The notes under the pieces are model-generated. The model had not been told where the DNA came from. It searched no databases and saw only the letters and a list, made by a program, of their open reading frames with translations. The translations under genes and the position numbers were made by a program. DNA of 45,501 bases from Synechococcus sp. HJ21-Hayes (lineage in GTDB: Bacteria; Cyanobacteriota; Cyanobacteriia; PCC-6307; Cyanobiaceae): NCBI RefSeq assembly GCF_024345835.1, contig NZ_JAGQBW010000022.1, positions 1-45,501 of the forward strand. The letters run 5' to 3'. Of the stretch, positions 1 through 45,501 are shown piece after piece. Each line of letters opens with the position of its first letter. The stretch's first letter is position 1.

Positions 1-515
1 TGCTGTTCCTGCAGGGCTTCCACAACTGGACCCTCAACCCCTTCCACATGATGGGAGTGGCCGGCATCCTCGGCGGTGCTCTGCTCTGCGCCATCCACGG
101 CGCCACGGTGGAGAACACCCTGTTCGAGGACTCCGAGCAGGCGAACACCTTCAAGGCGTTCGAGCCCACCCAGGAAGAAGAGACCTACTCGATGGTGACG
201 GCTAACCGCTTCTGGAGCCAGATCTTCGGGATCGCCTTCTCCAACAAGCGCTGGCTGCACTTCTTCATGCTGTTTGTGCCGGTGATGGGTCTGTGGACCA
301 GCAGCATCGGCATCATCGGCCTGGCCCTCAACCTGCGCGCCTACGACTTCGTGTCGCAGGAAATCCGCGCCGCTGAGGACCCCGAATTCGAGACCTTCTA
401 CACGAAGAACATTCTGTTGAATGAAGGTCTGCGTGCCTGGATGGCACCGGCTGACCAGCCGCACGAAAACTTCGTCTTCCCTGAAGAGGTTCTGCCCCGC
501 GGTAACGCCCTCTGA
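1..515 (+). CDS. psbD: Photosystem II D2 protein, 3' part (stand-alone psbD, psbD2-type)
   Basis: The first complete codon is at base 3, and the last 170 residues of the roughly 350-residue D2 reaction-centre protein are present. Near-invariant D2 segments are visible: FHMMGVAG with the histidine that ligates the special-pair chlorophyll, [14 protein letters not shown] and RWLHFFM with the histidines of the non-haem iron/QA site, NRFWSQ with the QA-stacking tryptophan, and the C-terminus [13 protein letters not shown]2 binds the pheophytin, QA and chlorophyll of photosystem II in the thylakoid membrane. In most cyanobacteria one psbD copy overlaps psbC; here the stop is followed by non-coding DNA and a terminator at 551, with no psbC. 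By inference this is the separate second copy (psbD2), often light-stress responsive. The 5' part lies outside the window. Confidence 0.96.
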
Positions 516-550
516 TTGGCCCCCAACTGTGGCGACATGCCCATCCCACT

Positions 551-574
551 GGCGCCCTGCGGGGCGCCTTTTTT
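551..574 (+). terminator. Rho-independent terminator of psbD
   Basis: A perfect 7-bp GC stem GGCGCCC/GGGCGCC (551-557 with 562-568) with a TGCG loop is followed directly by six T. It lies 36 bases after the psbD stop, which supports a monocistronic psbD transcript. Confidence 0.85.
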
Positions 575-721
575 ATTGCCCGCGTTCTGGCACTTGGCCG
601 CTGGGCGCCGCTAGAGTTTCCCAGTCCCGTCAGCAGTGATGTGGAGCCGCTGAATCCCTTGGGTTGAGCCGGTTTCGAATGCATCGCCGGTTGGCAACAA
701 TTCCCCAAGGAGGAGGTGCTC

Positions 722-775
722 ATGAGTTCCAGTTGTTCTATGCAGGGTCTGCTGATCGCGGAGAACGCCGGCTGA
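722..775 (+). CDS. Possible 17-residue peptide ORF in a structured intergenic transcript
   Basis: ATG at 722 opens 17 codons (MSSSCSMQGLLIAENAG) ending in TGA at 773-775. A very strong Shine-Dalgarno run AAGGAGGAGG ends about six bases before the ATG. The interval 575-830 has no larger gene. A weak stem-loop (GCT..CCC TT GGG..AGC, about 649-668) lies upstream and a small one (TCCGC/GCGGA, 805-820) downstream, before the strong terminator at 831. The family is not recognised. Picocyanobacteria have short ORFs behind riboswitch-like leaders (the downstream-peptide or glutamine-II motif), but its core signatures (CGTTCA, ACGGAAGTAGG) were not found here. It could be a real micropeptide, a regulatory leader peptide, or chance within a small RNA. 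Confidence 0.35.
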   Translation: MSSSCSMQGLLIAENAG

Positions 776-830
776 TTTCGGCGACTGATTCCTGATCATT
801 CGGTTCCGCGCCAAAGCGGACCCGGCGAGA

Positions 831-878
831 GCCCCCGGTGAGCCAGGCCCAGCCTGTGCTCACCGGGGGCATCGTTTT
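831..878 (+). terminator. Strong terminator closing the small psbD-downstream transcript
   Basis: A perfect 13-bp stem (GCCCCCGGTGAGC 831-843 with its complement 858-870) has a 14-base loop and is followed by ATCGTTTT. The T-run lies on the plus-strand side, so it ends a plus transcript initiated after the psbD terminator. The stem would also form in minus-strand RNA beyond the gene ending at 892, but without a T-run. Confidence 0.75.
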
Positions 879-891
879 GCAGGCCTTGATA

Positions 892-1857
892 TCAGATTGC
901 CCGGTCTGGCTTGGGCTGGCTGGAGCTCGCCACCAGATCCGGTTGACGCATCAGGGCGCCGATGCCCACCAGTGAAGGGAAGGCCACCGTGGCCATGCGC
1001 AGCACCAGGGTGACGGCCAGGGCTTCGGAGCGACCGCTGCCGTAGAGCATCGCCAGACCGATGGAGGTGGCCTCGCTGGTGCCGAGGCCCGCCGGCAGCA
1101 GTGACACCACCCCACCCAGGCCGGTGGCGGTGCGGATCACAGCGGCGTGTTGCCAGCTCAGGGCCGTTCCGAGGGCCGCATAGAGCCCCACCAGCAGGCC
1201 TGCCTCTGCCAGCCAGGTGCTCACCGCCAGCAGGGTGCCCACCAGGAGAGGCCAGGGTTTCATCAGTTGCCGTACCTGGGCCATCGACAGCAGGCCTTCG
1301 CGCAGGAGGCGCGTGAGCCCCAGCCAGCGCCCATGGCTTGGCAGGCGCTCCAGCCCCCGCTCCAGCCGTTGCAGCATGCGTGGGTGCGTGAATAGCCAGC
1401 CGCCGGCCCCCAGCACGGCCATCGCCACCAGCACCGCTAGCAGCACCTGCCCACCCAGGCCCCAGCTGAGCACCAGCAGGGCGCTGGCGAGATCCCCCAG
1501 CCGCTCCGCCAGGGTGATGCCCACCCCCACCTGTAGGGGAAAGCCGTGGCGCCGCTTCAGCCACAGGCCCCGCAGAGCCTCACCGCCTCTGCCAGGCGCT
1601 GCGATCAGGGAAAGGCCCGCAAGGTAGATGCGGCCGCTTGCCCGCCAGGCCAGGCCGAAGCCCAGGCGCCGCAGATAAAACTGCCACCGCTGGAACAGCA
1701 CGGCGTGGCTGAACACCACAACGGCGGGGGCCACCAGCCACCACCCCCAGGGCAAGCGCTGCAGCGTTGATCCCAGCTCCTGAAGGCCAAAGGCCAGGCT
1801 GAGGCCCAGGTAGATCAACAGGGCAGCCACCAGTGCCAGCAGCCAGCGCCGCTTCAT
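892..1857 (-). CDS. Flippase-like integral membrane protein (lysylphosphatidylglycerol synthase TM-region family, UPF0104)
   Basis: 321 residues, mostly hydrophobic, with about eight predicted membrane segments beginning right after MKRRW (LLALVAALLIYLGLSLAFGL). The pattern RIYLAGLSLIAAPGRGGEALRGLWL followed by ITLAERLGDLASALLVL, and later GLGGVVSLLPAGLGTSEATSIGL, is characteristic of the AglD/YbhN/MprF-TM family. That family is associated with moving or supplying lipid-linked substrates at the cytoplasmic membrane; no catalytic LPG-synthase domain is present. It is the last gene of the minus-strand envelope operon, 24 bases after the methyltransferase-GT2 gene. A role in flipping a lipid-linked sugar for the upstream GT39 enzymes is inference from context. 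Confidence 0.82.
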   Translation of the reverse strand: MKRRWLLALVAALLIYLGLSLAFGLQELGSTLQRLPWGWWLVAPAVVVFSHAVLFQRWQFYLRRLGFGLAWRASGRIYLAGLSLIAAPGRGGEALRGLWLKRRHGFPLQVGVGITLAERLGDLASALLVLSWGLGGQVLLAVLVAMAVLGAGGWLFTHPRMLQRLERGLERLPSHGRWLGLTRLLREGLLSMAQVRQLMKPWPLLVGTLLAVSTWLAEAGLLVGLYAALGTALSWQHAAVIRTATGLGGVVSLLPAGLGTSEATSIGLAMLYGSGRSEALAVTLVLRMATVAFPSLVGIGALMRQPDLVASSSQPKPDRAI

Positions 1858-1881
1858 GGCCGCACCTTCATCGGGCTGCCC

Positions 1882-3276
1882 TCATGGAATGAAGCGCAGT
1901 TTGCGGGCGGCGTAGAGGCACATCCGCGCCAGGATCAGCCCCTCCTTCACGTGGGCAATGTTGGAGCTGCCATAACTGCGCTCTTGATAGCGCACGGGCA
2001 CTTCCACGATTTTGAGGTTGAGCTTGCTGGCGCCGAACAGCAGATCAAAGTCGCCGAAGGGATCAAAGTCGCCGAAGTAGCTGCGGCCTGCCTTGAGGCG
2101 TTCGTAGTCGTGTTTCCAGATCACCTTGGTGCCGCAGAGGGTGTCCTTGAGGCGCTGGCGTAAGAGCCAGGAGAACACGGCGGCAAACAAGCGATTGGCG
2201 GCTGTGTTCAGTGGCGGCATCGCATCCCAGCTGCGGGGATACACCAACCGGCAGCCATTCACGAATTCTCCGCGCCCATCGGCCATGGCCTGGGCAAAGC
2301 GCGGCAGATCTTCGGGGCGCACGGTGAGGTCGGCATCGAGGATCATCAGCACATCGCCTTCGGCCTGCTCGAAGCCCAGCCACACGGCATCGGCCTTGCC
2401 CTTGCCGCTCTGGCGAAACTTGCGTAACCGCAGCGGGCCTTGATAGTTCGCGCAGACCCGTTCGATTTCCGCCCAGGTGTCGTCGGTGGAATGGCCTTCC
2501 ACGAAAAGCACTTCTGTGAATCGGCCCAGTTCCGGTAGCCGTTCGATGGCCGGGGCGATATTCCCCGCTTCGTTGCGGGCCGGGATTACCACACTCACGC
2601 TCGGATCCTGGCGCTCTTGCCGGCCGGGCCGGGCCACCATCCAGTGGGTGAGACCCAGCTGCTCGAGCCCCGGCAACTGGCTCAGCCAGCGGTTGGCGAG
2701 TGGTGTGAGCAGCGGCAATCGCCGGGGGAGCAGGCAGCGGTGCCCCTCCTTGAGCACTTCCCAGCCAGCGAGGTCCAGCAGGTTGGCCACATCGCGGGGG
2801 GTGAGCCAGCTCTCGGGCGGTTGGGGTTGGCGCTGCCCCAGTTGTTCGGCGGCTTTAAGCAGCGGTTGCCACAGCCAGTTGTGGAAACTCACCACCAATC
2901 GGGTGCGCGGGTGGCAGAAGGCCTCCAGCCGCTCCAGCACCCCCTGAACATCCCCCAGGGTGTTGAGGGTGTTGGGCAGCAGGATCACATCGAAAGGCTC
3001 GCTCTCGCCGATCGAGCTGGGCGAGATGGTTTCCGCATCGGCCGCCAGGATCCGCAGCTGGGGATGGCGCCGCTGGGCGGCCTTGGCCAGCTCAGGCTCC
3101 AGTTCAATCCCCACCCCATGGCCTGGATTCAGGCCGGCCAACAGGTCGCCCATGCCACAGCCGATGTCCAGCACCCGCTGGCCCGTGGGTACCAGCAGCC
3201 GATGCAGGCGCTCTAGGTCGTCGTAGTAGGCGCGATTGCGCTGGCGGAAGCGGAGCTGCTGGTTGGATGGCGTCAT
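1882..3276 (-). CDS. Fused SAM methyltransferase and family-2 glycosyltransferase
   Basis: 464 residues with two catalytic modules. Residues about 1-215 are a class I SAM-dependent methyltransferase with motif I VLDIGCGMGDLL (35-46) and an acidic GIELE motif II. Residues about 226-464 are a DPM1/DPG-synthase-like GT2 domain: SVSVVIPARNEAGNI (226-240), a DAD metal/nucleotide-sugar motif at 314-316, and a C-terminal GDFDPFGDFDLLF. The C-terminus lacks added membrane helices. GT2 enzymes of this type charge a polyprenyl phosphate with a sugar, the donor used by GT39-type enzymes such as its two upstream neighbours. Its ATG overlaps the stop of the upstream GT39-TPR gene by 4 bases, which indicates translational coupling. 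What the methyltransferase half modifies is unknown. Confidence 0.85.
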   Translation of the reverse strand: MTPSNQQLRFRQRNRAYYDDLERLHRLLVPTGQRVLDIGCGMGDLLAGLNPGHGVGIELEPELAKAAQRRHPQLRILAADAETISPSSIGESEPFDVILLPNTLNTLGDVQGVLERLEAFCHPRTRLVVSFHNWLWQPLLKAAEQLGQRQPQPPESWLTPRDVANLLDLAGWEVLKEGHRCLLPRRLPLLTPLANRWLSQLPGLEQLGLTHWMVARPGRQERQDPSVSVVIPARNEAGNIAPAIERLPELGRFTEVLFVEGHSTDDTWAEIERVCANYQGPLRLRKFRQSGKGKADAVWLGFEQAEGDVLMILDADLTVRPEDLPRFAQAMADGRGEFVNGCRLVYPRSWDAMPPLNTAANRLFAAVFSWLLRQRLKDTLCGTKVIWKHDYERLKAGRSYFGDFDPFGDFDLLFGASKLNLKIVEVPVRYQERSYGSSNIAHVKEGLILARMCLYAARKLRFIP

Positions 3277-5732
3277 GACTTGAGCAGGGACATGGCTTGG
3301 GGCAGATCCAGCCGCAGAGCGCTGGCCACGATGCGCAAAGTGCGCAGGGTGGGTGTGGTCCCACCGAGCCTGGCAGCCCGGTCGAGGGCCGCCTGGGCCG
3401 CCCAGGGTTGAAAGCGATAGAGCTCCACAACGCCAAGGCCCACCAGGGCATGTGGATTGCCGGGATCTCGCTGGGTGATCTGCTGGAGCGTGATGGCGGC
3501 ATCGCCCGCGTGGCGCTGTAGGGCTTGGGCCAGGGCCAGGGCGTAGAGATCGTTGAGGTTGCCCGGATCACGGCTGAGCCGTGAGCGCAAGATGGCTTCG
3601 CCATCACGCAGGTACACCTGATCGGGATCGGTTTGGTTGAGCTGTCCTACCCGCCCGAACAGAGGATCCAGTTCGCCGCGGCGCAGTTGTTGGCCCAGCT
3701 CCACAAGCACCGCCACGCGGTTGGTGGCCAGCCCCGTGGTGGTGGCCAGGGGGCCAGGGGCTGCCTGGATCTCCATGGGCTCGGTGGACAGCCGTAGGGG
3801 CATGGCGTTGCCCTGGGGGGAGAGCAACACGGCCTGCGGCTGGTAGGTGCCGGCGGGCAGGGAGGCGGGAATCGGCATCGCCAAACGCTCCTGCACGCGC
3901 ACGCAGGTTGTTCCGCTGAGGTTGTTCAGCAGGAGCAACCCCTGGCCGAGGGCGTGATCGGCCCGCCAGCCGGATTCCCCCGATGTCCAATCCAGCAGCA
4001 ACCGGGCTCCGCGCAGGCTCTGGCTCGGCCCCGAAAGACTCAGCGCCAGGGGCGCGGTGGCGCCAGCTTCCACAGGAGGGTTTGGATTGATGGCTAGTTC
4101 CATGGCCCTGGGCCCGCCGCAGGGCACCGGTTGCACCGCGAGGCTGAGGGTCTGGCGTCGCATCAGCACCGCCGCGCTGCCATCGGGCAGGGGCCAGCGG
4201 CCAACCTCCACAAAGGCCGGGGATTGGCTCACCATCCGGCTGAGCTGAGCCTGGCGCTCATCGCTCATCACCCCTTGATCGCCGCCCTTGAGCAGGAACC
4301 AGTCGAAGCCGTTGAGGTCGTGATCGAGGCGCTCCAGGGGCGCCACTGTTTGGCGTGCGGCCACGCGGAAGTGCTGCCGCCGCCCCTCGGCCTCCAGGTT
4401 GAAGGCATTGAGGGCTTCGCTGTCTGGCAGCACCGCCAGGGTGGAGAGCTGATGGGGGCTCTGCTGGCGGATCGTGGCCACGATCTGGGCTACGGGCCAG
4501 CGGGAGTCCCCATTGGGTAAGTGCTGAGGAAAGCCGGTGAGATCGCGTCCCCAGCCGAACTGGTTCCACAGCACCCCGGCTAGCCCCAGGGCCAGCAGAC
4601 TGGCCTGCCAAGGCCGGCGCCAGCGGCTGTTCACGCTCGCCACCAGAACCCCCAGCCCCAGGGCCAGCTGCGGCAGTAGTGGAAGCACAAAGCGGAAGTC
4701 CTTGCTGGTCATCAGCACGGCCACCAGCAGGCCCCCCAGGGGCAGGCTGAGCCACCACAGCAGCCGGGCTCCCTGCTCCTGCCCCACCCGTGGGAGCCGA
4801 TCAGGCCAGCGACCTTGCTGCAGTTGCTGTCCGAGGGCCAGGGCGGCGCCGGCCAGCACCAGGCCCACCAGGCCACTGCCGGCCATGGTGGGCAACAGTT
4901 TCGGGTAATAGAGCCAGCCCTCCAGGGAGTTGGCTTCCAGGCCGTCCTGGTAGGCCACGCCCCACTGACGGGCCTTGTTGATGGTGGAGAGGATCGTGAG
5001 CCAGTTCTGGCTGAACCAGGGCCAGCTCACGGCTCCGGCCACCACCGCGGCCAGGCCCAGGTGCAAGGCCGCACCGAAGCGTCCAGCGCGCAGGCCGCTG
5101 AGCCCGTGCAGGAGCAGCCACAGCAGCGGCAGCCACAGCAGCACCAGGCCCGTGGGCCTGGTGAGGACCACGGCCCCCAGCCCGAGCCCGCTCAGCCCAC
5201 TCCATAGCCAGGGGCGCTGCAGTGGGAGCCAGCGCCGGGCGCTGAGTAGCCACCAACAGCTGGTGAGCACGGCCGTGAGGCTGAAGTCGATCAGATAGTC
5301 GGTGCGTTGGTTGAGCAGGGCTGGTGCCACGGCGCAGAACCAGGCGGCCCAGAGGCCGGCGCTGCGGCTGTGCATGAGCCGGCCCAGGCCATACACGCTG
5401 GCCAGCAGCCCAGCGTTGAACAGGCCGTTGGCGGCCATGGCGCTGCGGTAGCCAGGGCCCCACAGCTCCAGCACGGGCGCCGAAACGATGTAGGTGAGTG
5501 GGCCCCGGTACGTGGGCGATTGGTTCCAGAGCTCCTGCCACCAGCTGCCACTCCACGGGGCGGCTTGGCGCAGCACCCGCCAGAAGCCCAGGGCGCGGCT
5601 GAGGTGATCGCCCTGATCCCAGGCGGGGGGCAGGTGGTGGCGCTGCAGCCACAGCCCATCGGCCAGTAGGCAGGCCAGCCAGAGCAGCAGCAGCAGGATC
5701 CAGTCGCGGCGATCGTGGCGTGAAACGTGCAT
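3273..5732 (-). CDS. Large GT39-type membrane glycosyltransferase with C-terminal TPR region
   Basis: 819 residues from the chosen ATG at 5732, which sits in TGATG with the upstream stop; an in-frame codon at 5759 would add nine residues. Residues about 10-400 contain ten or more hydrophobic helices typical of dolichol/polyprenyl-phosphate mannosyltransferase-like (PMT/ArnT, GT39) proteins. The first periplasmic loop carries an acidic PPAWDQGDHLSRA motif at the place of the catalytic Asp. A soluble part follows, and residues about 720-815 form tetratricopeptide-like helices (LYALALAQALQRHAGDAAITLQQI, ALVGLGVVELYRFQPWAAQAAL). It probably transfers a sugar from a lipid carrier on the outer face of the membrane. 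The acceptor is unknown; the TPR tail could bind partner proteins. Confidence 0.82.
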   Translation of the reverse strand: MHVSRHDRRDWILLLLLWLACLLADGLWLQRHHLPPAWDQGDHLSRALGFWRVLRQAAPWSGSWWQELWNQSPTYRGPLTYIVSAPVLELWGPGYRSAMAANGLFNAGLLASVYGLGRLMHSRSAGLWAAWFCAVAPALLNQRTDYLIDFSLTAVLTSCWWLLSARRWLPLQRPWLWSGLSGLGLGAVVLTRPTGLVLLWLPLLWLLLHGLSGLRAGRFGAALHLGLAAVVAGAVSWPWFSQNWLTILSTINKARQWGVAYQDGLEANSLEGWLYYPKLLPTMAGSGLVGLVLAGAALALGQQLQQGRWPDRLPRVGQEQGARLLWWLSLPLGGLLVAVLMTSKDFRFVLPLLPQLALGLGVLVASVNSRWRRPWQASLLALGLAGVLWNQFGWGRDLTGFPQHLPNGDSRWPVAQIVATIRQQSPHQLSTLAVLPDSEALNAFNLEAEGRRQHFRVAARQTVAPLERLDHDLNGFDWFLLKGGDQGVMSDERQAQLSRMVSQSPAFVEVGRWPLPDGSAAVLMRRQTLSLAVQPVPCGGPRAMELAINPNPPVEAGATAPLALSLSGPSQSLRGARLLLDWTSGESGWRADHALGQGLLLLNNLSGTTCVRVQERLAMPIPASLPAGTYQPQAVLLSPQGNAMPLRLSTEPMEIQAAPGPLATTTGLATNRVAVLVELGQQLRRGELDPLFGRVGQLNQTDPDQVYLRDGEAILRSRLSRDPGNLNDLYALALAQALQRHAGDAAITLQQITQRDPGNPHALVGLGVVELYRFQPWAAQAALDRAARLGGTTPTLRTLRIVASALRLDLPQAMSLLKS

Positions 5733-7285
5733 CAGGGCCGCGCTTGCACCAGCATCCATTCGCCCAGATCATCGCCCGATGCCAACGGCTGCAAGGCCGC
5801 GCCCTCGGCACTCGTCCCAAGGCGTTTGGGCACCCAGGCCCGCTGGCCCGGTGCCAGCGCGTTCAGTCCATCCAGGCGAGGGCCCAGCTGGGGCGTGCCC
5901 AGGGCCAGCAGGATCAACTGGGCGTGTCCATCACCACTGAGGGGATCCGGCACAACAACCGCTACAGGGCCCTGCTGCAGGGCCTGGCTGAGGGCTGGTG
6001 CCGCCAGGGCTTGGCGCATCTGGGGGCTGCGATCGGTGAACAGGCCTGTTTGCACCAGCAGCAGCAGGGCTAACCACGGTCCTGCCAGGCAGGCGATCAG
6101 CACGGAGCGGTCCTCGCGCTGCCAGGGCAGGGCCAGCCAGCTGACTCCCAGCCCCAGGGCCGCCAGCCCATAGGGCCAGGGGGCTTGCCATAGCCCAATC
6201 ACGCCCGCCACGGCCAGGAGGGCTCCAAAGGCGGCGATCAGCCAGGCCAGCCAGCGTGGCCGCGCCTGATCCGCTTGGCTGAACCGCTGCAGGGCCGCCG
6301 CCGCGGCAATGGCCAGAAAGGGGGTGATCTGCAGGCCGTAGTAGGGCGTTTTGGTGCGGAAGCAGCTCAACAGCACCACCAGCAACAGGGGAGTGCCAAG
6401 CAAGGCCAGCCGCTGCTCCTGGCCCCAGTGGCGCAGGCCCAGCCACCAGCCGGCGGCGGCCGCCAGGCACCAGGGGGCCGTGTTGGCGGGGATGTTCCAG
6501 AGGTAATAGAGGGGGCCGGCGCTGTAAACGTCGCTTTTGGAGAGGTAGAGCAGCTTCTGCAGCAGGCCCCCCACCACGGCCGGGCCGTACTGCTGCAGGC
6601 TCAGGCCCAGCCACAGCAGCACCGGCACCCAGCCCAGCAGTAGCCAGCCCCAGAAGCTGGGCCGCGCCAGCAGCCAGCGGCGGCGCAGCAGGGTGAAGGG
6701 CGCCATCGCGGCCAGGGGCACCGCCACCATGAAGCCCTTGATCAGGAAGGCTGGGCCCACCCAGCTGGCGGCGAGGGCCATGGGCCACCAAGGCCCGTCG
6801 GGCCGGGCCCGCACCAGGGCCCAGAAGCCAAGGAGTTCCAGGGCCAGCAGCGGCATGTCCTGGCCGGCCTGGTGGGCGTGATTGATCCACAGCGGTGTGA
6901 GGGCCAGCACCAGGGCACTGATCCAGCCGGTTCCCCGGCCCAGCAGCTCCCGGGCCAGGGATGCGGTGAGCACGAGGCAGGCGGCGGCGGCCAGCAGGCT
7001 GGGTAGATGGGCCACCCAGGGCTCGGGCCCCAGGAGTTGGCGGGCCGCGGCGATCAACCACTGCAGGCCAACTGTGCGGTCGTAAAGGGGGTCCCCCCAC
7101 CAGAGGGGGGCTAACCACTGGCCGCTCTCCTGAATCCAGCGGCCCTGCAGGGCGTAGTAGCCCTCGTCGTGGGCGAGAAAGCTGCGGGGGGCTGCCGTGA
7201 GCAGCAGAGGTAGAAAGGCCAGGGCTGCCAGGAGGCGCCACCACCGGCCCATCCCCTCGGCCACGTGTCCGGGGCTACGTGTCAT
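5732..7285 (-). CDS. GT39 family (ArnT-like) membrane glycosyltransferase
   Basis: 517 residues from ATG at 7285; a GTG at 7300 is an alternative start. The first luminal loop has FLAHDEGYYALQGRWI, the DEGYYA signature of ArnT/PMT-type glycosyltransferases, followed by WLAPLWWGDPLYDRTVGLQWL. About eleven hydrophobic helices follow, then a short soluble tail. Such enzymes use undecaprenyl-phosphate sugars to glycosylate lipid A or other surface acceptors; the actual acceptor cannot be read from the sequence. It is the first gene of the four-gene minus-strand operon and is divergent from porin 1, with under 100 bases between the two start codons, so both promoters must be compact or overlap the coding sequence. 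Confidence 0.83.
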   Translation of the reverse strand: MTRSPGHVAEGMGRWWRLLAALAFLPLLLTAAPRSFLAHDEGYYALQGRWIQESGQWLAPLWWGDPLYDRTVGLQWLIAAARQLLGPEPWVAHLPSLLAAAACLVLTASLARELLGRGTGWISALVLALTPLWINHAHQAGQDMPLLALELLGFWALVRARPDGPWWPMALAASWVGPAFLIKGFMVAVPLAAMAPFTLLRRRWLLARPSFWGWLLLGWVPVLLWLGLSLQQYGPAVVGGLLQKLLYLSKSDVYSAGPLYYLWNIPANTAPWCLAAAAGWWLGLRHWGQEQRLALLGTPLLLVVLLSCFRTKTPYYGLQITPFLAIAAAAALQRFSQADQARPRWLAWLIAAFGALLAVAGVIGLWQAPWPYGLAALGLGVSWLALPWQREDRSVLIACLAGPWLALLLLVQTGLFTDRSPQMRQALAAPALSQALQQGPVAVVVPDPLSGDGHAQLILLALGTPQLGPRLDGLNALAPGQRAWVPKRLGTSAEGAALQPLASGDDLGEWMLVQARP

Positions 7286-7370
7286 TGCGGTTTGTGGCAC
7301 ACCGGGGCTGGGGGGCAGGTGGATCCTGCGTCATCTTCTCCTCAGACGCTCTGCGTCGAAATCCTCTTTT

Positions 7371-7382
7371 GGTGTGAGGACC
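7371..7382 (+). promoter_or_regulatory. Porin 1 ribosome binding site, predicted Yfr1 target
   Basis: GGTGTGAGGACC directly precedes the ATG. GTGTGAGGA (7372-7380) is the exact reverse complement of TCCUCACAC, nine of the eleven bases of the ultraconserved single-stranded motif ACUCCUCACAC of the cyanobacterial sRNA Yfr1, which is known to bind porin mRNAs in Prochlorococcus. Binding would mask the Shine-Dalgarno. A TCCTCA at 7339-7344 in the leader could also pair with TGAGGA (7375-7380). It is part of a 29-base block (7369-7397) identical to 9282-9310 at porin 2. Confidence 0.75.
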
Positions 7383-9068
7383 ATGAAACTGTTCCAGAAG
7401 CTTCTTCTGGCGCCTGCTGCCCTGGGCCTGATGGCTCCTGTGGCTGCATCCGCCGCCGACCTGAACATTGCTGGCGTCAGCCAGTACGGCTCCGAGGAGC
7501 AGGTGACTTCGATCACCCAGTTCTCCGACGTGCAGCCCACCGACTGGGCGTATCAGGCTCTGAGCAACCTGATCGAGCGCTACGGCTGCGTTGCGGGCTA
7601 CCCCAACGGCACCTACAAGGGCAAGCAGGCCATGACCCGCTATGAAGCGGCCGCCCTGCTGAACGCCTGTCTCGACCGGATCACTGAAGTGACCGACGAG
7701 CTCAAGCGCCTCATGAAGGAGTTCGAAAAGGAACTCGCCGTGCTGAAGGGCCGCGTGGATGGCCTCGAGGCCAAAGTGGCCGAACTGGAAGCCACTCAGT
7801 TCTCCACCACCACCAAGCTGAAAGGTATCGCCACCTTCGTTCTGGGCGCTAACAGCTTCGGTGGCACCGCCAACACCGCTCGCAACGGCGGCACCACCGG
7901 TAACCAGTACACGGCTGCTAACACGGCTGCGCTTGAAGGTGCTACCACCTTCAACTACGACGTTCGCCTGAACTTCGACACCAGCTTCACCGGTAAGGAC
8001 CTGCTGCGCACCACCCTGCGCGCTGGTAACTTCGCCGATTCCGCGTTCACCGGCGGTACCAACCAGCTGGAAATCGCCTTCCAGGAAGGCTGCGGCACCG
8101 GCGTTGACTGTGGCGACGTCGTCGCCATCAACCGCCTCTTCTACCAGTTCCCCCTGGGCCAGAAGTTCACCGCCACCGTGGGTGGCAAGGTGCGTATCGA
8201 CGACATGCTGGCCATGTGGCCCAGCGTGTATCCCGCTGACACCGTTCTCGACACCTTCACCTACGCCGGTGCTCAAGGTGCCTACAACCTGAACGCCCTG
8301 GGTGGTGGTGCTGGCCTCTGGTACAAGGACGGTGGCTTCAGCTTCAGCAGCAACTACGTGGCTGTGAACTCTGACGCGGCTAACTCGAATCCCGCTGCCT
8401 GCATCAACAACGGCACCACCCTTTGCGGTGGTGTTGGCACCGCGGCCAGCCAGTCGGCTTGGGTGAACCAACTCGCCTACTCCGGCAGCAACGCTGGTAT
8501 CGCTGTGGCTTACACCTATGGCCGCGGCCTGGGTCTGCCCAACGCCACTCCTCTGGCTCTGTCCCAAAGCAGCGCAACCGCTGCCTCCAACTCCGTTGGT
8601 GTGAGCGGTTACTGGCAGCCCTCCAAGAGCAGCATCATCCCCTCCTTTAGCGCTGGCTGGGGTATCACCGGTTATACCAACCGCCTCTACACCCAACCCA
8701 ACCGCTCTGCTGGTTTCAGCAACGGCCGTCAGGCTCAGGCGCAGTCCTGGATGGTGGGCATGCAGTGGAGCGATGTGTTCCTCAAGGGCAACTCCGCAGG
8801 TATGGCTGTGGGCCAAGTTCCCTTCGTTACCAGCAGTGGTGTCGGTGGCGTGACTCCCCAAGACCAGAACTACGCCTGGGAGTGGTGGTACAAGTTCCAG
8901 GTCACCGACAACATCAGCGTGACCCCCGCTCTGTACTACATCTCCAACTCCAACGGTCAGCTGGGTAAAGGCGGTCTGGCGGCGGTCGGCGGTACCAACA
9001 CTGCCAACTACGCCACCAACTCTGTCAACAACTTCGGCGGCATCCTCAAGACCACCTTCAAGTTCTGA
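7383..9068 (+). CDS. SLH-domain OprB-type outer membrane porin (Som family), copy 1
   Basis: 561 residues; the start was chosen at ATG 7383 because it follows GTGAGGACC and opens a signal peptide (MKLFQKLLLAPAALGL..ASA, about 24 residues). Upstream in-frame codons are not part of the gene. Residues about 46-100 are one S-layer homology domain (FSDVQPTDWAYQALSNLIERYG, YPNGTYKG, MTRYEAAALLNACLDRI) that anchors the protein to peptidoglycan-linked polymer. Residues about 101-137 are a coiled coil, and from about 140 to the end there is an OprB-type beta-barrel ending in aromatic KF. Two cysteine pairs lie in predicted loops. These porins are the dominant outer-membrane channels of cyanobacteria for small solutes and possibly iron. 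The paralogue follows in tandem. Confidence 0.95.
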   Translation: MKLFQKLLLAPAALGLMAPVAASAADLNIAGVSQYGSEEQVTSITQFSDVQPTDWAYQALSNLIERYGCVAGYPNGTYKGKQAMTRYEAAALLNACLDRITEVTDELKRLMKEFEKELAVLKGRVDGLEAKVAELEATQFSTTTKLKGIATFVLGANSFGGTANTARNGGTTGNQYTAANTAALEGATTFNYDVRLNFDTSFTGKDLLRTTLRAGNFADSAFTGGTNQLEIAFQEGCGTGVDCGDVVAINRLFYQFPLGQKFTATVGGKVRIDDMLAMWPSVYPADTVLDTFTYAGAQGAYNLNALGGGAGLWYKDGGFSFSSNYVAVNSDAANSNPAACINNGTTLCGGVGTAASQSAWVNQLAYSGSNAGIAVAYTYGRGLGLPNATPLALSQSSATAASNSVGVSGYWQPSKSSIIPSFSAGWGITGYTNRLYTQPNRSAGFSNGRQAQAQSWMVGMQWSDVFLKGNSAGMAVGQVPFVTSSGVGGVTPQDQNYAWEWWYKFQVTDNISVTPALYYISNSNGQLGKGGLAAVGGTNTANYATNSVNNFGGILKTTFKF

Positions 9069-9110
9069 TCCTCGGCAGAACGGGAGCCTTCCTCACACAT
9101 TCGGGCTCCC
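9062..9110 (+). ncRNA. Porin 1 3' UTR: stop-codon hairpin and hairpin with Yfr1-like seed loop
   Basis: Two adjacent hairpins. GTTCTG (9062-9067) spans most of the stop codon and pairs with CAGAAC (9076-9081). GGGAGCC (9082-9088) pairs perfectly with GGCTCCC (9104-9110) and leaves a 15-base loop that holds TCCTCACAC (9090-9098). That nonamer is identical to the core of the Yfr1 seed and complementary to GTGTGAGGA at both porin ribosome binding sites. A further TCTCACACA lies at 9118-9126, then a terminator at 9141. Whether a separate RNA is released from this 3' UTR is unknown. Confidence 0.55.
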
Positions 9111-9140
9111 AACCACTTCTCACACAGCAACATCTCACCA

Positions 9141-9168
9141 AAGCCCCGGAATACTCCGGGGCTTTTTT
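9141..9168 (+). terminator. Rho-independent terminator of porin 1
   Basis: AAGCCCCGGA and CTCCGGGGCTT form a strong stem around a short ATA-containing loop, followed by a run of T to 9168. It lies 72 bases after the stop codon, so porin 2 is expected to have its own promoter in 9169-9283. Confidence 0.9.
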
Positions 9169-9257
9169 ATGGCCTGCCGATGGATGTATCCCAGCGCACG
9201 GCTGGTTGTGCTGGTGGTGCGGCGGCCAGGCTGCAGGCTGCCGTAACTTGGCGCCAA

Positions 9258-9276
9258 CTCCCTTAATTGGGAGCTC
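9258..9276 (+). promoter_or_regulatory. Inverted repeat upstream of porin 2
   Basis: CTCCC (9258-9262), TTAATT, GGGAG (9269-9273), followed by an overlapping GAGCTC palindrome (9271-9276). It lies 20-38 bases before the porin 2 ATG, in the only AT-containing part of the inter-porin gap, so it is either a leader hairpin or an operator near the promoter. TTAATT could be part of a -10 region. No convincing -35 was found. Confidence 0.4.
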
Positions 9277-9283
9277 CTCGATT

Positions 9284-9295
9284 GGTGTGAGGACC
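9284..9295 (+). promoter_or_regulatory. Porin 2 ribosome binding site, predicted Yfr1 target
   Basis: GGTGTGAGGACC just before the ATG is identical to the porin 1 site. The 29-base identity (9282-9310 versus 7369-7397) stops right after the fifth codon, while the rest of the two leaders differs. This points to selection on the RNA sequence around the start rather than recent gene conversion of the leader. Confidence 0.75.
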
Positions 9296-11077
9296 ATGAA
9301 ACTGTTCCAGCAACTGCTGCTGGCCCCCGCTGCCCTGGGCCTTCTCGCGCCTGTGGCTGCTTCGGCCTATGAGATTTCTGCCGCTCCCAGCGGCATGAAC
9401 GACTACATCCAACAGGGCGACCTGCACAACTTCCGCGTTTGGGCGGATCAGAACCAGGTCACCAGCGTCAGCCAGTTCGCCGACGTGCAGCCCACCGACT
9501 GGGCTTACCAGGCTCTGAGCAACCTAGTGGAGAAGTACGGCTGCGTGGCCGGCTATCCCAACGGCACCTTCAAGGGCAAGCAGGCCATGACCCGCTATGA
9601 AGCGGCGGCTCTGCTCAATGCCTGCCTTGATCGCGTGACGGAGATCACCGACGAGCTGCAGCGCCTGCAGAAGGAATTCGCTAATGAATTGGCTGTTCTG
9701 AAGGGTCGTGTGGATGGCCTCGAGGCCAAAGTGGGCGAACTGGAAGCGACCCAGTTCTCCACCACCACCAAGCTGCAGGGTGACACCTACTGGTCCATCG
9801 GTGCGCCTGTGTACGGTGGCAAGAACAACAACCTGACTAACGGCACCCAGCGTAATAGCAGCCTCTTCGGTGCAACCACGTTTAACTACGACCTGCGCCT
9901 GAACCTGAACACCAGCTTCACAGGCAAGGATCTGCTCTATACCCGTTTGCGTTCGGGTAACTACGGCAACAGCGCCTTCAATGGCCAGCCTTACAGCTTG
10001 ATGACGCTGGATCGTGCATTCGGTGGTAACGCCGGCAATGCCAACAACCTGAATAACGTCTTCCAGCTTGATCGTCTTTACTACCGCTTCCCGGTTGGTA
10101 AGGAGTTCACCGCGATCGCAGGCCCCCGCGCTCGTAACACCGAGTTCCTGGCGATCAGCCCCTCCTATTACGGCGACTTCCAGGGTCTGGACTTCTTCAC
10201 CCTGCATGGCGCTCCCGGCACCTACAACAAGGCCACCGGCGGCATGGCTGGCTTGATGTGGAAGCAGTCTGTGAAGAAGGGCAAGCCTTTCTTCGCGGTG
10301 TCCACCAGCTATGTGGCCCCGAATGCCGACAACTCCAACACTGGAACCGGCGCCGCAGGATCTCCGACCCAAGGCGGCATTTTCAGCAACAACAGTGGTG
10401 GCAGCTGGACCACTCAGTTGGGTTATCAGGCCCAGCAGTGGAAGGCCACCTTCGGCTGGCGTTATGGCCAGTGCGGTCAGTCTGTGAACCGCCGCGGTAC
10501 TCAGGCAGCCGTTCAAGCTGAGACCTGTGGCACCACGGCCACTGGCACCACCTCCACCGCTTGGTCTAGCACCAACACCAACAACAACTTCGCGCTTGGC
10601 CTGGCCTGGCAGCCTAAGAAGGGCGGCACTGTCATTCCTGCGATCAGCGGTGGCTGGGGGTATAGCGCCTACTCCTACACCAACCAGAGCGCTCCGGCTG
10701 TGAGCACGTCCAACACCGGTGTGAGTTCCGCTGGCATCAGCAATGCTCTTGCTCCTACCAATATCGCTGCAACCCAGTCTTGGAGTGTGGGCCTGCAGTG
10801 GAAGGATGCTTTCGTGAAGGGCAATTCGGCCGGTATGGCCGTGGGTCAGCCCTCCTTCGTGACCAGCACCCGCAACGGCGTGACCCCGTTCGATGGCAAC
10901 TACGCCTGGGAGTGGTGGTACAAGTTCCAGGTGAGCGACAACATCTCCCTGACCCCGATGCTCTTCTATTTGAGCAACCCCAGCAGCGCTGGTGCTAATG
11001 GCGGCACTACTGCTGCTCCGATCAACACCAACGCCAACGTGTTCGGTGGGATCCTCGCCGCTCAGTTCAAGTTCTGA
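9296..11077 (+). CDS. SLH-domain OprB-type outer membrane porin (Som family), copy 2
   Basis: 593 residues from ATG 9296. The signal peptide (MKLFQQLLLAPAALGLLAPVAASA) is almost the same as in copy 1. After it comes a 30-residue insert absent from copy 1 (YEISAAPSGMNDYIQQGDLHNF..), then the SLH domain (about residues 61-115), a coiled coil and an OprB barrel ending in QFKF. The conserved barrel block KGNSAGMAVGQ..FVTS..GVTP..NYAWEWWYKFQV is shared with copy 1, whereas the middle strands and loops are strongly diverged and rich in Asn, Thr, Ser and Gly. The two barrels probably differ in pore selectivity or in surface epitopes seen by phage. It has its own terminator at 11140. Confidence 0.95.
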   Translation: MKLFQQLLLAPAALGLLAPVAASAYEISAAPSGMNDYIQQGDLHNFRVWADQNQVTSVSQFADVQPTDWAYQALSNLVEKYGCVAGYPNGTFKGKQAMTRYEAAALLNACLDRVTEITDELQRLQKEFANELAVLKGRVDGLEAKVGELEATQFSTTTKLQGDTYWSIGAPVYGGKNNNLTNGTQRNSSLFGATTFNYDLRLNLNTSFTGKDLLYTRLRSGNYGNSAFNGQPYSLMTLDRAFGGNAGNANNLNNVFQLDRLYYRFPVGKEFTAIAGPRARNTEFLAISPSYYGDFQGLDFFTLHGAPGTYNKATGGMAGLMWKQSVKKGKPFFAVSTSYVAPNADNSNTGTGAAGSPTQGGIFSNNSGGSWTTQLGYQAQQWKATFGWRYGQCGQSVNRRGTQAAVQAETCGTTATGTTSTAWSSTNTNNNFALGLAWQPKKGGTVIPAISGGWGYSAYSYTNQSAPAVSTSNTGVSSAGISNALAPTNIAATQSWSVGLQWKDAFVKGNSAGMAVGQPSFVTSTRNGVTPFDGNYAWEWWYKFQVSDNISLTPMLFYLSNPSSAGANGGTTAAPINTNANVFGGILAAQFKF

Positions 11078-11127
11078 TTCTTCAGAACCGCACCACTCCT
11101 CACGCGCTCCTCGCGCTCACTCACACA
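11071..11127 (+). ncRNA. Porin 2 3' UTR: stop-codon hairpin and Yfr1-like CU-rich segment
   Basis: GTTCTGA (11071-11077, including the stop) pairs perfectly with TCAGAAC (11082-11088) across a TTCT loop, the counterpart of the hairpin in porin 1. ACTCCTCACGC follows at 11095-11105 and differs from the Yfr1 motif ACUCCUCACAC at one base. It can pair with GTGTGAGGA through nine contiguous pairs, one of them G-U. A small GCGC/GCGC stem (11104-11107 with 11113-11116) and CTCACTCACACACC (about 11116-11129) lie before the terminator. Confidence 0.5.
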
Positions 11128-11139
11128 CCAGAACAACAG

Positions 11140-11164
11140 GCCTCCCGGAAACGGGGGGCTTTTT
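11140..11164 (+). terminator. Rho-independent terminator of porin 2
   Basis: GCCTCCCG (11140-11147) pairs with CGGGGGGC (11152-11159), with one G-U pair, around a GAAA tetraloop and is followed by five T. Confidence 0.9.
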
Positions 11165-11229
11165 CATGGCTGTGCGTGCGGGCGCGTCTTGGATGATGGG
11201 GTGGCTTCCGTTGTGGCGAGCCCCTCGCG

Positions 11230-11916
11230 ATGTCCCTGCCCCCCACTGATCCCTATCAGGTGTTGGGGGTGCCCATCACGGCCAAGGCAGCCGAGATCAA
11301 GGCGGCCTACCGGGCGCTGGTGAAGCAGCATCACCCGGATGCGGGCGGTGATGAGCATCGGATCCTGGAGCTCAATGCCGCCTGGGAGGTGCTGGGGGAT
11401 GCGCAGCGCCGGGCTGATCACGATCGCCGCCATCCCGCGAGCGTTGCCGCCGGGCCTGGGCATGCCGTGGAGGTGGGCCGGGCCGCGCGGCGGGCCACGG
11501 CGCAGGCTTCTGCCGTGGATGCCCAGCTGCAAACCTGGCTCCAGCAGGTGTATGGGCCCATCGATCGGCTGCTGGGCCAAGTGATCAATCCCTTCGCTGG
11601 GCAGCTCAGGGATCTCTCTGCCGATCCCTACGACGACCAGCTGATGGAAACGTTCTGCCAGTTCCTGGAACAGAGCCAGGCCAAGCTGCTCAAGGTGGAC
11701 ACGCTCTATCGCTCCATGGCGGCGCCGCGATCGGCCCAGGGCTTCAGCCTCAGCCTGTATCACTGCCTCAGCCAGGTGCAGGACGCGCTTACGGAACTCG
11801 AGCGCTACACCATGGGCTACGTGGACAGCTACCTGCGCGATGGGCGCGAGATGCTGCGGGAGGCCAAGCAGCGCCGCTCTCGGCTGCATGAGGAGCGGCG
11901 CCGCCTGGAGATCTGA
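11230..11916 (+). CDS. J-domain (DnaJ-like) protein
   Basis: 228 residues. An N-terminal J domain (about residues 7-68) has the fold residues DPYQVLGV..AEIKAAYRALVKQHHPDAGGDE and the catalytic HPD at 35-37, which stimulates Hsp70/DnaK ATPase. There is no Gly/Phe region, zinc finger or peptide-binding domain of full DnaJ. Instead a helical C-terminal domain of about 150 residues, ending in a charged helix (EAKQRRSRLHEERRRLEI), probably gives target specificity. It starts 65 bases after the porin 2 terminator and ends 15 bases before the convergent ndhO. The client is unknown. Confidence 0.87.
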   Translation: MSLPPTDPYQVLGVPITAKAAEIKAAYRALVKQHHPDAGGDEHRILELNAAWEVLGDAQRRADHDRRHPASVAAGPGHAVEVGRAARRATAQASAVDAQLQTWLQQVYGPIDRLLGQVINPFAGQLRDLSADPYDDQLMETFCQFLEQSQAKLLKVDTLYRSMAAPRSAQGFSLSLYHCLSQVQDALTELERYTMGYVDSYLRDGREMLREAKQRRSRLHEERRRLEI

Positions 11917-11931
11917 TGTGGCGCCCTGAAT

Positions 11932-12174
11932 TCAGTACGCCTCCAGTTGATCCAGGCGCAACCACACATCAGGCACCGGGCGGCGGTAGCGCAGCTGGGC
12001 ATAGTCGCCCTTCATGGCCAGCACCTCGGCGGGCCCCTCGAAGAGATAGCCGGGGGCGGCTGGATCGCTGGCCTGAGCTTCCAGGCTGGCGCTGTAGGCG
12101 CTGCGGCTCACCTTCACCAGGCTGCCTTTTTTGATCGGGGCCACCGGCGCGGCGGTCGTCGGTGTGTCAGCCAT
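11932..12174 (-). CDS. ndhO: NAD(P)H-quinone oxidoreductase subunit O (NDH-1)
   Basis: 80 residues. After a short Ala/Thr/Pro-rich start comes the NdhO core: IKKGSLVKVSRSAY..SLEAQASD..APGYLFEGPAEVLAMKGDYAQLRYRRPVPDVWLRLDQLEAY. The KGDYA and VWLRLDQLE blocks are diagnostic. NdhO is a small peripheral subunit specific to the photosynthetic NDH-1 complex of cyanobacteria and chloroplasts, on the cytoplasmic arm near the ferredoxin/quinone pathway, and is implicated in cyclic electron flow. Length is normal. It is divergent from the antiporter gene across a 54-base gap. Confidence 0.95.
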   Translation of the reverse strand: MADTPTTAAPVAPIKKGSLVKVSRSAYSASLEAQASDPAAPGYLFEGPAEVLAMKGDYAQLRYRRPVPDVWLRLDQLEAY

Positions 12175-12228
12175 GGGGAGTGCGAGCAGCAGGGCCAGGC
12201 TAAAACGTCTGCAGTTCAGTTTTGGCCC

Positions 12229-13470
12229 GTGTCCCCAAGCCTGGCCCTGCTGCTGGTGATGTTCGGCGGGCTGTTGCTGCTGGCGATGTTCCTCGATGAT
12301 CTGGCGGCCGAGATCAAGGTGCCCGGCATCCTGCTGGTGTTGGTGCTCGGCCTGTTGATCGACAACGACCTGAGTCCCGGCGCTGGGGGTTCAGTGCCCC
12401 TGCTCAGCTTTGCGGCGGCCGAACAACTCGCCCAGTTGTCCCTGGCGTTGGTGTTGTTTTTCGGTGGCCTCACGGCGAACTGGACGCAGATGAAACCGGT
12501 GCTGGGCCCTTCCCTGCGGCTGGCTGTGCTGGGCTCCCTGCTCACGGCGGGCTGCCTCAGCCTGGTGGTGATGGGCTTTCAGAGTCTGCCCGCCACGGCT
12601 GTGGATGTGAACGTGCCGGTGGCCCTGTTTGTAGGGGCGATGTTCTGCAGCACCGATGCCTCGGCCGTGCTCAGCCTGCTGCGTCCCCTGCAGGGGCGGC
12701 TGCCTAAGCCCTTGCTGGACCTACTCGAGTGTGAGTCGGGCCTCAACGACCCCATCGCTGTGGTGTTGGCGGGGTTGGCCCTGGCCATTGCCGGCGGCGG
12801 TGAAGCCCAGGTGGAGCTCTTGATGGTGGCTGTGGTGCGGGAGTTCCTGTTGGGGGCGTTCCTGGGTTGGCTGGGTGGCAAGGCCGCCGCCGGTCTGCTC
12901 AGCCGCCGCCAAGCAGCGGCGTATGGCGGTTTGGCGATCGTGCTGAGCATGGCCCTGCTGATGCTGATCGTGGGTGGCTCAGCCCTGGTGGGAGCCAGTG
13001 GGCTGCTGGCTGCCTACGTGATGGGTGTGGTGCTGGGCAATAGCCCGGAGGTGAACCGCGCGGCCCTGGAAGAGAGCCATTCGGGGTTTGCCAAGTTGGC
13101 CGAGCTGACCCTGTTTCTCTGCCTTGGCCTGGTGGTGATGCCCTCCGATGTGGCGCTCTCCTTCAAGTACGCCCTGGTGCTGTTCGTGGCCGTGCTGCTG
13201 GTGCGCTGGCTGGTGGTGCAGCTGTTGCTGGTGCGCAGCGGTTTCCGGCGTCGGGAGCGCACCTTCACCGCCATGGCGGGCCTGCGCGGAGCGGTTCCGA
13301 TTGCCATTGCGATCCAGGCGGCGTCGAGCTCCGTGCCCTGGGGGCGCGATATGCCCCCCTTCGCTCTGGCGGTGGTGTTATTGGGCCTTGTGCTTCAGGG
13401 CTTCGCCCTGGTGCCACTGGCCCGGCGGCTGGGTCTGGTGCGGGCCCCTGAGCCGGAACTCTCTTCTTAA
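12229..13470 (+). CDS. Cation/proton antiporter, CPA1 (NhaP) type
   Basis: 413 residues from GTG 12229; codons further upstream in frame overlap ndhO and are not credible. Twelve or so membrane helices start at once (LALLLVMFGGLLLLAMFLDDLAAEIKVPGILLVLVLGLLI). Conserved CPA features are FFGGLTANW, GAMFCSTDASAVLSLL, and ECESGLNDPIAVVLAG with the ND/DP ion-binding motif; LRGAVPIAIAIQA is the typical late GAVP motif. There is no long cytoplasmic regulatory tail. It should exchange Na+ or K+ for H+ across a membrane in salt and pH homeostasis. The exact ion cannot be read from the sequence. Confidence 0.88.
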   Translation: MSPSLALLLVMFGGLLLLAMFLDDLAAEIKVPGILLVLVLGLLIDNDLSPGAGGSVPLLSFAAAEQLAQLSLALVLFFGGLTANWTQMKPVLGPSLRLAVLGSLLTAGCLSLVVMGFQSLPATAVDVNVPVALFVGAMFCSTDASAVLSLLRPLQGRLPKPLLDLLECESGLNDPIAVVLAGLALAIAGGGEAQVELLMVAVVREFLLGAFLGWLGGKAAAGLLSRRQAAAYGGLAIVLSMALLMLIVGGSALVGASGLLAAYVMGVVLGNSPEVNRAALEESHSGFAKLAELTLFLCLGLVVMPSDVALSFKYALVLFVAVLLVRWLVVQLLLVRSGFRRRERTFTAMAGLRGAVPIAIAIQAASSSVPWGRDMPPFALAVVLLGLVLQGFALVPLARRLGLVRAPEPELSS

Positions 13471-13503
13471 CCTGATCAACGAAGCGATGCACTGAGGGGC
13501 GAC

Positions 13504-14457
13504 ATGCAGATTCTGCTGCTGGGTTGCAGTGGTTTTGTCGGCCGGGAGCTGGTGCCCCTGCTTCTGAAGGAGGGCCACAGCCTCACCTTGATCAGTCGTT
13601 CGGGTCAGCCCCTGGCGGGTCTCCAGCACCCGAACCTTCAGCGCATCGCGGCGGATCCATCCCAGCCCGCCAGTTGGCAGCGGCCCGATCTGCAGGGTGC
13701 CCTGCAGGCCTCCGATGCGGTGGTGAATCTGGCAGGGGAGCCCATCGCCGAGAAGCGCTGGACTGCCGAGCATCGCCAGCTGCTGTTCGATAGCCGCATT
13801 CACACCACCCGTGCGCTGGTGCAGGCCATGGCGGCCTTGCCCGAGGGGCAGCGCCCCCAGGTGCTGATCACGGGCTCGGCCATCGGTTACTACGGCACGA
13901 GTGCGGATGGGCGCTTTGAAGAGTCCAGCCCAGCCGGGAAGGATGTGCTGGGTCAGCTGTGTAGCGCCTGGGAGGCGGCTGGTCAGGAGGCCAGTGGCCT
14001 CTGCCGGGTGGTAACGCTCCGGATCGGCATCGTGCTGGCGGCCGATGGGGGTGCCCTGGGCAAGATGCTGCCCGTGTTCCGCCTCGGTTTTGGTGGCCCG
14101 ATCGGCACCGGGCAGCAGTGGATGAGCTGGATCACCCGCCGCGATCTCTGTGGCTTGATTGCAGCCGCCCTGGAGAACTCCGCCTACAGCGGGGTGTACA
14201 ACGCCGTATCTCCCAACCCCTGCTCCATGGCCCAGTTCGCCGCCGCCCTTGGCCGCTGCCTGGGGCGGCCCAGCCTGCTGCCGGTACCGGCAGCGATCCT
14301 GCAGGTGCTGCTGGGGGATGGCGCCAAGGTGGTGCTAGAGGGCCAGCAGGTGCTGCCGGTGAGGCTGCAGCAGCAGGGTTTTGGCTTTCGTGATCCGGAG
14401 CTCACTGGGGCGCTCGCCGTTGCCACCAGCCCAGAATCCAGCCCAACACGCCGCTGA
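13504..14457 (+). CDS. TIGR01777 family NAD(P)-binding epimerase-like protein (YfcH/SDR39U1 type)
   Basis: 317 residues of an extended short-chain dehydrogenase. The nucleotide-binding GCSGFVGRELVPLLL lies at residues 8-22. AVVNLAGEPIAEKRWTAEHRQLLFDSRIHTTRALVQAM and LITGSAIGYYGTSADGRFEE, with the catalytic-type Tyr, are hallmark TIGR01777 blocks. The C-terminal part (YNAVSPNPCSMAQFAAALGRCLGRPS) is the family's DUF1731-like end. In plants and cyanobacteria this family includes GC1/SulA-like proteins tied to plastid division, but the biochemical reaction is not established. The 3' end overlaps the convergent small membrane protein gene by 56 bases. Confidence 0.88.
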   Translation: MQILLLGCSGFVGRELVPLLLKEGHSLTLISRSGQPLAGLQHPNLQRIAADPSQPASWQRPDLQGALQASDAVVNLAGEPIAEKRWTAEHRQLLFDSRIHTTRALVQAMAALPEGQRPQVLITGSAIGYYGTSADGRFEESSPAGKDVLGQLCSAWEAAGQEASGLCRVVTLRIGIVLAADGGALGKMLPVFRLGFGGPIGTGQQWMSWITRRDLCGLIAAALENSAYSGVYNAVSPNPCSMAQFAAALGRCLGRPSLLPVPAAILQVLLGDGAKVVLEGQQVLPVRLQQQGFGFRDPELTGALAVATSPESSPTRR

Positions 14458-14686
14458 GGATGGCGGCCCCCATCAACAGGCCGATGGCCGGCGTGAACAG
14501 GGGCTCCCACAGGCTCTGAAACAGGTTCAGCGGGGCCTCGATGTGGCGGCTGTGGCAGAGCACGGCAATGCCGAACCAGATTGCTCCCGCGATCACCACG
14601 AACACATCGATCACCAGCAAGGTGTCGATCCAGCCCTTGAGGCGCTGGCCGATCGAGGGCTCCGCTGGCTTGGAGGGCTCAGTCAT
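14402..14686 (-). CDS. Small membrane protein with two predicted helices
   Basis: 94 residues from ATG 14686 (MTEPSKPAEPSIGQRLKGW); longer in-frame extension runs inside the upstream gene and is not needed. Two hydrophobic segments (IDTLLVIDVFVVIAGAIWFGIAVL and LFTPAIGLLMGAAILSGVLGWILGWW) flank a short polar loop, and the C-terminus is basic. The start overlaps the stop of the LpxB-related gene by 8 bases, so it is probably translated as the last gene of that operon. The family is not named here and the function is unknown. The last 56 bases are antisense to the TIGR01777 gene. Confidence 0.7.
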   Translation of the reverse strand: MTEPSKPAEPSIGQRLKGWIDTLLVIDVFVVIAGAIWFGIAVLCHSRHIEAPLNLFQSLWEPLFTPAIGLLMGAAILSGVLGWILGWWQRRAPQ

Positions 14687-15920
14687 GGCGGTGGTGGTGC
14701 AGGCAGGCCGCGATATCGATGGCCATCCTGGCGGCACCGCCCCCGCTGCCGATGCGCTCGAGGCCGTTCCGTGCCAGCTCTTGTTGCCAGCGCGGTTCAG
14801 CGCTGAGGCGTTTGAGCAGCTCGGCGCAGAGGGCTGCCGTGGCGCGCAACTGGGTTTCACTACCACTGGCCCCTTCCGCGCAGAACAGGGCGGGGCCCAG
14901 CAGGCGCCGCTGGGCCTCAGCAAAGTTGGGTGTGAACTGGGGGCCGCCCCCCGCCAGCTGCACCACGGGTTTGGCCAGCCCCACGCTCTGTTCGGCGGCG
15001 GTGCCGGTCATCGAGAGCAGCAGATCGCACTGCTGCACCACCGCCGGGAACCGGCCCCATTCCAGCTGCAGCTGCAGTGGGCCACGCCTCAGGCTGCAGC
15101 GCTCCTGGCTCTCCAGGTTCAACCCCCAACCCAGGCGGCTCGCCAGCGGTGCCACTTCCTGGGGGGTGAGCTTGCCCACCAAGGCCGCATGTAGCCCCAG
15201 TCGGGAGGGCTCCCGTAGTTCTGCCGGCAGCCGTTCCAGCACCTGCAGCATCAGTTCCAGGTTGTGGAGGGCTTCCGGCAGTCGGCTGCCCGGCAGCAGC
15301 CCAAGCCGCTGGAGAGGGGCTCCCCCCAGGGGGGCGGCGGCGGCCAGGGCACCATCAAAGAATGGGTTGCCAAGGAAGCTCACCGGCCTGCGCAGTTGCA
15401 CGCTCAGGTCGGCGGCGGTGAGGGCATCGCGGCTGTACACCCGTAGAAAGCGCTGGCTCTGTAGGCACTCGCCGCAGGGCCAGGGCAGCCGCAGCCGCCC
15501 CTCGTAATGGCTGGAGTAGGCCACCAGGTAGGTCACGGTGGGCCGCCGGGTGATCCAGGCCGCCAGCACGGGGATCACATCCCCCACCACCAGGATCAGG
15601 TCGTAGCGGTGGGCCAGTCGCAGCAGCAGCAGCAAGCGCCGCAGCAGATAGGCCACCTGGCCCTGCAGCACTTCCGTGAGCCGGCCCACCAGGCTGGTGT
15701 AGCCCAGGCCGCCGGTGCTGTATTCGCGGGTGCGGCCCAGCCGGCTGAGGCCCGCCTGCTCGTAGGCGCGACCGTGGCCCACCAGGGGGAGTGCCTCCAC
15801 CTGGTGGCCCAGCTGCTGCAATTGCCGGCCGATCAGGGCTCCACTGAGATCCTCGCCATGCCCATTGCTGAGCAGCAGGATGCGCTGGCCGCTGCCGGTT
15901 TGGCTCACCCCTGTAGCCAA
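14679..15920 (-). CDS. Lipid-A-disaccharide synthase-related protein (TIGR03492)
   Basis: 413 residues. The N-terminus ILLLSNGHGEDLSGALIGRQLQQLGHQVEALPLVGHGRAYEQAG matches the cyanobacterial LpxB-related family rather than true LpxB (which starts with AGEPSGD). A GT-B fold is indicated, with YDLILVVGDVIPVLAAW, a FLGNPFFDGAL linker, LGLLPGSRLPEALHNLELML, and CDLLLSMTGTAAEQSVGLAKPVVQLAGGGPQFTPNF as the nucleotide-sugar site. A glycosyltransferase role on an envelope lipid is likely, but substrate and product are unknown. It overlaps the upstream TPR gene by 16 bases and the downstream small membrane gene by 8. Confidence 0.88.
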   Translation of the reverse strand: MATGVSQTGSGQRILLLSNGHGEDLSGALIGRQLQQLGHQVEALPLVGHGRAYEQAGLSRLGRTREYSTGGLGYTSLVGRLTEVLQGQVAYLLRRLLLLLRLAHRYDLILVVGDVIPVLAAWITRRPTVTYLVAYSSHYEGRLRLPWPCGECLQSQRFLRVYSRDALTAADLSVQLRRPVSFLGNPFFDGALAAAAPLGGAPLQRLGLLPGSRLPEALHNLELMLQVLERLPAELREPSRLGLHAALVGKLTPQEVAPLASRLGWGLNLESQERCSLRRGPLQLQLEWGRFPAVVQQCDLLLSMTGTAAEQSVGLAKPVVQLAGGGPQFTPNFAEAQRRLLGPALFCAEGASGSETQLRATAALCAELLKRLSAEPRWQQELARNGLERIGSGGGAARMAIDIAACLHHHRHD

Positions 15921-16351
15921 TCTTTCACCTTCAGCAGGGCCTGCCAGTCGGGGCGCCGCGCCAGGCCGTCCTCCAGGGAGTCGTCGAGTTCCGCAGCCAG
16001 TTCCGGGGCCATCACCCGCAGGCGTTGCACCAGTTCGATGTGCTCACGCACGCCCTTGGCATTGGTTTCCAGCATCGCCAGGCTGAGGTTGATGCGGGCC
16101 TGGGGATCCTGGGGGTTGAGCTTCACGGCCATGCGGGCAGAGCGCAGGCCGGCCTGGGGCTGGTTGTCCAGCAGCTGCAGCCAGGCCAGGCAGGTCCAAC
16201 CGGCGGAGAGGCGCGGTTCCTGCTGGGTGATGGCGATGAAATCGTCGATCACCTCCTCCACCGGCGCGCCTTGCTGGTAGCGGCCAATGGCCTGCTCAAA
16301 CAGCGAGGCGCCGGTGCTGGCGGCGATGGTGGCGGCGTCTGAGGCGGTCAT
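15905..16351 (-). CDS. TPR-like repeat protein
   Basis: 148 residues. Helix pairs fit tetratricopeptide repeats: LFEQAIGRYQQGAPVEEVIDDFIAITQQEPRLSAGWTCLAWLQLLDNQPQAGLRSARMAVKLNPQDPQARINLSLAMLE, about two and a half repeats at residues 17-95, then a helical tail ending in DWQALLKVKDWLQG. No signal peptide or catalytic motif was found. Its 3' end overlaps the LpxB-related start. Such proteins act as protein-protein adaptors; the partner is not evident. Confidence 0.82.
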   Translation of the reverse strand: MTASDAATIAASTGASLFEQAIGRYQQGAPVEEVIDDFIAITQQEPRLSAGWTCLAWLQLLDNQPQAGLRSARMAVKLNPQDPQARINLSLAMLETNAKGVREHIELVQRLRVMAPELAAELDDSLEDGLARRPDWQALLKVKDWLQG

Positions 16352-16410
16352 GGCGTGGCTGCAGGCCTGGTCGTGCCCTCAGATTGCCACCCGGGCGGTT
16401 CCGGCTGGCC

Positions 16411-16821
16411 TCACACGGCAAAGGAACTGCCGCAGCCGCAGGTTTGTGAGGCGTTGGGGTTGGTGAAGTTGAAGCCGCCGCCGATCAGGGCGCTGGAGAA
16501 GTCCAGCTGCATGCCATAGATGTAGAGCAGGCTCTTGGGGTCGCTCACCACTGTGAAGCTGGGGGCGCCGGTGGGTTCATACACGTACTGCTCGTCATCG
16601 CTGCGGATCTCGGCCGCCTCGATGAAATCCATCGTGTAGCTCATGCCGCTGCAGCCGCCCGAGCGCACACCCACCCGCAGCACCTTGGTGTCGCCCTGCT
16701 GGGTCATCAGCGCCGCCAGCTGCCTCATGGCGGGCTCCGTGATCAGGATGCCCTTGCCGTCCACGCCGGTGTGGGTGGCCTGGACCTGGGGGGCTTCGGG
16801 GCTGGCGATGTCGCTGGTCAT
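16411..16821 (-). CDS. A-type iron-sulfur cluster carrier (IscA/SufA/HesB family)
   Basis: 136 residues from ATG 16821; a 28-residue in-frame upstream extension is not supported. After a variable 24-residue leader comes the HesB core GILITEPAMRQLAALM..VLRVGVRSGGCSGMSYTMDF.., ending in TCGCGSSFAV. The three cluster-binding cysteines are at 57, 128 and 130, in the standard C-x(n)-CxC spacing. It accepts or delivers Fe-S clusters in the cytoplasm as part of SUF-dependent assembly. Which A-type subclass (SufA, IscA or ErpA-like) it belongs to cannot be decided by eye. It is divergent from crtQ across a 99-base gap that must hold both promoters. Confidence 0.92.
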   Translation of the reverse strand: MTSDIASPEAPQVQATHTGVDGKGILITEPAMRQLAALMTQQGDTKVLRVGVRSGGCSGMSYTMDFIEAAEIRSDDEQYVYEPTGAPSFTVVSDPKSLLYIYGMQLDFSSALIGGGFNFTNPNASQTCGCGSSFAV

Positions 16822-16920
16822 CTCGGCCTTCACGCCTGTTGGGCCCACTTTATGAACGCTGCCCGGCCCCTGCCTGGCCGTGCGTCTCCATAGAGTCGTG
16901 GCCACCTAGGGAGTTACAGG

Positions 16921-18414
16921 GTGCGCGTCGCCATCGTTGGTTCGGGGCTGGCCGGGTTGGCGGCGGCAGTGGATCTCGTGGATGCCGGCCACCAGGTGGA
17001 TCTCTATGAGGCGCGGCCCTTCATGGGCGGCAAGGTGGGCAGCTGGGTGGATGAGGGTGGCAACCACATTGAGATGGGGCTGCATGTCTTCTTCTTCAAC
17101 TACGCCAACCTCTTCGCCCTGCTGCGCAAGGTGGGGGCCATCGACAACCTGCTGCCCAAGGACCACACCCACCTGTTCGTGAACAGCGGCGGTGATCTGC
17201 GGGAGCTGGATTTCCGCTTCGCCCTCGGTGCCCCCTTCAACGGCTTGAAGGCCTTCTTCACCACGCCCCAGCTCGATTGGGTCGACAAGCTGCGCAATGC
17301 CCTGGCCCTCGGCACCAGCCCGATCGTGCGGGGCCTGATCGACTACGAGGGCGCCATGAAGGTGATCCGCGAGCTCGATCGCATCAGCTTCCAGGACTGG
17401 TTCCTGGGCCATGGCGGCAGCCTGCAGAGCATCCAGCGGATGTGGAATCCGATCGCCTATGCCCTGGGCTTCATTGATTGCGAGGCGATCTCGGCCCGCT
17501 GCATGCTCACCATCTTCATGATGTTTGCGTCCAAAACCGAGGCCTCCAAGCTCAACCTGCTCAAGGGTTCGCCCCACCGCTGGCTCACTGGTCCGATCCT
17601 CGACTACGTGACCGCCCGGGGCGGCCAGCTGCACCTGCGCCACCGCGTCACCGAGATTCACTACGAGGAACCGGCCACCGGCGCCGGCAATCCCGAACCC
17701 CGCGTCACTGGCCTCACCCTCGGCACCCCCGAGGGCGATCGCCGGGTGGAGGCCGATGCCTATCTGGCCGCCTGCGATGTGCCCGGCATCCAGCGCATGA
17801 TCCCCCAGGCCTGGCGGCGCTACAGCCTGTTCGAGAACCTCTACCAACTCGAGGCGGTGCCCGTGGCCACCGTGCAGCTCCGCTACGACGGCTGGGTAAC
17901 GGAATTGGGCGATTCCCCCCAGGCCCAAGCCGCCCGCGGCGATCTGAGTCGTCCCGCCGGGCTCGACAACCTGCTCTACACCGCGGACGCCGATTTCAGT
18001 TGTTTTGCCGATCTGGCCTTGGCCAGCCCCGAGGACTACCGGAAGGAGGGCCTTGGCTCACTGCTGCAGTGTGTGCTCACCCCGGGCGATCCCTGGATCT
18101 CCCAGAAAACCGAAGCCATCGTGGCCGCCACCGATGCCCAGGTGCGGCGGCTCTTCCCCTCCGCCGCCGGCCTCACCCTGGTGTGGAGCAACGTGGTGAA
18201 GCTGGCCCAGTCGCTCTATCGCGAAGCCCCGGGCATGGAGCCGTACCGGCCGGACCAGCGCACACCGGTGCCCAATTTCTTTTTGGCCGGTAGTTACACC
18301 AAGCAGGACTACATCGATTCCATGGAAGGCGCCACCATGAGTGGAAGGTTGGCCGCTGCGGCGATCCTTGGCCGCCAGGCCGAGCTCGCCAGCAATGCCG
18401 CCACTGGTCACTGA
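16921..18414 (+). CDS. crtQ: Zeta-carotene desaturase (CrtQ/ZDS)
   Basis: 497 residues from GTG 16921, placed seven bases after GGAG. The N-terminal FAD-binding Rossmann motif [29 protein letters not shown] is followed by FMGGKVGSW and [17 protein letters not shown], typical of plant-type carotene desaturases. [14 protein letters not shown] and the C-terminal [27 protein letters not shown] are also diagnostic. The enzyme converts 9,9'-di-cis-zeta-carotene through neurosporene to (pro)lycopene, on the way to photoprotective carotenoids in thylakoids. Phytoene desaturase is close in sequence but has different blocks at these sites. It leads a three-gene plus-strand cluster. Confidence 0.93.
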
Positions 18415-18425
18415 AGGAGCGATTC

Positions 18426-18875
18426 ATGGGCCGTTGGCTCGAGCACAGCGTGATCACCGAGATCGAGGCCCCGGCTGAGCGGGTGTGGACGGTGTGGAGT
18501 GATCTGGAGGCCATGCCCCGCTGGATGCAGTGGATCGAGTCGGTGAAGGTGGCCCCCAACGATCCAGACCTCACCGATTGGACCCTTGCGGCCCAGGGCT
18601 TTCGCTTCCACTGGAAGGCTCGCATCACCCAGCGGGTGGAGGCCCAGCAGCTGCACTGGGAGTCGGTGGGGGGGCTGCCCACGAAGGGGGCCGTGCGCTT
18701 CTACCCCCAGGGCGAGGGGCTCACGGCCGTGAAGCTCACCGTGAGTTACGAGCTGCCAGGGGTGTTGGCGCCGTTGATGGAACCCACCATCCTGGGGGGC
18801 ATCGTGACCAAGGAACTCCAGGCCAACCTTGACCGTTTCAGGGATCTGGTTCAAAGCGGCTATGGCCAGGGCTAG
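18426..18875 (+). CDS. SRPBCC (START-like) domain protein
   Basis: 149 residues. The fold pattern of the polyketide cyclase/dehydrase (SRPBCC) family is visible from the start: HSVITEIEAPAERVWTVWSDLEAMPRWMQWIESVKV, a beta-rich middle, and a C-terminal helix (VTKELQANLDRFRDLVQ) that closes the ligand cavity. A strong AAGGAGCG precedes the ATG, which is 11 bases after crtQ, so the two are probably co-transcribed. These domains bind hydrophobic ligands; a carotenoid or quinone ligand would fit the context, but that is inference. The stop overlaps the next gene by 14 bases. Confidence 0.85.
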   Translation: MGRWLEHSVITEIEAPAERVWTVWSDLEAMPRWMQWIESVKVAPNDPDLTDWTLAAQGFRFHWKARITQRVEAQQLHWESVGGLPTKGAVRFYPQGEGLTAVKLTVSYELPGVLAPLMEPTILGGIVTKELQANLDRFRDLVQSGYGQG

Positions 18876-19362
18876 ATCAGCCTTGCTGGCGCTGGCCGCC
18901 AGCACCTTGGCTACCAGTTGTGCCGGCCCATCGGAGGATGGGGCCACCGTGTTGCCACCCTCGCCCCCGCCAGCCCGATCGGGATCGGTACCAGCTGCCA
19001 CCCAGCCGGTGCCCACAGCTGGCTTCACGCCCCTGCCCACGCCCCAGCAGGTGGTGGCCCCCCTGGCCACCGGGCGGCCCGATCCCTTTGCTCCGCTGGC
19101 GCCAGCGCGGCAGGCCTTGGCGGCGGCGGACCTGCCCGAGGGGCTGCGGTTCACCGGTGTGATCCGTTCCGGCGGCCATGCCCAAGCGCTGATTCAGCTC
19201 AAGGATCAAAGCGGCCCCGTGTGCGTGGGGCCGCGGGGCTATTGCCCGGGCGCCGGCCTGCCCGCCTTGCTGCCGCCCGGCTGGAGTGTCACCAGTATCG
19301 ATGTGCAGAATGGCCGCCTGGACCTCAGGCAGGGGAGTCAGCGGCGGATTCTGAGCCTGTGA
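18862..19362 (+). CDS. Putative lipoprotein, proline/alanine-rich
   Basis: 166 residues from ATG 18862 (MARARSALLALAASTLATSC). The lipobox LATSC at residues 16-20 predicts cleavage and lipid attachment at Cys20. A Pro/Ala-rich linker of about 60 residues follows, then a compact domain (about 90-166) with FTGVIRSGGHAQALIQLKDQSGPVCVGPRGYCPGAGLPALLPPGWSVTSIDVQNGRLDLRQGSQRRILSL. That domain resembles a small beta domain of pilus-assembly (PilP-like) or secretin-associated lipoproteins; the resemblance is weak. It overlaps the SRPBCC gene by 14 bases, and its 3' end overlaps hemD (opposite strand) by 38 bases. Confidence 0.7.
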   Translation: MARARSALLALAASTLATSCAGPSEDGATVLPPSPPPARSGSVPAATQPVPTAGFTPLPTPQQVVAPLATGRPDPFAPLAPARQALAAADLPEGLRFTGVIRSGGHAQALIQLKDQSGPVCVGPRGYCPGAGLPALLPPGWSVTSIDVQNGRLDLRQGSQRRILSL

Positions 19363-20155
19363 GCAGGGCACTGCAGGCGACCACCAGCCCGTTGAGGTCG
19401 TAGGGGTTGGCTTCGGCATCGAGGCGTCCCAGCACCTCGCGGCAGGCCCGGCTGGTTTGCGGGCCGATGGACACCACCGCAACCCCTTCCAGTCGCTCCC
19501 GCCACGCTGATCCGAACTGCCGCTCCAGCAGGAGGGCCGTGTGGCGCGCGGTCTTGCCGCTGCTGAAGGTGATGGCATCCACCCCACCGGCTACCAGGGC
19601 GGCGGCCGCTGCTTCGGGCAGTGCCGCTGGGCAGCGGGATTCGTAGGCCGCCACCTCCACCACCCGCGCTCCGGCTTCGCCAAAGGCCTCCGCCAGCAGG
19701 GTGCGCCCGCCGCTCTGCACCCGGGGCAGCAGCAGCCTCAGGCCCCAGCCCGACACCGGGAAGTGTTCGATCAGGCTGTCGGCCACGAAATCCGGTGGCA
19801 CGAAATCCGCCGGCGCCCCCAGGGCCTCCAGCCGGTTGGCGGTCTTGCGGCCCACGGCGGCGATCTTCAGCGAGGCGGGCCGGCGGGCCAGGCAGCGGCC
19901 CTGCCGCTGCAGCCGCTCTTCCACCGCATCCACCCCGTTGCTGCTGGACACCACCAGCCAGTGGAACTCCTCCAGTTCCGCCAGGGCGTCGTCGAGGGGG
20001 CCCCATTCATCCGGCGGACCAATCACCAGGGCGGGCAGGTCCAGCACCCTGGCGCCCGCTTGCTCGAACAGGCGCCTGGCCTCCCCGAGCTGCTGTTCGG
20101 CGCGGGTCACCGCAATGGTGCGGCCCTGGAGGGGGAGCATCGCCGGGCTGGGCAT
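19325..20155 (-). CDS. hemD: Uroporphyrinogen-III synthase
   Basis: 276 residues. The pattern GRTIAVTRAEQQLGEARRLFEQAGARVLDLPALVIGPP, then FHWLVVSSSNGVDAVEERL, IAAVGRKTANRLEALG, and the second-domain DAITFSSGKTARHTALLL plus VVSIGPQTSRACREVLG, is that of HemD. The enzyme cyclises hydroxymethylbilane with inversion of ring D to uroporphyrinogen III, the precursor of haem, chlorophyll, bilins and corrinoids. Its ATG abuts the stop of the upstream glycosyltransferase gene (TGAATG), so translation is likely coupled. An internal ATG at 20140 is an alternative start. Confidence 0.9.
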   Translation of the reverse strand: MPSPAMLPLQGRTIAVTRAEQQLGEARRLFEQAGARVLDLPALVIGPPDEWGPLDDALAELEEFHWLVVSSSNGVDAVEERLQRQGRCLARRPASLKIAAVGRKTANRLEALGAPADFVPPDFVADSLIEHFPVSGWGLRLLLPRVQSGGRTLLAEAFGEAGARVVEVAAYESRCPAALPEAAAAALVAGGVDAITFSSGKTARHTALLLERQFGSAWRERLEGVAVVSIGPQTSRACREVLGRLDAEANPYDLNGLVVACSALLTGSESAADSPA

Positions 20156-21352
20156 TCAGGCGGCCTCCAGCTTCACCAGTGCGCCGGCCTGCTGCCGCAG
20201 CTGGGTGGCCTCGCTGTCGCGTCCCTGCTCCAGCAGCAGGCCGATCGCCTGGCGGAAGCTGCTGCGGGCACCCTCGATGTCGCCGCCCAGCAGCAGAGCC
20301 ACCGCCAGGTTCTGGTGGGTCTCGGCATGGTTGGGGCTCAGCCTGCGGGCTTCGCGGTAGGCCTCGAGGGCTCCGCCGATGTCGCCCTGCCGCCGGCGGA
20401 TCAGCCCCAGGTTGTACCAGCCGAGGCCCACCTCGGGGGCGATGGCCGTGGCCCTGCGGCAAAGTTCTTCGGCCTCCGGCAGGGCACCCTGCTGGAGCAG
20501 CAGGGCCGCCAGGTTCAGGCGGGCCGCCAGGCTCAGCCGTGGGGCCATCGGCATGGCCAGGGCCTCGCGGTAGCGGTTCACGGCGGCAGCGGGATCGCCA
20601 CTGGCCTCGGCGATGGCTAGATGCAGCAGCAGCTCGTAGCGCTCGGGATGGGCCGCGGCAGGGCAGTGCTGCAGGCCCCGCTGCAGCAGCTCCAGCCCTC
20701 GCGCGCTGTTGCCCTCCGCCACCTCCAGGCTGCCCAGCTTGGCGCAGGCGTAAGCGTCGTTTGGGCGCTCCAGCAGCTCGGCCTCCATGGCCTCCCGCAG
20801 TCGCTGCGCCTTGTGGCCCTGGGCCAGAAGCTCCGGCCGGTATCCGTCGTGGATCAGAGCCGGTTCCGGACAGTCGGCAATGCGCCAGTGGGGTTCGTGT
20901 TGCAGCAGCTCCGCCACGCTGTCGTCCACCATTGCGTGGTAGAGCCGGCTCCAGTGGATGGCTGGATGGCGGCGGAACAGCCGGCTCACATTGGAATAGG
21001 GCGATTGCACGGCCCCCTGCTCATGGCGCAGCAGGTTGATCACTAGCACGTCCGGTTGCGCCATCAGGGCCCGCAGCGGTTGCCAGGCCTGCGGCAGCAG
21101 CTGTTCATCGGCATCCAGCACCAGCACCCAGTCGCCTTTGAGCCACGTGAGCGCCTGGTTGCGAGCTGGGGCGAAGTCGCCTGGCCAGGGGATCCGGTGC
21201 ACTAGGGCGCCTTGGACCTCGGCGATCGCCACCGTGTTGTCCACCGAGCCGGTGTCCACCACCACCATCTCGTCCACGAAGCCACGCACCGAAGCCAGGC
21301 AGGCCTCGAGCCGCTGGGCCTCGTCGCGCACGATCATCGACAGGCTGAGCAT
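20156..21352 (-). CDS. Family-2 glycosyltransferase with C-terminal TPR repeats
   Basis: 398 residues. The N-terminal GT2 domain resembles the SunS/YibD-like group: LSLSMIVRDEAQRLEACLASVRGFVDEMVVVDTGSVDNTVAIAEV, FAPARNQALTWLKGDWVLVLDADEQLL with the DAD motif. From about residue 190 there are at least four tetratricopeptide units (AKLGSLEVAEGNSARGLELLQRGL; LGWYNLGLIRRRQGDIGGALEAYREARRLSPNHAETHQNLAVALLLGGDIEGARSSF). The enzyme is cytoplasmic, without membrane helices; its TPR part may bind an acceptor protein. Acceptor and sugar are unknown. It lies between the GH3 gene and hemD. Confidence 0.87.
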   Translation of the reverse strand: MLSLSMIVRDEAQRLEACLASVRGFVDEMVVVDTGSVDNTVAIAEVQGALVHRIPWPGDFAPARNQALTWLKGDWVLVLDADEQLLPQAWQPLRALMAQPDVLVINLLRHEQGAVQSPYSNVSRLFRRHPAIHWSRLYHAMVDDSVAELLQHEPHWRIADCPEPALIHDGYRPELLAQGHKAQRLREAMEAELLERPNDAYACAKLGSLEVAEGNSARGLELLQRGLQHCPAAAHPERYELLLHLAIAEASGDPAAAVNRYREALAMPMAPRLSLAARLNLAALLLQQGALPEAEELCRRATAIAPEVGLGWYNLGLIRRRQGDIGGALEAYREARRLSPNHAETHQNLAVALLLGGDIEGARSSFRQAIGLLLEQGRDSEATQLRQQAGALVKLEAA

Positions 21353-21401
21353 GGCGGTGAACCCTTGATCAGGGCTGAGGCTAGGGGGCGCGTTGGCGTG
21401 C

Positions 21402-23030
21402 TCAGTCGGTGAAGCCTCCCTCCAGGGCCGCGGCCTCCAGGCCCAGCTGCTCCAGCAGCAGTGCCTGGGCTAAAGGCATTTGGCCGGGGCTGTAGCCGGC
21501 GGGGATCTCCGCCGGCAGCAGGGGCTGGAGCTGCTGCCACACGTAGGGGCTGCCATACACCGCCAGCCCCGCCAGTCGGCCCGCAGCCAGTAGTTGCTGC
21601 ACCACTGCCGGCCAGGGCTCGTCGCCGCCGGCACTGCCCCGGAAGGGGTTGCCCCGCACGAACAGCTGCAGCAGCACGGGCCCCTGGGGCAGGCGATGCA
21701 GGGCCAGGGGTGCCAGAGCATCGCCGCTCCAGGGGCTGGGGCTGCGGCCATCGATCAGGCAGGTCTCGTAGCCCGCTGCCGCTGGTCGCAGCAGGGCCGG
21801 GGCCATGGCGGGCAGCTGTGGGCAGTTCAGCTGGGTGTCTAGGCGGATCAGATTCACGCCGCTTGCGCTGGTTGGTAGCGCTCCGCGGGGTTCCGGCTGC
21901 CGCTGGTGTTCCAGGCTGAGCACCACCAACTCCCGAGCCAGCTGCTGCTCCTCGGTGCTCACCAGCCCATCCAGGGCCTCTTGGGCGCTGGCTGGGGCGC
22001 TTTGGGTGCTGGCCAGGGCCCGCTGGCGCCGCTCCAGGCTCTGGTTCAGCCGTTGGCGGGAGATGAGCCCCGCTTCGACGGCCGCCACCAGGCCATCGAT
22101 CGCCGCATCGGCATCGGCGGGCATCAGGATCAGGTCGGCCCCCGCGGTGAAGGCCAGCACAGCCGCGTCTGCCGGTCCGTGGTGGCGGCTGATCGCCTCC
22201 ATCACCAGGGCGTCGGTGACCACCAGGCCGTTGAAGCCCAGGTGGCGGCGCAGCAGCTGATTCAGCACCGGCGCCGAGAGCGTGGCCGGCTGTTCGGTAT
22301 CCAGGGCCGGCAGCTGCAGGTGGGCAGTCATCACCGAGGCCACACCGGCGGCGATGGCTTGGCGGAAGGGGGGCAGCTCCACGGCCTCCAGCCGTTCACG
22401 GCTGTGGGGCAGCACGGGCAATTCCAGGTGGGAATCGCTGCTGGTGTCGCCATGGCCGGGGAAGTGCTTGGCACAGGCCAACACCCCCTCGGCCTGGCAG
22501 CCCTGCACAAAGGCGGCGGCTAGGGCCCCGGCGCAGGCGGGATCTTCGCCCCAGGCCCGCACATTGATCACTGGGTTGGCGGGGTTGTTGTTCACATCGC
22601 ACACGGGCCCCAGCACCCAGTTCAGCCCCAGCCGCCTGGCCTGACGGCCGGTGCACTGTCCGTACTGGCGTGCCAGCTGCACGGCTCGATCGGGATCCTG
22701 CCCATGCAGCCGCCCCAGGGCCAGGGGCGGCACCAGCCAGCTGGTGCCCTCAAAGCGCTGGCCCACCCCCTCTTCCACGTCGGCGCAGATCAGCAGGGGC
22801 TGCGGCGCCCAGCTCTGCAGGGCATCGGTGCGCAGCCGTAGCTCGGCGGCACTGCCCCCCAGCAGGATCACCCCGCCCACGCCGTCGGTTAGCAGCCGCT
22901 GCAGGTGGGCATTGGTGAGTTCCCAGCGGGGATAACGGCGCTGGCTATCACTCCAGTGGCCACTGCCGCGCACCACTAGCAGGCTGGCCACCTGGCGCCG
23001 CAGGTCGGACCTGGAGAGCTCAGTCGGCAT
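21402..23030 (-). CDS. Glycoside hydrolase family 3 protein (beta-N-acetylhexosaminidase, NagZ-like)
   Basis: 542 residues from ATG 23030, which overlaps rbfA by 11 bases; ATG 23048 is an alternative. The N-terminal TIM barrel carries [39 protein letters not shown], the NagZ-type block [21 protein letters not shown] with the His-Asp dyad, [13 protein letters not shown], and [14 protein letters not shown] with the nucleophile Asp. Residues about 350-542 form a second, less conserved domain, so the protein is longer than the single-domain NagZ of proteobacteria. It probably removes beta-N-acetylglucosamine from muropeptides in cell-wall recycling. No signal peptide is evident. Confidence 0.88.
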
Positions 23031-23433
23031 CGGCTCCTTCGAGGACATCACTGCCCTCCGGGATCTCGCCCCGTTCCTGCCGCTGTTCCTCCAAGCGGTT
23101 CAGCAGCCCCAGCACTGTGGTGCCCTTCTCAATGCCGCGGTCGAGATGGAAGATCACCTCGGGGGTGCGGCGCATGTTCAGGCGCCGACTCAGCTCGCCC
23201 TTCACGTAGTTAGAAGCCGAGCGCAGCCCCGCCAGGGCCTGCTGCTGGTCGTCGGGGTTGCCATAGATGCTCACGTAGATCTTGCAGTGCTGCAGATCAC
23301 CGGCCACCTCCACGTTGGTGACGCTCACCATGCCGAGGCTGACGCGTTCATCCTTGATGCCGTTCACCAGCAGCTCGCTCACTTCGCGGCGAATCAGGGC
23401 TGCCACCCGCTCGACGCGCCTGCCCTGTGCCAT
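23020..23433 (-). CDS. rbfA: 30S ribosome-binding factor A
   Basis: 137 residues. [54 protein letters not shown] is the typical KH-like RbfA start, and [31 protein letters not shown] is the conserved end, followed by a short acidic tail. RbfA binds the 16S rRNA 5' helix region during late 30S maturation and is needed for cold growth. The gene follows the DUF751 gene by two bases and overlaps the GH3 gene. Confidence 0.95.
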
Positions 23434-23435
23434 CT

Positions 23436-23642
23436 CTATGCGATCGGTGCTGGGCTCACCATGGCACGCAGGATCAGCCCCATGCTCAGCATGCCGCTCA
23501 CCAGGGCTCCGATCAGGGCCACGGCGGTCACCGGGTTGCTGCGGCGCTGGGCCAGGGGCTCCACCACCGAGTTGAGCACGCCCAGTCCGAAGGCAATCAG
23601 GTAACGCGGGTAGCGCGTCACGTTCACGAAGAAGTCCCGCAT
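23436..23642 (-). CDS. DUF751 (Ycf33-like) small membrane protein
   Basis: 68 residues. [61 protein letters not shown] matches the DUF751/Ycf33 family found in cyanobacteria and some algal plastids. Two membrane helices (about residues 12-28 and 38-60) are joined by a basic loop. Function is not known, and it is presumably a thylakoid or plasma membrane protein. It is the first gene of the rbfA-GH3-GT2-hemD minus-strand run and is divergent from the GST gene. Confidence 0.87.
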
Positions 23643-23704
23643 GGGGCGAGCGGCGTTGGTCGGAAGGTGCTGGCTACTCTGCCGCCAAAGGCTCTGCCCT
23701 GCCG

Positions 23705-24415
23705 ATGCTGGCGCTTCATCAGTTCCGCCACTCCGCCTTCTGCGAGAAGGTCCGCCTGGTGTTGGCGGTGAAACAGCTCGCCTATGAGGTGGTGGAGGTG
23801 ACCCCGGGGCTGGGGCAACTCGAGCTGTTCCGGCTCTCCGGCCAGCGCCAGGTGCCCGTGCTGGTGGATGGCGCGGAGGTGATTGCCGACTCCACGGCCA
23901 TTGCGGCCTACCTGGAGGCCAAGGTGCCGGAGCCCGCTCTGCTGCCGGCAGATCCAGGCCAGCGGGCCCAGGTGCTGCTGCTGGAGGACTGGGCGGATAC
24001 GGCCCTGGCCGCTGGAGCTCGGCTGGCCCTGGTGCAGGCCGCGGCCGCCGATGCGGTGTTGCGGGGCGCCCTGTTGCCCCAGGCCACCCCCACGGCCCTG
24101 CGTTCCCTCGTGGACGCCCTGCCCAGCGGGCTGCTCTCGGGAGTGAGTCAGGTGATCGACCATGGCGGCCTGCAGCAGCTGCGCTGCAACCTCGAGCAGC
24201 TCACCGCGTTGGTGGGGAGCCGTAGCTACCTGGTGGGTGAGTGCCTCAGCCTGGCGGATCTCGCGGTGGCGGCGCAGTTGTCGTTGCTCCAGTTCCCTGT
24301 CTCGGCAGGGGCCCCCCTGGTGGGACGCGGCGTGGCCGGCATCGCCGACGATCCCCAGTTGACGCCGCTCTTTGCCTGGCGCGATCGCATCGCCGCGGAG
24401 GCCGGGCGGGGCTAG
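23705..24415 (+). CDS. Glutathione S-transferase family protein
   Basis: 236 residues. The N-terminal thioredoxin fold (1-about 76) starts LALHQFRHSAFCEKVRLVLAVKQL, with Ser/Cys in the position that activates glutathione, and contains RQVPVLVDGAEVIADSTAIAAYLEAK, the cis-Pro and glutathione gamma-glutamyl binding motif (DST, like ES/DS). An all-helical C-terminal domain includes YLVGECLSLADLAVAAQLSLLQF, the N-capping-box region of GSTs. Substrate is unknown. The last four bases overlap the convergent lumenal-type protein gene. Confidence 0.88.
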   Translation: MLALHQFRHSAFCEKVRLVLAVKQLAYEVVEVTPGLGQLELFRLSGQRQVPVLVDGAEVIADSTAIAAYLEAKVPEPALLPADPGQRAQVLLLEDWADTALAAGARLALVQAAAADAVLRGALLPQATPTALRSLVDALPSGLLSGVSQVIDHGGLQQLRCNLEQLTALVGSRSYLVGECLSLADLAVAAQLSLLQFPVSAGAPLVGRGVAGIADDPQLTPLFAWRDRIAAEAGRG

Positions 24416-25101
24416 TTGGGTAGGCGCTCCAGGATCAGGGTGCCCTGCCAGCTGCTGCGGCTCCTGGCCTTGAGTCCCTCGGCTGGGGAGGCATAGCTGC
24501 CCTGCCACTGCTCGGCGGCGATCTGCCCTGGATTCAGCTGCTGATAGCGGCTCAGGGTTTCCACCCGACTCACCCTGGGGTCCCCGGGGCCATGTAGCAC
24601 CTGCAGGGCCAGTTCATCGGACAGAAAGGTGTCGCCGCTGGTGGCGCTGGTGCGCCGGCCTACCACCGTGGATTCCAGCTGCTGATCCCCGGCCAGCAGG
24701 GCCAGCTGCCGATTGGGATTGAGCGGGTCGTTCTGCACGCTCAGCAGCCGATCCCCCAGCAGGGCCCGGCCGATGGCGCTGGCATTGAAGGCGCGATCGC
24801 CCACCACAGCCCCCTGGTCATTGCGCTGGAATCGCACCGTGTAGCTGATGTCTGCCTGATGGCCGCTGAGGTCGTGACTGCTCACCTGCCAGGTGCCTTC
24901 AAACCAGGCGGGGTAGTTCAGATCGTGGTTGCCGGGCCTTGGTAGCGGTGCCGGCAGGCTCCAGGCGGGCCACTGGACCAGCCGCTGCTCCAGGGGGTCT
25001 GAGCTGGCGGCGTGGAGCGGCGCTGGGGCCAATCCCAGCAGCATCAGCACCAGCACCACGGAGAGCAGCAGCCTGGCTGATCGGTGCTGGAGTGGCGGCA
25101 T
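24412..25101 (-). CDS. Exported or lumenal conserved protein (DUF6816-like)
   Basis: 229 residues with a clear signal peptide (basic start, LLLSVVLVLMLLGLAPAPLHAASS, cleavage about residue 31). The mature part has PAWFEGTWQVSSHDLSG..ISYTVRFQRNDQGAVVGDRAFNASAIGRALLG, a beta-rich lipocalin-like pattern also seen in cyanobacterial and plant thylakoid-lumen proteins of unknown function. The DUF6816 assignment is from memory of the family pattern and should be treated as tentative. It would act in the periplasm or thylakoid lumen. Confidence 0.72.
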   Translation of the reverse strand: MPPLQHRSARLLLSVVLVLMLLGLAPAPLHAASSDPLEQRLVQWPAWSLPAPLPRPGNHDLNYPAWFEGTWQVSSHDLSGHQADISYTVRFQRNDQGAVVGDRAFNASAIGRALLGDRLLSVQNDPLNPNRQLALLAGDQQLESTVVGRRTSATSGDTFLSDELALQVLHGPGDPRVSRVETLSRYQQLNPGQIAAEQWQGSYASPAEGLKARSRSSWQGTLILERLPN

Positions 25102-25115
25102 ACGCGCGGGGGTCC

Positions 25116-25418
25116 ATGGCAGGCTGCGGCAATCCTGGCGTGGCGGCTCAGCACGTGTCCGATCCCTTGATCCGCGAGCTCGATCACTATGTGGTGCTGG
25201 AACCCGGCGTGGCTGAGCAATTGCTCACGGCGCTCGAAACCCGCCATTGGCTGATGGCCCAGCTGGAGCGCCTACAGGAGGTTCCCGCCGACCTGGCCCA
25301 TCTGCCTGGCCCCGCAGAGCGGGCCGAGCGCTTGCTGGAAACCGCCTGTGAGCTGGAGCTGGAGCCGGGTGTGGCGATCCAGTGGTTCGCCATCCGGTTG
25401 GAGCCGCCAGAATCCTGA
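25116..25418 (+). CDS. Small conserved acidic protein, function unknown
   Basis: 100 residues from ATG 25116, or 87 from GTG 25155, which opens with SDPLIRELDHYVVLEPG. The second start looks more protein-like because the first thirteen residues (MAGCGNPGVAAQH) are not obviously part of a fold, but neither has a clear ribosome binding site. The body is mainly helical (EQLLTALETRHWLMAQLERLQEVPADLAHL, AERAERLLETACELELEPGVAIQWFAIRLEPPES), with no signal peptide or membrane helix. The family is not recognised. It lies 16 bases before the convergent aroK end. Confidence 0.6.
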   Translation: MAGCGNPGVAAQHVSDPLIRELDHYVVLEPGVAEQLLTALETRHWLMAQLERLQEVPADLAHLPGPAERAERLLETACELELEPGVAIQWFAIRLEPPES

Positions 25419-25434
25419 CGGCCGCACCCTGGCT

Positions 25435-26061
25435 TCAGTTGATTGAGGAGCCGATCTCGCCGGCTTCATCGCACACATGGAATGGCCCTTTGGGGGGCTG
25501 GGTGCGCTCCTTGAGGATGCTGGGCAGCGCTTCGAGCAGTTGCTGGGCCACCAGCTCCGGAGCCCGGCCGTCCTGCTGTAAGTGCAGATCGGCCTGGGCG
25601 TAGAGGGGGCGGCGTTCCGCCAGTAGTGCCTCCAGGCGCTCGGCGGGCTTCGGGCTCGCCATCAGCGGCCGCGATGTGGGGTCAGCGGCCAGCCGCTGCA
25701 GCAGCAGTTCGTTCGGGGCATCCAGCCAGATCACCACCCCCTGCCGCAGCTGGCCCCAGTTCTGCGGGCGTGTCACCACGCCTCCACCGGTTGCCACCAC
25801 GAGGGAGTGCCAGGAGGCGATCTGGTTGAGCACGGCGGCCTCCAGGTCGCGGAAGCCCGGCTCACCATCGCTGGCGAAAATCTCCGCAATGCTGCGCCCT
25901 GCCGCCTGCTCCAGGGTGCTGTCGGCGTCGATGAAGCGGTAGCCCAGGGCCTCGGCCAGGTGACGACCGGCGGTGCTCTTGCCGCTGCCCATCATTCCCA
26001 CCAGGTAGAGATTCAGCCCCTCGAGGCGCTGGCGCAGGTTGCCGGGGGTGAACTCCACCAT
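25435..26061 (-). CDS. aroK: Shikimate kinase
   Basis: 208 residues from ATG 26061 (MVEFTPGNLRQRL). The P-loop GMMGSGKST lies at 22-30, RFIDADSTLEQAAGRSIAEIFASDGEPGFRDLE binds shikimate, and VVATGGGVVTRPQNW is the second shikimate loop; SRPL is the lid arginine segment. It phosphorylates shikimate at the 3-hydroxyl with ATP in aromatic amino acid and quinone biosynthesis. It is some 25 residues longer than E. coli AroK because of a C-terminal tail (KERTQPPKGPFHVCDEAGEIGSSIN). It is divergent from the pterin synthase gene with 47 bases between the starts. Confidence 0.95.
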   Translation of the reverse strand: MVEFTPGNLRQRLEGLNLYLVGMMGSGKSTAGRHLAEALGYRFIDADSTLEQAAGRSIAEIFASDGEPGFRDLEAAVLNQIASWHSLVVATGGGVVTRPQNWGQLRQGVVIWLDAPNELLLQRLAADPTSRPLMASPKPAERLEALLAERRPLYAQADLHLQQDGRAPELVAQQLLEALPSILKERTQPPKGPFHVCDEAGEIGSSIN

Positions 26062-26108
26062 GACAGAGAGCAACGTTCGTAGGATGTTGCCTCACGATTT
26101 GCGCTGCC

Positions 26109-27065
26109 ATGACCCCGCCCGTGATGGCGGCGCCCCCGGCGAACCCGGCGCCCGCCACAGGTCTTCGCCCCCATGGGCAAGGCCGCCCTTGTGTGATCAC
26201 CCGCCGAGCCACCTTCAGCGCCAGCCACCGCTACTGGTTGCCCGAGCTCAGTGCGGAGGAGAACCAGGCGCGCTTTGGTGCCTGCACCATTGCCCCAGGC
26301 CATGGCCACAACTATGAGTTGATCGTGGCCATGGGCGGTGGCCTCGATGCCGATGGGATGGTGCTCAATCTCTCGGATGTGAAGCACGCCATCCGCGACC
26401 AGGTGACCGGCCAGCTCGACTTCCGCTGCCTCAATGAGGCCTGGCCTGAGTTCGACCTCAGTCGCCCTGAAGGCACGCTTCCTACCACTGAGGCCCTGGT
26501 GCATGCCATCTGGACTCGCCTCGCCCCGCATCTGCCCTTGATGGGCCTGCGTCTCTACGAAACCGACAAGCTCTGGGCCGACGTTGTCGGCGATTCCATG
26601 GAAGCCTTCCTCACCATCCGCACCCATTTCGCTGCCGCCCATCGCCTCGCCCGGCCCGAGCTGAGCCAGGAGCAGAACGACAGCATCTATGGCAAGTGCG
26701 CCCGGCCCCACGGCCACGGCCACAACTACCTGCTGGATGTCACTGTGCGCGGCTCCATCGATCCCCGCACCGGAATGGTGTGTGATTTGGCGGCTCTGCA
26801 GCACCTAGTGGACGACTTGGTGGTGGAGCCCTTTGACCACACCTTCCTCAACAAGGACGTGGAGCACTTCGCCACCACCGTGCCCACCGCCGAGAACATT
26901 GCGCTTCACATTGCGGATCTCCTGAGTGAGCCGGTCGCGGCGGCCGGGGCCGCGCTGCATAAGGTGCGCCTGCAGGAGAGCCCCAATAACGCCGCCGAGG
27001 TGTTTGCCGAAGTGCCCCAGCTGGGCATGAGGCCCCACGCCCTCGAAGCCCTTGCTGGGGCCTGA
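26109..27065 (+). CDS. Tandem-domain 6-pyruvoyltetrahydropterin / 6-carboxytetrahydropterin synthase
   Basis: 318 residues from ATG 26109; later starts (GTG 26193) would remove a low-complexity N-terminus. There are two PTPS/QueD folds. Domain 1 (about 30-160) has zinc ligands in ASHRYW and GHGHNYE and a Cys in FGACTIAPGH, but QLDFRC where active enzymes have LDH. Domain 2 (about 165-305) has HFAAAHRL, GKCARPHGHGHNY, PFDHTFLN and TAENIA, so it carries the full Cys-Asp-His triad and zinc site. The enzyme acts on dihydroneopterin triphosphate in pterin or queuosine-precursor synthesis. Its end overlaps the RibD-C gene by 14 bases. Confidence 0.9.
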   Translation: MTPPVMAAPPANPAPATGLRPHGQGRPCVITRRATFSASHRYWLPELSAEENQARFGACTIAPGHGHNYELIVAMGGGLDADGMVLNLSDVKHAIRDQVTGQLDFRCLNEAWPEFDLSRPEGTLPTTEALVHAIWTRLAPHLPLMGLRLYETDKLWADVVGDSMEAFLTIRTHFAAAHRLARPELSQEQNDSIYGKCARPHGHGHNYLLDVTVRGSIDPRTGMVCDLAALQHLVDDLVVEPFDHTFLNKDVEHFATTVPTAENIALHIADLLSEPVAAAGAALHKVRLQESPNNAAEVFAEVPQLGMRPHALEALAGA

Positions 27066-27741
27066 GGTCAGGCTGGTCCTGGCGGTGAGCCTGGATGGTC
27101 GCCTCGCCCCGGCCCATGGGGGCCCCGCCCAGCTGGGCGGTCGCGGCGATCGCCGGGCCCTGGAAGAGGCTTTGTGCTGGGCCGATGGCTGTCTGATCGG
27201 TGGGCGCACCCTGCGCCTGCATCGCACCACCTGTCTGATTCGTGATGCCGATCTGCTCGGGCAACGGCAGCGGGCTGGTTTGCCGCCCCAGCCGATGGCG
27301 GTGGTGGTGAGCCGGCATGGCCATTTTGATCCGGCCCTGCCCTTCTTCTCCCAACCCTTGCGGCGCGGCCTGCTGCTCTCCGGGGCTGCTGCCGCTGCAG
27401 GCACTCCTCCAGGCTTTGGTCTCCACTGGCCTCTGGAGGCTTGGCCCCAAACCCTGGGGCAACTGCAGGCGGCAGGTTTGCAGCGGCTGGTGCTGTTGGG
27501 CGGCGCCCACCTGGCCGGTCAGCTGTTGGCGGCGGGTGTGGTTCAGGAGTTGCAGCTCACCCTGTGCCCGCAAGTGCTGGCGGGGCCCCACAGCTGGGTG
27601 CCGGAGCGGGCGATGCCGCCAGTCCCAACCGGCTGGCAGTTGCTGGAGCACCGGGCGATCGGGGATGGCGAGCTGCTGCTGCGTTATGGGAGCCCTACAG
27701 CGCCCCCGTCAAGGCCGGATCCTTGCGAAAGCGCTTGCTGA
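27052..27741 (+). CDS. RibD C-terminal-like (dihydrofolate reductase fold) reductase
   Basis: 229 residues with TTG 27052 as the start, inside the end of the PTPS gene; the conserved RLVLAVSLDGRLA begins six codons later, leaving little room for another start. Further blocks are DGCLIGGRTLRLHRTTCLI and LQRLVLLGGAHLAGQLLAAGVVQELQLTLCPQVLAGPHS, typical of the NADPH-dependent pyrimidine reductase domain of RibD. The N-terminal deaminase domain of RibD is absent. Coupling to a pterin synthase suggests reduction of a pterin or pyrimidine intermediate, which is inference. The 3' end overlaps the convergent gene by 47 bases. Confidence 0.85.
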   Translation: MLGPEVRLVLAVSLDGRLAPAHGGPAQLGGRGDRRALEEALCWADGCLIGGRTLRLHRTTCLIRDADLLGQRQRAGLPPQPMAVVVSRHGHFDPALPFFSQPLRRGLLLSGAAAAAGTPPGFGLHWPLEAWPQTLGQLQAAGLQRLVLLGGAHLAGQLLAAGVVQELQLTLCPQVLAGPHSWVPERAMPPVPTGWQLLEHRAIGDGELLLRYGSPTAPPSRPDPCESAC

Positions 27742-28087
27742 GCTCCTCTAGGGGCACGTCCTTGAGGCTGTCCGGCGCCAGGCCGAGCAGCCGGGCGGCG
27801 CAGCGCTTGATCACCACGGTGCTGTCGTTGCCAAGCTGCCCCCTCAGCAAGTCCTGCATCACGGCAAAACTGCGGCCACTGCGTTCGGTTTCTTCGATCA
27901 GGCAGCGGCTGGTGGGCCCCGCCAGCTGGCGGCAGGGTTGTTCAAGGCTGCGTCGCAGCTCCTCACTGCCTCCGCCCGCCCAGGCTTGGCATTCCCGGGC
28001 CAGGCGGTTTTCCAGTTGGGGCTGCATTAGGCCCAGCAGCGGCCCCAGCAGCCCCGCCTGAACCGCGCCGGCCTGCAGGCTCAGCAC
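27695..28087 (-). CDS. Conserved hypothetical helical protein
   Basis: About 130 residues from GTG 28087; TTG 28090 is equally possible and no good ribosome binding site is seen. The same frame stays open far upstream across the FemAB-like gene, but that part reads as antisense noise. The credible protein begins VLSLQAGAVQAGLLGPLLGLMQPQLENRLARECQAW and ends LEELSKRFRKDPALTGAL. It is mostly helical, with four cysteines and a leucine-rich start that may be amphipathic. Family and function are not recognised. It is divergent from the gene at 28139. Confidence 0.6.
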   Translation of the reverse strand: MLSLQAGAVQAGLLGPLLGLMQPQLENRLARECQAWAGGGSEELRRSLEQPCRQLAGPTSRCLIEETERSGRSFAVMQDLLRGQLGNDSTVVIKRCAARLLGLAPDSLKDVPLEELSKRFRKDPALTGAL

Positions 28088-28138
28088 CAAGCCGGAAACG
28101 CCCGTTAGCGTTGCCGTCCACCGGCACGTCGCACCGTT

Positions 28139-29332
28139 ATGGCCGAGCCCCAGGGGCAACTGGAGGCCCGCTGGCACCGTGCGATCGCGGAGATTCCTGA
28201 GGCTCAATGGCAGGCCCTCACCGCTGCATCGCCACTTCCGTTTTACTCGTGGCGCTGGCTGCATGGGCTTGAGGCTTCCGGCAGCATTGCTCCCCGCGAG
28301 GGTTGGCAGCCCATGCACCTCGGCCTCTGGCGGGGGGAGCAGCTCCTGGCGGTGGCTCCCCTCTATCTCAAGGGCCACAGCTACGGCGAGTTCGTCTTTG
28401 ATCAATCCTTCGGGCAATTGGCGGGCCATCTGGGGCTCCGCTACTACCCCAAGCTGCTGGGCATGAGCCCGGTGAGTCCGATCGTGGGCTACCGCTTCCA
28501 TGTGGCCCCCGGGCAGAACGAGGCGGCTCTCACGGCCGTGATGCTCGAACTGATCGATCAGTTTTGCCGTGAGCACAGCATCCTCAGCTGCAACTTTCTC
28601 TACGTGGATCCGGCCTGGAGGCCCTTGGCTGAGGCGGCGGGCTGTGCCACCTGGCTGAATCAGCAGAGCCTTTGGACCAACAACGGCTACCGCCATTTCG
28701 ACGACTACCTCGCCAGCTTTAACGCCAACCAGCGCCGCAACATCAAACGGGAGCGCAAAGCTGTGGCGGCGGCGGGGCTCACGGTGACGCCTGTGGTGGG
28801 GGAGGAGATCCCTGAGGGGCTCCTGCTGCGCATGCACGGCTTCTACGAGCAGCACTGCAGCCGCTGGGGGCCCTGGGGCAGCAAATACCTCACCGAAGAC
28901 TTCTTTCACTACGCCGCCAGGGAGCTGCGCCGGCATCTGGTGCTGTTCAGCGCCCACCGCGGCGATCCTCTGGACCCCGTGGCGATGTCCCTGTGTGTGC
29001 ACACCCACCAGGGCCTATGGGGGCGTTACTGGGGCAGTGATGAGGAGATCGAGAACCTCCATTTCGAGGTTTGCTACTACGCGCCGATCGCCTGGGCGAT
29101 TGGCCGCGGCATCCAACACTTCGATCCTGGGGCCGGCGGGAGCCACAAGCGCCGCCGCGGCTTCATCGCTCGCCCCCACGCCAGCCTGCACCGCTGGCAG
29201 CATCCCCGCTTCGATGCGATTGTGCGCCGCTGGCTGCCTGAAGCCAATGCCCAGCAGCTGGAGGAGATCGAGGTGATCAATGCGGAGCTGCCCTTCACGG
29301 CCGCGCCCCTGAGCCTGCAGGACCTCACCTGA
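28139..29332 (+). CDS. GNAT/FemAB-like N-acyltransferase (peptidogalycan biosynthesis-type, DUF482)
   Basis: 397 residues. PFYSWRWLHGLEASGSIAPREGWQPMHLGL..LLAVAPLYLKGHSYGEFVFDQSFG is the start of the DUF482/COG3146 family. The second half carries FNANQRRNIKRERKAV and WGRYWGSDEEIENLHFEVCYYAPIAWAIGRGIQHFDPGAGGSHKRRRGF, both highly typical of that family. The architecture is two GNAT folds, as in Fem aminoacyltransferases, so transfer of an acyl or aminoacyl group to a cell-wall or lipid acceptor is plausible. The actual reaction is unknown. No membrane helices. Confidence 0.87.
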   Translation: MAEPQGQLEARWHRAIAEIPEAQWQALTAASPLPFYSWRWLHGLEASGSIAPREGWQPMHLGLWRGEQLLAVAPLYLKGHSYGEFVFDQSFGQLAGHLGLRYYPKLLGMSPVSPIVGYRFHVAPGQNEAALTAVMLELIDQFCREHSILSCNFLYVDPAWRPLAEAAGCATWLNQQSLWTNNGYRHFDDYLASFNANQRRNIKRERKAVAAAGLTVTPVVGEEIPEGLLLRMHGFYEQHCSRWGPWGSKYLTEDFFHYAARELRRHLVLFSAHRGDPLDPVAMSLCVHTHQGLWGRYWGSDEEIENLHFEVCYYAPIAWAIGRGIQHFDPGAGGSHKRRRGFIARPHASLHRWQHPRFDAIVRRWLPEANAQQLEEIEVINAELPFTAAPLSLQDLT

Positions 29333-29382
29333 CCCGGCTGGAGCTCTGCAAAGGCCGGCCTCTGGCTTCTTACCATCGGCTG

Positions 29383-29781
29383 ATGGTTGTATCCCCCTCC
29401 ACCTTCAGCTCAGAGCAGCGTCGGCTGCTGGATGAGCAGCTCTCTCAGCGCTTCATTGGCCTGGATCCCTCCGGCTATTTCCTGATCAAGCTGGATCGCC
29501 AGGCCGGCGAGCTGATTGCTGAGCATTACGGCAACGGCATCGATGACCGGGGCTTGGCCACCGACCCTGACACCGGCGAGGTGATCAGCTGCAAGGGGGG
29601 AGGTCCGCGGAAACCCCTCGCCATCTACCGAGGCCGGTCGGCGAAGGAAATTGGCATGGCTCTCACGGAAGGCGTGGGGCCCTTCCCCCTGAGTTGCCTC
29701 GATCACGCCCTCTACCTAGGCCGCGAACTGCAGAAAGCCGAGCGCTGCCTCGATGACGGCAGCGATTACGTGCAGGACTGA
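29383..29781 (+). CDS. DUF4346 domain protein
   Basis: 132 residues. GLDPSGYFLIKLDRQAGELIAEHYGNGIDDRGLATDPDTGEVISCKGGGPRKPLAIYRGRSAKEIGMALTEGVGPFPLSCLDHALYLGRELQKAERCL is the DUF4346 pattern, which in some cyanobacteria is fused to dihydropteroate-synthase-related domains. Here it stands alone, 50 bases after the FemAB-like gene, and is followed by a convergent radical SAM gene. Function is unknown. Confidence 0.85.
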   Translation: MVVSPSTFSSEQRRLLDEQLSQRFIGLDPSGYFLIKLDRQAGELIAEHYGNGIDDRGLATDPDTGEVISCKGGGPRKPLAIYRGRSAKEIGMALTEGVGPFPLSCLDHALYLGRELQKAERCLDDGSDYVQD

Positions 29782-29796
29782 ATCGCCCGCTGGAAC

Positions 29797-31407
29797 TCAG
29801 ACGGGTTGCAGTTCCCGCGTGGAGGCGGCCATGGTCGGTGGCGGTTCGGGGGGCAGGGCCGCCAGCTGATCCTTGATTTCTCGGGTCACCACACTGCGGT
29901 ACTCCTGGAAGTGCTCGTTGTGGGCGAGGGTCACCAGGAACTGCTCGAGGTTCGCGGGGTTGCGCCGGGCGATCTTCGCCAGGGCTTTCCAGAAGCGTAG
30001 CCGGGTGTCTCGCTTGAGCCCCTGGCGCCATACCACGGTGGTGAGGGCCCGCACGTCGGTGAGGCTTGGCAGGCTCGACTTGTCCGAGGCCTCGGGCTTG
30101 AAGAAGGCCCGCCACCGGGGCTTGCCCATCTTCAAGTAGTAGTGAGTGACCCGATCGATGTAGGCGTTCGGTTCATACAGGCGGCAGAACGCGTCGACGT
30201 ACTCATTGGCGATGTCACGGATCGGCCGGGTCGGTACGAAATTGAGCAGGTTGGTTTGGTTCACGCCCTTGGCGTCAGCCTTTTCCTGTACCAGGCGCCC
30301 TTCCTTTTCAAGGCGATGCCATAGCCCGGTGTTCGGCAGGGCCTGCAGCATCCCCATCATGGCCGCGGGGATGCCTGTGCGACTCACAAAACGCACGATG
30401 CGATCGCCGGCGCCTGTTTTTTCGCCGTCAAAACCGATGATGAAGCCAGCCATCACCCGAATGCCATAGGAGGTGATCCGGTCCACGGATTCCTCGAGGG
30501 AGCTGCGGGTGTTCTGGTGTTTGCCGGCCACCGACAGGCTCGCTTCATCTGGAGTTTCGATGCCAAGGAACACGGCCTCGAAACGGGCTTCTCCCATCAT
30601 TTGCATCATCTCGTCGTCGGACGCGAGATCCACGGAGGCCTCCGTGGTGAAGCTGAAGGGATAGCCACGCTCGATCTGCCACTGCTTGATGGCTGGCAGC
30701 AGCAGCTTGGCGTTGCGCTTGTTGCCGATGAAGTTGTCATCCACTAGGAAGATGGCGCGCCTCCAGCCCAAGTCGTAGAGGGCCTGGAGTTCGGCCACCA
30801 GTTGTTCGGGGGTCTTGGTGCGCGGCTTGCGGCCGTAGAGAACGATGATGTCGCAGAACTCGCACTGGAAAGGGCACCCCCGCGAGAACTGCACGCTCAT
30901 CGAGTCGTAGGCCTCGAGCTGCAGCAAGTCGAAGCGGGGTACAGGGGTGGATGTCACATCCGGCTTTTCGCCGTTGGAGCTGAAGCGGCCGCTGACATCC
31001 CCGCGCTCGATTGCCTCGATGAACATCGGGAGGGTGATCTCACCCTCATCGAGGATCTTGAAATCCGCGAGGTCGAGCTCAGGGGCATCGGGGGTGGAGC
31101 TAGCGAAGGGGCCTCCCACCGCAACGGGCAGATGGCGCTGCTTCGCCTCCGCGATCTGCACGGCCATGTCGGCCTTCTGCACGATCATCCCCGAGATCAC
31201 CACCAGTTCGGCCCAATCCCACTCGGCCTCGGTAACCTCACGCACGTTGCGATCCACCAGCTTCATGTCCCACTGCTGGGGGAGCAGGCCGGCCACGGTT
31301 ACGAGCCCCAGGGGAGGGAGCAGTACCTTGCGGTTCACCAGCTCGAGGATCTTCTCGTAGCTCCAGAAGGTCTTCGGGAACTCGGGATAGATGAAGAGGG
31401 TGCGCAT
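29797..31407 (-). CDS. B12-binding radical SAM protein with DUF4070 C-terminus
   Basis: 536 residues. The N-terminal cobalamin-binding-like fold (about 1-150) includes LPPLGLVTVAGLLPQQWDMKLVDRNV and VAVGGPFASSTPDAPELDLADFKILDEGEITLPMFI. The radical SAM core has SRGCPFQCEFCDI (about 180-192), giving the CxxxCxxC 4Fe-4S site, and FLVDDNFIGNKRNAKLLLPAIKQW, FLGIETPDEASL and AGFIIGFDGEKT. The DUF4070 tail follows from about 370. Relatives include HpnR/HpnP-like hopanoid methylases and BchE-like enzymes, so a methylase or cyclase role on a lipid or pigment is possible but unproven. Divergent from petL. Confidence 0.88.
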   Translation of the reverse strand: MRTLFIYPEFPKTFWSYEKILELVNRKVLLPPLGLVTVAGLLPQQWDMKLVDRNVREVTEAEWDWAELVVISGMIVQKADMAVQIAEAKQRHLPVAVGGPFASSTPDAPELDLADFKILDEGEITLPMFIEAIERGDVSGRFSSNGEKPDVTSTPVPRFDLLQLEAYDSMSVQFSRGCPFQCEFCDIIVLYGRKPRTKTPEQLVAELQALYDLGWRRAIFLVDDNFIGNKRNAKLLLPAIKQWQIERGYPFSFTTEASVDLASDDEMMQMMGEARFEAVFLGIETPDEASLSVAGKHQNTRSSLEESVDRITSYGIRVMAGFIIGFDGEKTGAGDRIVRFVSRTGIPAAMMGMLQALPNTGLWHRLEKEGRLVQEKADAKGVNQTNLLNFVPTRPIRDIANEYVDAFCRLYEPNAYIDRVTHYYLKMGKPRWRAFFKPEASDKSSLPSLTDVRALTTVVWRQGLKRDTRLRFWKALAKIARRNPANLEQFLVTLAHNEHFQEYRSVVTREIKDQLAALPPEPPPTMAASTRELQPV

Positions 31408-31556
31408 GCCGATCGCGGTGGGTTCGTCCTGACGGGTTGCGTGGGAGCGGCACGGCCCTGGATGGGGGAACCGTAGTCGTTACGGAAGCCTAGGCCTGTT
31501 GTGCCTGAGCTTGCCGGCTTTCTGCTCTAATACCCACTTCATCTTGTGTTCCAGCC

Positions 31557-31649
31557 ATGGGCCCCGTGATCTATCTGGCACTGGTGGGTGCTGGTCTGGT
31601 TGCCGCAGCTTCCATCTCCTTCGTGCTGCGCGGCGTCAAGCTGATCTGA
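31557..31649 (+). CDS. petL: Cytochrome b6f complex subunit PetL (probable)
   Basis: 30 residues: one hydrophobic helix after a two-residue start (PVIYLALVGAGLVAAASISFV), ending LRGVKLI. The size, single N-terminal helix and C-terminal KLI match PetL, one of the four single-helix subunits at the periphery of cytochrome b6f in the thylakoid membrane. The other small subunits (PetG, PetM, PetN) have different ends. TCTAAT at 31526-31531 could be a -10 element, though no good -35 was found. It lies alone between divergent and convergent neighbours (radical SAM, MFS). Confidence 0.75.
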   Translation: MGPVIYLALVGAGLVAAASISFVLRGVKLI

Positions 31650-31689
31650 GGCAGATCTGGCTCAGGTGTGCACCACCGGCGGCTGGGCG

Positions 31690-32919
31690 TTAGCCCAGCT
31701 GCATTTCCCGTTTGTTCGCTAGCTCCCAGGCTCCCAGGGCGAGGCCCAGGCTTCCGAGCAACCCGAAGCAACCCCATACCCCCATCTGGATGGTGAGTCC
31801 AGCGGCGGCTAAACCGCTGATACCACCGCCACCCAGGAAAGCGATTTGCCCCAGGCCGGCCATACGCCCCCGCAGCACCTGGGGTGCATGCACCTGAATG
31901 ATCAGATTGGTGCCTGAGAGCAGGCAGGCCGTGCCGGCGCCGATCAGGAACGCCATGGCCAGCCCCCAGGCCTGCGGCCACTGCAGGGCTAATCCCAGTT
32001 GGGCCAGGGCTGTCAGCACGGTGCTCACCCCCAGCAACACACCGGGCTGCCGGCTGAGCACAGCGGCCCGCCGCTGCAGCACCACTCCGCCGGTGATGCT
32101 GCCGGCTGCAACCACGCTGGTGAACAGGCCCAGGGCCATCGGGCTTGGGCCCAGCAGTTCGGCGGCCATCAGCGGCGCCAGGCCGGGATGGAAGAAGCCC
32201 ACAAGGCAGGCCAGGGCTGTGAATACCAGTACATGGCGCAGATCGGCACCGCAATTGCGCCAGGCCGTCGCCAGGCTGGCGGCCTGGCCTTTCTCGCTGC
32301 GTTGCTCCCGTTCCCGGTAGGGGGCCATCAGCCACAGCAAGCTGGCGATGGGCACCAGATAGGTGGCTGCATCCAGGGCGAGAGCCAGGGCTGGGCCGGT
32401 GGCGGCCAGCAGGAAGCCCCCCAGGGGCGGCCCCACCAGCTTGCCCACGTTGAAGATCACCGAGAAGCTGGTGAGATAAGGCCCGAGCTGCTCGGGTTCC
32501 TCCACCAGCAGGGCCACGTACTTGTTGCGGGCTGTGAGTTCGTAGGCGCTAGCCGTGCCAATGCCCAGGGTGCTGAGTAGGAGCAGGCCGTCCTGTACCC
32601 GGCCTGCGCTGATGGGGATGGCGATCGCCCCCAGCACGGCGGCGGCGAACAGGGCCCACTGGGCCCGGATCAGCACCCGCTCACTGCCCACCCGGTCGGT
32701 CAGTACGCCTGCAGGCCCACTCACCGCCAGGGTGGGCAGGGTGAGCAGGGCGAAGTGCAGGGCCAATAGCAGCGGATTGCCGGCCCCCTCCATCAGGAGC
32801 CACCCCTTGGCCGTGAGGCCGGCGAACGACCCGGCCGTGCTCAGGCCTGAGGCCAGCAGGAACGTGGAGCGCTGGTGGTGGGTGAGTTTGCGCCGTAGCC
32901 GCTGCAGGGCCTGAATCAA
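31690..32919 (-). CDS. Major facilitator superfamily exporter (DUF894/EntS-like)
   Basis: 409 residues with about twelve membrane helices. The MFS pattern includes [21 protein letters not shown] (loop 2-3 signature), [53 protein letters not shown] and, in the second half, [38 protein letters not shown]. The latter is typical of the EntS/bacillibactin-exporter branch. Substrate unknown. The start overlaps the rimO stop by four bases, so the two are co-translated. Confidence 0.85.
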
Positions 32920-34319
32920 GCGCCCGTCCGCCGGCCCGCGAGGGCATCGCCCACCATGGCCTTAGCCCCCACCACCTCACCGATCAGGTCGTAGGTGTCG
33001 GCGGCGGTGATGCGCACGGGCACGAGGGTGCCTGGGGCGGCGCAGAGGCCGCCAACGCCGGGCTTCACCCGCACCTCGCCATCCACCTCCGGGGCATAGC
33101 GGGCACATCGGCCCAGCATCTCGCCTGTGCTCGGGTTCTCCTGTTCGATCAGCACATCCACGATGCGCCCCACCCAGGTGCCATTGCGCTCGGCGGCGAT
33201 CGGTTGCTGCAGGGCCATCAGCCTGTCCTTGCGTTCGGCGGCCACCTCCGCCGGCACCTGATTCGGCAGGTCTGCCGCAGCGGTTCCCTCCTCAGCAGAG
33301 AAGGTGAACACGCCCACGTGGTCGAAGTGTTGCTCCGCCACAAAATCCAGCAGGTGTTGGAAGTGTTCCTCGGTTTCGCCCGGGAAGCCCACGATGAAGG
33401 TGGTTCGCAGCACGGCCTCGGGGAGCTGCTCGCGGATGCGCTGCAGCAGGCCCGAGGTCACATCTGCCTGCCAGGGGCGGTTCATGGCCCGCAGCACGTC
33501 GGGGTGGCTGTGCTGCAGGGGCAGATCCAGATAGGGCAGCACATTGGGCACCTCTCGGTAGGCCGCCAGCACCTCGGGCGTCAGCCCGGTGGGGTAGGCG
33601 TAGTGCACCCGAATCCAGGGGATCTCCACCTCCCCTAGGGCCCGCAGCAGTTGGGCCAGCTGGGGTTTGCCATAGAGATCCAGGCCGTAGTTGGTGGTGA
33701 TCTGGCTGATCAGTACCAGTTCCTGCACCCCCTGGGCGGCCAGCTGCTGCGCCTCGGCCACGATGCTCTCAATGGTGCGGGAGCGCTGGTCGCCCCGCAG
33801 TTTGGGAATGATGCAGAAGGCGCAGCGGTAGTCGCAGCCCTCGGCCACCTTCAGATAGGCCACGGCCTCGGAGGTGGTGCGGTAGCGAGGCAGGTGCTCA
33901 TCGCCAACGAAGGTGGGGTTGGCACTCACCTGGTTCACCCGTTCGCCGGCTTCCACCCGCTCCAGCACGCTCACGATGTGCTGGTAGTCGCCGGTGCCCA
34001 CGATGGCCTTGGCCTCCGGTAGGGATTCGAGAAGTTCCTCCTGGAAGTGCTGGGCCAGGCAGCCGGCAATGATCAGTTCCTTGCCTTGTTCCGCTAGCTC
34101 CACCAGGGTTCGCACCGATTCCTCCCGCGCGTCCTGAATGAAGCTGCAGGTGTTCACCACCACCACGCTGGCCTCGCTCTCGTCGGCACTCACCCCGTAG
34201 CCGGCCTGGGCCAGCAGGCCGAGCATGTGCTCGGTGTCCACCCGGTTCTTCTCGCAGCCGAGGTGGGCGAAAGCAACCGTCTTGCGGGGCGCTGCGGTGC
34301 TGGGTGGGGTCTGGGTCAT
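32916..34319 (-). CDS. rimO: Ribosomal protein S12 methylthiotransferase RimO
   Basis: 467 residues. The N-terminal UPF0004 domain has [34 protein letters not shown] and IAGCLAQHF, whose three cysteines bind the auxiliary 4Fe-4S cluster. The radical SAM motif is [44 protein letters not shown] and [20 protein letters not shown] follow, then a C-terminal TRAM domain. RimO, unlike MiaB, begins with HLGCEKN and modifies Asp88 of ribosomal protein S12. It leads a two-gene minus-strand operon with the MFS gene. Confidence 0.95.
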
Positions 34320-34483
34320 GGGATCGGGCTAGAGGGTTTCTTGCTGCTGACTGGACTGATGGGGCCGCGCGCCGGCCAATCGATCACCCTACTGAGAGGC
34401 ATTGATGCCCTCTCCCTTAGCGCCCCTCCACTGGGTGCGATCGGGCAACTGCTGCCACAATCCCCCCAGATGGCGATGGCCCC

Positions 34484-35425
34484 GTGACCTCCTCCCGCTT
34501 GAGCGAACGCCTGGGCAGCAGCCGGCGCCGCAGCGACGCCGGCCGTAAGTGGGTGCGGGTGGTGATGGCGGTGCTATCCACCATCGGCGTGATCGACACC
34601 GGCTCGATCACGCTCAAGTCTTGGGGGTTGCTTGGGGCCCTGAGCTGCAGCAGCCAGGGCTTGTTCGGTTGCAATGGCTGCGAAAAGGTGCTCTCCAGCG
34701 CCTGGGGCAGTGTGCTGGGACAACCCCTGGCCCTGTTTGGTTTCCTCTCCTACGGAGCCATCCTGTTGATGGCCGTGGTGCCCCTGGTGCTCCAGGGTGA
34801 GGCCAGGGCCAGCCTCGGCCAGCGCAGCTGGTGGGGACTATTCCTGCTCAGCACGGGAATGGCGGTATTCAGCGCTGTGCTGCTGGGGGTGATGGCCTTC
34901 GGCATCCGGGATTGTTGTCCCTTCTGCATCCTGTCGGCGGCGCTGAGCCTGGCTCTGTTTGTGCTGAGCCTCGTGGGCGGCGACTGGGACGATCGCGGCC
35001 AACTGGTGTTCCGCGGGGTGATTACGGCCCTGGTGGTGGGCGTGTTGAGCCTCGGTTGGGCTGCCTCCGTGGGCAAGCCCGCTGTGGAGACCGGCAAGGG
35101 TGTGGCACCGGCCGTCCAGGCGGAGAGCTCCGCGGCCAAGGTGGAGTTGGCCAGCCACCTCACCGCCAGTGGAGCCAAGCTCTACACCGCCTACTGGTGC
35201 CCCCATTGCCATGAGCAGAAGGAGCTGTTTGGCCGCCAGGCCAGTGACAAGCTCACGGTGATCGAATGTGCCCCTGATGGCCGCAACAGTCAGACAGCGC
35301 TCTGCGAGGCCAAGAAAATTGATGGCTATCCCGCTTGGGAAATCAACGGTGAGGTGGATTCGGGTGTGAAACCGCTTGAAAAGCTGGCCCAGCTGAGCGG
35401 TTACAACGGCCCACGTAACTTCTGA
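34484..35425 (+). CDS. Vitamin K epoxide reductase homologue fused to a thioredoxin-like domain (VKOR)
   Basis: 313 residues from GTG 34484. The membrane part (about 20-200) has a first loop pair in FGCNGCEKVLSSAWGSVLGQPLALFGFLSYG and the active CxxC in IRDCCPFCILSAALSL, near a quinone. A linker leads to a periplasmic or lumenal thioredoxin-like domain with YWCPHCHEQKELFG. VKOR-Trx fusions oxidise quinone and create disulfides in exported proteins; in cyanobacteria and plants (LTO1) they support PSII assembly. The gene is divergent from rimO, and its 3' end overlaps nadB by 25 bases. Confidence 0.93.
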   Translation: MTSSRLSERLGSSRRRSDAGRKWVRVVMAVLSTIGVIDTGSITLKSWGLLGALSCSSQGLFGCNGCEKVLSSAWGSVLGQPLALFGFLSYGAILLMAVVPLVLQGEARASLGQRSWWGLFLLSTGMAVFSAVLLGVMAFGIRDCCPFCILSAALSLALFVLSLVGGDWDDRGQLVFRGVITALVVGVLSLGWAASVGKPAVETGKGVAPAVQAESSAAKVELASHLTASGAKLYTAYWCPHCHEQKELFGRQASDKLTVIECAPDGRNSQTALCEAKKIDGYPAWEINGEVDSGVKPLEKLAQLSGYNGPRNF

Positions 35426-37041
35426 TCCGAGCCGCCGATCGGCTCTGTGTGAATGGTCCGGTTCTTCTGCTGCAGGGTGTGCCGCTGCCAGAACGGCTGG
35501 GTGGCCTGGCAATCCAGCCGATAGTGGCCTCCCCGGCTCTCCTGGCGGAACAGGGCGGCTTCCAGGAGCAGTTCCGCCAGGCTCAGCCGTTGGAGCAGTT
35601 CATGGCCCCTGAGCAGCACTTGCAGCTGCTCGCCGGGGATTCGGGTGCCGGATGGCATCGCCATCAGGCCTCGCTGCCGCTCCAGGCTTGCCCGCTGCCG
35701 TTGCACCTGCCCCAGGCTCTGACGCAGGGCTGTGGGCTGCCTTTCCACACCGGCCACGGTCCAACAGCGTTGCCGAAGCGCTTCGATTGCAAGGGCTGGA
35801 GCGGCCCTATTGGCCGTGTTCATGGCCCCTTCCGAACCCGCTGGCGGCTCTTCAGCCCGCAGCTCCCCCAGCTGGATATGGCGCAACTGCCGGGCAAACA
35901 CCAGGCATTCCATCAGGGAGTTGCTGGCTAGGCGATTGGCCCCATGCACCCCGGTGCTGGCCGCTTCACCCACGGCATAAAGGCCGGGAATGCTGGTGGC
36001 GGCATGCAGATCCGTGCGGATCCCGCCCATCCAGTAGTGGGCAGCGGGTGCCACGGGGATCGGCTCGGCCATGGGCTCGAGCCCCAGCTCGCGGCAACGG
36101 CCGAGGATGGTGGGGAACTGCTGTTCCAGCCGTTCCCGCCCTACGGGCCGCAGATCCAGCCACAGGTGTTCCACCTGCAGTTCCCGCATGCGGCGGACTA
36201 GGGCCCGGCTCACGGCATCGCGAGGAGCCAGGTCGCGGCCAGGCAGATCGGCCACAGGGCTGGCGCCTGAAGCGTCCACCAGGCGGGCTCCCTCGCCGCG
36301 CACTGCTTCCGAGATCAGAAAATGGGGTGCCCCCGGCAGCATCAGGGCGGTGGGATGAAACTGAACGAACTCCAGATCACGGATCGCCGCCCCCGCACGC
36401 CAGGCCATCGCCACGCCATCACCACTCGCCTGAGCTGGGTTCGTGGTGTTGGCGAAGAGGTGCCCTCCACCTCCAGTGGCGAGCACCACGGCCCTGGCCC
36501 GCAACCACTGCACCTGCCCGTGGTCTACCACTTGCAGGCCATGGCAGCGGCCATCCGTCACCCAGAGCTGCAGGGCAACGCAGCCCTGGCGGCGCTCTAA
36601 ACCTGGCCGCCGCAGCACTTCCCGCTCGAGGGCATCCACGAGGGCGCCGCCGGTGCGGTCCTGGGCATGGAGCACCCGCCGATGGCTGTGGGCTGCTTCC
36701 AAGGTGGTACTGAGGCCGTCGTTGGCACGGTCGAAATCCATGCCCAGCTGCAACAGCCGGGCCACGCAGGAGGGAGCTGTCTGCACCAGCAGTTCCACGG
36801 CCGCTGGCTCGCAGAGGCCGCCCCCAGCGCGGATGGTATCGGCCACATGGCTGTCGAAGCTGTCCTCCGGCCTGGTGACCGCCGCAATCCCCCCCTGGGC
36901 CCAGCGACTGGCGGACCGAGGCGCCTGTTCCTTGCTGAGCAGCATCACGCTCAAATGGGCAGGCAGTTCCAGGCAGGCCATCAGGCCAGCGGCACCGCCT
37001 CCCACCACCACCACGTCCCAGTCGCGCTGCAGCTCAAGCAT
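35401..37041 (-). CDS. nadB: L-aspartate oxidase
   Basis: 546 residues from ATG 37041; a TTG at 37053 is less likely. The FAD site DVVVVGGGAAGLMACLELPAHLSVMLLSKE starts at residue 8. ASRWAQGGIAAVTRPEDSFDSHVADTIRAGGGLCE, GGGGHLFANTTNPAQASGDGVAMAWRAGA, FVQFHPTAL and GVHGANRLASNSLMECLVFARQL are the fumarate reductase/NadB blocks. The C-terminal helical domain (RAALFRQESRGGHYRLD-like) is complete. It makes iminoaspartate for quinolinate in NAD synthesis. A psbU terminator lies just upstream, so nadB has its own expression or depends on read-through. Confidence 0.95.
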   Translation of the reverse strand: MLELQRDWDVVVVGGGAAGLMACLELPAHLSVMLLSKEQAPRSASRWAQGGIAAVTRPEDSFDSHVADTIRAGGGLCEPAAVELLVQTAPSCVARLLQLGMDFDRANDGLSTTLEAAHSHRRVLHAQDRTGGALVDALEREVLRRPGLERRQGCVALQLWVTDGRCHGLQVVDHGQVQWLRARAVVLATGGGGHLFANTTNPAQASGDGVAMAWRAGAAIRDLEFVQFHPTALMLPGAPHFLISEAVRGEGARLVDASGASPVADLPGRDLAPRDAVSRALVRRMRELQVEHLWLDLRPVGRERLEQQFPTILGRCRELGLEPMAEPIPVAPAAHYWMGGIRTDLHAATSIPGLYAVGEAASTGVHGANRLASNSLMECLVFARQLRHIQLGELRAEEPPAGSEGAMNTANRAAPALAIEALRQRCWTVAGVERQPTALRQSLGQVQRQRASLERQRGLMAMPSGTRIPGEQLQVLLRGHELLQRLSLAELLLEAALFRQESRGGHYRLDCQATQPFWQRHTLQQKNRTIHTEPIGGSDQKLRGPL

Positions 37042-37065
37042 CGAGCGAACCAAGGGCAGGCCAAC

Positions 37066-37096
37066 AAAAAAGCCGCCGGAAGGGCCCGACGGCTTT
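37066..37096 (-). terminator. Rho-independent terminator of psbU
   Basis: Read on the minus strand: AAGCCGTCGGG, a short loop, then CCGGCGGCTT with one interior mismatch, followed by TTTTTG. It begins about 30 bases after the psbU stop and stops 25 bases short of the nadB ATG, so it also lies in the nadB leader. Confidence 0.85.
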
Positions 37097-37127
37097 CACC
37101 ATTTCACCAATCTAAAACCTGAAGGAA

Positions 37128-37505
37128 TCAGCGGTACTGACCATCGTTGATCCTGTCAAAACCCTCATTCAGGGCAATGGACGGAGGCGTCACGGTGAAG
37201 TTCTCCTTGTACTTCTCAATCAGCTCCTTCTGGCGGGTGCTCAGATCGAGATTGAACAGGTCGTCAACGCTGTTGTAGGGGCCGCCCAGGACGATCTTGC
37301 CGGCAAGGGTCGGATACATGCCGGGGTAGGCCTGGAAGCGACGCACCGAGCAGTTGTTGAGGTCAACCTTGCCATCCCGCTCGGCGATCTTCTCGTCCGC
37401 CACATTGCGGGGCTCGGCGGCCTGCGCCGAGGGGGCAATCATCAGGGTGAGCAGCAGGCCAGCCAGCAGCACTCCACTCATGAGCCACGAAACCAGCCGT
37501 TTCAT
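37128..37505 (-). CDS. psbU: Photosystem II 12 kDa extrinsic protein PsbU
   Basis: 125 residues from ATG 37505. A signal peptide (MKRLVSWLMSGVLLAGLLLTLMIAPSAQA, 29 residues) directs it to the thylakoid lumen. The mature part has KIAERDGKVDLNNCSVRRFQAYPGMYPTLAGKIVLGGPYNSVDDLFNLDLSTRQKELIEKYKENFTV, the helix-hairpin-helix-like PsbU core. It stabilises the oxygen-evolving complex together with PsbO and PsbV. CGGAG precedes the start. A Cys in the LNNC segment is unusual-looking but is seen in some PsbU sequences. Monocistronic, to judge from the terminator at 37066. Confidence 0.95.
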   Translation of the reverse strand: MKRLVSWLMSGVLLAGLLLTLMIAPSAQAAEPRNVADEKIAERDGKVDLNNCSVRRFQAYPGMYPTLAGKIVLGGPYNSVDDLFNLDLSTRQKELIEKYKENFTVTPPSIALNEGFDRINDGQYR

Positions 37506-37531
37506 CGAACACTCCGTCTGAACGGGAACCA

Positions 37532-37556
37532 CAGGGCTGCCAGGCAGCTAGCCCTG
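37532..37556 (-). promoter_or_regulatory. Hairpin in the psbU 5' leader
   Basis: CAGGGCT (37532-37538) pairs exactly with AGCCCTG (37550-37556); an alternative inner stem CTGCC/GGCAG (37537-37541 with 37543-37547) competes with it. It lies 27-51 bases before the psbU ATG, between the DUF3120 stop and psbU, and may be a transcript-stability element or an operator. No clear promoter hexamers were seen. Confidence 0.4.
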
Positions 37557-37615
37557 CAAACCTACAGGTGAGCCGTCAGCGGCCAGCAGTTGTTACGGCA
37601 GGCTTTTGCAGTTCT

Positions 37616-38467
37616 TCAGATCAGACCGCTGAGCTGGGGGGCCCAGAGTGCTGCCGCCAGGAAAAGCCCGTCCACTGCCAGGGTTGTGGCGAGGGCAGAG
37701 GCCGCCAGTCGCCAGGCGGGGTCGGCATGGTCCCAAGTGCGCCAGCAGAGGGCCGAGAGCAACACTCCTGCGCAGGCCGTGATGACCAGGGGAAGCGGCT
37801 CCAGCACGCCCAGGGCGGCTTGATGCAGCAGTTGGGGTGCTTGCTGGATCGGGGCTTCGAGCACCTGAACCCACCAGCCCATCACGCCTGTGAGGGCCAT
37901 CACGCCGTCGGTACATGCGGTGCCCAGCAAGGAGGCCAGGTAGAAGCTGGCCGCCAGCCGCCAGCGGCCCTGTAATCCGCCGATGGCGAGGGGCAGAGCA
38001 AAGGCTTCGATCGGCAGGTGCCAAACGGGGTGAAGCCGGCACCAACCCCAGAACAGGCAACCGGCCAGCCAGCTACCGCTGAATCCCACCAGCAGAGCAC
38101 CGGCGCTGCACCATCGGGGCCGCTGGCTGCGTTCCAGCAACAGTCCGGCCAGCAGCAGCGGGGCGGTGAACAGGGTGGCGCTGAAGGGGGCCATCCGAAC
38201 CCAGGGGGCCTGCAGGAACACAGGAAGGGCCACCAGGAGGGCTCCTGCCAGTGCCAGAGGCCAATCGCCAGCCAGTGTGGGGGTCCAGCGAGGCCCTTCT
38301 ACACGCGAGGCGTTGCCGGGGCGCAGGGCAGGGGCTAGCGGTCTGGCGGCAAAGCTGGGAGGGGCCCCGAGCACCTGGTTGTGAAGAAAGGTGTTCAACC
38401 TTAAGGGAGCTAGCGGCTGGGTTCGGTGCTGGTCAAGGGCCTCGAGCCGCCATAGGGTCTGCCCCAT
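37616..38467 (-). CDS. DUF3120 integral membrane protein
   Basis: 283 residues if it starts at ATG 38467, which is preceded by GGGGGTGA; the frame is open to 38506, and GTG 38374 or TTG 38398 are alternatives. The family-like part begins about TPTLAGDWPLALAGALLVALPVFLQAPWVR and contains about six helices with PVWHLPIEAFALPLAIGGLQGRWRLAASFYLASLLGTACTDGVMALTG, the conserved DUF3120 block, ending AALWAPQLSGLI. Cyanobacteria-specific; function unknown. It is divergent from uppP with only about 20 bases between the outermost starts, which favours one of the later starts. Confidence 0.78.
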   Translation of the reverse strand: MGQTLWRLEALDQHRTQPLAPLRLNTFLHNQVLGAPPSFAARPLAPALRPGNASRVEGPRWTPTLAGDWPLALAGALLVALPVFLQAPWVRMAPFSATLFTAPLLLAGLLLERSQRPRWCSAGALLVGFSGSWLAGCLFWGWCRLHPVWHLPIEAFALPLAIGGLQGRWRLAASFYLASLLGTACTDGVMALTGVMGWWVQVLEAPIQQAPQLLHQAALGVLEPLPLVITACAGVLLSALCWRTWDHADPAWRLAASALATTLAVDGLFLAAALWAPQLSGLI

Positions 38468-38487
38468 CCCCGTTTCACCCCCATCGC

Positions 38488-39360
38488 ATGGCTGCATTGG
38501 TCCCACCTGAGCAGCTCGGGGCCCTAGAGGCCTGCTGGCACTACTTGGTGCTTGGGGTGGTTCAGGGACTCACCGAATTTCTGCCCATCAGCAGCACGGC
38601 GCATCTCAAGGTGGTGCCGGTGCTGCTGGGCTGGGGAGATCCTGGGGTCTCGGTCACCGCCGTGATTCAACTGGGCAGCATCGTGGCGGTGATTGCCTTT
38701 TTCCGCCGAGATCTGCAGAACGTGGCCGTTGCCGTGGGCGAGGCCCTGCGCAGCCGCCGTTGGGATGACCCTTCGGCTCGCCTGGGGCTGGCGATTCTGC
38801 TGGGAACGGTGCCGATCGTGCTGGCTGGTTTGGCGATCAAGCTGTTCGTTGAGGACTTCGACCATTCCCCCCTGCGCAGCCTCTTCTCGATTGGTGTCGT
38901 GTCCGTGCTGATGGCTCTGTTGCTGGCTCTGGCTGAACAGCTGGGCCGTCGTCATCGGCTGTTGGCCGATGTGCGCTTCAGGGATGGACTGCTGGTGGGT
39001 CTGGCCCAGGCCCTTGCGCTTATTCCTGGTGTGTCCCGCTCGGGCAGCACCCTCACCGCCTCTCTGTTTGATGGCTGGCGGCGTGCTGATGCTGCCCGCT
39101 TTTCCTTTCTGCTGGGCATTCCTGCCATCACCTTGGCTGGCTTGGTGGAACTCAAGGACGCCTTCAGTGAGCCGGTGTCGGGCGGCGTGGTTCCTCTGCT
39201 TGTGGGCATCGTCGCGGCGGCTGTGGTGTCCTGGCTGGCGATTGCCTGGCTGCTCAAATTTCTGCAGAACCACAGCACTTGGTGGTTTGTGGGCTACCGC
39301 CTGTTCTTTGGGGTGTTTTTGATCCTGTCCGCCGGTCGTCTCGGCGTGGGCTCAAACTGA
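38488..39360 (+). CDS. uppP: Undecaprenyl-diphosphate phosphatase (UppP/BacA)
   Basis: 290 residues. LVLGVVQGLTEFLPISSTAHLKVVPVLLGW carries the first catalytic block (the E-FLPISSTAH signature) and LALIPGVSRSGSTLTASLFDGWRRADAARFSFLLGIPAI the second. About eight membrane helices. It dephosphorylates undecaprenyl diphosphate at the outer face of the membrane to recycle the lipid carrier of peptidoglycan and O-glycan synthesis. The same carrier is expected to feed the GT39 enzymes at 3273-7285. It leads the plus-strand run to 44798. Confidence 0.95.
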   Translation: MAALVPPEQLGALEACWHYLVLGVVQGLTEFLPISSTAHLKVVPVLLGWGDPGVSVTAVIQLGSIVAVIAFFRRDLQNVAVAVGEALRSRRWDDPSARLGLAILLGTVPIVLAGLAIKLFVEDFDHSPLRSLFSIGVVSVLMALLLALAEQLGRRHRLLADVRFRDGLLVGLAQALALIPGVSRSGSTLTASLFDGWRRADAARFSFLLGIPAITLAGLVELKDAFSEPVSGGVVPLLVGIVAAAVVSWLAIAWLLKFLQNHSTWWFVGYRLFFGVFLILSAGRLGVGSN

Positions 39361-39387
39361 GAGCACCCTTGTCTTCGTTCGGCTTCT

Positions 39388-40779
39388 GTGTGGAAAGAAC
39401 CCTCTGCGGGCGTTGCCCTAGCTGAGTTGAGCGGCGAGGCTCGCGTGCCCCAGCCTGCTGTGGTGGACACCGTGGAGCCGGACTCCATTGGGGATGAGCT
39501 GGGCATCCAGCCCGGCGACAAACTACTCAGCATCAATGGCGTTCGCCCTAGGGATCTGATCGATCTCCACTTTCTGGTGGGCGAGGAGGAGCTCACCCTC
39601 GAGGTGCAGGATCCGGATGGATCGATCCATGTGGTGGAGCTGGAGAAAGATGCCGATGAGGGGCTGGGCCTGGGTTTCACCGAAGCCCTGTTCGACGGCC
39701 TCAAGCAGTGCAACAACCACTGTCCCTTCTGCTTTATCGATCAGCAGCCTCCCGGCCATCGCCGCAGTCTCTACTTCAAGGACGATGACTACCGCCTCAG
39801 CTTTCTGTATGGCTCCTATCTGACCCTGACCAATCTCACCGCCGCCGATTGGCAGCGGATTGAGGAGCAGCGGCTCTCCCCCCTGTTCGTGTCGGTGCAT
39901 GCCACGGATCCGGCCTTGCGCTCGCGGCTGTTGGTGAACCCGCGGGCGGCCTTGCTGATGGATCAACTGGCCTGGTTTGGCCAGCGCCAGTTGCAGATCC
40001 ATGCCCAGGTGGTCGTGTGTCCAGGCCAGAACGATGGCCCAGCCCTGGAGCAGACCCTCCACGACCTCGCCAGCTTTGCGGCAGGCGAGTGGCCCGCCGT
40101 GCTCTCGGCTGCGGTGGTGCCCGTGGGTTTGACCCGCTACCGCCCTGATGGGGATGGCCTGGTGCCCGTGGATCGGGAGTGCGCTCGGCGGGTGATTGCC
40201 CAGGTGGAGCCCCTCCAGCGCCGCTTTCAGGAGCAGTTGGGCAGCCGCTTTGCCTGGTTGTCCGATGAGTGGTACCTGATGGCAGGGTTGTCCCTGCCCC
40301 CTCGCGACGACTACGAAGACCTGCCCCAGGAGGGCAATGGCGTGGGCAGCATTCGCTCCTTCCTGGAGGCCATGGATGCGGCCACGGTTGCGTTGCCCTT
40401 GGCGCTGGAGCAGCCTCGCCGCGTCAGCTGGGTGGTGGGCCAGCTGGTGGCCGAAGCGCTGCGGCCCGCTGTGGAGCGCCTGAATGCGGTGGAAGGGCTG
40501 GAGGTGATCCTCCACGGCCTGCCCAGCCCCTATTGGGGGCAGGAGCAGGTGGTCACTGGTCTGCTCACGGGCTCTGACCTGCTCACCGGCCTCGCCGATC
40601 GCGATCTTGGTGCGGAATTGCTGCTCCCTGCCGTAATGCTGCGGCAGGGAGAACCGGTATTTCTCGATGATCAGCGGCTGGAAGCCGTTGCAGCGCAGCT
40701 ACCTGTGTTGGTACGGCTGGTGTATGGGGCGGATGACATCGTGGCTGCCTGCCTGTCTGAGCTGGGGAGCAGTCCCTAA
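39388..40779 (+). CDS. TIGR03279 family FeS/radical SAM-like protein with N-terminal PDZ and DUF512
   Basis: 463 residues from GTG 39388, 27 bases after uppP. A PDZ-like domain (about 20-85: AVVDTVEPDSIGDELGIQPGDKLLSINGVRPRDLIDL) precedes QCNNHCPFCFIDQQPPGHRRSLYFKDDDYRLSFLYGSYLTLTNL. The CxxxCxxC there is the Fe-S site. LFVSVHATDPALRSRLLVNPRA and the C-terminal DUF512 region follow. The family is restricted to cyanobacteria and is predicted to be an oxidoreductase; its reaction is unknown. Confidence 0.9.
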   Translation: MWKEPSAGVALAELSGEARVPQPAVVDTVEPDSIGDELGIQPGDKLLSINGVRPRDLIDLHFLVGEEELTLEVQDPDGSIHVVELEKDADEGLGLGFTEALFDGLKQCNNHCPFCFIDQQPPGHRRSLYFKDDDYRLSFLYGSYLTLTNLTAADWQRIEEQRLSPLFVSVHATDPALRSRLLVNPRAALLMDQLAWFGQRQLQIHAQVVVCPGQNDGPALEQTLHDLASFAAGEWPAVLSAAVVPVGLTRYRPDGDGLVPVDRECARRVIAQVEPLQRRFQEQLGSRFAWLSDEWYLMAGLSLPPRDDYEDLPQEGNGVGSIRSFLEAMDAATVALPLALEQPRRVSWVVGQLVAEALRPAVERLNAVEGLEVILHGLPSPYWGQEQVVTGLLTGSDLLTGLADRDLGAELLLPAVMLRQGEPVFLDDQRLEAVAAQLPVLVRLVYGADDIVAACLSELGSSP

Positions 40780-40813
40780 ACTCTGGCGATCGAATAAAGC
40801 GAGCGCAGCATCG

Positions 40814-42559
40814 GTGGCAGGGTCTTTCAAGGCATGGATTGCGGTCGCCGGAGCTTTTGTGTCCCCTCTGGCCATGCCTGCTCTGCAGGCCCAACAGCTC
40901 GCTGCCGCTCCTCCGGTGGGATCGGCTCAACCCGCCGCTAGCCCCCAGCAATCTCCCCCCCCCAGCCTGGATCCTGTTCCCCAAGCGCTTCCGCTAGCCC
41001 CTGCCGTGAAGGGATCGCGGCCCAAGTCCAACCCCTCTTTGCTGCCTCCTGCTGCCAAGACGTTGGATTCGGGCTTAGGGCGGCTCGCGTCACCCGCCAG
41101 CCTCGCCCTGCCCACGAAGGTGGAGGAGGTGCGTATTCAGGAGCTCAGGCCCCTCAGCCTCAAGAATGTTGAAAACCTGGCTGAAGTCAACAATCCGAAT
41201 CTCAAGGCGATTGCCAGCCAGGTGGATCAAGCCCAGTCTAATTTGCGGGCTCAGATTGCTTCCTGGTATCCCACGCTGAGCCTGAATGCTGGAAGCCTCC
41301 CCGCCTACACCGGCGGTTCTCAGCGCACCAGCTTCGATCCGGATGCTAATCAGGGGATCATCGGCAATCTGATTGACGATCCGATTGCAACCAGCTCGAC
41401 GAGTACCAGTCGCTGGGCCTTGGCTGCAACGCTCACAGCGCAGTGGGCCTTAATTAATCCCCAGCGGGTGCCCCAGGTTTCCGCTGCCCGCGACCAGTTC
41501 GAGCAGGCCAAGAACCAGTATTTGATTGCCCTGCGAGAGCTGCGCCTGCAGGCAGCCCAGGCCTACTTCCAGTTGCAGCTGAGCGATGATCGCGTGCGCA
41601 TCGGCCAAGAGTCTGTGCGGGCCTCGCTGGTGAGTTTGCGAGATGCCAAGGCTCGCTTCCAAGCTGGCGTTGCCACCAAGCTGGAGGTGCTTGAGGCTGA
41701 AACCCAGCTGGCTCGCGACCAGCAGCTCCTCACCGATTCCCTCTCCGAGCAGAGCATTGCCCGCCGTGATCTGGCCCGGATCCTCGACCTGCCCCAAAAC
41801 ATCACCCCAACGGCGAAGGAGCCCCTGCGCCCGCTGGGGGTCTGGATTCCCTCGATTCAGGAAAGCATTATTGCGGCGTATGCCTTCCGCGAGGAACTCG
41901 ACAACGCCATCCTCTCGATTTCTGTATCGAATAGCCAGGCCAACAGTGCCCTGGGTTCAGTTCAGCCCTTCCTGAATGTCTTTAATTCGCTTGTTACCAA
42001 CCGCTACACCGGTAATCAAGGTGTGTTGGTTGATTTGCCCGGCAGCTCGGGATGGGCGGTCGATAACTCCGTGGGCATGAATCTCACCTGGAATATTTTT
42101 GACGGTGGTGCCGCACGCGCCCAGTACCGCCAGTCCAAGCAGAGGGCCCAGGAGAACTCCTTCAATTTCGCGCGAACCCGCGACCAGATTCGCTTCGATG
42201 TGGAGCAGAGTTTTTACCAACTTGGGCGTGCCAACCGCAATATCCAAACCACCTCTCGCGAGGTGGCCTCGGCTCGGGAATCCCTGCGCTTGGCTCGCCT
42301 GAGGTTCCAGGCTGGGGTGAGCACCCAGCGCGAAGTGGTGGACAACCAACGTGACCTCACCCAGGCCGAGGTGCGTTATTCCAATGCCTTGGCGGACTAC
42401 AACTCCAACCTGGCTCAGCTGCGCCGCCGCACAGGTTTGGATCAAGTGGCGATCTGCCAGCCTCCCGCCTTGTCTGCCACGAAGCCTATTGGGGATGTAA
42501 CGGTGCCAGTACCACCCGAACCCCTGCAGCCGGCTTGTCAGGCCAGCAGCAAGGGCTGA
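40814..42559 (+). CDS. TolC-family outer membrane efflux protein
   Basis: 581 residues from GTG 40814, 34 bases after the TIGR03279 stop. The longer open frame upstream overlaps that gene and is rejected. A signal peptide (AGSFKAWIAVAGAFVSPLAMPALQA) is followed by a Pro/Ala/Gln-rich segment (about 28-105) not seen in classical TolC, then two OEP repeats: LAEVNNPNLKAIASQVDQAQSNLRAQIASWYPTLSL.. and ..LTWNIFDGGAARAQYRQSKQRAQENSF..QREVVDNQRDLTQAEVRYSNALADYNSNLAQLRRRTGL. It forms an outer membrane-periplasm channel for type I secretion or RND/ABC efflux. The inner-membrane partner is not in this window. Confidence 0.92.
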   Translation: MAGSFKAWIAVAGAFVSPLAMPALQAQQLAAAPPVGSAQPAASPQQSPPPSLDPVPQALPLAPAVKGSRPKSNPSLLPPAAKTLDSGLGRLASPASLALPTKVEEVRIQELRPLSLKNVENLAEVNNPNLKAIASQVDQAQSNLRAQIASWYPTLSLNAGSLPAYTGGSQRTSFDPDANQGIIGNLIDDPIATSSTSTSRWALAATLTAQWALINPQRVPQVSAARDQFEQAKNQYLIALRELRLQAAQAYFQLQLSDDRVRIGQESVRASLVSLRDAKARFQAGVATKLEVLEAETQLARDQQLLTDSLSEQSIARRDLARILDLPQNITPTAKEPLRPLGVWIPSIQESIIAAYAFREELDNAILSISVSNSQANSALGSVQPFLNVFNSLVTNRYTGNQGVLVDLPGSSGWAVDNSVGMNLTWNIFDGGAARAQYRQSKQRAQENSFNFARTRDQIRFDVEQSFYQLGRANRNIQTTSREVASARESLRLARLRFQAGVSTQREVVDNQRDLTQAEVRYSNALADYNSNLAQLRRRTGLDQVAICQPPALSATKPIGDVTVPVPPEPLQPACQASSKG

Positions 42560-42639
42560 CCCGTTTAAACCACCGGCGGGGGACCTAACCTCTTTGCTCA
42601 GCGCTGGATCATCCGCTGGCTCTTCCCCTCCCTCGCCTG

Positions 42640-43992
42640 TTGCGCCTTGGTCTGTTCCAGGGTTGCCTCGGCTGCCTGGCGGTGATCTTTGCCGGGCTTT
42701 TGAATCGGGTGATGCTCACAGAGCTCGAATTTCCCGGCCTGCTGGTGGGCGGTGCTCTGGCCTTCGAGCAGTTCATGGCTCCGTCCCGGATCCTGTTCGG
42801 TCAGCTGTCCGATGCCCATCCCTGGGCGGGGCGGCACCGCACCCCTTACATCTGGCTAGGCACGGCCGTGTTCAGCGTCCTGGCGGTGCTCTCGATCCCG
42901 CTGATCTTTCGCCTGCAGGCCGCCTTCAGCACAGGCCAGCCCTGGGCGATCGGCTTGGGTGTGGCAGCCCTGTGCGGCCTGTTCGCCCTCTACGGCCTGG
43001 CGATTTCCTTGGCCACCACGCCCTATCTCGCTCTAGTGATCGATCTCACCGAGGAGCAGGAGCGCCCTCGGGCCGTGGGCCTGATCTGGTGTTTGCTCAC
43101 CGTGGGCATCGTGGTGGGAGCCATCGCCACGGCGGTCAGCCTTAAGGGGCTGGATGGCGTGTCCGACCCCAGCGTGCTGCAACCCGTGTTGTTGGCCTTC
43201 ATGTTGCGGGTGTCGCTGGCGGTGCTGGCCCTCACCGTGGTGGCCACCTGGGGTATGGAACCGGCTGAACCTGGAGGGCGGCTCAGTTCTGGAGCCAATC
43301 GCGATGATGCCATCAGCCTGCGGCAGGCCTGGCAGTTGATCACCTCCAGCCCCCAGGTGCTGGTGTTCTTCACCTTTCTCTTGACCTTCACCCTGGCCCT
43401 GTTCCTGCAGGACCCGATCCTGGAGAGTTATGGCGCTGAGGTGTTTGGGATGCCCATTGCCGCCACGGCAGCGCTGAGCGCGCTCTGGGGCGTGGGAACC
43501 CTGGTGGGCCTGCTTCTGGCGGGGTTCTGGCTGGTGCCGCGCCTTGGCAAATTCGCCTCTGCTCGGCTGGGCTGCCAGATGATTCTGGGCTGCCTGCTCC
43601 TTCTGGTGCTTGTTGGGCTCTCCGCTCAGGCCAATCTGCTGCGCATCGTGATGGTTCTGTTCGGGCTGGCTTCGGGGATAGGCACCAACAGCACCCTGTG
43701 TCTCATGCTGGATCTCACCTTGCCCCAGGCAGCGGGAACCTTTGTTGGGGTCTGGGGTTTGGCCCAGGCCCTGTCCCGTGCCATTGGCAAGCTGTTGGGT
43801 GGAGGATTGCTGGATCTGGCCCGCTGGCTACAGCCGGACGGACCGATCTACGGGTCTTACGCCGCCGTGCTGCTGGTGGAGGCTGCCATTGCCTTCTTGG
43901 CGCTCACCCTGTTGAGTCGCCTCAATCTGCGTCAGTTCCGTGAGGACACGGGTCGCAGTCTTGATCGTGTTCTTGCCGCTGAGCTCGGATGA
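42640..43992 (+). CDS. PucC/LhaA-family (BCD) major facilitator, putative chlorophyll-related transporter
   Basis: 450 residues from TTG 42640. The frame is open back to the TAA at 42586-42588, and the residues just upstream (LALPLPRLLRLGLFQ) resemble the conserved start of the family. No ATG or GTG occurs there, only CTG at 42604, 42616 and 42637, so the true start is uncertain. NRVMLTELEFPGLLVGGALAFEQFMAPSRILFGQLSDAHPWAGRHRTPYIWLGT and DLTEEQERPRAVGLIWCLLTVGIVVGAI are typical of PucC/LhaA/bch2 proteins, linked to delivery or assembly of chlorophyll-protein complexes. About twelve helices. Substrate unproven. Confidence 0.85.
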   Translation: MRLGLFQGCLGCLAVIFAGLLNRVMLTELEFPGLLVGGALAFEQFMAPSRILFGQLSDAHPWAGRHRTPYIWLGTAVFSVLAVLSIPLIFRLQAAFSTGQPWAIGLGVAALCGLFALYGLAISLATTPYLALVIDLTEEQERPRAVGLIWCLLTVGIVVGAIATAVSLKGLDGVSDPSVLQPVLLAFMLRVSLAVLALTVVATWGMEPAEPGGRLSSGANRDDAISLRQAWQLITSSPQVLVFFTFLLTFTLALFLQDPILESYGAEVFGMPIAATAALSALWGVGTLVGLLLAGFWLVPRLGKFASARLGCQMILGCLLLLVLVGLSAQANLLRIVMVLFGLASGIGTNSTLCLMLDLTLPQAAGTFVGVWGLAQALSRAIGKLLGGGLLDLARWLQPDGPIYGSYAAVLLVEAAIAFLALTLLSRLNLRQFREDTGRSLDRVLAAELG

Positions 43993-44798
43993 TGACCCGC
44001 CTCTCTGACTTGCCTGCGGATCTGGGGCCTCTGGAGGTCTTGATCGATCGGGTTGCGGAGCGCCAGCGCCAGGATTTTGGCCAGCTGGATTCGGAAGCCA
44101 AAGCCGACGGCAGCTTGATCACCGCCTGTGACCGGTGGAGTGACGCCACCCTCGTGCAGGGTCTGGCCGAGCTCTACCCCGGGGAGGGCGTGCTCAGTGA
44201 GGAGGGCAGCCAGTCGGTGCCGGGTAGCGAGGCCTATTGGGTGGTGGATCCCCTCGATGGCACCACCAACTTCGCGGCGGGCATTCCCTATTGGGCCATC
44301 TCCATCGCCCGCTTTGAGCGGGGTGTGCCTGTGTTGGCCGTGCTGGATGTGCCGCCGCTGCGGCAGCGCATCGTGGCCGTGCGTGGAGCGGGGGCCTGGC
44401 GCAAGGGCAAACCCCTCGATCCCCCATCGGCCCGTCAGCAGGTGGCCGGTTGTACTTCCCTATGCAGCCGTTCCATCGGCGTGCTGCAGAAGCTGCCGAA
44501 CCAGCGCTTCCCCGGCAAGATTCGGCTGCTGGGTGTGGCCAGCCTGAATCTGGTGAGCGTGGCGCTGGGGCAAACCGTGTCTGCGCTGGAGGCTACGCCC
44601 AAGATCTGGGATCTGGCGGCCGCCTGGCTGGTGCTTCATGAATTGGATTGCCCGATCCGTTGGCTGAGCCGTGATCCGGGTGCGCTGCAGCCCGGTGAAG
44701 ATCTAGCCCAGGCCGATTTCCCAGTGCTGGCGGCCCGGGATCAGGCCACCCTCTCCACCTTCCTGCCCTGGGCCGAAGCCCTTGTGGGCCGTGTGTAA
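43989..44798 (+). CDS. Inositol monophosphatase family phosphatase
   Basis: 269 residues; its ATG overlaps the stop of the PucC-like gene by four bases. Metal-site motifs are present: VLSEEGSQ (glutamates), WVVDPLDGTTNFAAGIPYWAISIARF (DPxDGTxNF) and, near the end, ATPKIWDLAAAWLVLHE (the WD..A motif). The family covers inositol-1-phosphatase, histidinol-phosphatase (HisN) and PAP phosphatases; the exact substrate cannot be assigned by eye. It is the last gene before the rRNA operon. Confidence 0.88.
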   Translation: MMTRLSDLPADLGPLEVLIDRVAERQRQDFGQLDSEAKADGSLITACDRWSDATLVQGLAELYPGEGVLSEEGSQSVPGSEAYWVVDPLDGTTNFAAGIPYWAISIARFERGVPVLAVLDVPPLRQRIVAVRGAGAWRKGKPLDPPSARQQVAGCTSLCSRSIGVLQKLPNQRFPGKIRLLGVASLNLVSVALGQTVSALEATPKIWDLAAAWLVLHELDCPIRWLSRDPGALQPGEDLAQADFPVLAARDQATLSTFLPWAEALVGRV

Positions 44799-44807
44799 AG
44801 CACGGGG

Positions 44808-44838
44808 TTGACTGGAGAGCGGTATCGGGTGTTATGGT
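44808..44838 (+). promoter_or_regulatory. Putative rRNA operon promoter
   Basis: TTGACT (44808-44813) is a near-consensus -35 and TTATGGT (44832-44838) a -10 candidate with 18-19 base spacing. It lies about 600 bases before 16S rRNA, as expected for cyanobacterial rrn operons with long leaders, and just after the inositol monophosphatase stop. Confidence 0.65.
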
Positions 44839-45416
44839 TTTGGACTGCGCAGGAGCCGAAAGGCGAGAGCGCAGAGCCAAAAAGCCTGAGAGGGTTTTGC
44901 GGCGACTTGCAACGGAGGAGGCGCGAGCCGACGGTGTTGTAAGTTTTCTGAGCGGCCGACGAGGTCGCCGAACCGGAAGCCCGAGAGGGCGGAAGGAGAA
45001 CCTGGACAACCGAAAAGTTTAGGAACTGACGCTTTCACTGCGTCATGCGTTCCGAGGAGCCTGCGACACCTGCTCACTTGAGAGGGAGGTTGTTGGAGCT
45101 CGGGAGTGTGGCCGTAAGTGCAGTGAAGGTGTGAGGTCCCGTCAAAATATTTTAGTAGGACCACCCATTGGTGTTCAAGTTAGTTTTTCACGAGACTGGT
45201 TTGATGGTGTGCCGATGGGAGCGGGACTACGACCGGATCTGAGATTCGGGAAAGTCAAGAGGAAAGAGATTTCTAATTGCACTCTTTGCAAGCTTCTGTC
45301 AGAGGAAGTGGCTCCAACTGTAATTTTAACGCCAGTTAGATTATGGGTGATGAGCAAGCCAAGTTGAGGTTAATTCTAGCTTTTTTAAGTTAGGGTTTAA
45401 TCAAGAGGACTGGTCT
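44839..45416 (+). other. Pre-16S rRNA leader
   Basis: Non-coding, about 580 bases; short ORFs here look spurious. The first 320 bases are purine-rich with recurring GAGAG (for example GCCTGAGAGGG at 44891-44901 and GCCCGAGAGGGCGG near 44980). A good hairpin is GGAAC, TGACGC, loop, GCGTCA, GTTCC (about 45022-45056). From 45140 to the 16S the composition turns AT-rich (for example 45367-45402), which contrasts with the rest of the window. TTGCACTCTTTGCAA (45278-45292) may be a boxA-like antitermination element. RNase III stem partners lie beyond the window. Confidence 0.6.

Positions 45417-45501
<85 letters not shown>

Follow-up and report, generated by a model that had tools for sequence, protein, structure and literature searches.

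A Yfr1-like hairpin in porin 3' UTRs of picocyanobacteria, conserved through compensatory stem change and complementary to porin ribosome binding sites

The window analysed here, a 45,501-nucleotide stretch of a contig of Synechococcus sp. HJ21-Hayes, carries on its forward strand two tandem SLH-OprB porins identified with Pfam, porin 1 (7383-9068; 561 aa; stop codon 9066-9068) and porin 2 (9296-11077; 593 aa). The start of a 16S rRNA gene lies at the contig end (45417-45501). Downstream of the porin 1 stop codon and upstream of its terminator is a forward-strand hairpin (9082-9110), and sequence and fold confirm the 7-bp stem, the 15-base loop and the position between stop codon and terminator that the initial annotation had given it. 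The stem strands GGGAGCC (9082-9088) and GGCTCCC (9104-9110), which form 8 bp when a U-G pair is included, enclose a loop (9089-9103) that displays UCCUCACAC; the element is also supported by a covariance model and by covariation. Within the loop, the nonamer TCCTCACAC (9090-9098, forward strand) has a mean unpaired probability of 0.99 and, together with the two preceding bases, agrees with 9 of the 11 positions of the Yfr1 undecamer. A second copy, linear, of sequence CACTTCTCACAC (9114-9125, forward strand; CACUUCUCACAC), lies between the hairpin and the terminator and is unpaired with a probability of 0.89 over its last nine bases. The message ends in a terminator hairpin with a T run (9140-9168, forward strand), which was recognized from the fold and the T run and is absent from the consensus terminator scan listing. 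The porin 1 3' UTR is predicted to fold into a hairpin, an open linker and a terminator, with a z-score of -5.95, and 0 of 200 shuffled sequences were equally stable.

The 3' UTR of porin 2 is organized around linear copies. Sequence and fold place CACTCCTCAC (11094-11103) and CTCACACACC (11120-11129) on either side of a small hairpin, GCGC-TCCTC-GCGC (11104-11116), followed by a terminator (11138-11164) found by both fold and terminator scan, all on the forward strand; the z-score of this fold is -3.43. A GCGC hairpin between two linear Yfr1-like copies is recurrent in the 3' UTRs of same-genus second tandem porins.

Nearly all cyanobacteria have the small RNA Yfr1, a repressor of porins, which are its classic targets. 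In both porins of the window, the ribosome-binding-site region carries GTGTGAGGA on the forward strand, two bases upstream of ATG, with 9-nt complementarity to the loop nonamer; the sequence and a genome-wide nonamer search place it at porin 1 (7372-7380), where it complements both the loop nonamer and the Yfr1 core, and at porin 2 (9285-9293). This supports the earlier proposal that the 3' UTR holds a Yfr1-like element complementary to the ribosome binding sites of both porins. The two sites are partly paired in the predicted fold, being unpaired with probabilities of 0.55 and 0.31. In the genome as a whole the bare nonamer is unremarkable, with 15 places against 13 for a reversed control. 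On our reading of these 15 nonamer places, GTGTGAGGA stands upstream of a long gene at the two porins only, and at its other places the nearest start, if any, opens frames of 13-122 codons. Moreover, only Yfr1, one Yfr1-like sequence and the porin 1 3' UTR have a terminator-like hairpin downstream of TCCTCACAC, and in RNA-like contexts of this genome the complement of the nonamer is found at the two porin ribosome binding sites and in a Cyano-1 RNA.

The conservation of the element was analysed from porin relatives in same-genus genomes (matches in 37 of 40), whose 3' UTRs on inspection have hairpins with differing stems that display an identical loop word. A covariance model was built from 5 sequences and then widened to 11. 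Over 300 family genomes, it gave 36 matches in 34 genomes and 6 genera, the sixth genus being represented by a single weak match only. All 30 fetched matches, 18 of them from genera outside the training set, are located 12-55 nt past the stop codon of a porin homologue; outside this fetched set are the other 6 (G214 C40, G203 C15, G055 C5, G224 C8 and two of G256), among which the G203 match is likewise a porin 3' UTR (L207). The alignments were fitted to the model structure and their pairing measures therefore lean towards it: with 11 sequences, 94.2% paired against 75.8% when shuffled, with double changes in 6 of 8 pairs, and with 28 distinct rows, 96.8% of the cells pair (72.1% shuffled), 53 cells are changed on both sides (15.6 in shuffles) and the covariation score is 0.704 (0.241 shuffled). 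One of the five measures is unexceptional, as pairs with a change on both sides number 6 against 5.3 in shuffles, a value reached in 235 of 500. The count of stem turnover in pooled 3' UTRs is model-free. In this pooled sample YYTCACAC occurs in 66 of 184 distinct 3' UTRs, and in 38 of the 66 it is enclosed by a stem of 6 bp or more, compared with 9.1% when the motif was kept and the 30 bases on either side were shuffled. The 38 stem-borne UTRs have 32 distinct 5' stem strands around an unchanged loop octamer, so that the free variation of the loop in relatives, named earlier as an outcome that would speak against the element, is not what these genomes display. Judged from these alignments, compensatory changes in the stem have kept the Yfr1-like 3' UTR hairpin in several genera. 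A loop that stays the same while its stems change would also be compatible with a protein site or a message-stability determinant that needs no RNA partner, but the loop word equals the Yfr1 core and finds its complement at the ribosome binding sites of these very genes, which makes this reading highly improbable.

To relate the element to the ribosome binding site, a protein-based sample was taken, for which the search retained the best 80 among 240 relatives, with 74 loci, so that it represents near relatives; it yielded 115 frames, from which 3 cut at an end were left out, with 89 + 23 remaining. The 3' UTR motif is present in 44 of the 89 porins with the GTGTGAGG site and in 0 of the 23 without it, a count in which the first porin of L271 is scored as motif-negative because an early T run cut its UTR, the full UTR having the hairpin, and in which the UTR of L303, one of the 23, is not real because its frame is cut by a stop. 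Rechecking of these 23 detected no GTGTGAGG from 200 nt upstream of the frame through the part searched. The raw Fisher p for the association is 2e-6, which is not independent evidence because the association is not independent of porin phylogeny; when corrected on the porin tree it comes down to 6 independent pairs, too few, and is not significant (median p 0.5). The base following GAGG was also compared: GAGGA sites have the 3' motif in 40 of 75 cases and GAGGT sites in 4 of 14 (Fisher p 0.14). Among usable 3' UTRs of GTGTGAGG-site porins, CCTCACAC is found in 35 of 87, while shuffled sequences gave a mean of 1.33 and a maximum of 5. That the bare nonamer is no commoner in the genome than its reversed control would suit a chance resemblance, or an ordinary terminator-side hairpin, yet the model matches at porin stops, the UTR shuffles, the constant loop and the covariation are all contrary, and because of this comparative evidence the hairpin is not regarded as a chance one; on the sequences compared, chance resemblance is refuted.

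In a sample drawn by ribosome-binding-site pattern, the motif is present in 27 of 86 porins outside the genus, comprising 14 of 25 with a 3' UTR G+C of at least 55% and 13 of 61 below that value, and in same-genus porins it is present in 27 of 36. Where the 3' UTRs are AT-rich, most relatives retain the ribosome-binding-site motif without the element. Named strains that have the hairpin include Cyanobium sp. Morenito 9A2 and Synechococcus sp. BSA11S. In the marine Synechococcus WH7803, the first porin has a 3' UTR without the motif and the second has two copies, and one Cyanobium group has kept no more than the shorter CTCACA. On the porin tree, two clades are apparent, with mostly hairpin copies in the one with porin 1 and mostly linear copies in the one with the second tandem porin. 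In the related strains of L271 (position 6665) and L276 (position 6709), the ribosome binding site is GTGTGAGGTT and the 3' UTR has AACCTCACAC. This lengthening of the match could have arisen as a joint change; it is absent from three neighbours that share the site GTGTGAGGTT.

Two kinds of RNA partner offer a complement to the motif, the porin ribosome binding sites and the Yfr2 family. Yfr1 itself, which in this genome is encoded separately from the porin locus (67.7 bits, RF01116), forms a predicted duplex of -19.0 kcal/mol with the porin ribosome binding sites, and the porin 1 loop reaches -16.3 kcal/mol with the porin 1 site and -17.3 kcal/mol with the porin 2 site. A second Yfr1-like sequence, sub-threshold at 30.4 bits, is found at C12:216967-217024 (+) (L090), with ATTCCTCACACC and then a terminator-like hairpin. 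Cyano-1 (RF01701) is described as a sequence motif of the Yfr2 family (PMC8400943) and shares GUGUGAGGA with the porin site, which makes it a possible partner and no relative of the element. The Cyano-1 RNA of this genome (C35:56610-56679 (-), L099) has, at the start of its match, GTGAGTGTGAGGAGTG, the complement of the Yfr1 undecamer, and its predicted duplexes amount to -20.6 kcal/mol with the loop and to -22.0 and -24.4 kcal/mol with linear copies; for the linear copy at 11094-11103, the values are -24.4 kcal/mol with the Yfr2-family RNA and -16.1 kcal/mol with the porin sites. Across relatives, where the Yfr2 energies come from one consensus core composed by the analyst, which is G-rich and therefore gives a stronger energy with any Yfr1-like word, the Yfr2 duplex is the stronger in 26 of 34 hairpin windows and 46 of 52 linear windows, with means for Yfr2 versus porin site of -19.7 versus -17.0 and -21.5 versus -16.1 kcal/mol, respectively.

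These partners lead to readings of different probability. The one ranked first as the main arm, to which we assign a probability of roughly 0.45, is that the porin 3' UTR element may act as an antisense of the Yfr1/Yfr10 type that lowers porin translation by direct pairing, likely in trans. It is favoured by the model matches at porin stops, the constant loop on compensating stems, the excess of CCTCACAC over shuffled 3' UTRs, the association of motif and site, the open loop and the precedent of OppZ and CarZ. Counting against it are the lack of coevolution beyond the core, the small number of independent pairs (6), the stronger Yfr2 duplex, the AT-rich relatives without the element, the partly paired porin sites and the result of the promoter scan. 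Next in rank, and rather unlikely as the main arm, is that the 3' UTR copies serve as a sponge for Yfr2 by binding the 5'-terminal GUGUGAGGAGUG of the Yfr2-family RNA (Cyano-1), so that abundant porin messages would titrate Yfr2 and the freed Yfr1 would repress porins. The GTGAGTGTGAGGAGTG at the start of the Cyano-1 match and the stronger average Yfr2 duplexes of linear and hairpin windows speak for such a sponge, as does a C two bases upstream of YYTCAC in 36 of the 52 linear copies, which pairs with Yfr2 and not with the usual porin site. It is also in keeping with a reporter experiment in E. coli, in which Yfr1 represses the PMM1121 5' UTR and Yfr2 counteracts Yfr1 (PMC6778093). However, at E <= 0.01 Yfr2 is detected in 35 of 40 relatives, including outgroups, and the element is found only at site-bearing porins; moreover, the energies derive from the one composed consensus and its G-rich core.

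Coevolution of the loop with the ribosome binding site, which the initial annotation had invited one to look for, was not detected beyond the invariant core: own pairs average -15.97 kcal/mol and permuted partners -16.22 kcal/mol, with 484 of 500 permutations as low. Because the core never changes, own pairs do no better than permuted ones, and coevolution cannot name the partner. The same result bears on a closure in cis, in which 3' UTR and ribosome binding site would pair within a single molecule. The nine bases of complementarity that each porin 1 message contains (-16.3 kcal/mol) would permit this, and a precedent exists in icaR, where a 3' UTR motif pairs with the Shine-Dalgarno region of its own mRNA (PMC3868564); with the neighbouring porin fitted equally well by the same sequence and own pairs no better than permuted ones, we consider it distinctly unlikely.

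Known RNAs resemble the porin element in part. A described RNA with the Yfr1 motif in a stem loop is Yfr10 (PMC6778093), and the same source reports the Yfr1 motif in Yfr104 of MIT9313. As in Yfr10 (RF02362), the motif lies in the unpaired loop of a stem with a terminator downstream, and the core CCUCACAC is exact here. In MED4, however, Yfr10 forms a small RNA of its own beside Yfr2 (PMC2518516), whereas the present hairpin follows a porin stop codon, between stop and terminator, with the Yfr2-family RNA on another contig, C35. RF02362 scores 18.3 bits on 9040-9200, below its cut-off of 43, and aligns there to the linear copy; it has no listed match to the porin 2 3' UTR and exceeds the cut-off in 0 of 40 relatives. 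Identity with Yfr10 was therefore rejected, on the score and because the element is not a separate gene beside Yfr2. The one match found with RF02362 across this genome (L326, 33.9 bits) was rejected as the motif is absent. In the same-genus genomes G003, G012, G018 and G020, weak Yfr1-like matches lie ~100-250 nt from Cyano-1 matches, a proximity that resembles the Yfr10-Yfr2 neighbourhood of MED4. With Yfr1 (RF01116), the element has the core in common, and the arrangement of its linear copy recalls Yfr1 in part: ACUUCUCACAC, which agrees with 10 of the 11 positions of ACUCCUCACAC, is unpaired between hairpin and terminator, but the main copy is in the loop. Identity with Yfr1 was rejected as well, since RF01116 (cut-off 38 bits) gave no match at E <= 10 to the porin 3' UTR and the Yfr1 of this genome lies elsewhere.

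Regulatory RNAs at message 3' ends provide further parallels. In Vibrio cholerae, OppZ and CarZ derive from 3' UTRs and repress the message they come from (PMC7398697); like them, the porin element is located at a message 3' end, ends in the terminator of that message and is complementary to it near a translation start (9 bp, -16.3 kcal/mol). For OppZ and CarZ, RNase E processing and repression were measured, whereas for the porin element both are putative, and it carries the seed of a core small RNA that already exists and targets the same genes. As in icaR of Staphylococcus aureus, a motif of the 3' UTR finds its complement in the message's own Shine-Dalgarno region, but the porin motif, for which pairing is predicted, also fits the sister message and Yfr2 and resides in a conserved hairpin loop. 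Cyanobacteria have a 3'-end RNA in ApcZ (PMC9438474). The main texts of the open-licence PMC papers searched describe no Yfr1-like element at the 3' end of a porin message. Relative to these papers, what is new is that the 3' UTRs of a core small RNA's own targets contain its seed, kept by compensatory stem change.

Under the direct-pairing reading, we infer that in the cell the loop copy, aided by the linear copies, would pair with the GUGUGAGGA that the parent and sister porin messages carry at their ribosome binding sites, and would lower the translation of these messages. The acting form would most likely be a terminator-stabilized RNA freed from the 3' end and working in trans, or alternatively the 3' end of the intact porin message. 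A separate RNA from its own promoter was rejected, being unsupported because a scan of 7000-11300 for one promoter type found 0 promoter-like sites, against 0.9 in shuffles. Since the motif is complementary to the 5' end of Yfr2, the element could in addition tie up Yfr2 and so free Yfr1. Direct pairing would lower porin translation and freed Yfr1 would likewise, so both routes should act on porins in the same direction, and pairing with either the porin sites or Yfr2 predicts negative feedback on porins. The net effect may be a negative feedback on porin synthesis and a balance between the tandem porins. Porin messages that carry a Yfr1 seed thus probably take part in regulating porin synthesis, their own included.

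In summary, the porin messages of many picocyanobacterial genera may carry a Yfr1 mimic that both represses porins and sequesters Yfr2 in a three-RNA feedback circuit, a combined proposal that we put forward tentatively and hold less firmly than direct pairing. If true, this circuit would set the porin level and the ratio of the tandem porins, and the function of Yfr1 would have been copied into the 3' ends of its own targets. It is readily testable, given the short loop, the clear complement at known sites and the relatives with and without the element. Yfr1 and Yfr2 would then form a loop with their targets instead of acting solely upstream of them, and an outer-membrane gene family would regulate itself through 3' UTRs conserved by compensatory stem change.
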